From the NCBI RefSeq assembly GCF_002723995.1, contig NZ_BEWP01000007.1, positions 1-64,000 on the forward strand: DNA of 64,000 nucleotides, in the 5' to 3' direction. The position numbers were made by a program, and so were the translations under genes. Shown piece by piece: positions 1 through 64,000 of the stretch. The notes beneath the pieces were generated by a model. It was not told where the DNA came from. It searched no databases and was given only the letters and a program-made list of their open reading frames with translations. Source of the DNA: Gluconobacter kondonii. Lineage in GTDB: Bacteria; Pseudomonadota; Alphaproteobacteria; Acetobacterales; Acetobacteraceae. Every line of letters begins with the position of its first letter. The stretch's first letter is position 1.

Positions 1-151
1 CGGGGGAGATCCCAGAGTGTCAAACAGAATTCACAAGACACTTATCAACAGATAAAATCCCGGTTTTCTGCGACAGAAAAGACTAACCCCCATTATTCAT
101 TGCGAATCGCACTCGAAAAAAGACGGTTTTTTCTCAATTTTTCTGCTTTTC
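1..151. promoter_or_regulatory. Left-edge non-coding stretch with inverted repeats
   Basis: No gene is visible here. Seen directly: an inverted repeat TTATC-aaca-GATAA at 42-55, a short palindrome TGCGAATCGCA at 101-111, and a TTGACA-like hexamer on the minus strand at 18-23. Together they would suit a regulated promoter firing leftward, out of the window, but no matching -10 is available. The TGCGAAT element resembles sites bound by Fur-type regulators in alphaproteobacteria; this is a guess. Confidence 0.25.
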
Positions 152-967
152 TCAGAAGTCCGGCCAGTTGGGAGCCAGATGTCCCCCAATCCGCAGCGGA
201 GCGACCTTTCTGGCCAGACCGGTGGCGTCATCCGTTTCAACCATAAGCCCACAGACTGTCGCCTCCCCTTCCGCCGGCTGCGGACGGTCACCCGGAGTTT
301 TGCGAACCAGCTTGTGGAGTGCTGCGGGTTTCCCCATTCCTATGACGCTATCGTAGTCGCCACACATCCCGGCATCCGTCTGATAGGCCGTACCCGCAGG
401 CAGAATGCGATGGTCCGCAGTGGGAACATGCGTATGCGTTCCCACCACAACGGAGGCCCGGCCATCAAAATAAGCTCCAAAGCCCATTTTCTCGCTGGTG
501 GCTTCGGCATGAACGTCAATCAGGATGGCATGAACCGTCACGCCAAGCCGATGTTTTGACAAAATCTCGCTGACGACCCGGAAAGGATCATCCAGCGGGT
601 CCATGAAAATGCGCCCCATCACATTGATGACGAGAGCCCTGCGCCCACGGCTGATTTCAACGATATGGGTCCCCTGCCCCGGCGTTCCGACAGGATAATT
701 GGCAGGCCTGACGATATGGGGGGCTTGGTTGATATAGCCGAGCATATCACGGCGATCCCACGCATGGTTGCCCAGCGTAATGACATCGACGCCGGCACTA
801 TGCAGGTTTTTCGCTATATCCGGGGAGAGGCCATAGCCGTGTGAGGCATTCTCACCATTGGCGACCACCAGATCCAGCGAGAGTTTCTCACGCCAGTCGG
901 CCAGATTTCGGATAATGGCCTCACGCCCGCTACGCCCGATAATGTCGCCCAGAAACAGCAGTCTCAA
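152..967 (-). CDS. YmdB-family metallophosphoesterase
   Basis: A 271-residue cytosolic calcineurin-like phosphoesterase of the YmdB/TIGR00282 family, members of which hydrolyse 2',3'-cyclic nucleotides. Metal-binding motifs are in the expected order: GDIIG (res 7-11), NGEN (37-40), GNHAWD (66-71), then a DVHAEATSEK block and a GTHTHVPTAD block in the C-terminal half. The start is a TTG; an in-frame stop lies two codons upstream, so a longer protein is impossible. It begins 11 nt after the fau stop, so zapA, 6S RNA, fau and this gene are probably one transcription unit, an arrangement common in alphaproteobacteria. Family assignment is firm, the exact substrate is not. Confidence 0.9.
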   Translation of the reverse strand: MRLLFLGDIIGRSGREAIIRNLADWREKLSLDLVVANGENASHGYGLSPDIAKNLHSAGVDVITLGNHAWDRRDMLGYINQAPHIVRPANYPVGTPGQGTHIVEISRGRRALVINVMGRIFMDPLDDPFRVVSEILSKHRLGVTVHAILIDVHAEATSEKMGFGAYFDGRASVVVGTHTHVPTADHRILPAGTAYQTDAGMCGDYDSVIGMGKPAALHKLVRKTPGDRPQPAEGEATVCGLMVETDDATGLARKVAPLRIGGHLAPNWPDF

Positions 968-978
968 CAGTCAGTCTT

Positions 979-1557
979 TCATAAAGATTTTGGGTTATCA
1001 GTCTGGAGAACCCCGTACTCCGTGACGATCGTTTTTAACGGAATATCGTACGGGCCCGTGGGAACGGCATCGATCTGCTGACCGGCAAAGCCAAAGCCGA
1101 TCGCCGGAACATTCAGTGCGGCCAAAGTACGGTCATAATAGCCGCCACCATATCCAAGCCTGTAACCAGAACGGTCAAATGCCAGAAATGGCACGAGAAC
1201 AAGATCTGGAACTTCAATCTCACCCTCCGGATGCGATGTTCCGAAACGGCCCGCAATCATGGAAGATGAAGGCGTCCAGCGCCTGAAGATCAAAGGAGAA
1301 CCTTTTGGTGTGGTTTCAGGCAACAGAACCTGACGCCCAGCTTCAGACAGAGCATGACACAGGGGGCGAAGATCGACTTCTTCGGCAAGAGGCCAGACTG
1401 CGGCAATTTTTTGAGCAGGCTGTGCGAGAATTTCTTTTAAGAGAAAGCCGCGCAGCTTCTCTTCGTTTTCAGAAGACAGGCCCTGCCGATATTCGGCCAT
1501 TTTGCGGCGCAGGCTTTTTTTCAGAACGTCGATTTCGGAAATCTGTGGAGCCGCCAA
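979..1557 (-). CDS. fau: 5-formyltetrahydrofolate cyclo-ligase
   Basis: A 192-residue enzyme that converts 5-formyl-THF plus ATP to 5,10-methenyl-THF in one-carbon metabolism. The family hallmark RLGYGGGYYDRT lies at res 137-148, preceded by VLVPFLAFD, and basic residues near the N-terminus (KKSLRRK) suit ATP binding. The start is a TTG immediately after the 6S RNA region; no ATG occurs before res 20, which would remove conserved sequence. Position directly downstream of 6S RNA is the classic ssrS-fau linkage, so its transcription probably depends partly on readthrough of 6S RNA. Confidence 0.92.
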   Translation of the reverse strand: MAAPQISEIDVLKKSLRRKMAEYRQGLSSENEEKLRGFLLKEILAQPAQKIAAVWPLAEEVDLRPLCHALSEAGRQVLLPETTPKGSPLIFRRWTPSSSMIAGRFGTSHPEGEIEVPDLVLVPFLAFDRSGYRLGYGGGYYDRTLAALNVPAIGFGFAGQQIDAVPTGPYDIPLKTIVTEYGVLQTDNPKSL

Positions 1558-1571
1558 AGCCGTTGGTCTTT

Positions 1572-1738
1572 TCAGCCCTCCTAGACCTGCAAGTGCAGGT
1601 GGGCACCGGTTAACGTGACCAGAGCCACGACAGAGCCAGTTCCCGTAGGAATGCTTATCGGCCCGGGGGATGATTTGCCTGACGCACCAGGCAGCTCCAT
1701 CACCTATATTAGACTGTCCGGCCCGATATTCAATGCAA
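1572..1738 (-). ncRNA. ssrS: 6S RNA
   Basis: The 190 nt between zapA and fau carry no ORF and look like 6S RNA on the minus strand, the small RNA that mimics an open promoter and sequesters housekeeping RNA polymerase. Read on the minus strand there is a CCCCGGGCCGATAAGC block, then TTCCTACGGG and GGCTC, resembling the central-bubble flank of E. coli 6S RNA, and near the 3' end a perfect hairpin (ACCTGC-loop-GCAGGT, 1585-1600) typical of alphaproteobacterial 6S. Synteny with zapA and fau supports the call. Ends are approximate. Confidence 0.75.
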
Positions 1739-1749
1739 ACCTTGAAGAA

Positions 1750-2094
1750 TCAGGAAGTGCGCTCCAGTTCCGAGGCAAGAAGCTCTGCCTGCCCCGCCAG
1801 ACGGACCAGACGTTCCTGACGCGCGCCCTCACGCTGCAGCAGATGCCCGGCCTGCTGGATCTGCGCCTCGGCCTGCGGCGAAATCTGCCGGTGCTTCAGT
1901 TCAAAGATTTCATCAGCCATCAGAAGCGCAGCCATCATGAGCGTTTTGGATTCGCTTGCAGCCCCACCCAGACTCCGGGCCCGCTGAAGCCAGCCTTCGA
2001 CATGACGGGCCATATCATACAGATGGGCTTCTTCGCCATCCTGACAGCCGACATTATAGACGTAGCCATTAAGTCGAATGGATACCTGTCCCAT
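1750..2094 (-). CDS. zapA: Cell division protein ZapA
   Basis: A 114-residue ZapA homologue, a cytosolic FtsZ-bundling protein recruited to the Z ring. The N-terminal domain starts GQVSIRLNGYVYNVGC, matching the family beta-strand pattern, followed by a helical dimerisation region with repeated Leu, Ala and Glu heptads (res 45-110) ending in a long coiled coil. It precedes 6S RNA and fau on the same strand and follows a small coiled-coil gene by 3 nt, so the group is likely co-transcribed. Slightly longer than the roughly 100-residue E. coli protein. Confidence 0.88.
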   Translation of the reverse strand: MGQVSIRLNGYVYNVGCQDGEEAHLYDMARHVEGWLQRARSLGGAASESKTLMMAALLMADEIFELKHRQISPQAEAQIQQAGHLLQREGARQERLVRLAGQAELLASELERTS

Positions 2095-2097
2095 CGC

Positions 2098-2295
2098 TCA
2101 GCCCTCTTTCCTGTTCAGCACGCCCTGAATGCGGGCGCACAGCGCATCGATATTGGCTGCAAATTCCGAAAGGTCAGGCGCGGAATGAAGGGCGCGCTCA
2201 CAGGCTTCCTTTGCCAGAACATGACGCTCGGACGCAGCGGCAATCCGCATCATCGCTTCCTCAAGACGCTCAACCGTCTTATCGTCCTGCGCCAT
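2098..2295 (-). CDS. Small helical protein upstream of zapA
   Basis: A 65-residue protein beginning MAQDDKTVERLEEAMMR, predicted almost entirely alpha-helical with charged heptads, ending ARIQGVLNRKEG. The start at 2295 follows GAGACAGG; a longer reading frame reaches 2421 but runs into the divergent gene. It sits 3 nt before zapA and probably shares its transcript. I do not recognise the family. A role as a ZapA-associated division factor is only guilt by association. Confidence 0.6.
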   Translation of the reverse strand: MAQDDKTVERLEEAMMRIAAASERHVLAKEACERALHSAPDLSEFAANIDALCARIQGVLNRKEG

Positions 2296-2351
2296 ACCTG
2301 TCTCGTTTACCGCCACGTTCTTCCCGTTCCTGCAATCATTATGCCAGTCAA

Positions 2352-2786
2352 ATGCCCGATACAGACCCGCTCCGGCCCGTTGCTCAGGAAAGACCCGATC
2401 CCGCTTTGGGGTCAAGGACATCCCTGCCCTTTCACTATCCTGTTTTCGTCATTTCGTCGCACCATGAGATGGATCGGATTGCGCGGCTTAAGGGAAATCG
2501 CTTTCTTGCCCTCTCTGTTGAAAGCGCAGGCAGCAGCTTTGGCGTTCCCTGGTGGCTGAACGTCATGAATGACCATGCGGGATTGTCTGTTCTGGATTGC
2601 GGCGCGTCTCCCACAGCGGCACGACTGGCGCTGGATTGCGGGGTCGGCTGGGCGATCTGCCGGGTCAATTCCCCGCAGCTTCGCACACTGGACTCCTACG
2701 ACCGATACCGCGGACGGATCCTGACGTTCAGACCGCCTAGCTCCCGCATCCACAATCTGCGAGAACATCCCCATGACAGCCTGTGA
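2352..2786 (+). CDS. Unknown protein coupled to ThiE-like gene
   Basis: A 144-residue protein of unknown function with no signal peptide or membrane segment. A central stretch alternates hydrophobic and small residues (VLDCGASPTAARLALDCGVGWAIC) in a way that suggests a Rossmann-like or barrel fragment, and the C-terminal third is Arg-rich. The start ATG at 2352 leaves 56 nt to the divergent gene. Its 3' end overlaps the next gene by 14 nt, implying translational coupling. I recognise no family and assign no function. Confidence 0.55.
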   Translation: MPDTDPLRPVAQERPDPALGSRTSLPFHYPVFVISSHHEMDRIARLKGNRFLALSVESAGSSFGVPWWLNVMNDHAGLSVLDCGASPTAARLALDCGVGWAICRVNSPQLRTLDSYDRYRGRILTFRPPSSRIHNLREHPHDSL

Positions 2787-3351
2787 TCTCTACCCCGTTT
2801 TACCTGCCGGTTTTGATATGGATGCCGCTCTAGAGGTGCTCCGCGATATTCTACCGCTGCCTGAAGTCACCGCCCTTCGGTTGCCCTGCGGCTGGACGCC
2901 AGAGAAAGCGCAGCTTTCAAAACTGGTGGACCTGCTCCATGCCAATGGTGTCGCCCTGATCCCTGAAGTCGGCATTCCGCTGTCCAATACTCCGGACTCT
3001 CTTCTGGGGATCTGCGATGGGCTGCATGTCGCCTGTGTCGAGAATCTGGTCACCCTTCGCAAAACGGTCGGGAGCGATATGCCGATCGGCTGTGCGTGCG
3101 ACAACCGCGATGATGCCATGAAAGCTGGCGAATCGGGCGCCGATTACGTCGCGTTTCCTGCGGGGGATCTGGAACTCGTGACATGGTGGAGTTCCGTTAT
3201 GGAACTTCCGGGCGTCACGGAGAACGTCACGACTGCGGCGGATGCTTCCTCCGCGATCACTGCCGGTGCCGATTTCCTTGCCATCCCCCTTCAGTTTGAT
3301 GGCAAGGACAAAGAGCGGTTTTCAGCGATGGCCGTGCTTGCGGCCGGCTGA
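2773..3351 (+). CDS. ThiE/TenI-like TIM-barrel protein, probably not catalytic
   Basis: A 192-residue protein resembling thiamine phosphate synthase: ALRLPCGWTPEKAQLSKLVDLL-like helix, GLHVACVENL where ThiE has GVHLGQ, and GCACDNRDDAMKAGESGADYVAF corresponding to the ThiE GVSCHS...GADY segment. The residues ThiE uses for the pyrimidine and pyrophosphate (QLR-K and the Mg-binding Asp motif, and the TxTK loop) are not recognisable, so it may be a TenI-like or repurposed barrel. It overlaps the preceding gene by 14 nt and, convergently, the fasciclin lipoprotein gene by 30 nt. No TPP riboswitch or other thi gene is nearby. Confidence 0.6.
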   Translation: MTACDLYPVLPAGFDMDAALEVLRDILPLPEVTALRLPCGWTPEKAQLSKLVDLLHANGVALIPEVGIPLSNTPDSLLGICDGLHVACVENLVTLRKTVGSDMPIGCACDNRDDAMKAGESGADYVAFPAGDLELVTWWSSVMELPGVTENVTTAADASSAITAGADFLAIPLQFDGKDKERFSAMAVLAAG

Positions 3352-4104
3352 GACCTTTACGGTAGGTATCGGCAGCAAAGCGTCCTGAGTGAAGTAAAGA
3401 ACACCATTGGACTGCGGGAAAGACTTGCCCCACAGACGGTTAGTCTCACCCGCTGCGTTTTCAAGCAGCAGTTCGCCCGTACGCGGCGATACTTCCACGC
3501 CCAGAAGATCGCCATATAGGGTCTTCAGGCCGATTGCATGGCCATGATTGCGTTGGATGGCCCGGCGCAAAGCGGCTTCGTTCCATTTTCCATAGGCAAT
3601 CGTGTAGCCCAGAATATGGACGAGCTGCCCGCGATTGGCCGGAGCCAGCAGCCCACCGGGCCAGCGTGCACTCAGGCGTTCCATAGCCGCATTGGGAATC
3701 GCAAAAAGCGTGTACGGCCCCGGACCACTGATCCACGGCTCCAGCTTCGCCACCTGGATCGCCTTGACGTAGTCGCTGAGTTCCAGAGAACCCGCGATAT
3801 TCTCGTCAAGCGGACGATCCTCATAAGACAGCATCGGAGGGGAGTGATAGGCGACAGGACTGTTGGGTGTCCCGTCCGCACTGGGCTTATAGGCGCCATC
3901 AGTGCTTCCCGGCATTGCAGACGCGCGGGCGCTGATCTGGGTCTCGAAACTGTCCTGATAGTTCTTCGTCCAGTCCGTGCCCTGCCAGTCAGGATCGCCA
4001 CAGGCGGACAGTGTGGCCCCGAGAAGGAGCCCCACGCCGAGTTTCAGTCCCTTCCCCCAGCCCGCAAACCGTCCTGAAGGGAAAACATCGAGTCGCACAT
4101 CCAT
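3322..4104 (-). CDS. Fasciclin-domain lipoprotein
   Basis: About 260 residues with a lipoprotein signal peptide: a basic N-terminus, a hydrophobic stretch GVGLLLGATLSACG with lipobox LSAC, then an extracytoplasmic fasciclin (FAS1) domain containing SGPGPYTLFAIPNAAMERL and a C-terminal HILGYTIAYGKW / VLYFTQDALLPIP pattern. FAS1 domains mediate adhesion or protein contacts at the cell surface. The chosen start (4104) has an AGGA upstream; in-frame starts at 4119 and 4143 exist. It lies 56 nt after the GW-rich lipoprotein gene, so the two are probably an operon encoding surface lipoproteins. Confidence 0.8.
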   Translation of the reverse strand: MDVRLDVFPSGRFAGWGKGLKLGVGLLLGATLSACGDPDWQGTDWTKNYQDSFETQISARASAMPGSTDGAYKPSADGTPNSPVAYHSPPMLSYEDRPLDENIAGSLELSDYVKAIQVAKLEPWISGPGPYTLFAIPNAAMERLSARWPGGLLAPANRGQLVHILGYTIAYGKWNEAALRRAIQRNHGHAIGLKTLYGDLLGVEVSPRTGELLLENAAGETNRLWGKSFPQSNGVLYFTQDALLPIPTVKVSAGRKHGHR

Positions 4105-4160
4105 GCCTGATCGCACCATCCTGTGAGCGGGAGAGACGACCATAGAGCAGGTCGGGTGTT

Positions 4161-4595
4161 TCAGCACCCGTCCCCACGCATGGTCCATCCGACGACATGA
4201 CCGCTGACCAGTTCGAATGTCGTCTGACAGCTGGTGTTGTAATAGGTCGACGGAAAACCGCCACCCCATCCACCCATACCGCCCCAGCCGCCACCCCAGC
4301 CGCCCATACCACCCCAGCCACCACCCCAGCCACCGCCCCAGCCTCCCCAGCCGCCGCCCCAGCCATCCCAGCCCCAGCCGCCACCGGGAGAATACTGCGT
4401 CTGGTTGTCGATATAGGCGAGGAAAGTATGGCCCTGCGCATCGTAGTTGCGGGTCGGCACACCGAACTGGCGCAGAACATCCACCTCGGACTTGCCGACC
4501 ATGGAATCCAGAACCTTGCGCTGCTGAAGGGTCGGGACCTCACAGGCAGAAAGGCCCAGCAGCACCAGAACGGACAGCACGCCAACTTTTTTCAT
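4161..4595 (-). CDS. Gly/Trp-rich repeat lipoprotein with BamE-like domain
   Basis: About 144 residues. After a lipobox LLGLSAC comes a short domain (QQRKVLDSMVGKSEVDVLRQFG...FLAYID) reminiscent of the SmpA/BamE fold, then a low-complexity tract of roughly 45 residues built almost only from Gly and Trp with occasional Met (units such as GGMGGWGGGW occur in tandem), and a C-terminal segment with two cysteines that could form a disulfide. The DNA repeats produce long antisense frames that are not genes. Probably exported and anchored to the outer membrane; the role of the tract is unknown. Confidence 0.75.
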   Translation of the reverse strand: MKKVGVLSVLVLLGLSACEVPTLQQRKVLDSMVGKSEVDVLRQFGVPTRNYDAQGHTFLAYIDNQTQYSPGGGWGWDGWGGGWGGWGGGWGGGWGGMGGWGGGWGGMGGWGGGFPSTYYNTSCQTTFELVSGHVVGWTMRGDGC

Positions 4596-4705
4596 CATCT
4601 TCTTCCCCGACTGTGCCGCTGCAACGCGGTCATGTTCCTCTTTCGACACGTTCTAGCCCTTCTGACGCAAAAGAAGGATTAAAACTCCTGCAAGTTCCGA
4701 AAAGA

Positions 4706-5713
4706 TCAGGCCAACCACAAAATGTCACTGATCCGCGGCGCCCCTGTCGCCAGCATGACCAGCCGGTCAAACCCGAGCGCAATCCCCGAACAGGCTGGCA
4801 GATCCGGCAACGCTGCCAAAAAGGCTTCGTCCACCGGCCAGTCCTGATCCGGTGACAGACCGATACGGCGCTTGCGGTCCGTTACAAAACGCTCCCGCTG
4901 CTCTACCGCGTCGGTCAGTTCCTCGAACGCATTCGCCAGTTCCAGCCCCCCTACATACAGCTCAAACCGCAGAGCCGCGCGCCCGTCCGCCGGGTCCCGT
5001 CGCGCGAGAGCGGCCTGTTCGGCAGGCCAGTGCGTCAGGAATGTCGGGCGTTCACGCCCGATCACGGGTTCGACGCGCTCCAGCAGAAGGCGGAAAAACA
5101 GATCCTCCCACGTCTCTCCGTTCCGCAGACCAACGCGCGCCTGTTCGGCAAGGGCTTCGGCATTTCCGGCCGTCCCCAGCAGATCCGCACCCACATAACG
5201 CGCAAACGCACCCTGCATCGTCAGACGTTCGAAGGGGAGTGACAGATCAATGACATCCATCCCCCGATGCACCACAGGCGGCAGAAGAGCCCGGAGAAAA
5301 TCTTCCGTTTCATCCATCAGAGACGACAGATCAGCACCCGGACGATACCATTCCAGCATGGTGAACTCAGGCGCATGCGTGTTGCTCGCCTCACCATTGC
5401 GCCAGACGCGCGCCAACTGGAACACGGCCCGTCCCGTCGCCGCCACGATCCGCTTCATCGCAAATTCCGGACTCGTATGCAGGAAACGCGCCTCGCGGGA
5501 GCCGTCGGGACGTTCAAGCTCGGTTCTGAAGCACCGCAGATGGACCTCTTCTCCCGGAACAAGAACGGCGCAGGGCGTCTCGACTTCCAGATAGCCCCGT
5601 TTTTCAAAGAAGGTCCGAACGGATTTCACCATCTGCGAGCGCCGCTCAAGCAACGGTAGGCGCTCGGCGATCCGGGCCGAATCAGCGGCCAATCCAGCGG
5701 ACAATACGGTCAT
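4706..5713 (-). CDS. epmA: EF-P beta-lysine ligase (EpmA/GenX/PoxA)
   Basis: A 335-residue class II lysyl-tRNA synthetase paralogue lacking the anticodon-binding domain. Class II motif 2 (RFLHTSPEFAMKRIVA ... ARVWRNGEAS) and motif 3 (GIALGFDRLVML) are intact, as is HAPEFTMLEWYRPG. EpmA activates (R)-beta-lysine and attaches it to a conserved lysine of EF-P. The start is supported by AGGAG 10 nt upstream. The divergent neighbour 53 nt away is epmB, which makes the beta-lysine, and efp itself lies 2 kb downstream, so role and context agree closely. Confidence 0.95.
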   Translation of the reverse strand: MTVLSAGLAADSARIAERLPLLERRSQMVKSVRTFFEKRGYLEVETPCAVLVPGEEVHLRCFRTELERPDGSREARFLHTSPEFAMKRIVAATGRAVFQLARVWRNGEASNTHAPEFTMLEWYRPGADLSSLMDETEDFLRALLPPVVHRGMDVIDLSLPFERLTMQGAFARYVGADLLGTAGNAEALAEQARVGLRNGETWEDLFFRLLLERVEPVIGRERPTFLTHWPAEQAALARRDPADGRAALRFELYVGGLELANAFEELTDAVEQRERFVTDRKRRIGLSPDQDWPVDEAFLAALPDLPACSGIALGFDRLVMLATGAPRISDILWLA

Positions 5714-5766
5714 GGCGTCTATCGCTCCTGTTGCAAAACGGGGACCCGCACCGCTAGAGGCATCAC

Positions 5767-6825
5767 ATGCACGATATGGTCAAGACAGCCCAAAAGCATT
5801 CCCCAAAACGCGCCACCCTCCGCACACCCTCGGACCTGATCGACGCGGGGCTGGCGAACGAGGCAGACCGTTCAGCGCTCGAAGCCGTCGGCGAACGCTT
5901 CACGATGGCCATTCCACCCGCCTTTCAGGACCTGATCACCCATCCGGACGACCCTATCGCCCGACAGGTCATCCCCGATGCGCGCGAGTTGATCACGCTG
6001 CCGCACGAAGATACGGACCCGATCGGCGATGATGCGCTCTCGCCCGTTCCCGGAATCGTGCATCGCTATGCCGATCGTGCCCTGCTCAAGCCGCTATTGG
6101 TCTGCCCGCTCTATTGCCGCTTCTGCTTCCGCCGAGAACATGTCGGGCCCGGCGGCGGCCTTTTGAATGATGCGCAACTTGAAACCGCACTGGACTGGGT
6201 GCGGCAGCATTCCGATGTCCGCGAAATCATCCTCACGGGTGGCGATCCGCTCATGCTGGCGCCCCGCCGGCTGAAGCACATCGTGCAATCCCTGTCCGAC
6301 ATTCCCCATATCGAGACCATCCGCATCCATTCCCGCGTGCCAGTCGCCGATCCGGCCCGCATGACGGAAGAGCTTCTCGATGCGATGGAAACGGACCGCG
6401 CCATGTGGCTCGTGGTCCACGCCAACCACGCCAGCGAACTGACGCCGAAGGCCACGAAAGCCATCCGCGCCGTGCTGTCGCGCGCCATTCCGGTCCTGTC
6501 GCAGTCCGTTCTGCTGCGCGGGGTCAACGATACGGTGGAAAGTCTGGAAGCCCTTCTGCGGGCGTTTCTGAAAGCGCGGGTCAAACCCTATTATCTGCAT
6601 CATCTGGATGCAGCCGCGGGGACCGGACACTTTCATGTTCCGGTCGAGGAAGGACAGGCGCTGCTGCGGCAACTCCGCGGGCGGGTGACGGGTCTCGCCT
6701 GGCCAACCTATGTTCTGGATATTCCGGGCGGCCGGGGCAAAGTCCCGATTGGTCCGGAATATCTCGAGCCCGGCTCTCCGGGTGCGGTTTCAACACCTGA
6801 CGGAGAGATTTGCGACTTCACCTAA
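5767..6825 (+). CDS. epmB: EF-P lysine 2,3-aminomutase EpmB (YjeK)
   Basis: A 352-residue radical-SAM, PLP-dependent enzyme that converts L-lysine to beta-lysine for EF-P modification. The radical-SAM cluster motif is CX3CX2C (C113, C117, C120), followed by the ILTGGDPLML block and by KARVKPYYLHHLD; the PLP lysine probably lies in the IPGGRGKVPIGPEY segment. The start has AGAGG 7 nt upstream. About the size of E. coli EpmB and lacking the C-terminal extension of catabolic lysine aminomutases. Divergent from epmA. Confidence 0.95.
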   Translation: MHDMVKTAQKHSPKRATLRTPSDLIDAGLANEADRSALEAVGERFTMAIPPAFQDLITHPDDPIARQVIPDARELITLPHEDTDPIGDDALSPVPGIVHRYADRALLKPLLVCPLYCRFCFRREHVGPGGGLLNDAQLETALDWVRQHSDVREIILTGGDPLMLAPRRLKHIVQSLSDIPHIETIRIHSRVPVADPARMTEELLDAMETDRAMWLVVHANHASELTPKATKAIRAVLSRAIPVLSQSVLLRGVNDTVESLEALLRAFLKARVKPYYLHHLDAAAGTGHFHVPVEEGQALLRQLRGRVTGLAWPTYVLDIPGGRGKVPIGPEYLEPGSPGAVSTPDGEICDFT

Positions 6826-6839
6826 AGCGAAAGAAAACC

Positions 6840-7148
6840 TTACTTCGCTTCGAACATATGCGTGGCATGCGTGATCGCGCCACCCGCACGGATGGCGGCG
6901 GCCACGAGGGCGATTTCAGAAAGCTGGGCGTCCGTCGCCCCGGCTTCGCGCGCTGCCTTCACATGAAGTTCAATACAATACGGGCACTGGGTTGTCAGGG
7001 CGACCGCCACAGCGGCGAGCTGCTTGGTCAGGGCGCTGACGGCCCCTTCCTCGAAAGCAGCACGATCGAATTGCCAGAAAGCCTCCATACCCTTGGAGGC
7101 ATTGGCTTCGAGATGGGAAATGCGCGAGAGGTTCTTCATATCGTACAT
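6840..7148 (-). CDS. AhpD-like carboxymuconolactone decarboxylase-family protein
   Basis: A 102-residue all-helical protein with the AhpD/CMD core: a CPYC redox pair in LTTQCPYCIELHVKAAREAG, followed by ALVAAAIRAGGAITHATHMF. Such proteins are disulfide reductases or peroxidases working with peroxiredoxins, often under oxidative stress. A strong AAGGAGAA site precedes the ATG. It sits between epmB and efp on the opposite strand. The substrate is unknown. Confidence 0.85.
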   Translation of the reverse strand: MYDMKNLSRISHLEANASKGMEAFWQFDRAAFEEGAVSALTKQLAAVAVALTTQCPYCIELHVKAAREAGATDAQLSEIALVAAAIRAGGAITHATHMFEAK

Positions 7149-7283
7149 GCGTCTTCTCCTTGCGTTTCGCCCTGACCCTCAGGACGCACACACAGTCTGA
7201 CATGACCTGCCCGGCGTGCGGCCCCAAGCCCCCTTTCCTTCACACTTTCCTGAAGTCCCCGCAGCCCACGCAGCCCTTGTGCC

Positions 7284-7312
7284 TTGCTTAGAAGCCCCCT
7301 GCGGCGCTAGAA
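7284..7312 (+). promoter_or_regulatory. Possible efp promoter
   Basis: TTGCTT and CTAGAA separated by 17 nt lie 52 nt before the efp start codon. The -35 is a fair match to the sigma-70 consensus and the -10 a weak one. No other candidate is visible in the 215-nt gap between the divergent AhpD-like gene and efp. Confidence 0.3.
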
Positions 7313-7363
7313 GCCCACAGACGTGACAGAAAATCCCTATTCAAGGGTCATCAGGACACAAGC

Positions 7364-7930
7364 ATGAAACAGCAAGCCAACCTTATCCGGGCCGGCCAGG
7401 TCATCGAGCACGACGGTCGCCGCTGGACGGTTCTCAAGCAGCAGATCATCACCCCGGGCAAGGGTGGCGCCTTCATCCAGGTCGAAATGCGCGATCTCAA
7501 GACTGGCAACAAGACCAACGAGCGCTGGAGAACGGCTGACTCCGTCGAGCGTCTGATGACGGAAGACAAGGACTACACCTATTCCTACATGGATGGTGAC
7601 AATGTCGTCCTGATGGACCCGGAGACGTTCGAGCAGCTGATCCTCGCCAAGGACATCTTCGGCGACCAGTTCGCATTCCTTCAGGATAACATGCCGCTGA
7701 ACGTCAAGCTGGTCGAAGGCGACCCGGTGGGCGTGGAACTGCCGCCGCATGTGACGCTGGAAATCACGGAAGCCGATCCGGTGGTCAAGGGCCAGACGGC
7801 CAGCTCGTCCTACAAGCCTGCCGTCCTGTCCAACGGCGTCAAGACGCTGGTCCCGCCGTTCATCGAAGCCGGTGAGCGCATCGTTGTCCGCACGGAAGAC
7901 GCATCCTACGTCGAACGCGCGAAGGACTGA
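7364..7930 (+). CDS. efp: Translation elongation factor P
   Basis: A 188-residue, three-domain beta-barrel tRNA mimic that relieves ribosome stalling at polyproline. The tip loop reads TPGKGGAF with Lys33 in the position of the E. coli lysine that receives beta-lysine, matching the presence of epmA and epmB 2 kb upstream. The KOW-like N-domain (GQVIEHDGRRWTVLKQQ) and C-terminal OB domain (IEAGERIVVRTEDASYVERAKD) are complete. The start follows AGGA. The next gene begins 6 nt after the stop. Confidence 0.97.
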   Translation: MKQQANLIRAGQVIEHDGRRWTVLKQQIITPGKGGAFIQVEMRDLKTGNKTNERWRTADSVERLMTEDKDYTYSYMDGDNVVLMDPETFEQLILAKDIFGDQFAFLQDNMPLNVKLVEGDPVGVELPPHVTLEITEADPVVKGQTASSSYKPAVLSNGVKTLVPPFIEAGERIVVRTEDASYVERAKD

Positions 7931-7936
7931 TCCATC

Positions 7937-8764
7937 ATGCGTCTCTCCCCGCACATGGCCGTCATGCAGGGTGCTGCGCAGAAGGCCTCGCGCCGTCTGC
8001 TCCGTGACTTTGCCGAGGTCGAACAGCTTCAGGTCAGCATCAAGGGCCCGGGAGATTTCGTCTCCCAGGCCGACCTGCGCGCCGAAACCATCCTCCGCGA
8101 AGAACTGAGCCGTGCGCGGCCGGGCTACGCCTTCCTGATGGAAGAAAGCGGCGCTTCGGGCGGGGATAACTGGACCTGGCGCTGGATTGTCGATCCGCTG
8201 GACGGCACGACGAACTTCCTGCACGGCATTCCGCACTGGGCCATTTCCATCGGCCTTCAGCGCAGACTTCAGGACGGATCGGTCGAACTGGTCGCGGCGG
8301 TTGTCTACAACCCGGCGGCCAACGAAATGTTCTGGGCCGAAAAGGGCGTGGGCGCGTTCCTCAACGAGCGCCGCCTCCGCGTGTCCGGTCGCCGCAACAT
8401 GCTGGAAGCCGTTTTCGCGACAGGCATTCCCTTTGCGAAAGTCCCAAGCAGCAGCCGTCTGCCGTTCGCCCGCGTTCTGGGCGCACTGATGCCGCAGGTC
8501 GCAGGGATTCGCCGCTTCGGTGCCGCTGCCCTTGATCTCGCATGGGTGGCAGCAGGCCGCTACGAAGGCTACTGGGAATTCGGCATCAAGCCGTGGGACT
8601 GCGCAGCCGGTCTGCTTCTCGTCCGTGAAGCCGGTGGTTATGCGACCGACCCGGACGGTAACGAACTCCACGATCTGCCGGACGACGTGAATGTCGTTGC
8701 CGGAAACACCAACCTGCACGGCACCCTGCGCGCGCTCGTGCATGAGGCCCTGAACCGGGGTTGA
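7937..8764 (+). CDS. suhB: Inositol monophosphatase family protein
   Basis: A 275-residue Mg-dependent, Li-sensitive-type phosphatase. The metal sites are clear: MEESGAS, WIVDPLDGTTNFLHG (the DPLDGT motif) and the C-terminal WEFGIKPWDCAAGLLLVREAGG block. Members dephosphorylate inositol-1-phosphate and related sugar phosphates; E. coli SuhB also has a ribosomal-RNA transcription role. It is 6 nt downstream of efp and probably co-transcribed. The family is certain, the physiological substrate is not. Confidence 0.92.
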   Translation: MRLSPHMAVMQGAAQKASRRLLRDFAEVEQLQVSIKGPGDFVSQADLRAETILREELSRARPGYAFLMEESGASGGDNWTWRWIVDPLDGTTNFLHGIPHWAISIGLQRRLQDGSVELVAAVVYNPAANEMFWAEKGVGAFLNERRLRVSGRRNMLEAVFATGIPFAKVPSSSRLPFARVLGALMPQVAGIRRFGAAALDLAWVAAGRYEGYWEFGIKPWDCAAGLLLVREAGGYATDPDGNELHDLPDDVNVVAGNTNLHGTLRALVHEALNRG

Positions 8765-8838
8765 TCTCTCGGAGCTGACGAAACTGCCCTCACGCCCCAT
8801 TGCGGGAGTCGTGAGGCGTCGTCTAGGATCGGCCTGAC

Positions 8839-9603
8839 ATGAACAGGCCGATCCTCTCCTCCCTTTCTCTGGCGGCCTTTCTGGCCTGCCTTTCGCTGCC
8901 CGCCGCACAGGCACAGGTCACCAGCAATCTGGATGATCTGCCTCAGGGCAAGTCCGCTCCCACCGCAAAAAAAACGGCTGCTGCGCCACATACGGCCCAC
9001 ACCTCCGCCGCACACAGCAACACGAAGCCGGTCTCGCAGAAACCTGCTGCGACATCCACGCCTGCCCCGGCAGCCACTCCGGTCAAATCTGCTCCAGCGC
9101 ATGAGACGGTTCCGGGCGTTCCTGCCGCCCCGCCACCGCCCGTCGTGCTGCCCCCACCATTCGTTCCAGTTCAGCTCCATCCCCCCGTTCCTCCGACGGA
9201 CGTGACCGCTGTCGCCGATGCCGCAAGCCACACGGAATCGCTGCCTGACGGTGGAATGAGAGTTCTGTTTCCATCCGGAAGCGAGGCGTTGAACGCCGAC
9301 AGCCTCAAAGCGCTTCAGGCTTACGGAACCGAACTCTCCCATCACCCGGAAGAGCGGGTCGTGCTGATCGCTCATGCCACCCTGCCGGGCGATGACGTGT
9401 CCATGCCGCGCCGCATCGCGCTGGCCCGCGCACTTGCCGTCCGTTCGATCTTCATTCACGCAGGTGTCGCCACGACCCGTCTTTATCCCCGCGCGCTGGG
9501 ACGACCGGACGCCGGAGACAGCGCGCCTGCCGACCGGCTGGATGTTGTCATTGAGACAAATCCCGTCGACCCCTCACCTTCCGCAAACGGCCTGCCGAAA
9601 TAA
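8839..9603 (+). CDS. Periplasmic Pro/Ala-rich OmpA-like protein
   Basis: A 254-residue exported protein: signal peptide ending LPAAQAQ (about res 26), a low-complexity Pro/Ala/Thr spacer to about res 125, then an OmpA-like C-terminal domain (GGMRVLFPSGSEALNADSLKAL, RRIALARALAVRSIFIHAG, ADRLDVVIE). The peptidoglycan-binding Asp/Arg signature is incomplete. It precedes the MotA/MotB-like pair by 18 nt in the same operon, so it may connect that stator to the wall or outer membrane. Confidence 0.7.
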   Translation: MNRPILSSLSLAAFLACLSLPAAQAQVTSNLDDLPQGKSAPTAKKTAAAPHTAHTSAAHSNTKPVSQKPAATSTPAPAATPVKSAPAHETVPGVPAAPPPPVVLPPPFVPVQLHPPVPPTDVTAVADAASHTESLPDGGMRVLFPSGSEALNADSLKALQAYGTELSHHPEERVVLIAHATLPGDDVSMPRRIALARALAVRSIFIHAGVATTRLYPRALGRPDAGDSAPADRLDVVIETNPVDPSPSANGLPK

Positions 9604-9621
9604 CATCAGGAAAGACACGCC

Positions 9622-10758
9622 GTGACACGTCCTACGACCTATCTGCTCCGAATGGCCGTTTTCCTTGTCGCGGTCGGCCTTCTGGCCGCGACAATGGGCA
9701 CAACCCTGCTTCAGGCCTTCAGCGCGAACCCGAAGCTCGATGCCATTATCCTCGGTGTGCTCCTGCTGGGCATCCTGTGGAACCTGCATGTCGTCCAGCG
9801 CCTCATGCCGGAAGTTCACTGGGTTGAACTCCTACGCCAGCCTCGCGCCGGTCTGGCCGCGCCCAAGGCGCCCCGCCTGCTCGCGCCCATGGCCAGCATG
9901 CTGGCAGCCCGCAACCGGACGGACCGCCTGACGCTCTCGACCCAGACTACACAGGCCATGCTCGACAGCCTGTCCTCTCGTCTGGACGAAAGCCGGGAAA
10001 TCTCCCGCTACATGACCCAGCTTCTGATTTTTCTGGGTCTGTTGGGCACGTTCTACGGCCTTCTGCTAACGGTGAGTTCGATTGCCGGTGTAATCGGTGG
10101 CATGTCCGCAGGCAGCGGCGACATGGACGTCATGTTCAACCAGCTCAAGACGGGCCTTGCCGGACCACTCGCCGGAATGTCCACGGCGTTCTCGGGCTCG
10201 ATGTTCGGCCTCGCCGGCGCACTGGTTCTCGGCTTTCTGGATCTCACAGCCGGGCAGGCCCAGACCCGCTTCTTCAATGAACTGGAAGAATGGCTGGCTG
10301 GCGTCACCCGCGTCACGGGCAGCACGTCCATCGAGAGCGACGGCGCCCCTGTTCCGGCCTATGTTCAGGCCTTGCTCGAACAGACCGCCGAAAATCTGGA
10401 AACGCTCCAGAACGCCGTCTCCCGCAGCGAGGAAAACCGCGTCCGCGAACTGCACATGCTCGACAGCCTTCAGGAACGTCTGCGCGGCATGACGGATCTG
10501 CTCGCCGCCAACCAGACCCTCATGACCCGCACCGCCGAAACCCAGACCGCCCTTCTGCGCCATATGGGCGATGATGGTCCGGGCTCTCAGGGAACGGCGC
10601 TCCTGCGGATCGAAACGCATCTCAGCCGCCTGATCCAAGAGCTTCATGAAGGCCGCGCCCAGACAATCGGCGAGTTACGCAACGATCTCCGTGTTCTGGC
10701 CCGCACGATTGCCGCAGCCTCAGGCAGCACGACGCCCTCCCCCGGCAGGCAGGACTGA
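9622..10758 (+). CDS. MotA/TolQ/ExbB-type proton channel subunit
   Basis: A 378-residue membrane protein. Hydrophobic segments lie near res 10-30 and 40-60, then two at about 133-165 (LLIFLGLLGTFYGLLLTVSSIAG) and 183-212 (GMSTAFSGSMFGLAGALVLGF), the signature of the MotA/TolQ/ExbB channel family. A cytoplasmic helical C-terminal region follows. The start is GTG after AGGAAAG. The partner gene begins 3 nt after its stop. No flagellar, tol or exb gene is nearby, so this is a stand-alone stator, architecturally like ZorA. Confidence 0.8.
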   Translation: MTRPTTYLLRMAVFLVAVGLLAATMGTTLLQAFSANPKLDAIILGVLLLGILWNLHVVQRLMPEVHWVELLRQPRAGLAAPKAPRLLAPMASMLAARNRTDRLTLSTQTTQAMLDSLSSRLDESREISRYMTQLLIFLGLLGTFYGLLLTVSSIAGVIGGMSAGSGDMDVMFNQLKTGLAGPLAGMSTAFSGSMFGLAGALVLGFLDLTAGQAQTRFFNELEEWLAGVTRVTGSTSIESDGAPVPAYVQALLEQTAENLETLQNAVSRSEENRVRELHMLDSLQERLRGMTDLLAANQTLMTRTAETQTALLRHMGDDGPGSQGTALLRIETHLSRLIQELHEGRAQTIGELRNDLRVLARTIAAASGSTTPSPGRQD

Positions 10759-10761
10759 TCC

Positions 10762-11763
10762 ATGGCCCGGCGCAGACGCGGATCTCACAACGCCCTTGAT
10801 GCATGGCCCGGCTATGTGGACGCTTTGTCCACCCTGCTGATGGTCGTCACCTTCGTTCTGCTCGTCTTCGTCGTGGGGCAGCAATTCCTGTCGGTCTCGC
10901 TCTCACGACGCGAACACACGCTCGACGCCCTGCAAAAGCAACTGGCCGAACTGTCGCACATGCTGTCGATGACGGAAGACAAAAATAAAAGCCTGTCCTC
11001 AACCGTCGCCACCCTGTCTGACGAAAAACAACACAACCAGGCCCAGCTCCAGACCCTTTCGACCCAGATCGCCGCCCTGACGGGACAGCTTCAGTCGAAA
11101 GATCAGGCATTGGCCTCGGCAGACGACACAAGCAAACAGCAGAACAGTAAGATCTCGGACCTTCAGGCTCAGGTTGAAGAACTGACCCGCCAGCTTCAGG
11201 CGATCAGCAACGCCCTCGACATTGAGAAGAAGAACGAGCAGGGCAAGGACGCGCAGATCGCGGACCTTGGCAACAAGCTCAATCTAGCGCTGGCCGATAA
11301 GGTCAATCAGCTCAAACGCTATCGTTCAGAGTTCTTCGGACGTCTGCGGGATCTGCTGAAAAACCAGAAAGGCGTGAATGTCGTGGGAGACCGTTTTGTC
11401 TTCCAGTCGGAAATCCTGTTCCCGCAGGGGAGTGCCGAACTGACGCCGGAAGGACGCAAGGAGATCACAACCCTCGCCCACACCTTCAAACAGGTCGCCT
11501 CAACGATTCCGACGGATCTTCCGTGGATTCTGCGCGTGGATGGTCATGCTGACCGCCAACCGATCCACAGCGCCTTTCCCAGCAACTGGGAACTGTCGTC
11601 GGAGCGCGCCATCACGGTGGTCAAACTGCTGATTGCCGAGGGCGTGGACCCGCGCCATCTGGCCGCAACAGGCTTTGCCGACTACCAGCCTCTGGACGCT
11701 GCCACCACACCGGCAGCCTACGCCAGAAACCGCAGGATCGAGTTCCGTCTGACGGACCGCTGA
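10762..11763 (+). CDS. MotB-like stator subunit with coiled coil and OmpA domain
   Basis: A 333-residue inner-membrane protein: short cytoplasmic N-terminus, one transmembrane helix starting WPGYVDALSTLLMVVTF with Asp20 in the place of the proton-carrying Asp of MotB, a long coiled coil (about res 50-190), and a C-terminal OmpA peptidoglycan-binding domain (VDGHADRQP, NWELSSERAITVVKLLI, YARNRRIEFRL). It forms an operon with the MotA-like gene and is followed by a strong terminator. The pair should be a proton-driven 5:2-type motor anchored to peptidoglycan; its output is unknown. Confidence 0.82.
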   Translation: MARRRRGSHNALDAWPGYVDALSTLLMVVTFVLLVFVVGQQFLSVSLSRREHTLDALQKQLAELSHMLSMTEDKNKSLSSTVATLSDEKQHNQAQLQTLSTQIAALTGQLQSKDQALASADDTSKQQNSKISDLQAQVEELTRQLQAISNALDIEKKNEQGKDAQIADLGNKLNLALADKVNQLKRYRSEFFGRLRDLLKNQKGVNVVGDRFVFQSEILFPQGSAELTPEGRKEITTLAHTFKQVASTIPTDLPWILRVDGHADRQPIHSAFPSNWELSSERAITVVKLLIAEGVDPRHLAATGFADYQPLDAATTPAAYARNRRIEFRLTDR

Positions 11764-11773
11764 TCCCACTCCC

Positions 11774-11801
11774 GCCTGCCTTTTCACAAAGGCAGGCTTT
11801 T
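11774..11801 (+). terminator. Rho-independent terminator of the stator operon
   Basis: A perfect 10-bp stem (GCCTGCCTTT / AAAGGCAGGC) with a 4-nt loop is followed by TTTT. It lies 11 nt after the MotB-like stop and separates that operon from lepA. Confidence 0.8.
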
Positions 11802-11830
11802 GCGCAGATCTACTGACATTTCTGCGATAA
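11800..11830 (+). promoter_or_regulatory. Possible lepA promoter
   Basis: An extended -10 (TGCGATAAT, 11822-11830) with a weak TTGCGC upstream at a 19-nt spacing lies just after the terminator and 17 nt before the lepA ATG. The leader would be very short, consistent with the weak ribosome-binding site. Confidence 0.35.
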
Positions 11831-11847
11831 TCCCTTATGTAGCAGCC

Positions 11848-13650
<1,803 letters not shown>

Positions 13651-13660
13651 GACCTGTCCC

Positions 13661-15067
13661 ATGTCGAAAAGCGCCGCCATCCTGTTCGTTCACAACGAGG
13701 TTGATACGATCGGATGGTGGCTGGCCCATCACGCAACAATCGGTTTCTCGACCCTGATTGTTTGTGACGACCATTCGACAGACGGGACGCTTACGGCCCT
13801 CTCAAACGCTGCCACACTCTACGACATCCGGGTCCAGTCTGCGGATACAACGCTCTCCACGCGGCTGGAACGTCAGACCCGGTTCCACGAAAACGCGCTC
13901 GCACAGGGTCACGACGAATTCGACTGGATGATGATTCTGGCGGCGGACGAGTACCTGCATTTCGAGACCGCCCGATCCGTCGCTGAATTCACGGCCAATG
14001 CCCCCGGAACGACAATTCCCGTAAACTGGTGCCTGTTCGGCTCTTCCGGACGCCTGACACCCTCGGCCTTTTCCCCGGTCGAGACCTTCATCCGTCACGG
14101 CCTTCTCAGCCTGCCTGATCATCGCGTTGTGCGGCATCTTGTTCAGCCACGCTCTCTCGACACCGGCCTGCCTGACCCCTTTTCGGCGTTGGATAGAAAT
14201 GCCGTCTGGGACGAAGCGCGGATTCTTCACTTTGCCGCCAGCGACCGGGAAAGTTTCTTCAAGCGCGATTCTAGCGCGACGCCTGAACAGGCCTGGAAAA
14301 ATTTCGATCGCAATGATGCTGAATATGGCGGCGCAAACCGCTGGCTTCCCGGAAGCCGCCGGATCGCCTCATTCCTGACCCAGGCGTCGCTGACCGATCT
14401 TTATTGGCGCCTCAAGGCCGTCATGACCCATGCAGATAAGTCCACTCTGCAAAAACTTGGCCTGACACCCGATCAGCTTTCCGTGTCTTCGTCTTCCCGC
14501 TCACAACCACAGTTTCGTTTCTGTACGCTCGGGGCAACGCAGCGCCTGATGCTGGATATGCAAACCGGCTCTCTCGTTCCTGTTGGAGAAACTGACACGA
14601 ATTTCGGGCGCTACAATCCGCTCATCATGGCTTTGGAAGTATCGGATACCGATATCTGGAACGCATGCCTGTTTGTGGAAAACCCACTGCCCGGCCGATA
14701 TCTCTCACTCGCAGGCTCGCCGACGCTCCTGCCCATGGTACCGCTCCACATCAAAATCGCTGAAAACACGGTTCAGTCCCCCGTGAGTGGTGACGACATC
14801 CATATCGCCATCCCCGATCATGCCCTGACGGAAATTGACGCCACAATAAGTCTCTACAGCCGCATTACATCTTTCATGGTTCTGACGGCGGGGGGCCATA
14901 ACCTCGCAGGATTACTGCGCGGAATTGAAAGGCTTCCCGCAGCAGATGCAAGCGCCCTGGGATGTGCGGTTGCTATGCTGCCGTTCGAGGAGGCCGAGCG
15001 TCTGTCCGATGCTTTTCCGGGTGTTGTCCCAAGGAATGTGCGGTCGGCCCGACCGCCTCAGGCCTGA
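13661..15067 (+). CDS. Family-2-type glycosyltransferase
   Basis: A 468-residue protein whose first 230 residues are a GT-A domain: AAILFVHNEVDTIGWWLAHH at the N-terminus, DDHSTDGT nucleotide-binding motif (about res 27-34) and LAADEYLHF as the probable metal-binding position, followed by a PVNWCLFGSSG pattern common in bacterial relatives of GT92/GT2 enzymes. The C-terminal 220 residues are not recognised. It is probably cytosolic and transfers sugar to an envelope acceptor. The acceptor is unknown. Its 3' end overlaps the heme oxygenase gene convergently by 10 nt. Confidence 0.75.
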   Translation: MSKSAAILFVHNEVDTIGWWLAHHATIGFSTLIVCDDHSTDGTLTALSNAATLYDIRVQSADTTLSTRLERQTRFHENALAQGHDEFDWMMILAADEYLHFETARSVAEFTANAPGTTIPVNWCLFGSSGRLTPSAFSPVETFIRHGLLSLPDHRVVRHLVQPRSLDTGLPDPFSALDRNAVWDEARILHFAASDRESFFKRDSSATPEQAWKNFDRNDAEYGGANRWLPGSRRIASFLTQASLTDLYWRLKAVMTHADKSTLQKLGLTPDQLSVSSSSRSQPQFRFCTLGATQRLMLDMQTGSLVPVGETDTNFGRYNPLIMALEVSDTDIWNACLFVENPLPGRYLSLAGSPTLLPMVPLHIKIAENTVQSPVSGDDIHIAIPDHALTEIDATISLYSRITSFMVLTAGGHNLAGLLRGIERLPAADASALGCAVAMLPFEEAERLSDAFPGVVPRNVRSARPPQA

Positions 15068-15615
15068 GAACCGGCGCTATTGCGGAACAAGTCAAACGTC
15101 AGGACTGCCCCAGCCGTAACAGCCTTACGCTGTGCCACATCGCTCTCGTTCAGAAAGTGCTCCAGATAGGCCAGAAACTCCGGCCATTCCCCTTTCTGAT
15201 GAAACGCCGACAGATACGCCCGAGGCAAGCCCTCAGCTACACGGGCCGAAAGCACCCGACCGCCAAGGCGCGATCCCTCCAGAACATACAACACACCCAG
15301 CGCCATGCCGTCATGCTCGGGAAAGATGTCCTGACGCGCCGCAGGAACTTCAACCCCCATCTGCCGCAGATCCTCCTTCAGCAGTTCCGAGCGTGAATGC
15401 CATGATGGCAGCACACTCGCATGCTTCGCGAGATAAGTCTCGGCCGTCAGAAGCGCGCCTGCATGAGCTGTCAGAAACGCACCGTAGGATTCTTTATCCG
15501 CAAGATCGAAACGCGAAAAAACTTCATCCACGGCTTCGTGCGCCTTTCGGCTGACACGTCGCAGTTCCGCAAGGCCTGAGCCGTCCTGACTGCCGATGCG
15601 TTCAACCGTGTCCAT
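15058..15615 (-). CDS. Heme oxygenase (biliverdin-producing type)
   Basis: A 185-residue all-helical protein with the heme oxygenase pattern: a probable proximal His26 in RRVSRKAHEAVDEVF and a distal helix LGVLYVLEGSRLGGRVL carrying the Gly-rich hinge. The family opens heme to biliverdin, CO and iron. Many bacterial members pair with bacteriophytochromes, but none is visible here, so iron scavenging from heme is equally possible. Diverges from the AsmA gene across about 110 nt. Confidence 0.8.
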   Translation of the reverse strand: MDTVERIGSQDGSGLAELRRVSRKAHEAVDEVFSRFDLADKESYGAFLTAHAGALLTAETYLAKHASVLPSWHSRSELLKEDLRQMGVEVPAARQDIFPEHDGMALGVLYVLEGSRLGGRVLSARVAEGLPRAYLSAFHQKGEWPEFLAYLEHFLNESDVAQRKAVTAGAVLTFDLFRNSAGSQA

Positions 15616-15727
15616 CCGTTCCGACCTTCCCGTCTTTTGTGAAACCGTTTCTGATTCTGTCCGTAATTAGAGTGACTTGCAACAACCAGATCCGTCTCGG
15701 CACACCACAAATTCCGGAGAAACGCCG

Positions 15728-17866
15728 TTGAGCAGCACCCTGCCCCGAACACCATCCCCTTCTGACAACCCTCTCACCGGGCGGGGGAAGCGACACCGGC
15801 GCCTGAAAACCGCTGGCGGTATTGTCGGAGCGCTGGTGGCCGCCCTCATCGTGCTGATCCTGGTCTGGCAATGGGATTGGTTCGTTCCCTACATTGACCG
15901 CAAGGCCACAGCAGCCCTGCAACGCCCCGTCAGCATCGCGCATCTGCATGTTCATCTTGGCTTCAAACCAACAATTACGATCGATGATCTAAAAATCGGC
16001 CAGCCCGAGGGCTTCGGGAAAGAAAAAGACGACTTTGCCTCGGCTCACGCCATCACGGTCAAGGTCGATGCATGGCGTTACCTGACAGGTGGCGGTCTCT
16101 CCGTGCCACTGATCCGTGTCGACACACCAAAAGGCGACATCGTTTCACTGGCTGATGGCACGAACAACTATACGTTCCCCTCATCGTCCAACACATCCTC
16201 CCAGACAGCGTCGCCTTCAACAACACTGCCCAAGCTCGGCAAGATCGAGATCAATGACGGCGATATCCGTGTAGCGATGGCAAAGCTGAAGACGGACATG
16301 CACGTCCTTATCCATACCGTTCCGCCAAAAGACGGCGACGACGGGCATATCGTCATTGATCTCGAAGGCCGGTACGCCCGCGCACCCATCACGGGTCATA
16401 TTGTTGGGGGCGCCCTTCTGGACATCACAGACACCACGCATCCCTATCCAATCGATGGACGCCTCGCCAACGGCCCCACCTACATCACTCTGCGCGGCAC
16501 GGTTGACGATCCGATCCACTTCCGCGGTACCAATCTTGCCCTGCATTTTGCCGGCCCGGACATGGCGCTCCTTTACCCACTGACGGGCGTACCCATTCCG
16601 GAAACCCCGGCCTATAGCGTCACCGGCAATCTGGCCTATTCCGACCACGCAATCCGTTTCCAGAAATTCGAAGGCCATATGGGCTCTTCGGATATCGGCG
16701 GCGACATCAACGTCAATCCGCATCAGAAACCGACCTTCGTGGATGCGGCCCTTCATTCCCATCAAGTGGATCTGGCGGATCTGGGTGGCTTCATTGGCGC
16801 ACAGCCCGGCGAAGCGAAAAAAGCCGAACCGGCCAGCACCCGTGTACTGCCGGACAAGGCCATCAATGTCCCGAAACTCAATGCCGCCAACGTGCATCTG
16901 ACATATCACGGCGATCACATCCGCAATAAAAACTGGCCTCTGGACAATATTGATACCGAACTCGACATCCACGACGGCGCCATTGACCTCAAACACCTGA
17001 CCTTTGCCACCGGGACAGGAACCATTTCCGCAAATGCTACGCTTGAGCCGACCAAAAACGCCCAGTTCCACACCCGCTTCCGTCTGGACGTCTCCCGCCT
17101 TCCCCTCTCCCGCATCATGACATCCAAGGACATGTTCCAGGGTGAAGGCACTATTGGCGGTCATGTAACGCTTAATTCGACTGGCAATTCGGTCGCAACG
17201 CTGGTCGAAAACGGCAACGGTGGGACGACACTGGTGCTGGACCGCGGAGGTGATGTGACGGCCCTTCTTCCCGATCTGCTGGGGCTCAAGCTCGGCTCGG
17301 CCATTCTGTCTGCGCTCGGAATTCCGGATCGCTCAAAACTGGAATGCCTCGTGGCGGATCTGCCGCTCAAGGACGGTATTGTGCATACCGATGCAATGCT
17401 CCTGCAAACCGGTACTACCCGGACAAGCGGCACTGGCACCGTCAATTTTCATAAGGACACACTGGATTACGCCATCACCACCCGCTCGATCGGACCACAG
17501 ATCCTGTCTCTGCCCGGCGCGGTCCATATTTTTGGCCCGATCAACAACCCCACAATTCTGCCGGGTGCGGAACTGATCGGCCGCGTCACAGCCTCTGTGG
17601 GGCTTGGGATCGTCTTTCCGCCAGCAGCTCTGATCCCGACCATCCAGCTTGGTGTCGGCAAGGGCTCGGCCTGCGAAAAAGCCATTCTGGAAGCCAATGA
17701 ACATCCCGCCGCCGGGATCGCACCCGGCGCCACCACAGGCTCAGGCCCCAGCAGCATCCCGCACCCAGCACACCCACAGACAGCAACGCATCCGCAAACC
17801 TCACACCATCGCCTGTCTCCGGCAGAGATCCACAAGGCATGGGAGAAAAAATCGAATCCGAAATGA
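15728..17866 (+). CDS. AsmA-family envelope protein
   Basis: About 712 residues: a cytoplasmic basic N-terminus, one transmembrane helix (IVGALVAALIVLILVWQW), then a long periplasmic beta-rich region with the AsmA pattern (RPVSIAHLHVHLG near the start; TRSIGPQILSLPGAVHIFGPINNP near the end). AsmA-like proteins form bridge-like grooves implicated in lipid transport and outer-membrane homeostasis. The start is taken as TTG 15728 because GGAGA lies 8 nt upstream; another TTG exists at 15677. The C-terminus is His/Pro/Thr-rich and low complexity. Confidence 0.82.
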   Translation: MSSTLPRTPSPSDNPLTGRGKRHRRLKTAGGIVGALVAALIVLILVWQWDWFVPYIDRKATAALQRPVSIAHLHVHLGFKPTITIDDLKIGQPEGFGKEKDDFASAHAITVKVDAWRYLTGGGLSVPLIRVDTPKGDIVSLADGTNNYTFPSSSNTSSQTASPSTTLPKLGKIEINDGDIRVAMAKLKTDMHVLIHTVPPKDGDDGHIVIDLEGRYARAPITGHIVGGALLDITDTTHPYPIDGRLANGPTYITLRGTVDDPIHFRGTNLALHFAGPDMALLYPLTGVPIPETPAYSVTGNLAYSDHAIRFQKFEGHMGSSDIGGDINVNPHQKPTFVDAALHSHQVDLADLGGFIGAQPGEAKKAEPASTRVLPDKAINVPKLNAANVHLTYHGDHIRNKNWPLDNIDTELDIHDGAIDLKHLTFATGTGTISANATLEPTKNAQFHTRFRLDVSRLPLSRIMTSKDMFQGEGTIGGHVTLNSTGNSVATLVENGNGGTTLVLDRGGDVTALLPDLLGLKLGSAILSALGIPDRSKLECLVADLPLKDGIVHTDAMLLQTGTTRTSGTGTVNFHKDTLDYAITTRSIGPQILSLPGAVHIFGPINNPTILPGAELIGRVTASVGLGIVFPPAALIPTIQLGVGKGSACEKAILEANEHPAAGIAPGATTGSGPSSIPHPAHPQTATHPQTSHHRLSPAEIHKAWEKKSNPK

Positions 17867-17948
17867 AAAGATACGCTCCGGGTCGTGGCAGAACCAGCTT
17901 TTTTGACTATAGCTTGGCCCAGCCATCCCCTGCCCCCGGAGTGTCCGC

Positions 17949-19283
17949 TTGCTGCTATCCAGACTCGACCGCTGGTTCCATATCACCGCCCGCGGTTCAA
18001 CGATCCCGCGTGAGGTCATTGCCGGACTGACGGTCTTCGGGGCCATGGCCTATATCGTGGCCGTCAATCCGGCTATCCTCTCGGCGGCGGGTCTGGACCG
18101 TCACGACATGGTCATGACCACGATCGCCGGCGCCATCGCGGGTACGCTGCTAATGGCGCTCTGGGCCAGACTGCCCATCGCTCTTGCCCCCGCCATGAGC
18201 AGCAATGTCCTGTTCGCACAGGTTGTCGTGCAGCAAGCCCATGTCAGCCCGCGCACAGCCTTTACGGTCGTCCTGTTCAGCGGATTATGCTTCACTGCCC
18301 TCTCGCTGAGCCAGATCCGCCAGCGCATCATCCGTGGCTTTCCGCCCTCGATTGTGCTTGGGATCCAGATCGCACTCGGTGCCTTCATCGCCCGGATCGG
18401 CCTGATGACGGGCGGCATCGCCGTTCCTTCGCCCGAAGGTCTGACATTTGGCTCCCTGAGCAACCCGTCCGTCCTGCTCAGCATGGCTGGCGTCGTCCTG
18501 AGCGCCATTCTCGTCGTCCTGCGCGTCCCGGCCGGGCTGCTCCTTGCCATCCTCACCATTACCATCGCCGGACTGTTCATCCACACGCCCTCAGGCCCGA
18601 TCACGCATCTTCCAGCCCAACTTCTGGACTGGCCGCATTATCCGACCAACCTGTTCCTGCCCTTCGATTTCCACGAATATTTTTCCCATCTCGGACTTCT
18701 CGTCCCCATCACGCTCTATTTTCTGCTGAGCGATTTCTTCGACGCAACCGCAACAATGATGAGCGTCGCACACCGCGCAGGCCTGGACGGAACGGTTGAA
18801 AAACCTGCGCTCGACCATCGCGCTTTCGGTTCCGATGGAGCCGCCAGCATCATCGGCGCCTCGCTCGGAACCTGCACGGTCTCCGCCTATGTCGAGAGCC
18901 TGGCAGGCGTGGAAGCCGGAGGCCGGACAGGCCTGAGCGCACTGGTCGTCGCAGTCCTGTTTGCACTGTCTTCCGTTTTCTGGCCGCTCATCACCGCCAT
19001 TCCCGCGATCGCCACAGCGCCCGTGCTCATTCTCGTGGGACTGAACATGCTCGGCAGCCTCAGCCGCGTTGCTGAAACACCCGCAGAAGCCATCCCGCCC
19101 CTGATGATGCTGCTCATCGCAGGCGTGACCGGCAATTTCATGCTGAGTCTGTCCTGCGGCCTGCTGATCTACACCGCGCTCGCTGTCGCCACACGTCAGT
19201 TCCAGCGCCTAACGCCAATTGTCCTCGGTCTGGACGCCGCTTTCGTCTTTTACATGGTTCTTCAGGCGCACATGGGAGCATGA
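17949..19283 (+). CDS. NCS2-family purine/pyrimidine permease (AzgA-like)
   Basis: A 444-residue inner-membrane transporter with about 12-14 hydrophobic segments. Family markers: EVIAGLTVFGAMAYIVAVNP near the N-terminus, ALAPAMSSNVLF, LSDFFDATATMMSVAHRAG in the middle and ASLGTCTVSAYVES. This pattern points to the AzgA/GhxP branch, which carries adenine, guanine or hypoxanthine by proton symport. The start is TTG after CCGGAG; an ATG start would delete conserved sequence. Substrate not determined. Confidence 0.88.
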   Translation: MLLSRLDRWFHITARGSTIPREVIAGLTVFGAMAYIVAVNPAILSAAGLDRHDMVMTTIAGAIAGTLLMALWARLPIALAPAMSSNVLFAQVVVQQAHVSPRTAFTVVLFSGLCFTALSLSQIRQRIIRGFPPSIVLGIQIALGAFIARIGLMTGGIAVPSPEGLTFGSLSNPSVLLSMAGVVLSAILVVLRVPAGLLLAILTITIAGLFIHTPSGPITHLPAQLLDWPHYPTNLFLPFDFHEYFSHLGLLVPITLYFLLSDFFDATATMMSVAHRAGLDGTVEKPALDHRAFGSDGAASIIGASLGTCTVSAYVESLAGVEAGGRTGLSALVVAVLFALSSVFWPLITAIPAIATAPVLILVGLNMLGSLSRVAETPAEAIPPLMMLLIAGVTGNFMLSLSCGLLIYTALAVATRQFQRLTPIVLGLDAAFVFYMVLQAHMGA

Positions 19284-19342
19284 AGACTTTTTAAAGCGCC
19301 GTTTTAATTCTTTTTTCATAGCTTCAGGGCAGGCTGCCTCGC

Positions 19343-20125
19343 ATGACTTCCTGCCCCCCCAACCCGCGCCACGTCTTTATCGCCACGCCCTGCTTCGGTG
19401 GCACCATCACACTGGATTACATGCAGTCCCTCATCGGCTGCACGGCCACAGCACCGGCCCATAATCTGCAACTCACCCTGTCCACGATCGGCAGTGACGC
19501 CCTCATCACGCGGGCCAGAAACACGCTTCTGCATCAGTTCGTGACCATGACCGATGCCACCCATCTTCTTTTCATCGACAGCGACATCGGCTTTTCGATT
19601 ACCGACATTCTCGCCCTGCTGGATGCAAACCGCCCTCTGATCGGAGGAGCCTATCCCCTGAAATCCCATTACTGGGACCACGATACGGACCGTTTCATGG
19701 CCGCTGGCGAAGAGTCCAGAACAGCCAGCCTACGCTATGTCGGAGACTGCGCCGCGCTGCATGACGGCAACCCCTCGGAAGATATCGTCACTGTCTCCTA
19801 TATCGGAACCGGCTTCATGCTCATGACCCGTCAGATGGTCCTCGACATGATCGCCCACTATCCCGAAACCCGTTACAGCCGCATCGACGCGAAGTCCGAA
19901 GGCCAGACTTCGCAAGCACCGTCGTCAGACGCCTATGCCCTGTTCGACTGTCTGATCGACCCGGAAACCCGGACCTATCTTTCCGAAGATTTCGCCTTCT
20001 GCCGCCGCTGGATCACAATCGGAGGAAAGGTCGCCCTCCACCGCGGTCTATCCCTGACCCATACAGGCAGCACGACGTTCAAAGGCGACCTGTCTGCGCG
20101 AACGCTGCCACTTTCTACACCCTGA
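19343..20125 (+). CDS. GT-A fold glycosyltransferase-like protein
   Basis: A 260-residue cytosolic protein with HVFIATPCFGGTITLDYM at the N-terminus, DALITRARNTLLHQF, and LLFIDSDIGF (a DSD metal-binding motif), followed by a late SEDFAFCRRW block typical of the catalytic-base region. It resembles Anp1-like or family-2 transferases found in acetic acid bacteria and phages. Substrate unknown. It is followed by a palindrome and a hairpin, then the convergent lysin-like gene. Confidence 0.7.
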   Translation: MTSCPPNPRHVFIATPCFGGTITLDYMQSLIGCTATAPAHNLQLTLSTIGSDALITRARNTLLHQFVTMTDATHLLFIDSDIGFSITDILALLDANRPLIGGAYPLKSHYWDHDTDRFMAAGEESRTASLRYVGDCAALHDGNPSEDIVTVSYIGTGFMLMTRQMVLDMIAHYPETRYSRIDAKSEGQTSQAPSSDAYALFDCLIDPETRTYLSEDFAFCRRWITIGGKVALHRGLSLTHTGSTTFKGDLSARTLPLSTP

Positions 20126-20173
20126 ACCTCAAACGGCGCATTTTCCAGCATCATCTGCCACTATTCGGTCATA

Positions 20174-20187
20174 TTAAACCGGTTTAA
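20174..20187. promoter_or_regulatory. Perfect 14-bp palindrome
   Basis: TTAAACC/GGTTTAA is a perfect palindrome with a central CG, like operators of LacI-family regulators. It lies between the 3' ends of two convergent genes, where an operator is not expected, so it may instead be a relic of an excised promoter region. Confidence 0.35.
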
Positions 20188-20195
20188 ACAGTCAT

Positions 20196-20235
20196 GCGGT
20201 GTCGGGAGCGTGATGCATACATTCCCCGACACCGC
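20196..20235. terminator. Hairpin between convergent genes
   Basis: An 11-bp perfect stem (GCGGTGTCGGG / CCCGACACCGC) around an 18-nt loop, 12 nt from the stop of the minus-strand lysin-like gene. There is no clear U-tract on either strand, so termination efficiency is uncertain. Confidence 0.45.
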
Positions 20236-20246
20236 TCCCACTCTCT

Positions 20247-20726
20247 TCAGACCATAACCGCCTGACGGAAAAACGGGATGTTGGCCACAGGGTCAGCCGC
20301 CCCTGCAGCCGTGTTGTAATACTGCTTGTGAAAACGGCTCAGAACGGCCGGATCGCTCGACGACGGCAGGGAGACCGGCGTCCGGTAATACCGGATGCGG
20401 GCCATTGCCGAGGCATATCTCAAATTGGAGACAAGTTGCGCGCTTCGGGGCAGATCCTGCGAAAGCATCCCCTCCAGAATCCGCTCGAACCTCCTGCCTG
20501 CCGGATAACACAGAAAGTTGACCCAGCAGTCGTCATGCGTCGCTGGCTCCATCTGCCACAAACCCAGAGCCGGGCCACCACCGATCTGCCGGACATATGT
20601 TCCCCGACTTTCCGCAAGTGCCGTGCCCGTCACCAGATTGACCGCAACGTCCCCATCCAGCCCGAGCGCCGCCAGTGCTGGGGCAACTACCAGATGCTTG
20701 AGCTGGCCTGCATCAATTCCACTCAT
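20247..20726 (-). CDS. Phage-type lysin, transglycosylase-like
   Basis: A 159-residue protein resembling small phage-encoded muralytic domains: a TGTALAESRGTYVRQ segment offers a catalytic Glu and is followed by GPALGLWQMEP, similar to the E...GLxQ pattern of lytic transglycosylases. No signal peptide is visible, consistent with holin-dependent release. It follows the holin-like gene by 9 nt on the same strand. No capsid, tail or integrase gene is nearby, so this is an isolated lysis pair. Enzymatic class is inferred only. Confidence 0.6.
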   Translation of the reverse strand: MSGIDAGQLKHLVVAPALAALGLDGDVAVNLVTGTALAESRGTYVRQIGGGPALGLWQMEPATHDDCWVNFLCYPAGRRFERILEGMLSQDLPRSAQLVSNLRYASAMARIRYYRTPVSLPSSSDPAVLSRFHKQYYNTAAGAADPVANIPFFRQAVMV

Positions 20727-20735
20727 GGCATCTCC

Positions 20736-21080
20736 TCACTTCGTAGTCAGGGACAGGGCGACATGCACCATGCCCGTCCCCAGAATGGATGTGACCAGCG
20801 TGATGATCCCCGTAATAACCGCCCGCCCCCCGATCAGCCGGTCCAGCTTCCCGTTAACCACGCGATTCCCCTCATCAACCTTCGTCTCCAACAGTTTCAT
20901 CTGATCCCGTAGCGACGAGATTTCCTGCCGCATCTCGGTCCGCAGTTCCTCATATCGATCCGAAAGCCCTCCCGCGATCGTCTCCAGCCGCAGAACCCGA
21001 TCTTCAAGCATCCGCAGCGTATAGGCGCGTCTCTCATTTCCATCAGCCAGACTGACTACCTGGCCTTCCCCGTCAGACAT
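20736..21080 (-). CDS. Holin/XhlA-like membrane protein
   Basis: About 114 residues: an N-terminal coiled coil (res 20-75, ERRAYTLRMLEDRVLRLE, SSLRDQMKLLETKV), then one hydrophobic helix (VITGIITLVTSILGTGMVHVAL) at the C-terminus. This is the architecture of XhlA-type hemolysins and some holin-associated proteins. Start taken at MSDGEG (21080); an ATG at 21092 adds four residues. Paired with the downstream lysin, it looks like a phage lysis cassette. Confidence 0.55.
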   Translation of the reverse strand: MSDGEGQVVSLADGNERRAYTLRMLEDRVLRLETIAGGLSDRYEELRTEMRQEISSLRDQMKLLETKVDEGNRVVNGKLDRLIGGRAVITGIITLVTSILGTGMVHVALSLTTK

Positions 21081-21094
21081 GCCGTCCCCCAAAT

Positions 21095-21125
21095 AAAAAA
21101 AGCGCTCCCCGGAAGGAACGCTTTT
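21095..21125 (-). terminator. Orphan terminator ahead of the lysis pair
   Basis: An 11-bp stem with one mismatch (21098-21108 with 21115-21125) is followed on the minus strand by seven T residues. It lies immediately upstream of the holin-like gene, yet no minus-strand gene precedes it, so it terminates nothing now present. Confidence 0.6.
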
Positions 21126-21248
21126 GTGGCATTAAGCCATTAATATAGAAACAAACACCTGATTTATCAATGAAAACCTGAAACCTTCAGCCAAGCGCAC
21201 CAAAAGCTGGCTTGGCCCCCTTCGGAGATAGGCGCATAGTCGCGCCCC

Positions 21249-21503
21249 ATGACTGTTCCTCCGACAGAAACACTTCTCGATCTGCGTGGTCTGGCCTGCC
21301 CCATGCCCGTCCTCAAAGCCAATCGCGCCCTGCGTGACATGGCCCCGGGTGCGAAGCTGCGCATCCTCGCCACCGACCGCGCCTCAGTGGCGGATTTCCA
21401 GTCCTATTGCCGCGAAACCGGCCATGCCCTCATTGCGTTCACCGAAACCGCAGGCATGCTTTCCTTCGTGATCCGGCGACGTGCAGAAACGTCACCCTCC
21501 TGA
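21249..21503 (+). CDS. tusA: TusA-family sulfur carrier protein
   Basis: An 84-residue cytosolic protein with the family motif LDLRGLACPMPVLKANRAL; the Cys of CPMP carries the persulfide. TusA proteins relay sulfur for tRNA thiolation and cofactor synthesis. Length is normal for the family. It is about 100 nt before xseB and may be transcribed with that operon. Confidence 0.9.
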   Translation: MTVPPTETLLDLRGLACPMPVLKANRALRDMAPGAKLRILATDRASVADFQSYCRETGHALIAFTETAGMLSFVIRRRAETSPS

Positions 21504-21600
21504 GGAAACTCCAGCGTTCCCGTGTGCGGGGCTGGCAAAAACTGTCTTCTGCCTGTAATCCCCTCGCTACCTTGTTCCAAAGTGTGCCTTGAGGCTTTTC

Positions 21601-21864
21601 ATGCCCGAACCCATTGATGCCCCCATGGATGCCCTGTCTTTTGAGGATGCCCTGTCCGAACTGGAGAGGATCGTCCGTGGCCTTGAAGGCGGGCAGATGA
21701 AGCTCGAGGACGCTATTTCCGCCTATGAACGCGGTGCTGCCCTGCGCAGACATTGCGATGCGAAGCTGGGAGAGGCCGAGATGCGTGTGCGTGCCATCGT
21801 GCAGAACGATGACGGCACGACAGGCACGGAGCCTCTTGCCGATACCGGAGACTCCGGCCGATGA
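21601..21864 (+). CDS. xseB: Exodeoxyribonuclease VII small subunit
   Basis: An 87-residue helical protein with the family core LSFEDALSELERIVRGLEGGQMKLEDAISAYERGAAL. XseB binds the large subunit XseA (not in this window) to form an exonuclease that degrades single-stranded DNA. ATG 21601 is preferred to an in-frame TTG at 21589. It overlaps ispA by 4 nt (ATGA), the conserved xseB-ispA-dxs order. Confidence 0.93.
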   Translation: MPEPIDAPMDALSFEDALSELERIVRGLEGGQMKLEDAISAYERGAALRRHCDAKLGEAEMRVRAIVQNDDGTTGTEPLADTGDSGR

Positions 21865-22766
21865 ATGCCCCTACCCCGTCTGTTTCCCTGAAGGACGCGC
21901 TTTCCCGCGCCTGTGCCGAAATCGAAAGCACAATCGACGCCCTTCTGCCCATGGTTCCGGGAGACGAGTCTGTTCTTCTGGACGCCATGCGTTATGCCGC
22001 CCTCGGCGGCGGCAAGCGTCTGCGCGGTTTTCTGGCCGTCGAAGTGGCGACATTGTTTGGCGCAGACCGCGAAGCCGCCCTACGCGTTGCCGCGTCGGTC
22101 GAACTGCTGCACGCCTATTCGCTGGTCCATGACGACCTGCCGTCCATGGACGACGACGACCTGCGACGCGGTCAGCCGTCCACGCACAAGCAGTTCGACG
22201 AAGCGATCGCGATTCTGGCAGGCGATGCCCTTCAGACCCGGGCTTTCGAAATTCTCGTCGAACCCGAAACCAGCCCCAATCCGGCCGTCCGCGCCAATCT
22301 GGCCCTTGCCTTGGCGCAGGCCTCTGGATCGGCTGGCATGGTCGGCGGTCAGGTCATCGATATCCGTGGCGAAGGCCGCGCCCTGCCGCTGGATCAGGTG
22401 CGCCGTCTGCACGCCCTGAAAACCGGCGCCCTCATCCGCTATGCCGCCGAATCTGGCGTCATTCTGGCTGATGTGGACGATGAACGCCGCGCCGCCATCG
22501 TCGCCTATGGCCGCGATCTGGGCACGGCGTTTCAGGTCGCCGATGACGTTCTGGATTCTACCGCCACCGCCGAGGAACTCGGCAAAACCGCTGGCAAGGA
22601 CGAAGCCAGCGGCAAATCAACCTATGTCTCCCTGCTTGGCATCGACGGTGCCCGCGCCGAAGCCCGTCGCCTGAGCGACCGGGCCCGGGAGGCTCTTTCA
22701 TCCTTCGGTGCACAGGCCGACGCCCTCAGGGCACTGGCAGATTATGTCGTCGAGCGCAGGAACTGA
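21861..22766 (+). CDS. ispA: Farnesyl diphosphate synthase (polyprenyl synthetase)
   Basis: A 301-residue prenyltransferase condensing IPP with DMAPP and GPP to give FPP for quinones, hopanoids and undecaprenol. The first Asp-rich motif is in [15 protein letters not shown] and the second in [18 protein letters not shown] is also intact. Translationally coupled to xseB upstream and 5 nt from dxs downstream, linking FPP formation to the first step of the MEP pathway. Confidence 0.95.
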
Positions 22767-22770
22767 TCCC

Positions 22771-24753
22771 ATGAGCAAGAATTCCTCCACGATTCCTACC
22801 TATGGCCGCTATCCCGAACTGGATCGCGTCCGCTTCCCTGCCGACATGCGGAACCTGTCCGTCGATCAGCTCAAGCAGCTTGCCGACGAACTGCGCTCGG
22901 AAACCGTTGACGCCGTCTCCACCACGGGCGGCCATCTCGGCGCCTCTCTTGGCGTGGTCGAACTGACCGTTGCCCTGCACGCCGTCTTCAACACACCGGA
23001 CGACCGCATCATCTGGGATGTCGGCCATCAGGCTTATCCGCACAAGATCCTGACCGGCCGTCGCGACCGGATCCGCACCCTGCGTCAGCCCGAGGGCCTG
23101 TCCGGCTTTACCCGTCGCTCGGAAAGCGAATACGACCCGTTCGGCGCAGCACATTCGTCCACGTCCATCTCGGCGGGCCTCGGCATGGCCGTCGCGCATC
23201 ACCTGCGCGCGGAAGAAGACCCGAGCTATCACGAGCGCAACGTGATTGCCGTGATCGGCGACGGCTCGATTTCGGCTGGCATGGCCTATGAAGCCATGAA
23301 CAACGCCGCAGTCGCAGGCCCCGGCGCAAACCGCCTGATCGTGGTGCTGAACGACAACGAAATGTCGATCGCCCCCCCGGTTGGTTCGATGTCGGACTAT
23401 CTGTCGCGTCTGATGTCTTCGCGCCAGTTCTTCAGCCTGCGCGATCTCGCCGGCAAGGTCGCCAAGCGCCTTCCGGGCAAGATCGAGCGCACCGCCAAGC
23501 GCGCCGAAGAATATGCCCGCGGCCTGATCACAGGTGGCACGCTGTTTGAAGAGCTCGGCTTCTATTATGTCGGCCCGGTCAACGGACATGACATGAGCCA
23601 GCTCGTGCCGATCCTGCGCAATCTGCGCGATGCCGACGATCAGGGTCCGATCCTGCTGCACATCATCACCGAGAAGGGCCGCGGCTACAAACCCGCTGAA
23701 GCCGCCGGTGACAAGTACCACGCCGTCAGCAAGTTCAACGTCGTCACGGGTGAGCAGAAGAAGGCTCCGGCCGGTCCGCCGAGCTACACGTCCATCTTCA
23801 GCCGCGAACTGATGCGCCGCGCCAAGACCGACGACAAGCTCGTCACGATCACGGCGGCCATGCCGTCCGGCACGGGTCTGAGCGCGTTTGCCAAGGCCTA
23901 TCCGGATCGCTTCTTCGACGTCGGGATTGCCGAACAGCACGCGGTCACTTTCGCAGCCGGTATTGCGTCCGAAGGTCTACGCCCGTTCTGCGCGATCTAC
24001 TCGACCTTCCTGCAGCGCGCCTACGATCAGGTCGTTCACGACGTGGCGCTCCAGAACCTTCCGGTCCGCTTCGCCATCGACCGCGCCGGTCTGGTCGGTG
24101 CCGATGGCGCCACCCATGCCGGTTCGTTCGACCTCAACTACCTGTGCTGCCTGCCGAACATGGTCGTCATGGCACCGTGCGACGAGATCGAACTGCTACA
24201 CGCCACGGCGACGGCCTGTGAATATGATGCCGGTCCGATCGCTTTCCGCTACCCGCGCGGCAACGGCATCGGGCTTGATCTGCCTGAAAAGGGCGAAGTT
24301 TTGGAAATCGGCAAGGGCCGCATCGTCCGCGAAGCCCGTCGCGCGCCGAACGCCCGCGGTGGCGTCGCCATCCTGTCGCTTGGTCCACGCCTGCATGAAT
24401 CCCTGCGCGCCGCCGACCTTCTTGCCGCACAGGGCGTTCCGGTCACGGTTGCCGATGCCCGTTTCGCCAAGCCGATCGACAAGGCCCTTGTCGAAGATCT
24501 GGCCAACCAGCACGAAGTCTTCATCACGCTTGAAGAAGGTGCCATTGGCGGCTTCAGCAGTCTTGTCGTGCAGCATCTTGCCGAAACCGGCCTGCTGGAC
24601 AAGGTCAAGTTCCGCCCGCTCGCCCTGCCGGATCGTTACATCGACCACAACACGCAGGACGCACAGTACGAGGAAGCCGGCCTGACCGCGCCGAACATCG
24701 TGCATGTCGCTGCCACGGCTCTGGGCGTGGACGTCGCCCAGCAGTCCGCCTGA
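22771..24753 (+). CDS. dxs: 1-deoxy-D-xylulose-5-phosphate synthase
   Basis: A 660-residue thiamine-diphosphate enzyme catalysing the first step of the MEP isoprenoid pathway from pyruvate and glyceraldehyde 3-phosphate. TPP-binding [17 protein letters not shown] and substrate-binding [15 protein letters not shown] are present, and the pyrimidine domain contains [16 protein letters not shown] with the catalytic Glu. The start ATG at 22771 begins 5 nt after the ispA stop. Full length. Confidence 0.97.
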
Positions 24754-24760
24754 GCGACTG

Positions 24761-25522
24761 ATGGCCAAACGCCGCGCCGACCAGCTCCTCGTTGACAGAG
24801 GGCTGGTCGAAAGCCGGACACGGGCTCAGGCCCTGATCATGGCTGGCCTCGTCTATACCAGCGACCGCCGGATCTCGAAGGCTGGCGACCAGCTTCCCGA
24901 GGATGCCCCCCTCGCCCTCAAAGGGCAGGACCATCCTTGGGTATCGCGCGGCGGGCTCAAGCTGATTCACGCCATTGAACATTTCGGGCTGGATCCGAAA
25001 GGCCGCATCGCCATTGACGTGGGTGCCTCGACCGGAGGCTTCACGGACGTCCTGCTGACCCACGGCGCCGAAAAGGTCTATGCCGTGGACGTTGGACACG
25101 GACAGCTCGCCTGGAAAATCCGCTCGGACGAACGCGTCGTCGTCATGGAAAAGACGAATGCCCGCGCCCTGACGGTCGAACAGATTCCCGAACCCGCTGG
25201 AATTGTCGTCTGCGATGCAAGCTTCATCGGCCTGCGCACCGTCCTCCCCGCAGCCCTTGAACTCACCACGCCGGATGCCTGGGCCGTCGCGCTCATCAAA
25301 CCGCAGTTCGAAGCGGGACGCGGCGAGGTTGGTGCGAAAGGCGTCGTCCGCGACCCTGCGGTTCATGAACGTGTCTGCGAAGAAATCCGCGAATGGTTCG
25401 CAGCCCTCCCCGGCTGGGACGTTCTCGGGATCGAAGCGAGCCCCATCACCGGTCCCGAAGGCAACCGCGAGTTCCTGATCGCTGCCAGAAAAACTGCTCC
25501 AGCCCAGCCGGAAGCGGAATAG
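24761..25522 (+). CDS. tlyA: TlyA-family rRNA 2'-O-methyltransferase
   Basis: A 253-residue protein with an N-terminal S4 RNA-binding domain ([25 protein letters not shown]) and a Rossmann methyltransferase domain ([15 protein letters not shown] for SAM binding; ALIKPQFE near the C-terminus). TlyA proteins methylate 16S/23S rRNA riboses; they are often misnamed hemolysins. It begins 7 nt after the dxs stop and closes the xseB-ispA-dxs operon. Confidence 0.92.
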
Positions 25523-25602
25523 TTTTCCAAAACAGTTTTCCCGGAAAGACCGCGCTTTTCCTTTGGAACTGCGGGTCTTCTCCGTGCTATGGCTCCGCCG
25601 TC

Positions 25603-26826
25603 ATGACAGCCGTAATCCATCCCGACATCCGCCCCCGAATCAATTCCGTCGCCTCCGACGACCTGAACGCCGCCGAGCGCGAGCGCATTCATGCGAAATC
25701 CGCTCTCTTCGCACCACCCGAGGCGCGAATGGCCGACGGACGGCGCGATCTGGTGGGCCTGTCGCGCGAGGAACTGGCCGCGCTCATGACGGATATCGGC
25801 GAGAAGCCCTTCCGCGCCAAACAGCTCTGGCACTGGATCTATCACCAGGGCGCCACCGATTTCTCGGCGATGACCACCATCGCCAAGCCGATGCAGGCCA
25901 AACTCGCCGAGCATTTCGTCGTCAGCCGCCCTGAGACCGCGACCGAACAGACCTCCGTAGACGAGACGCGCAAGTTCCTCTTCCGCTTCCGCGACGGTCA
26001 GGAAGCCGAAACCGTCTATATTCCGGATCGTCGGGAAGACCGAGGCGCTGTTTGCATTTCCTCGCAGGTCGGCTGCACCCTATCCTGCACCTTCTGCCAC
26101 ACGGGCACCCAGAAGCTGGTCCGTAACCTCGGCCCGGCCGAGATCGTCGGTCAGTTCATGGCCGCCCGTGACAGCTACGGCGAATGGCCCAGCCCCAGCG
26201 CGGACATGCCACGCTACCTGTCCACGATCGTCCTGATGGGCATGGGTGAGCCGCTCTATAATTACGAAAATGTCGCAAAAGCCATGCGGATCATCATGGA
26301 TGGCGAAGGCATCGCCCTTTCCCGCCGCCGCATCACGCTTTCGACTTCCGGTGTCGTCCCAATGATGGATCGCTGCGGCGAAGAACTTGGCATCAATCTG
26401 GCCATTTCCCTGCATGCCGTGACGAACGAACTGCGCGACCAGATCGTCCCGCTGAACCGCAAATACCCGATCGAAGAGCTGATCGCTGCCTGCCGCCGTT
26501 ATCCGGCTGCGTCCAACGCGCGGCGCATTACCTTCGAATACATCATGCTCCGGGGCGTGAACGACAGCGAAGCCGATGCCCGCGAACTGGTCCGTCTGAT
26601 TCGCGACCTTCCAGCCAAGGTGAACCTGATCCCGTTCAATCCCTGGCCTGGCTCGGACTTCCAGCCGTCCAGCCGCGCCCAGATCGCGAAATTCGCCAAT
26701 ATCGTGATGGACGCAGGCTTCGCCTCCCCCATCCGCGCGGCACGCGGACAGGACATCCTCGCAGCCTGCGGTCAGTTGAAAACCGAAAGCGAACGCCAGC
26801 GCCGTACAGCCGCATCGGATACCTGA
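25603..26826 (+). CDS. rlmN: Dual-specificity RNA methyltransferase RlmN
   Basis: A 407-residue radical-SAM enzyme that makes m2A in 23S rRNA and some tRNAs. The cluster motif CX3CX2C is C158, C162, C165 in [26 protein letters not shown] and NLAISLHA follow, and the C-terminal [15 protein letters not shown] contains the acceptor Cys. The N-terminal [17 protein letters not shown] domain is intact. The N-terminus is extended by about 40 residues relative to E. coli; the first conserved block starts near res 50. Confidence 0.94.
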
Positions 26827-26903
26827 CACGCGCCCGGTTTCCCTCTGTCGGCTGAACTGCTAGAAACGCTTCTCAAACGAAACACACCGAGGACCACACC
26901 GTT

Positions 26904-28136
<1,233 letters not shown>

Positions 28137-28162
28137 CTTCTCAACTGACTCCCCGGGAAACC

Positions 28163-28669
28163 ATGACCAGTCTGATCCGTCTTACATCCGCTTTCGCCCT
28201 GTGTGGCGCCTTTGCCCTCGCGGGCTGCTCGGGCGCTCCCAAGCCGGTGGATGATTCCGACCTGACACCGGCGCAGTTCATGGCGAAAATCCATGCCCAG
28301 CCCGGCGTCAAGACCCTGCCGGACGGCCTGGCCTACAAGGTTCTCCAGTCAGGCCCGAAGGATGGTGACAGCCCGCATCACGGCTCCACCATCATGGTCA
28401 TCTACGAGGGTCGCCTCCCCGATGGTGGCATTTTCGACAGCTCCGACCAGCACGGGAACGGCGCCTACATGGAAATGCCGCTCGACGGCCTTGTGCAGGG
28501 TTGGCTTGAAGCCCTCCCCATGATGCATGTCGGCGATGAATGGATGCTCTACCTGCCGCCGAACCTCGGCTACGGCAAGCGCTCCATGGGCATTATCCCG
28601 CCCAACAGCCCGCTGATCTTCAAGATCCGTCTGCTGGGCGTCAACAACGGTGGCGGCGGCCAGCAGTAA
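28163..28669 (+). CDS. Lipoprotein FKBP-type peptidyl-prolyl isomerase
   Basis: A 168-residue protein with lipobox ALAGC (Cys at about 22) and a single FKBP domain (GSTIMVIYEGRLPDGGIFDSS, VQGWLEALPMMHVGDEWMLYLPPNLGYG, PLIFKIRLLGV). It should catalyse proline isomerisation during folding at the outer-membrane inner leaflet, like FkpA or Mip. It ends with Gly/Gln-rich residues. It follows argG by 26 nt, so may share its promoter. Confidence 0.9.
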   Translation: MTSLIRLTSAFALCGAFALAGCSGAPKPVDDSDLTPAQFMAKIHAQPGVKTLPDGLAYKVLQSGPKDGDSPHHGSTIMVIYEGRLPDGGIFDSSDQHGNGAYMEMPLDGLVQGWLEALPMMHVGDEWMLYLPPNLGYGKRSMGIIPPNSPLIFKIRLLGVNNGGGGQQ

Positions 28670-28696
28670 AAGCCGTCACCTCTGCCGGAGCCGCCT

Positions 28697-29239
28697 TCAG
28701 GGCCGTTCCGGCAAGGTCCAGTGCGCCTCGCAGCGCGCTTCGTAAAGCTCCTGATCGCCCGTCTCCAGCAAATGACCGGTGTCATGGGTTTTCGCGGTCC
28801 ACGCGGCGGGCGCACCACAAACATGACAGCGCGCCGTCAGGAGAATAACTTCGTCTGCCTCTCCCCTCAGCCGCTCCATGACGTCGAACGGAACGCGCCG
28901 GTAATCGGTATCCAGCCCCCCGACGGTCACATCCACGCCCTGCGCCCGAACACCCCGGATATCCTCAACGATATCGCCCTGATAATGCGGCGCAACCCAG
29001 AACTGTCCTTCATCCAGAACGATATGGCCGTACCTGTCCGCATCTGCGGGCCATGTGTTCACCGACATCGCAGCGAGATGAGATCCATCCCGGCTGACAA
29101 GCTCGGCGCCATCGCGCGTATCAAAGCCGGGTTTGAGGGCCAGAACATCCGTCTGCTTTTTCGCGGCAGCAATCAGATGCGCGGATTTCCCCGCAAACAT
29201 CGGCCCCACATACACTACAAGACGGCCTCTGACGGTCAT
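28697..29239 (-). CDS. tdk: Thymidine kinase
   Basis: A 180-residue type II thymidine kinase of the nucleoside salvage pathway. P-loop GPMFAGKS at res 11-18, DEGQFW as the Walker-B-like segment, the lasso GLDTDYRRVPF, and zinc ligands starting with CHVCG. The start is fixed by a very strong GGGAGGAG 8 nt upstream. It is convergent with the FKBP gene and divergent from the cytochrome gene. Confidence 0.94.
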   Translation of the reverse strand: MTVRGRLVVYVGPMFAGKSAHLIAAAKKQTDVLALKPGFDTRDGAELVSRDGSHLAAMSVNTWPADADRYGHIVLDEGQFWVAPHYQGDIVEDIRGVRAQGVDVTVGGLDTDYRRVPFDVMERLRGEADEVILLTARCHVCGAPAAWTAKTHDTGHLLETGDQELYEARCEAHWTLPERP

Positions 29240-29334
29240 GGTTTCTCCTCCCGATAGCGCCATGAGCCCTATTACAGCCGATTTGCCAAGCCCCGGACTT
29301 GCTGAAACGCCTCCGAAGATGCGACAACGGCACT

Positions 29335-29820
29335 GTGATCAGAATTGACCCAGCCGTCCGACTGCCTCTGTTTCTCGCCATTTTCATGGTGGTGGTCTTC
29401 GTTGTCGGTCACGCCTGGGAAAATCGCGCTCAGGCCCCGCGCGAATACGCTAATGAATGCAGCACCTGCCACCATGGCGGTCATGGTCAGGTTTCTGAAG
29501 TCGCCCCCATCTTCGGTCGCGTTGGCCCGATTGCCCAGTCCCCTGCCGGTCATCACTATCTTGTCGATGTCCTGCTTTACGGACTAAACGGCCCCATCAC
29601 GGCGGGAGACGGCCATTACAACAGCTCCATGCCCTCTTTCCATCGTCTTTCCAACGACGAAATCGCCCGCATCCTGACATTCGTCGCAAGTCAGGAAATG
29701 CCCGCAGACGCCCCCAAATTCACTGCCGCTGACATCGCAGCCGCACGAGCTCATCCGATGTCGGCGGCGGATGTCCTGCAGGAACGCCAGAGGCTGGACC
29801 TGCAAACCCCCGTTCATTGA
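29335..29820 (+). CDS. Membrane-anchored c-type cytochrome
   Basis: About 161 residues: an N-terminal hydrophobic helix (LPLFLAIFMVVVFVVGHAW) that acts as an uncleaved anchor, then a periplasmic class I cytochrome c domain with heme motif CSTCH (in NECSTCHHGG) and a probable Met ligand in SSMPSFHRLS. Such proteins move electrons between dehydrogenases or to terminal oxidases in acetic acid bacteria. The start is a GTG; an upstream TTG at 29299 is possible. The partner is not shown by context. Confidence 0.82.
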   Translation: MIRIDPAVRLPLFLAIFMVVVFVVGHAWENRAQAPREYANECSTCHHGGHGQVSEVAPIFGRVGPIAQSPAGHHYLVDVLLYGLNGPITAGDGHYNSSMPSFHRLSNDEIARILTFVASQEMPADAPKFTAADIAAARAHPMSAADVLQERQRLDLQTPVH

Positions 29821-29847
29821 AGCCTTTCGCTTCCCCTTTCCCAGCAA

Positions 29848-30852
29848 ATGAAGACAGAACCCATGCAGCGCGTATTTTCCGGCATTCAGCCAACCGGCAT
29901 TCCCCATCTGGGCAATTATCTCGGAGCAATCCGCAACTGGGTTACGCTGCAGGAAGACCACGACTGCGTCTTCTGTCTGGTGGACCTGCACTCCATCACG
30001 ATGCCCTGGGACCCGCAAACCCTGCGTGAACAGACACTCGGCTCAACAGCCTGCCTGCTCGCGGCCGGAATCGAACCCACACGTCTGTACAACCAGTCCG
30101 CCGTCAGCGCGCATGCCCGCCTCGGCTGGATTTTCAACTGCGTCTCACGCCTCGGCTGGCTCAACCGCATGACCCAGTTCAAGGACAAGGCTGGCAAGAA
30201 CCGCGAGAACCATTCGGCGGGCCTGTATGTCTATCCCAACCTGATGGCCGCTGACATTCTGGCCTTCCACGCAACCCGCGTCCCCGTCGGCGAAGACCAG
30301 CGCCAGCATATCGAACTTACCAACGATATCGGCCAGAAATTCAATCACGACATGGGCGTGGAGTTCTTCCCGCAAGTGGAAGCCTTCATTCCGCCTGCCG
30401 CGGCCCGCGTCATGAGCCTGCGCGACGGCAGCAAGAAAATGTCCAAGTCCGACCCGTCAGAACAGAGCCGCATCGTCCTGACCGACACGGCAGATGACAT
30501 CGCCTTGAAGATCCGCCGCGCCAAAACTGATTCCGAACCGCTCCCCAGCGAAATGGACGGTCTGAGCGAACGTCCGGAAGCCCGGAACCTCGTCTCCATC
30601 TATGCAGCCATGTCGAATGAAACACCGGCAGACATTCTGGCCCGTTTCAGCGGTCAGGGCTTTGGCCCGTTCAAGAACGCTCTCGCGGATCTTCTGGTGG
30701 AACGTCTGGCCCCGGTCGCCAGCGAAACACAGCGCCTACTTCAGGACGAAGCACATCTGCTCTCGGTTCTGCGTGCCGGTGCCGAACGTGCAAACAGCGT
30801 TTCGGAACCGATCGTTCAGGAAGCCGAACGCCTCGTCGGCTTCCTACGTTAA
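29848..30852 (+). CDS. trpS: Tryptophanyl-tRNA synthetase
   Basis: A 334-residue class I synthetase. HIGH equivalent PHLGNY in RVFSGIQPTGIPHLGNYLGA and KMSKS in KKMSKSDPS are both clear. An internal ATG at 29863 (MQRVFSG) gives the usual family N-terminus and may be the true start; neither has a strong ribosome-binding site. Convergent with lpxB, the stops being 4 nt apart with no terminator between. Confidence 0.95.
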   Translation: MKTEPMQRVFSGIQPTGIPHLGNYLGAIRNWVTLQEDHDCVFCLVDLHSITMPWDPQTLREQTLGSTACLLAAGIEPTRLYNQSAVSAHARLGWIFNCVSRLGWLNRMTQFKDKAGKNRENHSAGLYVYPNLMAADILAFHATRVPVGEDQRQHIELTNDIGQKFNHDMGVEFFPQVEAFIPPAAARVMSLRDGSKKMSKSDPSEQSRIVLTDTADDIALKIRRAKTDSEPLPSEMDGLSERPEARNLVSIYAAMSNETPADILARFSGQGFGPFKNALADLLVERLAPVASETQRLLQDEAHLLSVLRAGAERANSVSEPIVQEAERLVGFLR

Positions 30853-30856
30853 AATT

Positions 30857-32104
30857 TCAGAGGCTGGACGACCGGGAAACCGGTTCGTTCAGCAGATCCA
30901 TGATCTCGGCAGCCGCTGCATCGGCAGGCGTTCCCACAGGCGGCGCGAGCATCTCAAGCACGTCGGCAAATGCCATACGCTGCTTTTCCACCACCTGCGG
31001 ATCGCTCAACAGCTTCGAGACCATCTCGGCCAGCTTCTTCGGCGTGCAGTCTTCCTGAAGCAGTTCCGGCACAACTTCCCGACCAGCTAGCAGATTGACC
31101 ATCGCCACATGCGGCACTTTGATCAGACGCCGCGCGATTGTTGCCGTCACCGGATTGACCCGATACGTCACCGCCATCGGCACATTGCCCATCGCAAGCT
31201 CCAACGTAGACGTCCCTGACTTGGTCAGGGCGCACTGCGCTGCCGCAAAGGCATCGTGCTTGTCATGGATGTCCGTGACGATATGCGGCTGGATCGGCCA
31301 TTTGCGGATCAATTGACGGATCGTCGGCGCAATCACAGGCGCAACCGGGATCACAGGACAGATATCCGGATACTGCACCCGCAGTAGATCCAACATCTTA
31401 CGGAACACAGGCAGAAGCCGGGGCGCTTCCGAACGCCGACTGCCCGGCATCAGGATCACGACCGGCGCATGGGGCGGAATATTGTGCCTCAACCTGAACC
31501 GCTGCGCATTCCCCTGCCGAACACCGGACTGAAGCACCGGATGCCCGACAAACCGCCCCTCAAGTCCGCGTTTTGCAAACCATTCAGGCTCGAAAGGCAA
31601 CAGGCAAAGAAGCCTGTCCCACAGACCCGGAAATTCCTTGACCCGGCTTTCCCGCCAAGCCCAGACCTGCGGCGCCACATAATGAACGCGCTTGATCCCG
31701 GAACGCTCGATCTTCTGCAACAGCCGCAGGGCAAAACCCGGACTGTCGATCGTCACGACAAGATCGGGTTTCCGCAGTTCGATATCCTGCACGGCTTCGA
31801 GAAGCCGCTGCGACAGATGCCGCAGCCGGGGCAGAACCTCGACAAACCCCATCACCGCCAGATCGCTCATGGGAAACAGGCTGTGCAGCCCCAACGCTTC
31901 CATGCGCCCCCCGCCAACACCGGCAAAAACCAGCGACGGGTCCTGCGCATGAAGCGCCTGCATCAGGCGCGCGCCAATCACGTCTCCACTGGCCTCACCT
32001 GCCAGAATCCAGATCACCCGCCCATAACAGGGCAAAGGCGTGGTCTTTTGGGAAGGGTCCACCGTGGCCTGTCCGTCAGATCCGGATTCTGGAAGAGAGT
32101 TCAT
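30857..32104 (-). CDS. lpxB: Lipid-A-disaccharide synthase
   Basis: A 415-residue GT19 glycosyltransferase that makes the lipid A disaccharide from UDP-diacylglucosamine and lipid X at the inner membrane. Conserved blocks: WILAGEASGDVIGARLM, HYVAPQVWAWRESRVKEF, LMPGSRRSEAPRLLP, ALTKSGTSTLELA and MAVTYRVNP. Its ATG overlaps the pheT stop (ATGA), so it is translationally coupled to the pheST unit, an unusual linkage since lpxB more often sits with lpxD, fabZ and lpxA. Confidence 0.95.
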   Translation of the reverse strand: MNSLPESGSDGQATVDPSQKTTPLPCYGRVIWILAGEASGDVIGARLMQALHAQDPSLVFAGVGGGRMEALGLHSLFPMSDLAVMGFVEVLPRLRHLSQRLLEAVQDIELRKPDLVVTIDSPGFALRLLQKIERSGIKRVHYVAPQVWAWRESRVKEFPGLWDRLLCLLPFEPEWFAKRGLEGRFVGHPVLQSGVRQGNAQRFRLRHNIPPHAPVVILMPGSRRSEAPRLLPVFRKMLDLLRVQYPDICPVIPVAPVIAPTIRQLIRKWPIQPHIVTDIHDKHDAFAAAQCALTKSGTSTLELAMGNVPMAVTYRVNPVTATIARRLIKVPHVAMVNLLAGREVVPELLQEDCTPKKLAEMVSKLLSDPQVVEKQRMAFADVLEMLAPPVGTPADAAAAEIMDLLNEPVSRSSSL

Positions 32105-34569
32105 CGACGCAGTACTGCCCCTGTTGCCTTGAGAACCGCAGCTTCCACCGATTTGGAAACTGCTTCAAGCTGCGTATCCGTAAGACTCTCGGTCTGCGGC
32201 TGCAAGACCACTTCCACACCGAGCGAGCGATGCCCTTCCGGCAGACTGCCGCCTTCGAACACATCGAACAGACGCACATCCTGCACCAGATTGCGATCCG
32301 CCATCCGCACCGCTTTCAGAACGGCCTGGATTTCGACATCCGGTCCGGCAACGAAGGCAAAGTCACGTCGCACAGGCTGCAACGCCGACAGGACAGGCAC
32401 GGATTTCCGTTTGACCTTCGGCTGCGGCACCTGATCCAGATAGACTTCAAACGCCACCACGGTTCCGCTCAGGCCCAAGGCGCGTGCAACACGCGGATGC
32501 AATTCACCAAAGCTACCCAGGACCGTCTTCGGTCCCTGCCGGACCTGCCCTGACCGACCCGGATGATAGAAGCCCGGAGCATCCGCCGTCACGGAGAGTG
32601 CAGCTTCCGGCACGCCAAGCGCCACCAGAGCCGCCGACAGATCCGCCTTCGCATCCCACAAGGTTGCATCATGCGCGGCCACACCCGGCTCACGCGCTGT
32701 CTGTCCAGCCCGCAGTCCGGCAAGACGCAGATGCTGCCCTTCGGCATCAAAGCACGGTCCGACTTCGAACAGCGCACCTTCTCCCGAAACACCGAGGCCA
32801 CGCGCCAGATTGCGAGACAGCGCCCGCGCCAGATTGACCAATGGGGTCGGACGGAGCTGATCCAGATCCGTGGCGATCGGGTTCAGAAGATGCTGGGTCT
32901 CCGGCAGATCTCCGAACAGTGCAGCATCGTCCTGCGCCACAAAGGAAAAGCCGACTGTCTCAGTCAATCCACGCGCCGCACAGATCCGCCGAAGCAGAGC
33001 CGCACGGGCCTGAAGAGACGTCACAGCCGGAGCCGGAACCACCGTCACCTGCGGCAACGCGACCGCCGGGACATTGTCCAGCCCGTAAAGACGCAGCACT
33101 TCTTCAAGAAGATCGCACTCCGCCTCCATGGCCCGAACATGATCGGCAGCCTTCGCCGCCATAGCCTCATCCAGCGTCGGGGCCTGCGCCAGAACCTGTC
33201 CCGAAGCGACATCATTCCGCCAGGACGGCACAAGGAACGTCGCGGCGTCCGCCGTCTGCTCCGTCACCTCAAAGCCGAGATGTTCCAGAGCGCGTACGGC
33301 ATCTTCAGACGCGATATCCACGCCCCCCAACGTCTTCAGGCGCTCGAAACGCAACGTCGCGGTCCGCTTCCAGTCTGGCAGAGTGCCCGCTTCGATAATT
33401 TCGCTGACTTCACCGCCACACAGATCACGGATCATGACCGTGGCGGCTTCAAGCCCGTTGAGAACCTGTGCCGGATCAATCCCACGCTCGAAACGCTGGC
33501 GCGCATCGGTGTGAATGGCCAGACGACGTCCAGTCAGGGCAATCCGCACCGGATCAAATAAAGCAGATTCTACGAACACATCCGTCGTGTTCTCATCCAC
33601 ACCACTGCTCTCGCCGCCAATCAGCCCGGCAAGCGACTGCACCCCGGCTTCATCGACAATGACCATGTCCTCGGTTCCGAGCACATATTCGCGTCCGTCA
33701 AGGCCGGTGAAGGTCTCGCGAGCCGCGTGCGTCACCGTCAGCGTATCGCCTTTAAGTTTCGCAAGATCAAAGACATGCAGCGGTCGGCCAAGATCATATG
33801 TAAGGTAATTCGTTACATCGACGAGCGCCGAAATCGGCTTGACCCCAACGGCCTCCAAACGCCGCCGCAGCCAGTCCGGGCTCGGCCCGTTCTTCACATT
33901 CCGAATAACGCGCCCAACGATATACGGACAGGCCGGATGCTCGGTTTTCCATGCCAGCGGAGATGGAAAATCGCCTTCCACGGCTTCCGTAAGCCAGGGT
34001 TTGAGACGTCCGATGCCTCCTGCAGCCAGATCCCGCGCAATGCCACGAATGCTCAGCGCATCGCCACGATTGGGCGTAATCGCGATCTCGATAACCGGAT
34101 CGTCCAGTTCCGCATAGGCAGCATAGGACTCCCCAATCGGAGCTGCTTCGGAAAGCTCGGCAATCCCGTTGCTTTCCTCGCCCAGCCCCAGCTCCTTCAG
34201 GGAGCACAGCATTCCGTTGCTGTCCTGCCCGCGGATCTTGCCCTTCTTGATGGTGATATCGAGACCCGGAACATACGTCCCCGGCGTAGCGAAAATCACA
34301 TGCAGACCCGCGCGTGCATTCGGCGCACCACACACAACCTGCACGTCTTCAAAACCACCGCCAGCCGCCACACGACAGACCTGAAGCCGGTCCGCATCGG
34401 GATGACGATGCGCTTCGACAATCTTGGCCGTCCGGAAACCCACCAGACGGTCGGCAGGATTCTCAACGCCTTCGACCTCAAGCCCGATAACGTTCAGCCG
34501 GGCGCAGATGTCTTCAACAGAAGCCGTAAAATCAAGATGTTCACGCAGCCATGAAAGAGAGAACTTCAT
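32101..34569 (-). CDS. pheT: Phenylalanyl-tRNA synthetase beta chain
   Basis: An 822-residue subunit with all domains: N-terminal KFSLSWLREHLDF, tRNA-binding EMAP-like domain (GFRTAKIVEAHRHPDADRL), B3/B4 editing region (ALVDVTNYLTYDLGRPLHVFD), B5 (RRLAIHTDARQRFERGID), the catalytic-like core and a C-terminal anticodon-binding FDX-ACB domain. It forms an alpha2-beta2 enzyme with PheS, encoded 1 nt upstream, and also edits Tyr-tRNA(Phe). Confidence 0.97.
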   Translation of the reverse strand: MKFSLSWLREHLDFTASVEDICARLNVIGLEVEGVENPADRLVGFRTAKIVEAHRHPDADRLQVCRVAAGGGFEDVQVVCGAPNARAGLHVIFATPGTYVPGLDITIKKGKIRGQDSNGMLCSLKELGLGEESNGIAELSEAAPIGESYAAYAELDDPVIEIAITPNRGDALSIRGIARDLAAGGIGRLKPWLTEAVEGDFPSPLAWKTEHPACPYIVGRVIRNVKNGPSPDWLRRRLEAVGVKPISALVDVTNYLTYDLGRPLHVFDLAKLKGDTLTVTHAARETFTGLDGREYVLGTEDMVIVDEAGVQSLAGLIGGESSGVDENTTDVFVESALFDPVRIALTGRRLAIHTDARQRFERGIDPAQVLNGLEAATVMIRDLCGGEVSEIIEAGTLPDWKRTATLRFERLKTLGGVDIASEDAVRALEHLGFEVTEQTADAATFLVPSWRNDVASGQVLAQAPTLDEAMAAKAADHVRAMEAECDLLEEVLRLYGLDNVPAVALPQVTVVPAPAVTSLQARAALLRRICAARGLTETVGFSFVAQDDAALFGDLPETQHLLNPIATDLDQLRPTPLVNLARALSRNLARGLGVSGEGALFEVGPCFDAEGQHLRLAGLRAGQTAREPGVAAHDATLWDAKADLSAALVALGVPEAALSVTADAPGFYHPGRSGQVRQGPKTVLGSFGELHPRVARALGLSGTVVAFEVYLDQVPQPKVKRKSVPVLSALQPVRRDFAFVAGPDVEIQAVLKAVRMADRNLVQDVRLFDVFEGGSLPEGHRSLGVEVVLQPQTESLTDTQLEAVSKSVEAAVLKATGAVLRR

Positions 34570-34570
34570 G

Positions 34571-35641
34571 TCACACGCCCTCCGTCAGCGTGGCAGGCGA
34601 AAACGCCGAAAATCCATAATGACGCAGCCAGCGCAGGTCGCTCTCATAGAAAGAGCGCAAATCGGGGATGCCATTCTTCAGCATCGCCAGACGCTCTATT
34701 CCCATTCCGAACGCAAAGCCCTGCCATTCAGCCGGGTCCAGTCCGCAATTCGCCAGAACCCGCGGATGGATCATCCCCGAACCCAGAACCTCAAGCCAGT
34801 CAGACCCTCCGCCGATCTCGCCCGTCGCCTTCGACCAGCCGATATCGACTTCCATGGAAGGCTCAGTGAACGGAAAGTAAGAGGCCCGGAAACGAACAGG
34901 CAGGTTCGGCTTGTCGAAATAAACGCGCAGGAACTCGATCAGGCAGCCTTTGAGATGACCCAGCGTGATATTACGATCCACCACCAGACCTTCGCACTGA
35001 TGGAACATCGGCGAATGCGTGGCATCATGGTCGGCACGATACGTCCGGCCGGGTGCAATAATACGGATAGGAGGCTGTGAGCCGAGCATCGTGCGGATCT
35101 GCACGCCCGATGTCTGCGTCCGCAGCACCCGTGGCTCTCCGCCTTCAGTCTTTGGCGGCAGATAGAATGTGTCGTGCTCGGTCCGTGCAGGATGATGGTC
35201 CGGCGTGTTGAGCGCCGAGAAATTGTGCCACTGGCTCTCGATATCCGGTCCTTCGGCAACGGAAAAACCCATCGCGCCGAAAATGGCCGTCATTTCTTCA
35301 ATGGTGCGGCTGATGGGATGGATGGTGCCCGTCACAACCGCAGGCGCCGGCATCGTCACATCGACGCGCTCAGAGCGCAGACGGGCTTGAAGCGCCTCTT
35401 CCTCAAGATCACGACCACGCGCCTCGACAGCGGCCGTCAATTCGTCGCGCAGACGGTTCAGCGCCTGACCGCGCTCCTTGCGCTCCTCAGGTTCCAGCTT
35501 GCCGAGCTGCTTGAGCAAACCAGTCAACGCACCGGATTTACCCAGTGTCCCGACGCGGATCGCGTCCCACTGCGCACGGTCCTGCGCGCCAGCCAGCGCC
35601 GCCAGCGTGTCATTCCTGAGTATATCGAGATCGTCAGCCAT
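34571..35641 (-). CDS. pheS: Phenylalanyl-tRNA synthetase alpha chain
   Basis: A 356-residue class II catalytic subunit: N-terminal coiled coil, motif 2 around RTYRADHDATHSPMFHQ, FRASYFPFTEPSMEVD, and motif 3 GFAFGMGIERLAMLK. The start (35641) has AGGAGA about 9 nt upstream; the open frame extends further back through the terminator-like hairpin, which is chance. It follows rplT on the same strand, the conserved rpmI-rplT-pheST order without infC. Confidence 0.97.
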   Translation of the reverse strand: MADDLDILRNDTLAALAGAQDRAQWDAIRVGTLGKSGALTGLLKQLGKLEPEERKERGQALNRLRDELTAAVEARGRDLEEEALQARLRSERVDVTMPAPAVVTGTIHPISRTIEEMTAIFGAMGFSVAEGPDIESQWHNFSALNTPDHHPARTEHDTFYLPPKTEGGEPRVLRTQTSGVQIRTMLGSQPPIRIIAPGRTYRADHDATHSPMFHQCEGLVVDRNITLGHLKGCLIEFLRVYFDKPNLPVRFRASYFPFTEPSMEVDIGWSKATGEIGGGSDWLEVLGSGMIHPRVLANCGLDPAEWQGFAFGMGIERLAMLKNGIPDLRSFYESDLRWLRHYGFSAFSPATLTEGV

Positions 35642-35662
35642 ACCGCCCATCTCCTGCAGCAC

Positions 35663-35699
35663 AAAACAAAACGGGCCGTCCTGATAACAGGACGGCCCG
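35663..35699 (-). terminator. Terminator or attenuator between rplT and pheS
   Basis: A perfect 12-bp GC-rich stem (CGGGCCGTCCTG / CAGGACGGCCCG) with a 4-nt loop is followed on the minus strand by a T-rich tail TTTTGTTTT. It lies 22 nt before the pheS start. It either ends the rpmI-rplT message or attenuates pheST. No Phe-rich leader peptide is visible before it. Confidence 0.75.
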
Positions 35700-35741
35700 C
35701 CAGCCACCAGACCCCGAGGATGGGATCAAGCCGGAAAAAGC

Positions 35742-36098
35742 TCAGCCGAGAGCGGCCTGGGCCTTCTTCACGATTTCACCGAAAGCGGCGCTATCGTCAA
35801 AAGCGATGGCAGCGAGAACCTTACGGTCGATCTCGATGCCAGCCTTGTCCAGACCGTTGATGAAGCGGCTGTAGGTCAGACCGTGCTCGCGGACGGCAGC
35901 GTTGATACGCTGGATCCACAGGGCGCGGAAATCACGCTTCTTGTTGCGACGGTCACGATACGCATAACGCAGCGCCTTCTCGACGCGCTCGAGAGCAATG
36001 CGATAGTTCGTGGACGAACGGCCACGATAGCCCTTGGCGAGCCCGAGAACCTTCTTGTGACGGGCGTGCGACGTTACGCCCCGCTTGACACGTGCCAT
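35742..36098 (-). CDS. rplT: 50S ribosomal protein L20
   Basis: A 118-residue basic protein starting [19 protein letters not shown], the invariant L20 N-terminus that threads into 23S rRNA, with the compact helical C-terminal domain. L20 is needed for early 50S assembly and represses its own operon in E. coli and Bacillus. It follows rpmI by 14 nt. Confidence 0.98.
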
Positions 36099-36112
36099 AG
36101 TACCTTATCTCC

Positions 36113-36313
36113 TCAGAGCCCGTAGGGCGCCCACTGCTTGATTGTCTTCGCATCCATGTCCGTCATGGTCTGGGGACCACGGTTGGTGCGCTTCATCTTC
36201 TGCGGACGGTTGATAAGGCCATGGCGCTTGTTGCCCGGGCCGCACATCACTTTGCCGGTCGCGGTGATCTTGAACCGCTTCTTGACCGACGACTTGGTCT
36301 TCATCTTGGGCAT
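36113..36313 (-). CDS. rpmI: 50S ribosomal protein L35
   Basis: A 66-residue basic protein beginning [22 protein letters not shown], standard for L35. GAGGGAG precedes the ATG at the right distance. The same frame stays open to 36448, but this upstream part has no L35 similarity. Unlike many bacteria, infC is not upstream; the next gene on that side is divergent gcd. Confidence 0.97.
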
Positions 36314-36623
36314 TTCGGTCTCCCTCGCCGTAAACGATTGGTCCCTCGCACAGTAGGGACTCTGCACGGCCGGGCATGCCACTCGTGGCCCGGACGCGTG
36401 CGCGGAAGCGGTGTCCTTATCGGAGGCCAAAGTATTCTGCAAGCGCATTATTTTCTTGAACGCTCAATCATAAGTGCCTCCTTTCCTCAAGTCACGACGA
36501 CGTGAATGTCCTCACAGTGACGTGAGCAAAGTGAACCTTCTGACATCTTGACCCTTGATATCCTTCCATGTGCTTTGTCCGGAAGTCACCGTGCTGCACC
36601 AGAACAACATCTTCAGGAACATC
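36314..36623. other. Divergent regulatory gap between rpmI and gcd
   Basis: This 310-nt stretch holds no convincing protein gene. It contains the probable rpmI promoter (36467-36495), a 6-bp hairpin GTCCCT/AGGGAC at 36341-36360 in the rpmI leader, and two short inverted repeats between 36492 and 36526 (TCACG-acga-CGTGA and CTCAC-agtgac-GTGAG). On the plus strand TTGACC at 36548 is a possible gcd -35, but the matching -10 is poor. Ribosome-binding AGGAAC precedes the gcd ATG. Confidence 0.5.
36467..36495 (-). promoter_or_regulatory. Probable rpmI-rplT promoter
   Basis: On the minus strand GTGACT and TATGAT are separated by exactly 17 nt, a good sigma-70-type pair. Transcription would start near 36460 and give a leader of about 145 nt before rpmI, long enough for L20-type autoregulation. 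The same bases also contain AAGGAGG followed by a 7-codon ORF, which conflicts with a start this far downstream. Confidence 0.45.
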
Positions 36624-39050
36624 ATGAGCACATCATCCCGGCCAGGGCTCTGGGCCCTGATAACGGCCGCGGTCTTCGCGCTTTGCGGCGCGATCCTTAC
36701 CGTAGGCGGCGCCTGGGTCGCCGCTATCGGCGGCCCACTCTATTACGTCCTCCTTGGCCTGGCACTTCTTGCCACGGCTTTCCTCTCATTCCGACGCAAT
36801 CCGGCTGCACTCTATCTGTTCGCAGTCGTCGTTTTCGCAACGGTCATCTGGGAACTCACAGTTGTCGGCCTCGACATCTGGGCCCTGATCCCGCGTTCGG
36901 ATATCGTCATCATTCTCGGCATCTGGCTGCTGCTGCCGTTCGTCTCCCGTCAGATCGGCGGAACGCGTACGACCATTCTGCCGCTCGCAGGTGCCGTTGG
37001 CGTTGCGGTGCTGGCCCTGTTCGCCAGCCTCTTCACGGACCCGCACGACATCAGCGGCGAACTACCGACGCAGATCGCAAATGCCTCCCCCGTCGACCCG
37101 GACAACGTCCCGGCCAGCGAATGGCACGCTTACGGCCGTACGCAGGCCGGTGACCGCTGGTCCCCGCTGAATCAGGTCAATGCATCGAACGTCAGCAACC
37201 TCAAGGTCGCATGGCATATTCATACGCACGATATGATGACGCCCAACGACCCGGGCGAAGCAACGAACGAAGCCACCCCGATCGAATTCAACAACACGCT
37301 TTACATGTGCTCCCTGCACCAGAAGCTGTTTGCGATCGACGGCGCGACCGGCAACGTCAAATGGGTCTATGATCCGAAACTCCAGATCAATCCCGGCTTC
37401 CAGCATCTGACCTGCCGTGGCGTCAGCTTCCACGAAACGCCGGCCAATGCGACCGATTCCGATGGCAATCCCGCTCCGACGGACTGCGCCAAGCGCATCA
37501 TCCTGCCGGTTAACGATGGCCGTCTGGTTGAAGTCGACGCGGACACGGGCAAGACCTGCTCGGGCTTCGGCACCAATGGCGAAATCGATCTGCGCGTTCC
37601 GAACCAGCCCTACACGACGCCCGGCCAGTACGAGCCGACGTCCCCGCCGGTCATTGCGGACAAGCTGATCATCGCCAACAGTGCGATCACCGATAACGGT
37701 TCGGTCAAGCAGGCTTCGGGCGCCACGCAGGCATTCGACGTCTATACCGGCAAGCGCGTCTGGGTCTTCGATGCCTCGAACTCCGACCCGAACCAGCTTC
37801 CGGATGAAAACCATCCTGTCTTCCATCCGAATTCTCCGAACTCCTGGATCGTGTCGTCCTACGACAAGAACCTGAACCTCGTTTACATTCCGATGGGCGT
37901 GGGCACTCCCGACCAGTGGGGCGGGTATCGCACGAAGGATTCCGAGCGTTTTGCTCCGGGCATCGTCGCGCTGAACGCAGACACGGGCAAGCTCGCCTGG
38001 TTCTACCAGACGGTTCATCACGATCTGTGGGACATGGACGTTCCGTCCCAGCCGAGCCTCGTGGATATTACGCAAAAGGACGGCACACTTGTTCCGGCCA
38101 TGTATATCCCGACCAAGACCGGCGATATCTTCGTCCTCGACCGTCGCACCGGCAAGGAAATTGTCGCAGCTCCGGAAACCCCCGTTCCCGGCGGCGCTGC
38201 TCCTGGCGATTACACCAACCCGACACAGCGGATGTCCAAGCTGACCCTGCGTCCGAAGAACCCGCTGAACGACTCCGATATCTGGGGCGGCACGATCTTC
38301 GACCAGATGTTCTGCAGCATCTATTTCCACAGCCTGCGCTACGAGGGCCCCTTCACGCCACCGTCGCTTCAGGGCTCGCTCATCTTCCCGGGCGATCTGG
38401 GAATGTTTGAATGGGGTGGCCTAGCCGTCGATCCGCAGCGTCAGGTGGCTTTTGCCAACCCAATCTCCCTGCCGTTCGTCTCCCAGCTGGTTCCTCGCGG
38501 ACCGGGCAACCCGCTCTGGCCTGAAGAAAACGCCAAAGGCACAGGCGGCGAAACCGGCCTGCAGCACAACTATGGCATTCCCTATGCCGTCAACCTGCAT
38601 CCGTTCCTGGATCCAGTGCTGCTGCCGCTCGGCATTAAGATGCCCTGCCGCACGCCGCCCTGGGGCTATGTCGCCGGTATTGACCTGAAGACCAACAAGG
38701 TCGTCTGGCAGCACCGCAACGGCACTCTGCGTGACTCGATGTATGGCAGCTCCCTGCCGATCCCGCTCCCGCCGATCAAGATCGGTGTCCCGAGCCTTGG
38801 TGGCCCGCTCTCCACGGCTGGCAACATCGGTATCCTGACGTCGTCCATGGATTACTACATCCGGGCTTACAACCTGACGACGGGTAAGGTCCTCTGGCAG
38901 GATCGTCTGCCGGCTGGTGCCCAGAACACTCCGATGACCTATGCCATCAACGGCAAGCAGTACATCGTGACCTATGCTGGCGGACACAACTCGTTCCCGA
39001 CCCGCATGGGCGATGACATCATCGCCTACGCCCTGCCCGATCAGAAATGA
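36624..39050 (+). CDS. gcd: Membrane-bound PQQ-dependent glucose dehydrogenase
   Basis: An 808-residue quinoprotein that oxidises glucose to gluconolactone on the periplasmic side and passes electrons to ubiquinone. The first 140 residues form about five transmembrane helices; the rest is an eight-bladed propeller with repeated tryptophan-docking motifs (AIDGATGNVKWVYD, DVYTGKRVWVFD, NLTTGKVLWQD). HHDLWDMD carries the presumed catalytic Asp, and PTKTGDIFVLDRR the PQQ-contacting Lys, by comparison with E. coli Gcd. Length equals the known Gluconobacter enzyme. Start chosen after AGGAAC. A strong terminator follows. Confidence 0.97.
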   Translation: MSTSSRPGLWALITAAVFALCGAILTVGGAWVAAIGGPLYYVLLGLALLATAFLSFRRNPAALYLFAVVVFATVIWELTVVGLDIWALIPRSDIVIILGIWLLLPFVSRQIGGTRTTILPLAGAVGVAVLALFASLFTDPHDISGELPTQIANASPVDPDNVPASEWHAYGRTQAGDRWSPLNQVNASNVSNLKVAWHIHTHDMMTPNDPGEATNEATPIEFNNTLYMCSLHQKLFAIDGATGNVKWVYDPKLQINPGFQHLTCRGVSFHETPANATDSDGNPAPTDCAKRIILPVNDGRLVEVDADTGKTCSGFGTNGEIDLRVPNQPYTTPGQYEPTSPPVIADKLIIANSAITDNGSVKQASGATQAFDVYTGKRVWVFDASNSDPNQLPDENHPVFHPNSPNSWIVSSYDKNLNLVYIPMGVGTPDQWGGYRTKDSERFAPGIVALNADTGKLAWFYQTVHHDLWDMDVPSQPSLVDITQKDGTLVPAMYIPTKTGDIFVLDRRTGKEIVAAPETPVPGGAAPGDYTNPTQRMSKLTLRPKNPLNDSDIWGGTIFDQMFCSIYFHSLRYEGPFTPPSLQGSLIFPGDLGMFEWGGLAVDPQRQVAFANPISLPFVSQLVPRGPGNPLWPEENAKGTGGETGLQHNYGIPYAVNLHPFLDPVLLPLGIKMPCRTPPWGYVAGIDLKTNKVVWQHRNGTLRDSMYGSSLPIPLPPIKIGVPSLGGPLSTAGNIGILTSSMDYYIRAYNLTTGKVLWQDRLPAGAQNTPMTYAINGKQYIVTYAGGHNSFPTRMGDDIIAYALPDQK

Positions 39051-39074
39051 TCTGACAGGACCACACAGGTCATG

Positions 39075-39110
39075 AAAAAGGGGAGGTGCCATCCGGCATC
39101 TCCCCTTTTT
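39075..39110. terminator. Bidirectional terminator after gcd
   Basis: A 16-bp stem with one G-U pair (39075-39090 with 39095-39110), a 4-nt loop, and A/T tracts at both ends, starting 24 nt after the gcd stop. Confidence 0.9.
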
Positions 39111-39183
39111 TGATGGCAGCGTACTGGCCACAGACATGTTCGTTACATATGGTAATAATTCGGTCGCAGACGAAAGACATGCC

Positions 39184-39837
39184 ATGAGATTGCCCGCCGC
39201 CCGCCCCGCACTCGCTGTGACGGTCATATTTTTAAGTACGATGATAACAGCACACGCCGAGGATAAGTCTCTCGGAGCAATGCTGGACCCCCACCATCAT
39301 GGTCAGCTCATCTACCCACCGGCGGAACTCGAACAACGCAAAAGCGGTACGGCCCATATCCGCTGCACCATCAGTGCCATGGGTTTTCCCACAGAATGTG
39401 AGACATCCGCCTCACAGCCGGATTTCGCGCTCGCTGCCGAACATCTGGCCTATAGTTCAAAATTCCTGCCAGCTTACGAACATGGCAGCCCCGTTCAGAG
39501 CACGTGGGAATATGCATATACTTTCCACGCGCACCCCGACCTGACGAGCCCGCTGCTCGATAAGCTCCATTCTGCACCGCCCCATTATCCCGAAGCGGCA
39601 GATGTCGCCGCACTTGGCGCGCACATCGCCGTCACCTGCCAGATTGATCCGATCGGTGTCGCCCATGACTGCACCGCCAGCGACGGCCCCGCTATCCTGA
39701 AACAGGCATCGCTCGCCTATTTCGGTCTCGCAAGATACTACCCGGCCCTGAAGGACGGTCAGCCCATTTCGGCGCAGTATCACGGCAGCATCAACTGGGA
39801 CTCATCTCATCCCGCGGATCAGAAAGGATTTCGCTAG
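39184..39837 (+). CDS. Exported TonB-C-terminal-like protein
   Basis: A 217-residue periplasmic protein with a cleavable signal peptide ending ITAHAED. Two similar halves each show a TonB C-terminal-like pattern: ELEQRKSGTAHIRCTISAMGFPTECE and DVAALGAHIAVTCQIDPIGVAHDCT, each with a Cys pair. No membrane anchor or proline-rich spanning region is present, so it is not a canonical TonB. The Cys pairs may form disulfides. Function unknown. Confidence 0.65.
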   Translation: MRLPAARPALAVTVIFLSTMITAHAEDKSLGAMLDPHHHGQLIYPPAELEQRKSGTAHIRCTISAMGFPTECETSASQPDFALAAEHLAYSSKFLPAYEHGSPVQSTWEYAYTFHAHPDLTSPLLDKLHSAPPHYPEAADVAALGAHIAVTCQIDPIGVAHDCTASDGPAILKQASLAYFGLARYYPALKDGQPISAQYHGSINWDSSHPADQKGFR

Positions 39838-39944
39838 TTCAGCGGCAATGAGGCAACTTGCGCCGCACCCGAAACATAATGCATGATTTCCAAAAATCTG
39901 GGACGCGGCTTCCACGACCCGGTCCTTCTTTGGAGACCTTCATC

Positions 39945-40154
39945 ATGTCATTCCGCCGCCTGTCCGTTGCCGCTTTTGCCGTTATGGCCCTCGGGGCCCA
40001 GATGGCTCATGCCAAGCCCTGTCGTGATGACAAGGGCAAGTTCACAAAATGTGAAGCCCCTCCGAAACCGAAGCCCTGCCGTGACGCAAAAGGCAAGTTC
40101 ACCAAGTGCCCCGCACCTGCCACCAGCACGGCTCCTGCAACAGCTCCGAAGTAA
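39945..40154 (+). CDS. Small secreted Cys-repeat protein
   Basis: A 69-residue protein: signal peptide (AAFAVMALGAQMAHA) then two near-identical units PCRDDKGKFTKC and PCRDAKGKFTKC linked by PPKPK, and an Ala/Pro/Thr tail. Each unit is bounded by cysteines that could form a disulfide loop. GGAGA precedes the ATG. Similar CRDxKGKFxKC proteins are widespread and uncharacterised in alphaproteobacteria. A terminator follows. Confidence 0.7.
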   Translation: MSFRRLSVAAFAVMALGAQMAHAKPCRDDKGKFTKCEAPPKPKPCRDAKGKFTKCPAPATSTAPATAPK

Positions 40155-40162
40155 CATTTCAC

Positions 40163-40193
40163 ACCCCCGAAGGCCTCAGCCAACGGGGGTTTT
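40163..40193 (+). terminator. Terminator after the Cys-repeat gene
   Basis: Stem ACCCCCG / CGGGGGT (7 bp) with a 14-nt loop and a short T-tract, 9 nt after the stop and just reaching the convergent sufE stop. Confidence 0.65.
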
Positions 40194-40633
40194 CACGCCT
40201 GAAGGGCGGCCCGCTTCTGGATAGCCTGCGCCATGGCTTCCACCCCGTTGCCGCGATTTGTCGAAAGCGCTTTGACCAGCCCCATCTCGTGCAAAAATAC
40301 CGGACTTGTCCCAAGGATTTCTGCGCTGGATCGGCCTGAGTAAACCCTCAGCAACAGCGCCACGAGCCCCTGAACGATCGCAGCATCGGATGCACCGGCA
40401 AAAAACAGCTTCCCGTCGCGCTCAACCGCTTCAAGCCAGACCTGGCTCTGACAGCCCGGAACACGATGGACATCATCCTGCCAGTCTTCCGGAAATGGCG
40501 GCAACTTGCGGCCCATCTCGATGATGTACTGATACCGCTCCATCCAGTCGTCAAACAGACTCAGCTCAGCCTCGATCTCCTCAATGGCTGCCGCAGCAGT
40601 GTCTTCCGGGGGAACAAAATAGGCATCACTCAC
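40193..40633 (-). CDS. sufE: SufE-family sulfur acceptor
   Basis: A 146-residue protein that accepts persulfide sulfur from a cysteine desulfurase (SufS) for Fe-S cluster assembly. The active Cys is in VHRVPGCQSQVWL, and MERYQYIIEMGRKLPP is the usual N-terminal block. The start is GTG preceded by GGAGA. No other suf gene is next to it. Confidence 0.93.
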   Translation of the reverse strand: MSDAYFVPPEDTAAAAIEEIEAELSLFDDWMERYQYIIEMGRKLPPFPEDWQDDVHRVPGCQSQVWLEAVERDGKLFFAGASDAAIVQGLVALLLRVYSGRSSAEILGTSPVFLHEMGLVKALSTNRGNGVEAMAQAIQKRAALQA

Positions 40634-40657
40634 GCGTCATAATCTCCGTTACAGGCT

Positions 40658-42595
40658 TCAGTCCGTGCTCCCGCTGCCGTGACGCATGGTTTCGGCAACG
40701 GCTCTGCGCAAGGCGTCCTGCGTAAAAGGCTTTGGCAGAAGCAGACCGTTTTCAGGCGTCGGCATATCATCTGTATGTCCGCTGATAAACAACACCTTCA
40801 ATCCCAACACGGCTTTCTGTAACGCTGCCGCACAGGTCAGGCCATCATGATCAGGCATCCGCATATCGACGATCGCCAGATCAAACGGAGAGGATGGATC
40901 AACAGAATTCAACGCCTCTTCCAGCGAAGAAACAGCCGTCACCTTATGTCTGTCCTGTGTAAGGAAACCGGCTGTCACCATGCGTACCGGCGCTTCATCA
41001 TCCAGAACCAGAACCTTCAGCGACCACCCGACACTCCCGCCGGGACGTTCAGGCTGACTAACTCCCTGCTGCCCGCTCCGCGCTACAGGCAGAATCAGCG
41101 TCATGCGCGTTCCCTCACCCACGACACTGTCGACAACGATCTCCCCATAACTGCGGCTGAGGAACCCATACACACTCGACAGGCCCAGCCCCGTCCCGCG
41201 CCCGACATCCTTGGTCGTAAAGAACGGATCAAAAATTCTCGCCGCAATGTCCGGCGTCATGCCCGCACCTTCATCCACGACGTCCAGCGCCACTGCTCGA
41301 TTGAGACAACACTCCGCAGGCAGGTCCGTCCGCTTCTGATCCACAACCCGCGCGCTGATCCGCACCGTTCCACCGTCCGCCATGGCATCGCGTGCATTCA
41401 CACACAGATTCAAAAGCGCCATTTCAAGCTGATCGGCATCCGACCACACCAGCGGCAGATCCTGCGGGAGGTCTTCAACGCACAGCGCACAAGGTGACGC
41501 CACCGCAGGCGCACCACGCTTCTTGAGGCTCTGACGCAGAAGATCCGTCAAACCGGGCAAAAGCTGCTCCAGCGATACCGCGGACAGCCGCGCCTCGCGC
41601 GGACGTCCAAACTGGAGCAACCGTCGTGTCAAAACCGCCCCGCGTTGCGCCGAATCAGCAGCATTGCGCAGCAGCGTTAAAGACGCCTCGTCAAGATCGG
41701 CAATATCTTCCAGCAGTTCGAGAGACCCGGAAATCGCGGCGAGCAGATTATTGAAATCATGAGCAATTCCTCCTGCCAGAGTCCCAAGAGACTGAAGCTT
41801 TTCCGCCTGTCGCAGCCGTGATTCCATGGCAACACGCGATGTCACATCCCGGTCCATACTGACCTGCCAGGCATCTTCCGAAGCCGCACCTTCCGGCCAC
41901 GCCAGCGCCAGTCGCGTCAGTTCATGCCAGCGCATGGACGTTTTGCCATCCTCCTGCGCAAGAACTTCCCCAACCAGCCGTTCTTCCTGCCCGGACCTGC
42001 GGACGCTCTCTCGCATAGCCTCCACGTCAGGCCACAGATTTTCCGGAAAATGGGCCTGCTCGGTTTCGGCACCATTTTCGGATTCATCGCGCACATTGCT
42101 GCGGATGCACCGCCCGTCGCGATCAGAAAAAACCAGTCCAATCGGCAGCGCTTCCATCAGTCCCCGCAGCAGAGCCTGCTCGGTCCGCAACGCCCGCTGC
42201 GCCAGACAATGCTGCGTGACTTCCCCAACCAGTGAACGCAGCGCATCCGAATCCCAAGGCTTGTGCACATAAGCCTGTACCTGCCCCTGATTCAGCGCCG
42301 ATACGACGGCCTCCAGATCGGCATATCCCGTCAGCAGAATACTGCGCGCGTCCGAAACGGCCCGCGCCTGCATCAGCAACTGGTCCCCAGTCAGGCCTGG
42401 CATCCGCTGGTCGGAAATGATGGTCGCAACATCCCGATGTTCCCGCAGCAGATCCAGTGCCCGCAGCGGGTCCGTCGTGGACAGGATTTCATACTGGTCT
42501 TCCAGCAGATCCGTCAGGGCAACGAGGATTTCCTCCTCATCGTCCACCAACAGAATCAGAGGACGCGACGGTCCCTTTGCGCTCCAGAAAGTCAT
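40658..42595 (-). CDS. Hybrid histidine kinase, REC-HK-REC
   Basis: A 645-residue soluble kinase. Domain order: N-terminal receiver (LVDDEEEILVAL, phospho-Asp in TIISDQRMPGLTG), a PAS-like linker (res about 160-250), a dimerisation domain with GGIAHDFNNLLAAISGSLELL (H of H-box), an ATPase domain (IFDPFFTTKDVGRGTGLGLSSVYG) and a second receiver (LVLDDEAPVRMV, AIVDMRMPDHDG). No transmembrane helices. It overlaps the upstream kinase gene (ATGA), so both are made together. No DNA-binding output is encoded here. Confidence 0.88.
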   Translation of the reverse strand: MTFWSAKGPSRPLILLVDDEEEILVALTDLLEDQYEILSTTDPLRALDLLREHRDVATIISDQRMPGLTGDQLLMQARAVSDARSILLTGYADLEAVVSALNQGQVQAYVHKPWDSDALRSLVGEVTQHCLAQRALRTEQALLRGLMEALPIGLVFSDRDGRCIRSNVRDESENGAETEQAHFPENLWPDVEAMRESVRRSGQEERLVGEVLAQEDGKTSMRWHELTRLALAWPEGAASEDAWQVSMDRDVTSRVAMESRLRQAEKLQSLGTLAGGIAHDFNNLLAAISGSLELLEDIADLDEASLTLLRNAADSAQRGAVLTRRLLQFGRPREARLSAVSLEQLLPGLTDLLRQSLKKRGAPAVASPCALCVEDLPQDLPLVWSDADQLEMALLNLCVNARDAMADGGTVRISARVVDQKRTDLPAECCLNRAVALDVVDEGAGMTPDIAARIFDPFFTTKDVGRGTGLGLSSVYGFLSRSYGEIVVDSVVGEGTRMTLILPVARSGQQGVSQPERPGGSVGWSLKVLVLDDEAPVRMVTAGFLTQDRHKVTAVSSLEEALNSVDPSSPFDLAIVDMRMPDHDGLTCAAALQKAVLGLKVLFISGHTDDMPTPENGLLLPKPFTQDALRRAVAETMRHGSGSTD

Positions 42596-44412
42596 GCTGC
42601 GCGGCCAGTCGCCACCGGCCCCTCCTCGGTCATGCGAACGGGCAGACTCAGCCGGAAACAGGCTCCGATACCATGCCCGCCCGGCAGATTGGCGTCCGTT
42701 ACTTCGATCGTCCCGTCATGCGCTTCCATGACACTATAGGCAATGGCCAGTCCCAGCCCCGTCCCTGTTCCCACAGGTTTGGTCGTGAAAAACGGGTCAA
42801 AGATCCGTGTCCGCAATTCATACGGCAGACCCGGCCCGTCATCGCTCACACTCATTTCATAACGCCCGTTCTCCAGACGCGAGGCGATGACGATCGTACC
42901 GCGCACCACATCACTATCCACGGACAGATCCGCGAGCGCATCCGCCGCATTGGAAATGATGTTCATGACAACCTGATTAAGAAATGCCGGCTGACAGACC
43001 AGTTCAGGCGGTGCCTGAAGGTCCTTCCGAACCACAATCCCCGGCCCCAGTTTATGGGCCAGCAAAGCCAGCGCCGTGTCCAGCGCGGCCGGAACATCGA
43101 CCTTCTGGAACGAGCTTTCATCCAGACGTGAAAACCGCCTCAGGCTCAGCACCAGATTTTGAATCCGCTGCAAGCCGAGCTTCATGGAGTCCAGACGCGA
43201 CATGCCTTTTTTCGTCAGCGAGATTGCCTCGTCAGACGCATTGACGCCCTGTAACCGCTTCAACGTCCGCGCCACCGTATCGGCATGGGCAATCGTGAAG
43301 GCCAGCGGATTGTTAATCTCGTGCGCAATCCCGGCCACCAGTTCACCCAGCGAGGCCATTTTTGCCGTCTGCACGAGCTTGGACTGCGCCTGAAGAAGCC
43401 GCTCGTTCGTGCGCGCCAGCTCCATATTGGCCTGCGCCAGCGCTTCGGCCATTTCCGCCTTGGCTCGTGCGGCCTCCAGTGTCAGCGCGTTCTGCTGACG
43501 CTCGATTTCCTGCTGGCGGAACTCGTCCTGCGCCATTCTGCGCTGGGCCAGCGTCCGGATTCGCATCGCAAGAGCTTCAAGCGCGATATCGCTCGGCACC
43601 AGATCATCGATTCCGGCTTCAAAAAATTCTCCGGAAGACTGCCGCCTGAACCGTGATGCCTCCACGATCCCCAACGTCCGGAACGGAATGCCACCGGCCT
43701 CCAGAACAGCCTGCCGCCGCGCATCCAGAAGACGGCAGAATTTCAGATCCTCGTCCCCGCTCCCAAGTTCCAGCACCAGACAATCCGGACTGTCGGCTCC
43801 CCGCAGCCATCCGCCTTCGATCAGATCGTCCGAACGTTCAATTGATGTCACGGTATGCCCGTCACGCCAGAGCAACTCTCCCAGCGTCGTTTCGGGTGCT
43901 TCCTCAGCTGTATCGTCTTCGTCTTCCTCCTCGCGTGGAGAATTGACGATCACGATCCGGGCCCGACGCAACCGGGATGCTTCATCCACCTGAAGAAGCT
44001 CAGGCCCTTCCCGCAACAGCGCCCGCATCCGCAGAACCATCAGGTCAGGATGAGCCGATTTGGAAATATAAGCGTCAGCCCCGCTTTCGAGCCCCTCACG
44101 CTCGACGCCCGGCGACGCATCTTCCGTCAGCATCAGGATCGGAATGTTGCGAGTCAGCGCATCCAGCCGCAGCCGCCGCGCAAGCTGCCCTCCGCTCATC
44201 CCCGGCAGTTCGGTACAGGCCACCACCAGATCAGGCATCGTATCCTCGATCGTGCCCAAACCTTCCTCGCCGCTCGTCGCGCAGGTGAGCGCAAAGCCTT
44301 CATTGACCAGAATCCGGGCAATCTGCCGGGCATGGTCGCAGTCAGGCTCCACCAGAACGACCCGGGGCATATTCGGCGTTACCATCGGCATCTCGAATTC
44401 AGGAAAAGGCAT
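42592..44412 (-). CDS. Histidine kinase with degenerate receiver domains
   Basis: About 606 residues: an N-terminal receiver-like domain (VVLVEPDCDHARQIARIL) in which the phospho-acceptor position of PDLVVACTELPGMSGG is Cys, not Asp; a second receiver-like segment with an acidic insert (EEEDEDD); a coiled coil; then a complete kinase core (GELVAGIAHEINNPLAF H-box, FDPFFTTKPVGTGTGLGLA). It is cytosolic and coupled to the REC-HK-REC gene downstream. Start uncertain: in-frame ATGs at 44412, 44391, 44385 and 44370, none with a good ribosome-binding site. Confidence 0.82.
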   Translation of the reverse strand: MPFPEFEMPMVTPNMPRVVLVEPDCDHARQIARILVNEGFALTCATSGEEGLGTIEDTMPDLVVACTELPGMSGGQLARRLRLDALTRNIPILMLTEDASPGVEREGLESGADAYISKSAHPDLMVLRMRALLREGPELLQVDEASRLRRARIVIVNSPREEEDEDDTAEEAPETTLGELLWRDGHTVTSIERSDDLIEGGWLRGADSPDCLVLELGSGDEDLKFCRLLDARRQAVLEAGGIPFRTLGIVEASRFRRQSSGEFFEAGIDDLVPSDIALEALAMRIRTLAQRRMAQDEFRQQEIERQQNALTLEAARAKAEMAEALAQANMELARTNERLLQAQSKLVQTAKMASLGELVAGIAHEINNPLAFTIAHADTVARTLKRLQGVNASDEAISLTKKGMSRLDSMKLGLQRIQNLVLSLRRFSRLDESSFQKVDVPAALDTALALLAHKLGPGIVVRKDLQAPPELVCQPAFLNQVVMNIISNAADALADLSVDSDVVRGTIVIASRLENGRYEMSVSDDGPGLPYELRTRIFDPFFTTKPVGTGTGLGLAIAYSVMEAHDGTIEVTDANLPGGHGIGACFRLSLPVRMTEEGPVATGRAA

Positions 44413-44529
44413 GACGGCACGGGAAAGTTTGCATTGGCGATCTCTTGCAGCTAGTCCGAAGTGAACCATTCGTCCGATTTCAGGGACGAACACTAACTCC
44501 CGTTGCCGGACCACTGGAAGCCATATCTC

Positions 44530-44940
44530 ATGGACATGCAGCCCCCGCCCCATATCACGGACCGTCTCCTCGGTAGCAGAAGCCGGAGCGAGTCATCGCT
44601 CACAACATCGTCGATGATCCGGATGGGCGTCTGGTCCGTCTGCTATTTTGCTTTCTATCTGGCCCAGCAGATTGCCGAACTCATGGCGCCTCTCCTGCTG
44701 ATTCTGGGTCTGGGCTGGTACATTCTTCCGCACATCGTCAATGCGATCACAACCAGCGCAGCCAGTGCCGACCCACAGGCACGCGACGTCATGAATCACG
44801 TCGCCGGAACCCTTCCGACCCATCTTCAAATCGGCAGCCACCTCATCACGCCGGGCTCCCTTATTTTCGACGGCATCCTGCTCATGGCCGTAGCTGCCAT
44901 CGGGGCCACACTCTCGGCACTCGCCGCCCGCAACATGTAA
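44530..44940 (+). CDS. Small membrane protein, unknown
   Basis: A 136-residue protein with two clear hydrophobic segments (VCYFAFYLAQQIAELMAPLLLILGLGWYIL and a C-terminal FDGILLMAVAAIGATLSALAA) and a periplasmic or cytoplasmic loop between. I do not recognise a family. It diverges from the kinase gene and is convergent with the zinc-ribbon gene; a run of nine C follows its stop. Confidence 0.6.
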   Translation: MDMQPPPHITDRLLGSRSRSESSLTTSSMIRMGVWSVCYFAFYLAQQIAELMAPLLLILGLGWYILPHIVNAITTSAASADPQARDVMNHVAGTLPTHLQIGSHLITPGSLIFDGILLMAVAAIGATLSALAARNM

Positions 44941-44970
44941 GCCCCCCCCCGGGGCGGCCCAAACCGGGGT

Positions 44971-45456
44971 TCAGGAAAAATGTCCGATCCCCGGAAGAAA
45001 ACCGAAAACCCCCGCGCCCTTGCAGTACCACAACGCCGCAGCTCCGGAGCCCGCCAGCACAAGACTGGCACCCCAGGCCGCAACCCAAAGACCCGTAGAC
45101 CCGATCATCGACGGACCAACCTGTTCAGTCCGTGCCTGAACGTCGCCAGCTGAACGGGAATGCAGGACAGCCGAACGGCGCTCAGCGTTTCGTCCCGCCA
45201 TCACCCCGGTCGCCCGGAATGTTCCTTCCGAAACGGACGAAGGGGCGTCCACCACATCAGGCTTGCTGCTGCTTTCCTCTTCCGGAACTTCAAAAACAGC
45301 CGGCGTGGCTTCGGGAACAGATTCCTGCGCCGTCACCGCAGGGGCAGTCATTTCCCAACTGTCTCCACAATTGGCGCAGCGCAGACGCTTAACCCCTTTT
45401 GCCATCGCCTCCGGTACTTCAAAGACCGCATGACAATGGGGGCATTCAATGCGCAT
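44971..45456 (-). CDS. Zinc-ribbon membrane protein (MJ0042 type)
   Basis: A 161-residue protein with an N-terminal zinc ribbon (CPHCHAVFEV ... RLRCANCGDSWEM: two CxxC knuckles), a disordered acidic linker, and one transmembrane helix (LWVAAWGASLVLAGSGAAALWY). In alphaproteobacteria such genes are often next to ftsE-ftsX, as here (divergent, 123 nt). Function unknown. Confidence 0.78.
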   Translation of the reverse strand: MRIECPHCHAVFEVPEAMAKGVKRLRCANCGDSWEMTAPAVTAQESVPEATPAVFEVPEEESSSKPDVVDAPSSVSEGTFRATGVMAGRNAERRSAVLHSRSAGDVQARTEQVGPSMIGSTGLWVAAWGASLVLAGSGAAALWYCKGAGVFGFLPGIGHFS

Positions 45457-45579
45457 TCAATCAATCCCTTCGACAGCCGGCTCCGATCCAGCCTAGCCTG
45501 ATCCGCGTACTTGTCTGTTATGACAAAATGATCGTTATTAAATGGTTAATAAATTACTCCAATTTTCAATGAAAGCGTC

Positions 45580-46281
45580 ATGATCCGCCTCCTGAATGTC
45601 TCGATGATGCCTCCCGGCGTAGGGCAGCCGGTCTTGCGAAACCTGACGCTTTCCGTGCCGCAGGGAGAGTTCCGCTGGCTGCTCGGACCATCCGGCGCTG
45701 GCAAGTCGAGCCTTCTGCGCCTCCTGACGCTCGAAACACGCCCATCCGCCGGTCAGATGGACCTGCTCGGCGTTTCCGTCAGCCACGCCAGCCGCGCAAC
45801 GCTGCGAAACCTGCGCCGAAGAATCGGGTTTGTTCCTCAGGACTATCGCCTGATCGGGGAATGGACGGTGTTCGACAATGTGGCTCTCCCGCTCAGACTG
45901 CGCGGCGCTTCCGAGCGCGACACCAGACGCGAGGCGTTCGCCGTACTGGAATGGCTGGATGTGGCACATCTCGCCGATAAGCGCCCCGGCGCCCTGTCCG
46001 GCGGTGAGCAGCAGCGCACGGCCATTGCCCGCGCCCTGATCGGTCGCCCCGAACTCCTGCTCGCCGATGAACCGACCAATGCGCTCGAAGACGCGCAGGC
46101 CAGACGCCTTCTGACGACATTTCAGGAATTGATCGAAATGGGCACGACCGTCATCGTCGCCACCCATAACGAGGCCTTGGTCCGCGAAGCTCCGGCAGCC
46201 TCCATCATCCTTCAGGACGGCACGATCGCAAATACCGACATTCAGAACGGAATTTCCACCCGACGGGCAGAACGCTCATGA
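45580..46281 (+). CDS. ftsE: Cell division ATP-binding protein FtsE
   Basis: A 233-residue ABC ATPase of the FtsEX divisome complex, which activates peptidoglycan hydrolases. Walker A GPSGAGKS, signature ALSGGEQQR, Walker B LLLADEPT and switch His in VATHNEA are all intact. Overlaps ftsX by 4 nt (ATGA). Somewhat divergent after the Walker B block (NALEDAQ). Confidence 0.93.
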   Translation: MIRLLNVSMMPPGVGQPVLRNLTLSVPQGEFRWLLGPSGAGKSSLLRLLTLETRPSAGQMDLLGVSVSHASRATLRNLRRRIGFVPQDYRLIGEWTVFDNVALPLRLRGASERDTRREAFAVLEWLDVAHLADKRPGALSGGEQQRTAIARALIGRPELLLADEPTNALEDAQARRLLTTFQELIEMGTTVIVATHNEALVREAPAASIILQDGTIANTDIQNGISTRRAERS

Positions 46282-47186
46282 GTGCCCCGGTCTCCCCCGG
46301 ACTGCGTTCAGGCAGCCTGCCGCTTCTGGTCGCACTCATGACCCTGCTCGCAGGCCTCTCACTTGCTGGGCTGGCAGGCGTGCAGACCCTTGCCGAAAGC
46401 TGGTCCGGTGCCGCCCGAAACGCAACCACAATCGAGATCCCGTCCGACACGCCCCAGCTTGCAGACCACACCCACACCTTAGTCCAGACCCTGAACAAAA
46501 CGCCCAATGTCACGGCAGTCCGCGAACTCTCCACCAAAGAAGTTCAAACCCTTCTCGCACCATGGCTGGGGCAGGTGTCTGACAGCGCAGGCCTTCCCGG
46601 CCTCTCACTGCCTGTCGTCCTGATTGTCGCCCATACCGGCACGCCCGATCTGGGCACGATCGTACATAACGTCCTGCCTGAAGCCGTCGTGGAAGAAGAC
46701 CGCCGCTGGGGTGAACGCCTCAACGGCCTGGGAAGCAGCCTGATCGCCTGTGCATGGCTGGCCGTCAGCCTCATCGCGGCCATTGCGGTTCTTTCAGTCG
46801 GCATGACCGTCCGCCGTTCCGTCATGGCCCAGCGCAAGGCCGTCGAAATCGTCCATTTCCTTGGCGCAGGAGACCTGACCATCTCCAGCAGGATCGCCGG
46901 ACGGGCAGCATTGCTCAGTCTCGCCGGAGGGTTCGTCGGCCTTCTGCTTCTGAGCCCGGTCATCACCATGCTGGCCCGGAAGCTTACGCCTTTTTCACAT
47001 GGCACACCTCCAACCGACTCTCCCGCCAACACATGGGACGCCCTGATCGCCGCATGGTGGAGCACCCTGCACGTCCTGCCGCGCATACTTCTTGAAGAAC
47101 TCGGCGCCCTGCCCCTGATCGCCGCCTGTCTGGGTTGGCTCACCGCACAGACCGTCGTGCTCGCCTGGCTCCGACGCCTGCCATGA
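46278..47186 (+). CDS. ftsX: Cell division protein FtsX
   Basis: A 302-residue inner-membrane partner of FtsE with four hydrophobic segments: LLVALMTLLAGLSLAGLAG near the N-terminus, then LIACAWLAVSLIAAIAVLSVG, LLSLAGGFVGLLLLSPVI and LGALPLIAACLGWLTAQTVVLA. The periplasmic loop (res 45-150) would contact a hydrolase activator. QRKAVEIVHFLGAGDLTI is the FtsX coupling segment. Overlaps ftsE and the next gene by 4 nt each. Confidence 0.9.
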   Translation: MSAPVSPGLRSGSLPLLVALMTLLAGLSLAGLAGVQTLAESWSGAARNATTIEIPSDTPQLADHTHTLVQTLNKTPNVTAVRELSTKEVQTLLAPWLGQVSDSAGLPGLSLPVVLIVAHTGTPDLGTIVHNVLPEAVVEEDRRWGERLNGLGSSLIACAWLAVSLIAAIAVLSVGMTVRRSVMAQRKAVEIVHFLGAGDLTISSRIAGRAALLSLAGGFVGLLLLSPVITMLARKLTPFSHGTPPTDSPANTWDALIAAWWSTLHVLPRILLEELGALPLIAACLGWLTAQTVVLAWLRRLP

Positions 47187-47776
47187 CACGTCTCTTCCGG
47201 GCATGTCTGGCGCTGGGAGGTCTCTGGCTGGCGGGATTCGTCTGGTTCGTTCAGGACGCCAGCAGCCCTCCCGTCACCGCCACTGTCTGTGATGGCATTG
47301 TCGCCCTGACCGGCGGAGAACAGCGCGTCGATACGGCCATTACGCTCCTGCGAGGCGGATACGGACATCTGTTGTTGATTTCGGGCGTTGGGCCCCATGT
47401 TACACTGCAACATATCCTGCATCTTCAACAGGAACCCCTGTCCTCACCTCTGGCCGCACGCATCACTCTGGGGCGCCGCGCCACCAGCACAATCGGCAAT
47501 GCCCATGAAACGGCCCAATGGGCCATGGACAACCGCCTGCACCGCCTTCTCGTCGTCACCTCCGGCTATCATATTCGTCGGGCCGTTCTCGAAATCCACC
47601 GCACAGCTCCCGATCTGGACCTCATCGCCTATCCGGTGGTGCCGCTCGCCCTGCAAGGCGTCCCTTCGCGCAGAACGCTTTTTCTGATGTTTCGGGAATA
47701 CAACAAACTACTCGGCGCCGAAATTGGCGTCCTGACAGGCCTGCCAGATGGTCGTGAAGGACTGGATGGCGCCTGA
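47183..47776 (+). CDS. YdcF/ElyC-like DUF218 protein
   Basis: A 197-residue protein with one N-terminal membrane anchor (ALGGLWLAGFVWFVQD) and a periplasmic DUF218 domain (DGIVALTGGEQRVDTAITLLRGG, TSTIGNAHETAQWA, LLVVTSGYHIRRAVLEI). DUF218 proteins such as ElyC act in envelope and lipid-carrier metabolism. It overlaps ftsX by 4 nt and precedes plsC; the ftsE-ftsX-ydcF-plsC order recurs in related alphaproteobacteria. Confidence 0.85.
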   Translation: MTRLFRACLALGGLWLAGFVWFVQDASSPPVTATVCDGIVALTGGEQRVDTAITLLRGGYGHLLLISGVGPHVTLQHILHLQQEPLSSPLAARITLGRRATSTIGNAHETAQWAMDNRLHRLLVVTSGYHIRRAVLEIHRTAPDLDLIAYPVVPLALQGVPSRRTLFLMFREYNKLLGAEIGVLTGLPDGREGLDGA

Positions 47777-47818
47777 CAGCCCTTGTGCCGGACAGGTTTT
47801 TCTGGTGTGCAGAACACC

Positions 47819-48571
47819 ATGATGAGCATTCTGCGCGGCGCCCTGTTCAATCTCTATCTCTTCTGGATCACCCTGTTCATGGGCCTCGGGACCATTCCGA
47901 TCCGCCTGATGAAAAATCAGGATCTGGCCCTCTCTTATGCAAAACTCTGGGCGCGCGCCGTTCTGTTCGGCTTCACCCGGATCTCTTCGGTCCGGATCGA
48001 GATCACAGGTCAAGAGAACCTGCCACCCGGCCCGCTGCTGATCGCCTCGCAGCATCAGTCCTTCTTCGATGGCTTCATCTGGATGACCCTCGTTGACCGC
48101 CCCGACTACATCATCAAAACGGAACTGACACGCATACCCGTCGTCGGCCCGATGCTGCGTCTGACGGGCATGATTTCCGTCGACCGGAAAGCCGGATCAA
48201 AAGCCCTGCGCACCATGATGCAGGATGCAAAATCCGCTCACGACGCGGGCCGCCAGATCATCATCTTCCCCGAAGGCACCCGCACACTGCCCGGCGAACG
48301 TCATCCGATCCAGCCCGGTATCGTCGCTCTAGCACGACAGGCCAACGTTCCCGTCGTGCCCGTCGCAACCGATTCAGGGCTCTTCTGGGACCGAAACCCC
48401 TGGCTCAAACGTCCGGGCACCCTTCACGTTGTGATCGGTCAGTCCCTCCCGCCGCAACAGGAACGCAAGGCCTTTACCGAGGCTCTGGAAAGCACGTGGG
48501 ACGAACTGTGCACAACCCACACCCTACCCAGAGATCCTGTGGATAACTCTGTGGACCCGGAAAACGCATGA
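47819..48571 (+). CDS. plsC: 1-acyl-sn-glycerol-3-phosphate acyltransferase
   Basis: A 250-residue membrane enzyme that acylates lysophosphatidic acid to phosphatidic acid. Motif I is SQHQSFFDG (HX4D), motif II near KTELTRIPVVGPMLR, motif III IIFPEGTRT, motif IV NVPVVPVA. One N-terminal hydrophobic segment. Two adjacent ATGs (47819, 47822) could start it. It continues the ftsEX-ydcF operon. The 3' end contains a DnaA-box-like TGTGGATAA. Confidence 0.92.
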   Translation: MMSILRGALFNLYLFWITLFMGLGTIPIRLMKNQDLALSYAKLWARAVLFGFTRISSVRIEITGQENLPPGPLLIASQHQSFFDGFIWMTLVDRPDYIIKTELTRIPVVGPMLRLTGMISVDRKAGSKALRTMMQDAKSAHDAGRQIIIFPEGTRTLPGERHPIQPGIVALARQANVPVVPVATDSGLFWDRNPWLKRPGTLHVVIGQSLPPQQERKAFTEALESTWDELCTTHTLPRDPVDNSVDPENA

Positions 48572-48820
48572 TCGGGCTGCAAAAAACTGAAATCTTTCAA
48601 CGCTCTCTCAAGAACTTCGCGCTTCCAACATCCAACCATTAACAAAATCTCCATATCCTTTGGTTTTCTGCGGTTTTCACTACTGCACAACCGCCATGGC
48701 TTTTCTGACAAACCGGCCTGCAGACACACTTTCCGGCACTCCCGAAGCACTCTCTACGGCTGGGGATAAAACAAACAGGGGTTGACCAATCCCGCAGCCA
48801 CTCCTGAAAAGAGATGCTCA
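48572..48820. other. AT-rich gap between plsC and DUF2125 gene
   Basis: No gene is seen. The first 110 nt are distinctly AT-rich compared with the surroundings. A perfect DnaA-box 9-mer (TGTGGATAA, 48538-48546) and two near matches lie within the last codons of plsC just upstream, but there is no cluster of boxes and no replication gene nearby, so I do not call an origin. A TTGACC at 48783 is a possible -35. Confidence 0.4.
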
Positions 48821-49879
48821 ATGGATCGTCCGCTCTTTACTGTCGGTTACAGCAAATATGCTGTGGTCTTGATTGCCATTCTCGCAATATCGATCCTCCT
48901 CGATACACTCTGCTGGCATCACACGATCCACCGGCTGGAGACCAGCGCCCACACCGCCAGCGCCACGGCAGACAAAAACGGCTGGGCCGTTCATGCGACT
49001 CCGTTACGGAGAGGCGGCTGGCCGTTCGGCGCATGGGTGGAACTGGAGCATCTGGACGTCACACATCCGGCATCGCCCGGTTCGCCCTACGACGCAGGCT
49101 GGGCCGCAGAGCATCTTCGTCTTGGAGGATCATGGGCCTCCCTGCTTCTCGCAGGATTTCCGCTTTCTCTGACGGGGCATCAGGCGATACGGCTTGTCCT
49201 GAATGACAAAATCCTGACTGTTCTGACGTCGGGTGTTCAGATCCGTTTCAGAAACCCAGAAGACCTGCGATTTTCAGCACCACAATTTCAGATGGCGCTC
49301 TCGGGCGGATGGCCTGACAGGCAGATCTTCGCAAAAAACCTCTCCGGACGCCTTATTCGCTTTCCCGAAGCCCTCGTCGGCGCAACACGGCTCGGCATAG
49401 AGGCAAAGACGGCGGAACTGTCCGGGTTTCCACTGCTCTATGGAGCCTCCGCCAACCTGCATCAGGCGCATCTTGCACTCGCCCTGACAGCATCCGTGTC
49501 TTCCACAGGCCGTTCATTTCTTGACCCGGCGTCATACGGCCGCCTCCTGCTTCAGGACGCCTCAGCCTCCCCGGCCTCGACAGACAGCCACATCACCCTG
49601 TCCGGCGCCCTCACCCTCCCAAGCCAAACCGGCACACTCACCCTCTCCCTAATCCACTGGCAGGAGCTTGCAGCACGCCTTCTGGATCGGCCCGAAATAG
49701 AGTCGCACCTCGCCCCAGACCTTCAGGCCGCCCTCCGCAAAGCGCTGGAAAAGGCTGCCGTTCCACAGCCCAAAAGCGAACAACCACTTTCGGTGGCGCT
49801 CCCCGTCGTCAACGGCCAGATCCTCCCGGATACACAGGCGATTTCCACGCTTTTCAACGGGACACTCCCTCCTCCCTGA
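48821..49879 (+). CDS. DUF2125 periplasmic protein
   Basis: A 352-residue protein with an N-terminal hydrophobic anchor (VVLIAILAISILLDTLCWHH) and a long beta-rich periplasmic part (GWAVHATPLRRGGWPFGAWVELEHLDV), matching the DUF2125 family of alphaproteobacteria, which is distantly AsmA-like. GAGA precedes the ATG. Function unknown. The cio operon follows after about 210 nt. Confidence 0.78.
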   Translation: MDRPLFTVGYSKYAVVLIAILAISILLDTLCWHHTIHRLETSAHTASATADKNGWAVHATPLRRGGWPFGAWVELEHLDVTHPASPGSPYDAGWAAEHLRLGGSWASLLLAGFPLSLTGHQAIRLVLNDKILTVLTSGVQIRFRNPEDLRFSAPQFQMALSGGWPDRQIFAKNLSGRLIRFPEALVGATRLGIEAKTAELSGFPLLYGASANLHQAHLALALTASVSSTGRSFLDPASYGRLLLQDASASPASTDSHITLSGALTLPSQTGTLTLSLIHWQELAARLLDRPEIESHLAPDLQAALRKALEKAAVPQPKSEQPLSVALPVVNGQILPDTQAISTLFNGTLPPP

Positions 49880-49894
49880 GGCCGAAACTCCCGC

Positions 49895-49908
49895 TTGATT
49901 TCCATCAA
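49895..49908. promoter_or_regulatory. Consensus FNR/ANR-type operator upstream of cio operon
   Basis: TTGAT-ttcc-ATCAA is an exact match to the FNR-family consensus TTGAT-N4-ATCAA and lies 180 nt before cioA. An FNR-type regulator (GoxR) is known in G. oxydans, so this is a natural site for oxygen- or redox-dependent control of the bd oxidase. No strong -10 is seen at the expected distance, so activation versus repression cannot be told. Confidence 0.65.
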
Positions 49909-50087
49909 AAAACCCACCGGAACACAGAACTTTCTCTGGCCAAACACGTTCTGTGGGTTCAAAAGACGGCGACACACGAAACGATCACAACTTCGTTATC
50001 CTCGTTCTGCGTGCGTCAGATCCCGCAGGGAGCGGCCTTGCTTCTGACGGAATCTGCCTCTCGCCATCTATCCAGAAGGCAACTGAA

Positions 50088-51527
50088 ATGTTTGGCCTCT
50101 CGGCTTTATTCCTGGCGCGGTTCCAGTTCGCGTTTACGGTCGGGTTTCACATCGTGTTCCCGGCGTTCTCAATCGGTCTTGCAGCGTATCTGGCTGTTCT
50201 GGAAGGCCTCTGGCTTAAGACAGGCCGCAGCGCCTATCTGGACCTCTTCAAATACTGGCTGAAGGTCTTTTCCGTCGTCTTCGGCATGGGCGTGGTCTCC
50301 GGCCTCGTCATGTCCTACGAATTCGGAACGAACTGGTCGGCTTTCTCCCAGAAGGCCGGTCCGATCCTTGGCCCGATGCTGGCCTACGAGGTCATGACGG
50401 CGTTCTTTCTTGAAGCCGGGTTCCTCGGCGTCATGATGTTCGGCCTCAACCGCGTCGGCAAAGGCCTGCATTTCGCAGCCACCTGCATGGTCTCGATCGG
50501 CACGCTGATTTCCATGAGCTGGATCCTGTCCTCCAATTCCTGGATGCAGACTCCTCGCGGCTATCGCATCGACGAAGCCACTGGCCGCTTCCTGCCCGTC
50601 GACTGGTGGCAGATCGTCTTCAACCCGTCTTTCCCATACCGCATCGTCCATATGGGCCTCGCAGCCTTCCTGTGCGTGGCGTTTATCGTGGCAGGCGTGG
50701 CCGGATGGCATCTGCTCAAGGCGCGCCGTGAGGGCCGTCAGGCGTCCGAACAGGTCCGCCTGATGTTCTCCATGGCGATGTGGATGGCCGCCATCGTCTC
50801 CCCGATTCAGGTTCTAGCCGGTGATACGCAGGGCCTGAACACGCTGGAATATCAACCCGCCAAAATTGCCGCGCTTGAAGGTGATTGGGAGTCCGAAAGC
50901 CGCGCACCGGAAATCCTGTTCGGCATTCCCGACATGGAAAGCGAGACCACCCGCTACAAGATCGCCATCCCATATCTGGGCTCGCTGATCCTGACGCACA
51001 GCCTCGACGGCAAGGTCCCGGGCCTGAAGGACTTCCCAAAAGAAGACCGCGCCTATTCTCCGCTGCTGTTCTTCTCCTTCCGCATCATGGTCGCCCTCGG
51101 CATGTTGATGGTGCTGGTCGGTCTGTGGTCGCTTTATCTGCGCTGGAAAGGCAAACTGTACGACACGCCGCTTCTGCATCGGGTCGCATTGTTCATGTCT
51201 CCGGCGGGCTTCCTCGCGCTGCTGTGTGGCTGGGTCACGACTGAGGTGGGCCGTCAGCCCTTCACTGTCTATGGCCTTATGCGGACCGCCGACAGCGTCT
51301 CTCCGATCGCCCTGCCGAGCATCGCAACGTCGATGATTGCCTTCATCGTCGTCTATTTCATCGTGTTCATGGGCGGCATCACCATCCTGCTGCGGACCTT
51401 CGCCGAAGAACCCCATTCGGGTGAACACGGCCCCGCTGAAGACCAGCCCCAGCGCGCCGCAGGTACAACACAGGTCTCCCATCAGCCCCCGTCTGGCCCG
51501 ACGGCCGGCGCTGGCATGGCGGAGTAA
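50088..51527 (+). CDS. cioA: Cytochrome bd-type quinol oxidase subunit I (CIO type)
   Basis: A 479-residue inner-membrane subunit oxidising ubiquinol and holding hemes b558, b595 and d. MFGLSALFLARFQFAFTVGFH carries the N-terminal His21 ligand, WILSSNSWMQTPRG and GWVTTEVGRQPFTVYGLMRT are signatures. The Q-loop is short, placing it in the cyanide-insensitive oxidase (CIO) branch. The start ATG has AGAAGG about 9 nt upstream; the open frame extends 45 codons further but lacks similarity. The C-terminal tail is polar and Pro/Ala-rich. Confidence 0.95.
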   Translation: MFGLSALFLARFQFAFTVGFHIVFPAFSIGLAAYLAVLEGLWLKTGRSAYLDLFKYWLKVFSVVFGMGVVSGLVMSYEFGTNWSAFSQKAGPILGPMLAYEVMTAFFLEAGFLGVMMFGLNRVGKGLHFAATCMVSIGTLISMSWILSSNSWMQTPRGYRIDEATGRFLPVDWWQIVFNPSFPYRIVHMGLAAFLCVAFIVAGVAGWHLLKARREGRQASEQVRLMFSMAMWMAAIVSPIQVLAGDTQGLNTLEYQPAKIAALEGDWESESRAPEILFGIPDMESETTRYKIAIPYLGSLILTHSLDGKVPGLKDFPKEDRAYSPLLFFSFRIMVALGMLMVLVGLWSLYLRWKGKLYDTPLLHRVALFMSPAGFLALLCGWVTTEVGRQPFTVYGLMRTADSVSPIALPSIATSMIAFIVVYFIVFMGGITILLRTFAEEPHSGEHGPAEDQPQRAAGTTQVSHQPPSGPTAGAGMAE

Positions 51528-51532
51528 GAACC

Positions 51533-52558
51533 ATGACAGAAACAGCCGGCTTCTGGCTTCCGGTGGTCTGGGCGCTGCTCGCAGCAACCGCCATCTTCCT
51601 CTATGTCTGCCTTGATGGTTTCGATCTCGGGATCGGCATCCTTTTCCTCAAGGAAAAGGACCACGATCACCGGAACCTTATGGTCAACACCGTGGCCCCC
51701 GTCTGGGACGGCAACGAAACCTGGATGATCTTTGGCGGAGCGGCGCTCTACGGCGTCTTCCCCGTCGCCTACGGCACAATCCTCCCGGCCCTTTACCTGC
51801 CGATCCTGTTCATGCTGCTGGCCCTGATCCTGCGCGGCGTGTCTTTCGAGTTCCGCTTCAAGTCGGAATCGCCCATGAGCCAGTTCTTCTGGGACAGCTC
51901 CTTCTGCGGCGGCTCCATCGTTGCGGCCTTCATGCAGGGCGTCATTCTCGGAACGCTCGTTCAGGGGATCAAAATCGAGAACAATGTGTTCGTCGGGTCC
52001 AGCTTTGACTGGTTCACCCCGTTCGCCCTGTTCTGTGGCCTTGCGGTCGTCATCGGCTATGCGCTGCTCGGCGCGACTTGGCTTCTGTGGCGCTGCGAAG
52101 GTGAACTGCACGATGCGATGCGCCGGATTTCCTTCGTCCTCGGCGGCCTTATGCTGGTGACGATCGCGCTCGTCTCGATCTGGACGCCCATGCTCCACAC
52201 CACCTACATGCAGCACTGGCTGGACATGCCGCAGCTCGCTCTGGTGGCGCCGGTTCCGGTTGCAGTGGTCGTTCTTGCAGGAGCGCTCTTCTTCGGACTG
52301 CGCAACCCGCGCTCGCATCTGCTGCCGTTCATCGCGACACTGGGCCTGTTCTTCCTGTGCTTCAGCGGTCTGGGCATCAATGTGTGGCCCTATATCGTGC
52401 CGCCGACCATCACCATCTGGCAGGCCTCCTCTCCGCCGGAGAGCCAAACCTTCCTGCTGGTCGGAACGATGTTCCTCCTGCCGCTGATCCTCTCCTACAC
52501 CGCCTATTCGTACTATGTGTTCCGCGGAAAAATGTCCGCCGGACACCACTACCACTAA
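51533..52558 (+). CDS. cioB: Cytochrome bd-type quinol oxidase subunit II
   Basis: A 341-residue, roughly eight- to nine-helix membrane protein structurally paired with subunit I. Family sequence: LDGFDLGIGILF near the first helices, PVWDGNETWMIFGGAALYGVFP, and FFWDSSFCGGSIVAAFMQG. It starts 5 nt after cioA stops. It ends with a His/Tyr tail (GHHYH). Together they make the bd-type oxidase that reduces oxygen to water without proton pumping. Confidence 0.95.
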   Translation: MTETAGFWLPVVWALLAATAIFLYVCLDGFDLGIGILFLKEKDHDHRNLMVNTVAPVWDGNETWMIFGGAALYGVFPVAYGTILPALYLPILFMLLALILRGVSFEFRFKSESPMSQFFWDSSFCGGSIVAAFMQGVILGTLVQGIKIENNVFVGSSFDWFTPFALFCGLAVVIGYALLGATWLLWRCEGELHDAMRRISFVLGGLMLVTIALVSIWTPMLHTTYMQHWLDMPQLALVAPVPVAVVVLAGALFFGLRNPRSHLLPFIATLGLFFLCFSGLGINVWPYIVPPTITIWQASSPPESQTFLLVGTMFLLPLILSYTAYSYYVFRGKMSAGHHYH

Positions 52559-52576
52559 CGGCAGAGGACCAGCCCC

Positions 52577-52726
52577 ATGCGTATCGAATACGGTCAGCCC
52601 GACGAGAAACCGGGCTTCCTGAACTGGATGAAACGCGTGAGCTGGTTCGTGGCGATCTGGGCGGGCGGCGTTGTTGTCGTCGGCCTTGGTGCCGAATTGC
52701 TCAAGAAAATCATCTTCGGCTGGTAA
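52577..52726 (+). CDS. DUF2474 microprotein of the bd oxidase (CydX-like)
   Basis: A 49-residue protein beginning MRIEYGQPDEKPGF, with one transmembrane helix (WFVAIWAGGVVVVGLGAELL) preceded by WMKRVS. The WxxxxxWFVxIWAxxV pattern is that of DUF2474, a family of tiny proteins encoded after bd oxidase subunit II, analogous to CydX/CydS. AGAGGACC lies before the ATG, 19 nt after cioB. A strong terminator ends the operon 14 nt later. Likely a structural third subunit. Confidence 0.82.
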   Translation: MRIEYGQPDEKPGFLNWMKRVSWFVAIWAGGVVVVGLGAELLKKIIFGW

Positions 52727-52740
52727 CGGCCTTAGCAAGC

Positions 52741-52783
52741 CACAAAAAAAGCCCCATCTCTTTCGAGCGGGGCTTTTTTTGTG
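52741..52783. terminator. Bidirectional terminator after cio operon
   Basis: A perfect 15-bp stem (CACAAAAAAAGCCCC / GGGGCTTTTTTTGTG) with a 13-nt loop and seven-base A and T tracts serves both the cio operon and the convergent gloB gene. Confidence 0.93.
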
Positions 52784-52786
52784 CTG

Positions 52787-53503
52787 TCAGAACGTATCCT
52801 TTTCCCGGCGCAGCCGCGCAAAAGTCGCAACATCCGGCGCAAGCAGAAACGGATTGGTCCGCCGCTCCACGCCCAGCGCGACCGGAAGCGTCGGCCGCCC
52901 GGCTTCCAGCAGACGTTCAACTTCCCCGGCCCGCGCCTTCAGGGCGGCGTTCTCCGGATCGACATGCAGTGCGAAAGCAAGGTTGGAGCGCGTATATTCA
53001 TGTCCCGCACAGACAAGCGTGCTGTCCGGCAGACTGTCATACCGGTGCAGGCTGTCGAACAGTTCCTGCGCCGTGCCTTCCAGCAATCGCCCGCAGCCCA
53101 GACTGAACAGCACATCGCCACAGAACAGCACCGGAACCTCGGCCACGACATACGACACATGCCCAACTGCATGACCCGGCGTGGACAGGACCTGAATCTT
53201 CGTATTTCCCAGAGAAACAACGTCCCCTTCTTCAACCGCATGATCCAGCCGAGGCAGCCGTTCCTGATTCTGGCGCGGCTCGTAAACCTGCGCGCCATAG
53301 CGTTCCCGGAGCGCCTCCGTCCCGGCTGTATGGTCGGCGTGATGGTGGGTCAGCAGGATCATGTCCAGCCGCCCATCCCCAATCTCATCAAGAATCGGCC
53401 CGGCCTCACCGGGGTCCACGATGGCCCGTTCCCCCTTTGGCGTTGTCAGCAGCCAGGCATAATTGTCCGACAGAACCGGAATCGGCTTGATATCAAGTGG
53501 CAT
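52787..53503 (-). CDS. gloB: Hydroxyacylglutathione hydrolase (glyoxalase II)
   Basis: A 238-residue metallo-beta-lactamase-fold enzyme that hydrolyses S-lactoylglutathione in methylglyoxal detoxification. The di-metal motif THHHADHTAG is clear, followed by STPGHAVGHVSYV, CGDVLFSLGCGRL and CAGHEYTRSNLAFA. Start at MPLDIKPIP with AAGGGGAA upstream. Its 5' end is 41 nt from the divergent methyltransferase start. Confidence 0.93.
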   Translation of the reverse strand: MPLDIKPIPVLSDNYAWLLTTPKGERAIVDPGEAGPILDEIGDGRLDMILLTHHHADHTAGTEALRERYGAQVYEPRQNQERLPRLDHAVEEGDVVSLGNTKIQVLSTPGHAVGHVSYVVAEVPVLFCGDVLFSLGCGRLLEGTAQELFDSLHRYDSLPDSTLVCAGHEYTRSNLAFALHVDPENAALKARAGEVERLLEAGRPTLPVALGVERRTNPFLLAPDVATFARLRREKDTF

Positions 53504-53543
53504 GACTGTTCCCCTTGGACTGTCCTGCTGATGAGGTAGCTGC

Positions 53544-54260
53544 ATGCTGACGTCCCTGGCCCGCATCCGTTCCGATGATGCCGCCACTTTCTATGAAAGC
53601 CGACAGGGACAGCGCACGGCCTTGCTCCTCAACGAGCGCCTGCGACGTATCATGCCTCCCATGCGAGGCCGACGCATTCTCGGCATAGGCTACACAGCCC
53701 CCTATCTTCCCGAAAGTGCCGAATTCGCAGTCTCCGCGCGCCTGCTTCACGCTCAGACGCAGAAAACACTTCACCCTTCCTCAAAAGACTGCATCGTCGA
53801 CAGCGCCCGCCTGCCTTTCGACGACCTTTCAATGGACGCGGTGCTCGTAGTGCATGGTCTCGAATTCACGCGTGTCGCTCCGGATTTCCTGCGGGCCATC
53901 TGGCGCACCCTCACTGATGACGGCGTCCTAATCCTGATCGTTCCCAACCGTTCCGGCTACTGGGCGCATACCGACGCCACCCCCTTCGGCCACGGCAGTC
54001 CCTACAGCAGCCGCCAGCTAACCCGCCTGCTCGACCAGACCCTGTTCCGGATCGATCACCATTCGGGTGCTCTGATGGCGCCACCCGCCGCTCTTTCCGC
54101 CACACAGGGACGGCTCATGGAGCAGATCGGGCACAGACTGCGCCTGCCATGCGGCGGCGTCCACCTCGTCACGGCCAGAAAAAATGCCTATGCCGGAATC
54201 CCCATGATCGACGACAAACTGGCCGCCACACTCCCCCAACAGGTCGCCAGACCCGCCTGA
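53544..54260 (+). CDS. Class I SAM-dependent methyltransferase-like protein
   Basis: A 238-residue protein with a methyltransferase layout: RRILGIGYTAPYL as a degenerate SAM loop, DSARLPFDDLSMDAVLVVHGLEF as the second motif, and LTDDGVLILIVPNRSG. It resembles the alphaproteobacterial methyltransferases found next to gloB. Substrate unknown; the usual GxGxG is imperfect, so SAM binding should not be taken for granted. Confidence 0.75.
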   Translation: MLTSLARIRSDDAATFYESRQGQRTALLLNERLRRIMPPMRGRRILGIGYTAPYLPESAEFAVSARLLHAQTQKTLHPSSKDCIVDSARLPFDDLSMDAVLVVHGLEFTRVAPDFLRAIWRTLTDDGVLILIVPNRSGYWAHTDATPFGHGSPYSSRQLTRLLDQTLFRIDHHSGALMAPPAALSATQGRLMEQIGHRLRLPCGGVHLVTARKNAYAGIPMIDDKLAATLPQQVARPA

Positions 54261-54339
54261 ACCAGAAAACCTGCCCGAAAAACGCCTTCTTTGTGGCGAA
54301 TTCTTGACCCTCCCGCCGTGTGCCGTAAGAGTGCGTTCC

Positions 54340-55017
54340 ATGTCGCTGATCCAGTCCTTCAAGCTCGTCCTGTCGCCGCCGCACCGCGCCGCGACTCCCT
54401 TCCTCCTCGCCGGTTCGCTTGTCGGACTGATCGGACGGGCCACGCCCTGGCGCGCCACGCGCCTGCTGGGCAATGCGGGCATCGCCTTCACGGCGTTCTG
54501 CCTGTACTTCTTCCGCGATCCCAAACGCACCCCACCGCCGCGCGCCGATCTGGTGCTGGCGTCCGCCGATGGCCGCGTCACATCCGTCGCCCTCGTCACG
54601 CCACCACCCGCGCTGGAAATGGGACACACGCCGGTCTGGCGCGTCTCGACGTTCCTCTCCGTGCTGAACGTCCATATCAACCGGATGCCCGCCGCCGGTG
54701 AAGTAACGAAGATCGCCTATCACGCAGGCAAGTTCCTCAATGCCAGCCTCGACAAGGCGTCGGAACACAACGAGCGCAATGAACTGCGCCTGACGCTGCC
54801 GGATGGCCGTAATATCGGCGTCGTGCAGATTGCTGGCCTGATCGCGCGCCGCATCCTGTGCTTCGTCGAGGAAGGCGATCGCATGGAAGCAGGCGAGCGC
54901 TTCGGCCTGATCCGCTTCGGCTCGCGCACCGACGTTTATCTGCCGCCCGGCGTCGAACCTCTGGTTGTGGAGGGGCAGACCATGGTTGGTGGCGAAACTG
55001 TCCTGGCGACGCTCTGA
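54340..55017 (+). CDS. psd: Phosphatidylserine decarboxylase (short form)
   Basis: A 225-residue proenzyme making phosphatidylethanolamine. Blocks: STFLSVLNVHINRMP (active-site His) and ERFGLIRFGSRTDVYLPP, where self-cleavage at the Gly-Ser bond creates the pyruvoyl group. It is of the short type common in alphaproteobacteria. An N-terminal hydrophobic segment anchors it. It precedes pssA by 14 nt; the two form the PE branch as an operon. Confidence 0.94.
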   Translation: MSLIQSFKLVLSPPHRAATPFLLAGSLVGLIGRATPWRATRLLGNAGIAFTAFCLYFFRDPKRTPPPRADLVLASADGRVTSVALVTPPPALEMGHTPVWRVSTFLSVLNVHINRMPAAGEVTKIAYHAGKFLNASLDKASEHNERNELRLTLPDGRNIGVVQIAGLIARRILCFVEEGDRMEAGERFGLIRFGSRTDVYLPPGVEPLVVEGQTMVGGETVLATL

Positions 55018-55031
55018 GCCAGACGCCATAC

Positions 55032-55949
55032 ATGACCAAGCCTCCGACGGTTGAACCCACCCGCGAACCCGCCCAGTCTATTGGTGCCTCTGTGAGCGCC
55101 TCTGGCCGAAAGCGCCGCATACGACGCAGACTCCGCCGTATGGGCCGCAACCCGCGCACCCGTGTGCGCGGGCCGTCGTTCAACCGCCTCATCCCCAACA
55201 TCATGACGATGCTCGGCCTCTGCGCCGGACTCAGCGGCATGCGGTTTGCGCTCGAACACCAGTTTGAACCCGCGGCCGTGGCACTCCTGATCGCCGCCTG
55301 CATCGACGGACTCGACGGACGCATCGCGCGCCTCCTCAAGGGCGCCACACGCTTCGGCGCAGAATTCGACAGCCTGTCGGACTTCGTGTGCTTCGGCGTC
55401 GCACCGTCCTTCGTGCTGCTGATGTGGTCGCTCGAACATGCCGGGCGCTATTCTTTCGTCCCGTGCATCCTGTTCACCGTCTGCATGGCTCTGCGTCTGG
55501 CCCGCTTCAACGCCAGCCTCGATGACGACGACAAGCCGGACTATTCCTACAGCTTCTTCACAGGCGTCCCGGCCCCTGCGGGCGCTGGACTGGTCCTGTT
55601 CCCGGTCTTCCTCGGCCTTGAAGCCGACCGCCTGCATGCTGAAGGTCTGGCCGCATTCGCCCGCCTGCCCCTCGTCTCGGCCGTCTGTCTGATCGTCACA
55701 GGGCTGTTGCTGGTCTCGACGCTTCCGGTCTGGTCCTTCAAGAACTTCAAGGTTCCGGCCCGCTACGTCCTGCCCCTGATGCTCGGAACCGGCCTGTATG
55801 CGGCCCTTCTGGTCGCAGACCCCTGGGGCGCCCTCGCCGGTGCGGGACTGCTCTATATCGCGATCCTACCCTTCTCCCGCCGCTCTTACCACCGCCTGAA
55901 ACTGGCGGCAGAGGAAATGTCGGAAACGGTGGAAGAAGAACCCGCCTGA
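55032..55949 (+). CDS. pssA: CDP-diacylglycerol-serine O-phosphatidyltransferase
   Basis: A 305-residue membrane enzyme making phosphatidylserine. The CDP-alcohol phosphatidyltransferase signature is complete (DGLDGRIARLLKGATRFGAEFDSLSD), and about seven hydrophobic segments follow. A very basic N-terminus (RKRRIRRRLRRMGRN) precedes the first helix. It supplies the substrate of Psd, encoded just upstream. Confidence 0.94.
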   Translation: MTKPPTVEPTREPAQSIGASVSASGRKRRIRRRLRRMGRNPRTRVRGPSFNRLIPNIMTMLGLCAGLSGMRFALEHQFEPAAVALLIAACIDGLDGRIARLLKGATRFGAEFDSLSDFVCFGVAPSFVLLMWSLEHAGRYSFVPCILFTVCMALRLARFNASLDDDDKPDYSYSFFTGVPAPAGAGLVLFPVFLGLEADRLHAEGLAAFARLPLVSAVCLIVTGLLLVSTLPVWSFKNFKVPARYVLPLMLGTGLYAALLVADPWGALAGAGLLYIAILPFSRRSYHRLKLAAEEMSETVEEEPA

Positions 55950-55967
55950 GAGCAGGAAATCCCAACA

Positions 55968-56001
55968 AAAAAGGCCGCCCGGTTCTCCGGGCGGCCTTTT
56001 T
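55968..56001. terminator. Bidirectional terminator after pssA
   Basis: A perfect 15-bp stem (AAAAAGGCCGCCCGG / CCGGGCGGCCTTTTT) with loop TTCT, between convergent pssA and the ROK kinase gene. Confidence 0.93.
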
Positions 56002-56022
56002 CATCTCCAATACGCGACAGAC

Positions 56023-56958
56023 TTATTCCGTCACGTCCCACAGCCATGCCGCACCACGCACGCCAGAGCTGTCACCATGCTTATTCTTCACGATTGGCGT
56101 CGTGCAGACCGGCGTAATGACATGCTTGGCCAGAAGCGGCGGCACGCGCTCATACAGCGTATGAAGGTTGGAAACACCACCACCTAGAACAATCACATCC
56201 GGATCAAGGAAGTTGATGACCATGGCGCAGGCCCGGGCAAAACGCTCAGTATAACGGCCGAGGGCTGCAATCGCAGCCTGATCGCCATTGGCCGCAGCCT
56301 CTTCGATACCGGCCGTATTGCGATGCCCAGGCCCCTTCCAGTCCGCAGCGAGTGCCGGGCCCGAAAGATAGCGCTCCATGCAGCCCTTGTTCCCACAGAA
56401 GCACTCCCGCGGCGGCGCGTCTTCTTCCGTCGGCCAGGGCAGAGGCAGATGCCCCCATTCACCAGCAATATGATGACGCCCTTCAAGAACGCGGCCATTA
56501 TTGACGATGCCCGCGCCCATACCCGTCCCGATAATGACACCGAAAACGGTCAGCATGCCCTTAGCCGCACCATCGGCAGCTTCCGAGAGGGCAAAGCAGT
56601 TGGCGTCGTTTTCCGTCCGGACCGGACGGGCCAGCGCGGCTTCCAGATCGTGCCCGAAAGGCTGGTTGTTCAGCCAGGTTGCATTGGCATTCTTGATCAG
56701 CCCGCTCTCTGGCGAGATTGATCCCGGAATCCCGATGCCCAGCGTGGACGTATGCTGCCCCGCCGAAACGCGGTGGCTCGGCACCGCACCAAGACGATGA
56801 TCCACATCCGCCACCAGATCCCGGATCGCCAGAACGGCCTCGTTATAAATACCGGGATTGGCAATTCGTTCCCGAAGGACGAGATCGCCCGAACGATTTA
56901 GAACCGCGATTTCGATCTTCGTGCCACCAAGATCAATTCCAAGGCGATAATCAGCCAT
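56023..56958 (-). CDS. frk: ROK-family sugar kinase, probably fructokinase
   Basis: A 311-residue kinase with the ROK layout: ATP loop DLGGTKIEIAVL, catalytic ENDANCFALSE, GEWGHLPLPWP, and the zinc-binding PPRECFCGNKGCMERYLSG. The GExGH-like segment and CxCGxxGCxE favour the NagK/Mak fructokinase branch. It phosphorylates free hexose in the cytosol, here feeding the pentose phosphate pathway that Gluconobacter uses. Monocistronic; a terminator follows. Confidence 0.88.
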   Translation of the reverse strand: MADYRLGIDLGGTKIEIAVLNRSGDLVLRERIANPGIYNEAVLAIRDLVADVDHRLGAVPSHRVSAGQHTSTLGIGIPGSISPESGLIKNANATWLNNQPFGHDLEAALARPVRTENDANCFALSEAADGAAKGMLTVFGVIIGTGMGAGIVNNGRVLEGRHHIAGEWGHLPLPWPTEEDAPPRECFCGNKGCMERYLSGPALAADWKGPGHRNTAGIEEAAANGDQAAIAALGRYTERFARACAMVINFLDPDVIVLGGGVSNLHTLYERVPPLLAKHVITPVCTTPIVKNKHGDSSGVRGAAWLWDVTE

Positions 56959-57124
56959 CTCAAGCCCTGTGCTCTGTGCGGCGACCTGAACAACAGGTGG
57001 CCGGACCTCATGGGAAAACGCATCCAGTGCGTCCGTCTGCTTTAACGCGAAACCGTGTCACGACAAGCCGTCCGAAGACAAAACTTCGTTGTTTCAGGCA
57101 ATTTCCAGTTTCAGAATATCGCGA

Positions 57125-57610
57125 TCAGACCCGCGCCAGTTCCTGAAGCGCGTGCAGGATCTCCTGTGGCGCGGGTGGACAGCCTGGAATCGCACGCCGC
57201 ACCGGCGTCAGAGCCTGCAAGCCCCCCAGCGTCGCGTAACTGGCTGGAAACGGCCCTCCGTCGACCGCACAGGCCCCGACCGCAATCAGGCTCCGGCCCG
57301 GCGGCATCGCCCGCCAGACCCGATCCACCATCTCAGCACAGACCCGCGTCACCGCGCCGGTCAGCAACAACCAGTCAGCATCCGCGGGATCGCTCACACA
57401 AACAAAACCTGCCTGCTCCAGAGCGAAAGCACTGCTTTTCAGAGACTCGATCTCCATGAAGCAGCCCTCGCATCCCCCCGTCTCCAGCACATAAAGCCCG
57501 ATGGGGCGCTCACGACGCGGAAGCACTTCGTCAGAGGACGGGCACCAGCGCCGCGCATCCATGAACGCATAAAGCAGGCTCAGAGGCCCCGTTCGTCGCA
57601 ACCCATTCAC
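57125..57610 (-). CDS. Group-4 hydrogenase/NuoB-type small subunit (HyfI-like)
   Basis: A 161-residue iron-sulfur subunit. Four cysteines fit the single proximal [4Fe-4S] site: C47 and C50 (GGCEGC), C114 (VGACAVDGG) and C144 (IPGCPPAP), with VSDPADADWLLLTGAVTR between them, as in HyfI/HycG/EchC. The start is GTG, overlapping the large-subunit stop. It is the last gene of the six-gene cluster. Its partner has lost the Ni site, so it probably passes electrons to or from a quinone-like site, but no electron-input subunit is encoded nearby. Confidence 0.85.
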   Translation of the reverse strand: MNGLRRTGPLSLLYAFMDARRWCPSSDEVLPRRERPIGLYVLETGGCEGCFMEIESLKSSAFALEQAGFVCVSDPADADWLLLTGAVTRVCAEMVDRVWRAMPPGRSLIAVGACAVDGGPFPASYATLGGLQALTPVRRAIPGCPPAPQEILHALQELARV

Positions 57611-59046
57611 AACGCAATCCCCGCCGGAGACAGCCCGATCGACCCCAGAGCCGCAGGTACCCGCTCCACGGGACAGCCTTGCAACATTACCCCCAGAACC
57701 GGCAGAACCGAGACACCCGGATCACGGACATGCAGGTTCTCGATCCGGCCGTTTTTCAACCGCACCCAGTACCACACGTCTCCGCGCGCGCCCTCGGCCA
57801 CGCCAATACCCTCATCCGTGCTGTCCGGCGCGGGTTCGTCATCGTCCAGACCGATGCTTCCCAGAATCCGTTCCATCAGCTTCAGCGAGTCCCTGATTTC
57901 CGCAAGCCGCAGCCCATCACGCGCCCGGGCATCGCCACTGCTCGATCCCGTCGCCCGCAGCGCCTCCAGCCGCATTCCGGCTTCCCGCCGTCGCATATCC
58001 ATGCTGCGACCGCTCGCACGCCCTGTCACGCCCCCAACGGCAAAACGCTCCGCCAGCCGCGCATCCAGAACTGCAAACCCGTTCAGACGGGACGCAAAAA
58101 CCCGATGAAGCTCCTCCAGCGCTGCAAGACGTGGCTGCATCGCCGCGTGAACAGCCTGCGCCAGCGGGACGATTTCCAACCCCTCGCGAAAGCCGCCACA
58201 ACTCACCGTATCCATCAAACGCCGCGACACGCCCTGCTCCGAACAGGCCTGCGCAATGGCCTCGCGCGCATGATCACAATGTGTCGCCAGCAATTCCGCA
58301 TCCACGCCCCGCGCCGTCCGGGCCATGTCGAACAGATGAAGCGACATCCGCTCGATCTCCAGCAGGATCATCCACACATCCCGAACTCCCGGCCCCGGAA
58401 CCTGCCCGCGCGCCTGCGCCACAGCACGCGCGAAAGCCAGAGGATGCGCCACGAAACCACCCGCCGTCATCCGCGCCACGAGGAACATGGCCTCCTCCGG
58501 CGTCTTCCCCAAAAGACGCGACACCACACCCCGATGTGCCCCGCCCGCACAGACATCCACAGCCCGGATCTTCCCTTTCAGAACCTCGAAAGACAGATCC
58601 AGAGGGCCACTCAACCCCGTCTGCTCCGGGCGCAGAAAGCGGCTCCCTCCGAGCGGACGCAGCCCCCCCGAAGCCGGTCCGGGACGGGACGACAATGGCC
58701 ATGTGGACGTCCAGCCACCTTCATCCAGCGCAGGCGTACCGTTCCCACGCGCCTCCATAGCCTCGACGCCATACAGGTCATACGACACGCGCTCGCCCCA
58801 TTCCGCCCCGGCAAACCGCGACGACGGCGCCAAATACCGACGGTCTTCCACAACCGTACTCGCCAGAATCGGGCGATCCCCCTCCAGCAGCAGAACATAG
58901 GCGCGCGCATCATCCGCCCAGCACGAGATCAGCGGCAACGTCGCGCCCGGAACACAGAGCATATCGCTCCACTGTGCGGGATCGAGATGATAATGCGACA
59001 GCGCCACACGCTCGCCACCACGGATGATGCGCCCCATGCTCTTCAT
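57607..59046 (-). CDS. NuoCD/HyfG-like large subunit without Ni-Fe ligands
   Basis: A 479-residue protein: an N-terminal NuoC-like part (res 1-130) fused to a hydrogenase-large-subunit/NuoD-like part. GAHRGVVSRLL matches the NHRGIEK block. The first CxxC of hydrogenases aligns with ARMTAGGFVAH, giving Thr194 and Gly197; the C-terminal DPCxxC aligns with RDPGVSVL, giving Gly444 and Val447. All four Ni ligands are gone, so it is not a hydrogenase. Start at 59046 overlaps the previous stop (ATGA); an upstream ATG at 59073 is possible. Best described as Ehr-type. Confidence 0.82.
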   Translation of the reverse strand: MKSMGRIIRGGERVALSHYHLDPAQWSDMLCVPGATLPLISCWADDARAYVLLLEGDRPILASTVVEDRRYLAPSSRFAGAEWGERVSYDLYGVEAMEARGNGTPALDEGGWTSTWPLSSRPGPASGGLRPLGGSRFLRPEQTGLSGPLDLSFEVLKGKIRAVDVCAGGAHRGVVSRLLGKTPEEAMFLVARMTAGGFVAHPLAFARAVAQARGQVPGPGVRDVWMILLEIERMSLHLFDMARTARGVDAELLATHCDHAREAIAQACSEQGVSRRLMDTVSCGGFREGLEIVPLAQAVHAAMQPRLAALEELHRVFASRLNGFAVLDARLAERFAVGGVTGRASGRSMDMRRREAGMRLEALRATGSSSGDARARDGLRLAEIRDSLKLMERILGSIGLDDDEPAPDSTDEGIGVAEGARGDVWYWVRLKNGRIENLHVRDPGVSVLPVLGVMLQGCPVERVPAALGSIGLSPAGIAL

Positions 59047-60131
59047 GGCCGCCACCCCGTCACCGGATGCCATGCAAGAAACAGCGGGCCACACAAACCG
59101 CCCAGCAGAAGAACAGTCTGTGTCACAGCGACGATACCCCGCTCCCCCCGTCCGAAGGCTGGCAGCAATGTCATAGGCCGTACGGACCACAAAGCAGGCA
59201 GCAGACACAACACCAGCAGAACGAGTTGCCCGGCATCAAGCGACCGCCCGATCCCGACCAGAGCGCAGAACACCGGCCAAGGTGCGGCTCCTGCCCCGAT
59301 GGTCTCCGCTCCCTCACCTTCATGCAGATCCAGAACGGCCAGTCCCAGCGCCGCCAGAAGCAGCAGAACGATCGCCGGACCTTCGCCGGTCGCGGCCGCA
59401 ATAGCGCCCAGCGCCGACAGCATCGGCAAGGCAATCGTCCGCCCCGTCGAGCGCGTCACCACCAGCATGAGGAGTGTTCCAAAACCCGCAATCAGCATCA
59501 GCAGATGGACCAGCGGATAGGCACTCAGGCGGAACATCAGCATCAGCGCCGCAAACCGCAGCCCCGTATCCAGAAGCGCCGCCTCCGGCGCAGGCGCGGG
59601 TGACGGCCCCAGACCCGCCACCATGCATAGTCCGACCGTCAGCAGCACCGCCCCCAGCGATGACTGCTGCATCGGCAGCAGCGACGCGCCCAGAAGCCCC
59701 AGGACCACACCCCCGAGCCGACTGCGCGCAATGTCCCACACAATTGCGGCCTGCCGGGGACCACGCCCTTCGCGCCACGCCAGAAGAACTGCTCCTGCGC
59801 CACACAGGATGGTCACTGCGAACGCCGAATGGACGTTCAGCGCCAGCAGCGCACACCCCGTCACCAGAAACGGCAAAATCCGCCCCGTTCGGTCCCGGGC
59901 CTGCGGGAGAAGCAGTGGAATGGCCGTCACGATGCAGGAACACGCAGCGGCCAGCGCATCCGTGCCCGGCATCAGCCACACGGCCAGCGACGTGATGGCA
60001 AGCCCGGCCACGGCAAAAGTCCGACTGCTCGCAGACTGCCGGTTTTCAGGCGTCAGGAACAGCAGGAACGCTGCCAGAAGCGGCCAGACAGTGACGGCAA
60101 ACAGCGTACCGACAGGTGCGAGCGGATGCAT
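59043..60131 (-). CDS. HyfF-like antiporter-type membrane subunit, reduced
   Basis: A 362-residue highly hydrophobic protein, with about ten to twelve membrane helices, in the hyfF position. It is much shorter than HyfF (about 520 residues) and contains no lysine at all, whereas proton-pumping antiporter-like subunits need membrane-embedded lysines. Starts at MHPLAPVGTLF, overlapping the preceding gene (ATGA). Identity rests on order, hydropathy and size, so subunit naming is tentative. Confidence 0.65.
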   Translation of the reverse strand: MHPLAPVGTLFAVTVWPLLAAFLLFLTPENRQSASSRTFAVAGLAITSLAVWLMPGTDALAAACSCIVTAIPLLLPQARDRTGRILPFLVTGCALLALNVHSAFAVTILCGAGAVLLAWREGRGPRQAAIVWDIARSRLGGVVLGLLGASLLPMQQSSLGAVLLTVGLCMVAGLGPSPAPAPEAALLDTGLRFAALMLMFRLSAYPLVHLLMLIAGFGTLLMLVVTRSTGRTIALPMLSALGAIAAATGEGPAIVLLLLAALGLAVLDLHEGEGAETIGAGAAPWPVFCALVGIGRSLDAGQLVLLVLCLLPALWSVRPMTLLPAFGRGERGIVAVTQTVLLLGGLCGPLFLAWHPVTGWRP

Positions 60132-60652
60132 CAGACGTCCTCCACCCGTCGCCATGCCAGACGGGGCAGCAGCGTGACGCCAAGGGCCGCCAGAACGCCC
60201 CACAGGCTCAGAGCAGCGGCAAAAAGCGGCCATGAATTCAGAACGCACGCCACAACAACCAGCCCATCAGCCGCACGGATCAACCCGGTAAACTGAACCA
60301 GCGGCGTTCCCCAAGCAGCACCACATAACCCGGCCAGAACCGCTCCCGCGCCCAGAACCGGTGCAAGCCCCAGACCAGCGCCTGACAGACCGAGCGCCAG
60401 CAACAAAACAAGCGTGCCCACAACCGGCAAAACAGCCGCCTTGTCCGGCGCTTCCGGTGCAAACCGCCGCAGCCAGATCCATGCCAGAACGTTCAGCCCG
60501 ATCAGCGCCACGGACGTCAGCAGCGCCATCAACCCCGAACAAACCGTCGCCCCGGCAAAAGCGCAGACCGCCCCATAAAGCGGCAACCCCCGACCGTCTT
60601 TTCCCAACCCTGCAAGGGCCAGCAGCAAAAGCAGTCCGAACCCTACAATCAT
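60131..60652 (-). CDS. HyfE-like membrane subunit
   Basis: A 173-residue protein with five or so helices (MIVGFGLLLLLALAGLG at the start, LPRLAWRRVEDV at the end), in the position and with the helix count of HyfE, the small NuoK-related subunit. Charged membrane residues typical of NuoK are not obvious. Both ends overlap neighbours by 1-4 nt, implying coupled translation. Confidence 0.65.
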   Translation of the reverse strand: MIVGFGLLLLLALAGLGKDGRGLPLYGAVCAFAGATVCSGLMALLTSVALIGLNVLAWIWLRRFAPEAPDKAAVLPVVGTLVLLLALGLSGAGLGLAPVLGAGAVLAGLCGAAWGTPLVQFTGLIRAADGLVVVACVLNSWPLFAAALSLWGVLAALGVTLLPRLAWRRVEDV

Positions 60653-61518
60653 GTGCCAAACCTCCCCGCCAGAGCCAGAAGGAGCGCCACCCCCGCAAAC
60701 AGCGCCGTCAAACGTGCACTCCGCTCCTGCGCCATCAGTCTCAGTCCGACCGCCACGGCCACAGCCAGCGTCAACCGTGCGGCAAGTGCCACCAGTCCGA
60801 GCCACCAGCCCTGAACGCCTCCCTGCGCAAGCCCCACACTCACCGGCCATGCCAGATCAGCCAATAACAGCAGCCAGCCACAGTTCAGCACATCCGCAAT
60901 ACTGCGCGCCGCCTCACGCTCCTGCCGGTCCCGCACCCCGGACAACATACCCGTCACATCCTCGGAACGAAGCGGCGGACATGCAATTCCCAAAGCCAGC
61001 GCACAGGCGGCTAGCGCTCCCTCCAGACCCGGCTCAGGCTCGATATGCAACATCGCACACAAGCCCCCAAGGCCATCTGTCCCCGGAGCGGACAGCGCGA
61101 TCAGTGCTTCCGTCAGGCATAGCAGCAGAACCGCCGGAACCAGACGCGATGCCTCTCCCGACAAAACGCCCGGCCCCAGAAATCCACGCCCCATCAACAG
61201 CATGAGCCCCATGACGAGCGGATCCGCCAGCGAAGACAGCACCGATCCCGTTGTCACCACAGGCAGGCACACCAGCGCCAGCAGCCCCATGGTCAACGCA
61301 AGCGCCGGACGCCCTGAAAGCGGTGTCTGGAACAAGTTTTTCCAGAAACGACCCGCACCCAAAAGACGAAACCGCACCGCACCACCCGCGCGGCCAGCCA
61401 GCCAGAACGGCAGACCGTCCAGACACCACCCCAGCACAGGCGCCAGAACGAGCAGCAGCCCCAGTTGGAACAGCGCTTCCAGCACAGACAACGCAATCAG
61501 CCCCGCGTCATGCGCCAT
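60649..61518 (-). CDS. HyfC/NuoH-like membrane subunit
   Basis: A 289-residue membrane protein resembling the NuoH/HycD/HyfC family that anchors the electron-transfer arm: LLVLAPVLGWCLDGLPFWLAGRAG near the N-terminus, a cytosolic loop FWKNLFQTPLSG, then IEPEPGLEGALAACALALG, a counterpart of the acidic quinone-cavity segment. About eight hydrophobic segments. It overlaps both neighbours by 1-4 nt. Confidence 0.7.
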   Translation of the reverse strand: MAHDAGLIALSVLEALFQLGLLLVLAPVLGWCLDGLPFWLAGRAGGAVRFRLLGAGRFWKNLFQTPLSGRPALALTMGLLALVCLPVVTTGSVLSSLADPLVMGLMLLMGRGFLGPGVLSGEASRLVPAVLLLCLTEALIALSAPGTDGLGGLCAMLHIEPEPGLEGALAACALALGIACPPLRSEDVTGMLSGVRDRQEREAARSIADVLNCGWLLLLADLAWPVSVGLAQGGVQGWWLGLVALAARLTLAVAVAVGLRLMAQERSARLTALFAGVALLLALAGRFGT

Positions 61519-62759
61519 TACGTCATCACTCCCAGCACCGCGAGAACGAGGCCGAGAAGAACAAGCCAGAGCCCCACGGCCCCCTGACGCAGATCGGGCA
61601 AAACGGGCGCTTTCATCCCTTTCAGCGCCCTGAAACGAACTCGCCCTGACACGACAAAACGACGCAGGCTCCAGCCCAGAGACGGCGCCTCTTCAAACAG
61701 GACATCGCCTGATGCCAGCAATGTCATCAATGCCGGAGCCAGCGTGGAAGCCGCCTGAACGATCCCCCCCATAATGCGCCAGGGACGCACGAGAACAATC
61801 CAGATCAAGGCTCCAACCATCACGAAGGCCATCAACCGGAAATGGGAGCCATCGCCTGCACCAATACTCCAGACGGGCCAGACCCATTCCCCTCCCACAC
61901 CATGCAGCGCAGGGCTTGTCAGCCCGAACACCAGCGCGGGCAAAAGCAGACTCCCAGCACCCACCAGCAATACGGAAACACCGGATATAGCAGCCTGTCC
62001 TCCAGACATCTGCCGCCCAACAACAAGCAGATCGGACAGCGCCAGAACGCCCAGAAGCAACGCCACAATCACGCCGAGGACGCTCCAGCCCTCGACACCC
62101 GCCGCCATGCCCAACGCCGCATGAATCCCAAGCCACAGAACGACCAGTCCGGGCAAAGGCGGAAACGGCAGACGCAATACGGCCAGCGCTGGAAACCGAA
62201 GCCCCAGTGATACCGTCAAAACCAGAGTTGCGAGATCAAGAAACGCAGCTTCCAGTGCAATCCGGGCACAGACCGCAAGCCCTTCGTCCTGCGCGGCCAC
62301 CACCAGAACCATCAACAGAACGGGGCGCAAAAGCCCCAGATTTCCCGGCCGACGCGCTCCCAGAACGGACCATCCGATCAGCCCGAGCACACCCACACCC
62401 AGACCAGCAACCAGTTCGGCCGATACAGCTTCCGGAGCATGCCACACCAGCGACACGCCCAGAATGCTCATAACGGCGGAGCAGCCCCCGTCTCTGCGAC
62501 GCACGAGCGCAGACCAGAACAGAACAGGCAGCAGCCCCAGCAAAACAGGTGTCTGGGCGGGAAACAGAACGCTCAGCAGCAGAACCGGAACGCTCCACAC
62601 CGCCGGACAGGCATCCCGCTCCTGCGCCGCAATCACGCCCAGCGACACAGCCAGAACGGCAGGCGAAAGCGCCAATACCGCAGCCAAAGCCGCCAGACAC
62701 ACGACTACAGCCTGCCCGAACCGCCCCGGCTGGATCACCCGCACACAGGCAGGCACCAC
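61518..62759 (-). CDS. HyfB-like antiporter-type membrane subunit, reduced
   Basis: A 413-residue, extremely hydrophobic protein in the hyfB position, against about 670 residues for HyfB. RLPFPPLPGLVVLWLG resembles the conserved LPPxPGFV block of NuoN/HyfB proteins. Only two lysines occur, both in one polar segment (ALKGMKAPVLP), so the usual channel lysines are absent. The start is GTG 62759, but the frame stays open to 62835 and encodes a plausible continuation of the first helix; a non-canonical upstream start is possible. First gene of the cluster. Confidence 0.65.
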   Translation of the reverse strand: MVPACVRVIQPGRFGQAVVVCLAALAAVLALSPAVLAVSLGVIAAQERDACPAVWSVPVLLLSVLFPAQTPVLLGLLPVLFWSALVRRRDGGCSAVMSILGVSLVWHAPEAVSAELVAGLGVGVLGLIGWSVLGARRPGNLGLLRPVLLMVLVVAAQDEGLAVCARIALEAAFLDLATLVLTVSLGLRFPALAVLRLPFPPLPGLVVLWLGIHAALGMAAGVEGWSVLGVIVALLLGVLALSDLLVVGRQMSGGQAAISGVSVLLVGAGSLLLPALVFGLTSPALHGVGGEWVWPVWSIGAGDGSHFRLMAFVMVGALIWIVLVRPWRIMGGIVQAASTLAPALMTLLASGDVLFEEAPSLGWSLRRFVVSGRVRFRALKGMKAPVLPDLRQGAVGLWLVLLGLVLAVLGVMT

Positions 62760-62866
62760 CAGAACCGCAAGGCAGAGGGAAACCGGATCAGTATGGAACA
62801 GGGACGTGAAAATATGCAGGGCGCGGTCCGCAGGTTAGGGAGAACGGACCGCAACCATCACGACCG

Positions 62867-63712
62867 TCAGATCATGGCGAGAGATAGCTTGCGTTTCGGA
62901 GAAGGGAAAGCACTGTCAAGCGTTTTGAGATCCGCATCCGTCAGGCTGATCTCCAGACTGGCAAGATTTCCCGCCACATGCTTCTCAGACGCGGCCTTCG
63001 GAATGGCCAGAACATTTGGTCGACGCAACACCCAGGCCAGAGCAATCTGGGCCGGATCGGCAGGCCCAAGCGACGTCTCATGCCGTGACGCCAGCTCTTT
63101 CAGAGCCGGATGCTCCAGAAGCTCCCCGCCCTGCCCGAGCGGCGAATAGGCCATCGTCACCGTTCCGGATTTCAGATCATGATCCAGAAGATCGAACTCT
63201 GTTCCCCGGTGCTCCAGATTATATAGAATCTGATTGACCAGACAGTTTTCGGACAGGCTTTCGATCTCTTCCATGTCCTCGACATCGAAGTTCGACACAC
63301 CCCAGCCCCGGATCAGACCTTCGTCCTTCAGATCCTCAAAAGCCTGAACCGTTTCCTCAAGTGGCGTCCCCCCGTGCCAGTGCAGCAGATACAGATCCAA
63401 CCACTCTGTCTCCAGATGCTCCAGAGACCGCTGACAGGCCTTATAAACCCCGTCATAAGACGCATTTGACGGCACGATCTTGCTCACGAGATAAACATCC
63501 TCGCGCACATCCGAAATTGCTTCCCCCACCAGATCTTCCGAGCGCCCGTCTCCATACATCTCAGCCGTATCAATAACCCGCAGACCGGCCTCCAGCCCCT
63601 TGCGCAGGCTCTTGATCTCACTGCTGCGCCGCGAAGCACTGTCGCCGATATTCCAGGTTCCCATCCCCAGTGCCGGAACCGTGACACCATTCCTGAGCGT
63701 GACTGTTTTCAT
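62867..63712 (-). CDS. Aldo/keto reductase
   Basis: A 281-residue NADPH-dependent reductase. Catalytic tetrad visible as DTAEMYGDG (Asp, Tyr), VSKIVPS (Lys) and LYLLHWHG (His); a PKAASEKHVAGN segment near the C-terminus binds the cofactor phosphate. Such enzymes reduce sugars, ketones or aldehydes and are abundant in Gluconobacter. A near-perfect AGGAGGTGG precedes the ATG at 63712. Substrate unknown. Confidence 0.92.
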   Translation of the reverse strand: MKTVTLRNGVTVPALGMGTWNIGDSASRRSSEIKSLRKGLEAGLRVIDTAEMYGDGRSEDLVGEAISDVREDVYLVSKIVPSNASYDGVYKACQRSLEHLETEWLDLYLLHWHGGTPLEETVQAFEDLKDEGLIRGWGVSNFDVEDMEEIESLSENCLVNQILYNLEHRGTEFDLLDHDLKSGTVTMAYSPLGQGGELLEHPALKELASRHETSLGPADPAQIALAWVLRRPNVLAIPKAASEKHVAGNLASLEISLTDADLKTLDSAFPSPKRKLSLAMI

Positions 63713-63733
63713 GACCACCTCCTGTCCCTGCCC

Positions 63734-64000
63734 TCAAGACCCATGCTCCCAAACAACGACAGGATCGGCAGTCTGTTCCCTCACAATCCCCTCGACCTTC
63801 AGAAGGTCGCGCAGCTTTCGCACGATCGGGAAAACTTCGACGTTGTGATCTCCCCCCAAATCCCGCCAGGCCGCCTGCTCCAGTTCCATGATCTCCCGGT
63901 CTTCCTCAAAAATCCGGTTCGTGAAAATGCCCAGCGCGGGCCAGATCACATCAATCAGGAATGGCGTTTTCGGACGCAGCACCGAAAGCAGACCGAATGT
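63734..64000 (-). CDS. C-terminus of a gene cut by the window edge, possibly Rieske oxygenase
   Basis: The frame is open from 63734 to the right end without a stop, so only the last 88 residues are seen. They include LRPKTPFLIDVIWPALGIFTN, IFEEDREIMELEQAAW and a final IVREQTADPVVVWE. The EEDREIMELEQ segment reminds me of the C-terminal part of Rieske-type ring-hydroxylating oxygenase alpha subunits. That is a weak resemblance; the N-terminal Rieske domain would be outside. Confidence 0.45.
   Translation of the reverse strand, partial: TFGLLSVLRPKTPFLIDVIWPALGIFTNRIFEEDREIMELEQAAWRDLGGDHNVEVFPIVRKLRDLLKVEGIVREQTADPVVVWEHGS

Follow-up and report, generated by a model that had tools for sequence, protein, structure and literature searches.

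What could a gene cluster that resembles hydrogenase-4 and complex I be doing in Gluconobacter kondonii? We analysed a window of 64,000 nucleotides of this organism, that is, the whole stretch from position 1 of contig NZ_BEWP01000007.1. Six overlapping open reading frames (ORFs) lie on its minus strand at 57125-62759 in the order B-C-E-F-G-I (Table 1). They are all linked by stop/start overlaps of 1-4 nt, and in the ORF list of the window there is no A, D, H or J gene within the cluster and no extra gene either. The ORFs thus bear out the layout described by an earlier reading of the sequence alone (hereafter the sequence-only reading), and the order matches the one which that reading gave for the E. 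coli hyf genes.

Gene order and identity of the six subunits

The likely true starts of E (60652), F (60131) and G (59046) differ from those of the longest ORFs, and each overlaps the preceding stop by 1-4 nt. HyfB is shortened, with 413 aa as against the 661-668 aa matched in four of the six canonical loci. A scan for promoters and terminators was uninformative (no promoter-like sites, terminators at shuffle level).

Table 1. Genes of the cluster and the adjacent reductase, in window coordinates
Feature	Position	Strand	Evidence
HyfB-like antiporter-type membrane subunit, shortened, 413 aa; start codon uncertain	61518..62759	-	ORF, iterative HMM, hhalign, AF2
HyfC/NuoH-like membrane anchor subunit, 289 aa	60649..61518	-	hhalign, residue table, 1-nt overlap with hyfB stop
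HyfE-like small membrane subunit, 173 aa, ATG overlapping hyfC stop	60131..60652	-	hhalign, residue table
HyfF-like antiporter-type membrane subunit, 362 aa	59043..60131	-	AF2 and PDB matches, hhalign
HyfG/NuoCD-like large subunit without Ni-Fe cysteines, 479 aa	57607..59046	-	PF00346, structure match, alignment
HyfI/NuoB-like small subunit, 161 aa, GTG start, [4Fe-4S] cysteines C47, C50, C114, C144	57125..57610	-	PF01058, structure match
Aldo/keto reductase, neighbour outside the six-part cluster	62867..63718	-	PF00248

The six-gene layout is also found in Alphaproteobacteria outside the family, there with textbook proton-path residues. We call such clusters canonical: 8 loci come from other Acetobacteraceae and 10 were fetched from other Alphaproteobacteria (one of the canonical loci, L108, ends after HyfB). 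They share the gene order, and they carry the motif K-x-G-P-x-H-x-W in both antiporter subunits and E-x-R-x-P-x-D in HyfC. Clusters that have lost these features, such as the one in the window, are called stripped. The sequence-only reading had regarded the lack of A, D, H and J as a reduction special to the organism; this part of it is not supported, and a Gluconobacter-specific reduction is rejected, since the same six-gene set occurs outside Acetobacteraceae.

Pfam recognises only HyfI (PF01058, 85.5 bits) and HyfG (PF00346, 51.8 bits). For the four membrane proteins there was no match in Pfam at 1e-3, in NCBIfam at 0.1 or in PHROG, and relaxing the search to E up to 10 gave just two weak and irrelevant matches. 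Their identity was reached via intermediate genera, by comparing profiles of the stripped clade with their canonical counterparts using hhalign. The probabilities were 100% for HyfG (E 1.4e-81) and HyfI (E 5.5e-49), 99% for HyfC (E 2.9e-20), 95% for HyfB (E 1.9e-8), 66% for HyfE (E 5.6e-5) and a weak 39% for HyfF (E 3.2e-4), and the top probability among the 30 off-diagonal comparisons was 3%. Profiles of B, E or F built from Gluconobacter only did not match canonical subunits, so the homology of the membrane subunits is visible only through the intermediate genera. Note that outside the genus these subunits share about 15-40% identity with those of the window, and that single columns may be misplaced.

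A predicted structure agrees with the assignment of HyfF. For its AF2 model (pLDDT 84.8, pTM 0.88) the best 50 of 486 PDB matches at E up to 10 are all chains of complex I, NDH-1, Mrp or MBS; there are 12 matches at E up to 0.001, and 7p63_N, for example, has a TMq of 0.76 and E 1.1e-3. The HyfB model (pLDDT 75.7) gave nothing significant in Foldseek, the top match being 7z0s_C of E. coli FHL (E 0.44). Among solved structures, HyfG and HyfI are nearest to HycE (7z0s_E, 1.8e-40) and HycG (7z0s_G, 1.1e-33) of E. coli FHL. HyfG, HyfI, HyfC and the antiporter-type folds are homologous to complex I as well.

Residues lost and residues kept

That the cluster cannot be a hydrogenase had already been claimed, and we come to the same conclusion, because the Ni-Fe cysteines are gone and the Ni-Fe maturation protein HypD was found in none of the 26 Gluconobacter genomes (control matches in 4/14). 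In the alignment, RVCGIC of HycE faces an RMTAGG-type sequence in HyfG. HycE carries DPCYSC at its C-terminus, and HyfG of the window ends in LSPAGIAL. Neither of the Ni-Fe patterns R.CG.C and DPC..C occurs in any of the 18 related HyfG ORFs that were scanned, canonical and stripped. The core of HyfG is kept, with counterparts of His284, Glu437 and Arg395 of HycE. Lost in the alignment are the glutamate of the beta1-beta2 loop and the residues of Nqo4 (2fug_4) that we take to form the quinone site. PMC9474812 describes the histidine of the beta1-beta2 loop as a quinone-site residue of the 49-kDa subunit.

All four [4Fe-4S] cysteines of HyfI are intact in 66 of 67 stripped copies (44/44 in the residue table described below, 8/8 relocated copies fetched and 14/15 further stripped loci); the exception, L091, has lost three of the four. 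HyfI genes that have moved out of the cluster persist elsewhere in 8/8 such genomes and in 4/4 congeners, and the relocated copy of one genome (G150) has an in-frame TAG. There are no ferredoxin-like HyfA or HyfH genes within the cluster. In the organism's own genome the best match of the NuoI model scores 20.8 bits, below the cut-off and across a stop; with no NuoI/HyfH-like protein above the cut-off, no path for electrons to reach HyfI is apparent.

To describe the membrane arm, residues invariant in 6 canonical loci were scored in 51 stripped loci (the window, L022-L046 and L057-L081; 50 for HyfB and 44 for HyfI), of which 26 come from Gluconobacter, so that they are not independent. Losses include alignment gaps, and the stripped B, C and E spans were set by profiles that had absorbed some canonical rows. 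The residues E161, K241, H248 and K272 of HyfB are kept in 0/50 stripped loci, and the same is true (0/51) for E148, K236, H243, K355 and E410 of HyfF, for E146, E211, E300 and K292 of HyfC and for K170 and E261 of HyfE; E279 of HyfE is kept in 1/51. Most canonical-invariant glutamates of HyfC and HyfE are gone in Gluconobacter and in many other Acetobacteraceae. Columns with a charged residue or cysteine conserved to at least 90% number 1 in B, 2 in C, 1 in E, 1 in F, 30 in G and 6 in I. Some acidic columns do survive, namely D104 (41/51) and E138 (27/51) of HyfC, D82 (38/51) and E252 (30/51) of HyfF and D100 (45/50) of HyfB, which leaves room for a proton route other than the canonical one. 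The sequence-only reading overlooked the loss of proton-path residues from the membrane arm.

Mutants bear on what such losses mean. In complex I, proton conduction is reported to be blocked by K235M and E377Q in Nqo13 and by K385I in Nqo12 (PMC11496545), and mutants of HycD in E138 or E199/201/203 produce 98-99% less H2 (PMC9474812). On the other hand, E135A, H222A, K239A, T292A, H328A and K336A in HycC of E. coli FHL did not significantly lower H2 production (PMC9474812), so that the loss of such residues from the antiporter subunit alone is no proof of lost enzyme function.

A close parallel is Ehr (energy-converting hydrogenase-related), a group-4-hydrogenase-like gene set without Ni-Fe ligands (PMC6349859). 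The PF00346 and HycE matches and the alignment uphold the Ehr-like ancestry suggested earlier, as the cluster is related to group 4 hydrogenases and likewise has no such ligands. For Ehr, charge translocation via the antiporter-like subunits is suspected. Because most proton-path residues of its membrane arm are lost, the complex studied here is, unlike Ehr, not expected to pump, although the HyfF fold is kept. With Hyc/Hyf the cluster shares the small subunit with the proximal [4Fe-4S] site, but it lacks the Ni-Fe cysteines, the A/D/H/J genes and the proton-path residues, with HypD absent from the genus genomes. The canonical Hyf-like clusters of Alphaproteobacteria have the same genes in the same order and no Ni-Fe patterns either, but there the antiporter and HyfC motifs are kept. 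The six genes rv0082-rv0087 of Mycobacterium tuberculosis, annotated as oxidoreductases and hycD/P/Q/E and described as a putative [NiFe]-hydrogenase complex (PMC6901956), resemble the cluster in their annotation.

Selection, distribution and genomic background

The sequence-only reading argued that the genes are under selection and set tests that could refute this. Those on stop codons and on dN/dS were run and did not refute it: HyfG is free of internal stops in all 26 Gluconobacter genomes, and each of the six genes has a dN/dS far below 1. The values are 0.02-0.31 within Gluconobacter (11 of 23 species loci), where HyfE has the lowest one in 9 of 10 comparisons with values. Six pairs taken from further stripped genera gave 0.07-0.49; among these, contig ends cut off HyfB wholly or partly in L030 and L032. 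Cells with saturated dS were excluded (all six genes of L042, HyfI of L043 and HyfF of one non-Gluconobacter pair), and the canonical pair L089-L094 (0.38-0.62) was not relied on. In-frame stops appear in a few alignments of E, F and G, which begin upstream of the starts adopted here; uninterrupted ORFs were found for the same genes. Judged by these comparisons, the six genes are under purifying selection, with order and frames kept. As the six-gene order is common to the family and outsiders and goes with such low ratios within Gluconobacter, it appears to be more than chance.

The stripped state spans many genera, in which the genes are retained, and the stripped proteins form one group (SH-aLRT 100) on a HyfG tree. 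Note that this is a quick search with 69 rows, 11 of them from Gluconobacter including the window, based on the fast-evolving HyfG only and without L108 (contig end) and L125 (no HyfG in the stretch). L001-L021 and L047-L056 are not in the locus set, being short stretches or duplicates from genomes that it already covers; the other loci were chosen among the best-ranking HyfG matches, and the share of stripped ones is no census. Stripped status was judged by motif, and partly by eye, in L082-L096 and L116-L125, and L060 was scored as mixed owing to an unrelated ORF at 419-679.

The organism had been thought to have no complex I, and its genome agrees: there is no match to PF00361 (control matches in 13/14) and none to PF01512 (NuoF), no NuoI above the cut-off, and the single PF00346 match is HyfG of the cluster, without the Nqo4 quinone-site residues. 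A PF00361 match would also be expected of an Mrp antiporter, but its absence shows only that there is no canonical antiporter subunit, as stripped subunits escape the model. Complex I is absent in 25 of 26 Gluconobacter genomes, and one has a strong 49-kDa gene.

No redox partner gene was recognised beside the cluster. The aldo/keto reductase lies 107 bp upstream of hyfB, an adjacency kept in many genera, and is near the cluster in 17 of 34 representative loci. The flanking genes that we presume to be HolC-, PepA- and Psd/PssA-like are as frequent (17-19/34), and because of this the reductase linkage looks like background synteny rather than a sign of an electron-donor partner.

What the complex may do

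Our main reading, with a probability of about 0.6, is that the sequences describe a still-functional, six-subunit Ehr-like descendant that has turned into a non-pumping, membrane-anchored Fe-S complex, and that in Gluconobacter and related acetic acid bacteria this complex probably has a job not yet described. The six proteins would assemble into one complex, with HyfB, HyfC, HyfE and HyfF as membrane anchor and scaffold only. The HyfG-HyfI head would neither produce H2 nor pump, and its Fe-S cluster may act as a one-electron relay or a redox sensor at the membrane. A tentative guess is that the complex relays electrons, without pumping, from a donor in solution to a partner in the membrane. 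In searches of the open-access literature, none of the papers listed describes the cluster in acetic acid bacteria.

Maybe the complex has no redox role at all. It could be kept for structural reasons alone, such as holding another membrane enzyme in place or stabilising it, and the Fe-S cluster would then be structural too. We find this unlikely, but it fits membrane subunits with hardly any conserved ionizable residue and a HyfG without known catalytic site. It also has a precedent, as Acetobacteraceae keep a deranged bc1 complex and a COX1-like protein with a supposed structural role (PMC10715153). These are respiratory genes of the same family kept after loss of cofactor ligands, whereas our cluster keeps its Fe-S ligands and has lost the proton path of another complex; we found no mention of it in the accessible part of PMC10715153. 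A purely structural role leaves unexplained that the four Fe-S cysteines and the His/Glu/Arg residues of HyfG rank with the most strongly preserved features, and no client enzyme is known.

We give very little credit to a complex that still pumps through different, lineage-specific residues. Its antiporter fold is kept in the HyfF model and a few acidic columns remain, but each membrane subunit has no more than one or two charged columns at 90% conservation, and what is invariant in the membrane-subunit alignments A1, A3 and A4 is proline, glycine or tryptophan. Equally, a slowly decaying relic, with genes that are being lost and simply have not been interrupted so far, is already disfavoured. 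The membrane subunits evolve fast (HyfB identity is 32-49% in many more distant Gluconobacter species), there is isolated damage in L091, in L121, where hyfC is split between frames, and in G150, and 26 of 299 family genomes, some of them incomplete assemblies, have no HyfG-like match. Against decay speak the dN/dS values, which are 0.02-0.49 wherever dS was unsaturated in a stripped comparison, the uninterrupted HyfG throughout Gluconobacter, the stripped genes kept across many genera and the retention of HyfI after it had left the cluster.

Returning to a functional Fe-S complex, we see about even odds for a wider history: a complete machine of the complex I superfamily would have been stripped once of its catalytic and proton-conducting residues, in an ancestor that acetic acid bacteria share with part of their Acetobacteraceae kin. 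It would then have been retained throughout the radiation as an Fe-S device anchored in the membrane, whose new task, electron relay or redox sensing, does not convert energy. Complex-I-like machines are usually thought to be kept for converting redox energy into an ion gradient, and here is one that selection still maintains after the loss of most residues for it, in a strictly aerobic genus of industrial use that is nearly devoid of complex I. The cluster makes it possible to ask, in a natural setting, what this architecture is good for besides pumping. What was lost can be read from the canonical clusters within the family, and in G. oxydans, which also has the genes, removals are testable directly.

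Gene layout, integrity and selection

By ORF reading, the six genes hyfB, hyfC, hyfE, hyfF, hyfG and hyfI lie on one strand of the window, and the sequence at the junctions shows that every gene begins on the stop codon of the preceding one (see table). Because the starts sit on these stops, HyfE (173 aa), HyfF (362 aa) and HyfG (479 aa) are shorter than the longest ORFs. The named contigs give the genus as Gluconobacter. Pfam names only the two last genes (HyfG = PF00346, HyfI = PF01058); the four membrane proteins gained no assignment from NCBIfam or PHROGs, and under permissive Pfam settings they gave two weak, irrelevant matches and nothing else.

The sequence-only reading took the cluster to be under selection and named a dN/dS near 1 as a sign of decay. 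Pairwise Nei-Gojobori estimates (saturated cells omitted) speak for selection: dN/dS of the six genes is 0.02-0.31 within Gluconobacter, and 0.07-0.49 in six pairs of other "stripped" genera, that is, those whose Hyf-like clusters are without most proton-path residues. All 26 Gluconobacter genomes examined have a HyfG (identity 52-97%), and none of these genes contains an internal stop. Among 51 stripped loci, HyfB is full-length in 49, HyfC, HyfE, HyfF and HyfG in 51 each and HyfI in 44, with a complete set of six in 42; contig ends account for both HyfB gaps, and HyfI is not beside the cluster in seven loci. Judged by these sequences, the six genes are not in free decay. Damage or loss of the complex is possible, yet rare among the loci examined. 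No HyfG-like match was found in 26 of 299 Acetobacteraceae genomes. In one locus (L121, genome G268) hyfC appears broken between frames and one part continues from hyfB, possibly an assembly error.

Several genera carry HyfI outside the cluster, yet retain it in the genome. We searched eight genomes without HyfI in the fetched stretch and four congeners, and found a copy elsewhere in all 12 (120-203 bits), accompanied by a second, weaker match (~82 bits) that we take to be NuoB. The relocated HyfI of genome G150 is interrupted by an in-frame TAG. All four cysteines for the [4Fe-4S] cluster are present in 8 of 8 relocated copies fetched and in 44 of 44 stripped sequences of our residue table. 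The sole stripped HyfI seen with three of the four replaced is that of L091 (genome G124); the stripped HyfC profile had no match in G124 or its two congeners. In L062 and L064, inserted genes separate hyfG and hyfI by about 4 kb.

Features, gene junctions and residues retained in stripped sequences
Feature	Position	Details
Six ORFs, hyfB to hyfI	window 57125-62759	minus strand
Junction B/C		TAATG
Junction C/E		ATGA
Junction E/F		TGATG
Junction F/G		ATGA
Junction G/I		GTGA
Aldo/keto reductase	window 62867-63718	
Complex I 49-kDa gene	G022:C189:54406-55218	376.7 bits
Relocated HyfI	L126-L133	genomes G047, G214, G062, G172, G109, G033, G071, G026
HyfB	E161, K241, H248, H255, K272	kept 0/50
HyfF	E148, K172, K236, H243, E324, H347, H351, K355, E410	kept 0/51
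HyfC	E146, E211, E300, K292	kept 0/51
HyfC	E197, E287, E222, E217, E138	kept 1/51, 1/51, 4/51, 9/51, 27/51
HyfE	K170, E228, E261	kept 0/51
HyfE	E279	kept 1/51

Relation to hydrogenases and complex I

The best alignment of the HyfG profile is to HycE of the E. coli formate hydrogenlyase (FHL; 7z0s_E, 1.8e-40), and HyfG has other residues at the Ni-Fe cysteine positions. HypD was found in none of the 26 Gluconobacter genomes. Both results uphold the earlier claim that the cluster cannot be a hydrogenase. The same holds for the supposed lack of complex I: in the organism's own genome NuoF (PF01512) was not found, there was no NuoI above the cut-off, and the sole PF00346 match is the HyfG of the window. 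This genome also gave no match to PF00361 (antiporter family), a model that the stripped subunits themselves evade. One of the 26 Gluconobacter genomes (G022) has, in addition to its stripped cluster, a true 49-kDa complex I gene.

When the profiles were compared 6 x 6, each stripped profile matched its own counterpart from canonical clusters (those with textbook motifs) by a wide margin over the other subunits, though only modestly so for HyfE (66%) and HyfF (39%); the off-diagonal maximum was 3%. Gluconobacter-only profiles of HyfB, HyfE and HyfF did not match the canonical counterparts, and therefore the intermediate genera matter. For the predicted HyfF structure (pLDDT 84.8), all 50 PDB matches listed are complex I, NDH-1, Mrp or MBS chains, 12 of them at E up to 0.001. 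Predicted HyfB has a lower pLDDT (75.7), and its top match, an FHL antiporter subunit, is non-significant (E 0.44).

Residue losses and origin of the stripped class

We compared 50-51 stripped and 6 canonical sequences at columns invariant in the latter, counting gaps as loss (see table). Against the trend, HyfB D100 (45/50), HyfC D104 (41/51), HyfF D82 (38/51) and HyfF E252 (30/51) are mostly retained. Loci such as L124 are half-way, with PLH-W retained and the Lys replaced. In HyfG, H237 (HycE His284) and E383 (Glu437) are kept in 51/51, R343 (Arg395) in 50/51 and R421 (canopy Arg478) in 41/51, whereas the counterpart of Glu193 in the beta1-beta2 loop is present in 6/6 canonical and 0/51 stripped sequences; the mapping is our own, by alignment with a 12-residue offset, and the roles of the HycE residues follow PMC9474812. 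Charged or Cys columns conserved at 90% or above number 1 in HyfB, 2 in HyfC, 1 in HyfE, 1 in HyfF, 30 in HyfG and 6 in HyfI.

Of 299 Acetobacteraceae genomes, 273 gave a match to the HyfG query, a count that may include NuoD of complex I. We fetched 40 regions, mainly from the top of the HyfG match list; a second batch held 20, 10 of them non-Acetobacteraceae. Eight Acetobacteraceae loci have the textbook motifs K-x-G-P-x-H-x-W (HyfB, HyfF) and E-x-R-x-P-x-D (HyfC), and the remaining ones have none, save L060, whose one pattern match is an unrelated ORF. Outside the family the HyfC motif occurs in 10/10 loci and both antiporter motifs in 9/10 (L108 stops after HyfB). Ni-Fe cysteine patterns are missing from 18/18 HyfG ORFs scanned, canonical and stripped, and, by eye, from those of L089 and L094; in the canonical loci outside the family (L106-L115) they are missing where HyfG was found (9/10). 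Canonical motifs together with missing Ni-Fe patterns, inside and outside the family, suggest that the ancestral state was likely a six-gene, Ehr-like (energy-converting-hydrogenase-related) complex that looked competent to pump.

On a HyfG tree (69 rows, quick search), the 51 stripped rows and L060 form one group (SH-aLRT 100) placed inside canonical Acetobacteraceae; long-branch effects are possible, since the stripped sequences are fast-evolving and several of them (L087, L081, L095 and L085) sit on long branches. Among 113 alphaproteobacterial genomes from outside Acetobacteraceae, only 12 were matched by the stripped HyfC profile, at best with 72 bits versus 322 for the window, and all 10 of these matches that were fetched are canonical. 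From these weak matches and their canonical state, the stripped class appears confined to Acetobacteraceae within our sample.

Possible function

According to PMC11496545, Nqo13 (complex I) mutations K235M and E377Q block proton conduction, and according to PMC9474812, glutamate mutants of the FHL subunit HycD lower H2 production by 98-99%, while several antiporter residues of HycC are dispensable for it. Because of the Nqo13 and HycD mutants, pumping has likely been lost in the stripped complex.

In many genera (L065-L086 and the window) an aldo/keto reductase lies directly upstream of hyfB; it was not found in the stretches of a small-genome group (L057-L064). This adjacency says little for a partner role, since genes resembling HolC, PepA and Psd/PssA also flank the cluster in a similar number of loci.

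Open-access full-text literature (main texts) gave no description of the cluster in acetic acid bacteria among the matches listed. Ehr complexes are defined in PMC6349859 by missing Ni-Fe ligands and suspected of charge translocation; our cluster shares the former but at the residue level departs from the latter. Deranged bc1 and COX1-like proteins are reported for Acetobacteraceae in PMC10715153, and our cluster is a parallel to them, from the same family but in a different complex. We conclude from the sequences that the product of the six genes would be a membrane-anchored Fe-S complex, non-pumping, not a hydrogenase and under selection; given the kept cluster ligands and HyfG core, it may serve as an electron relay or a sensor.
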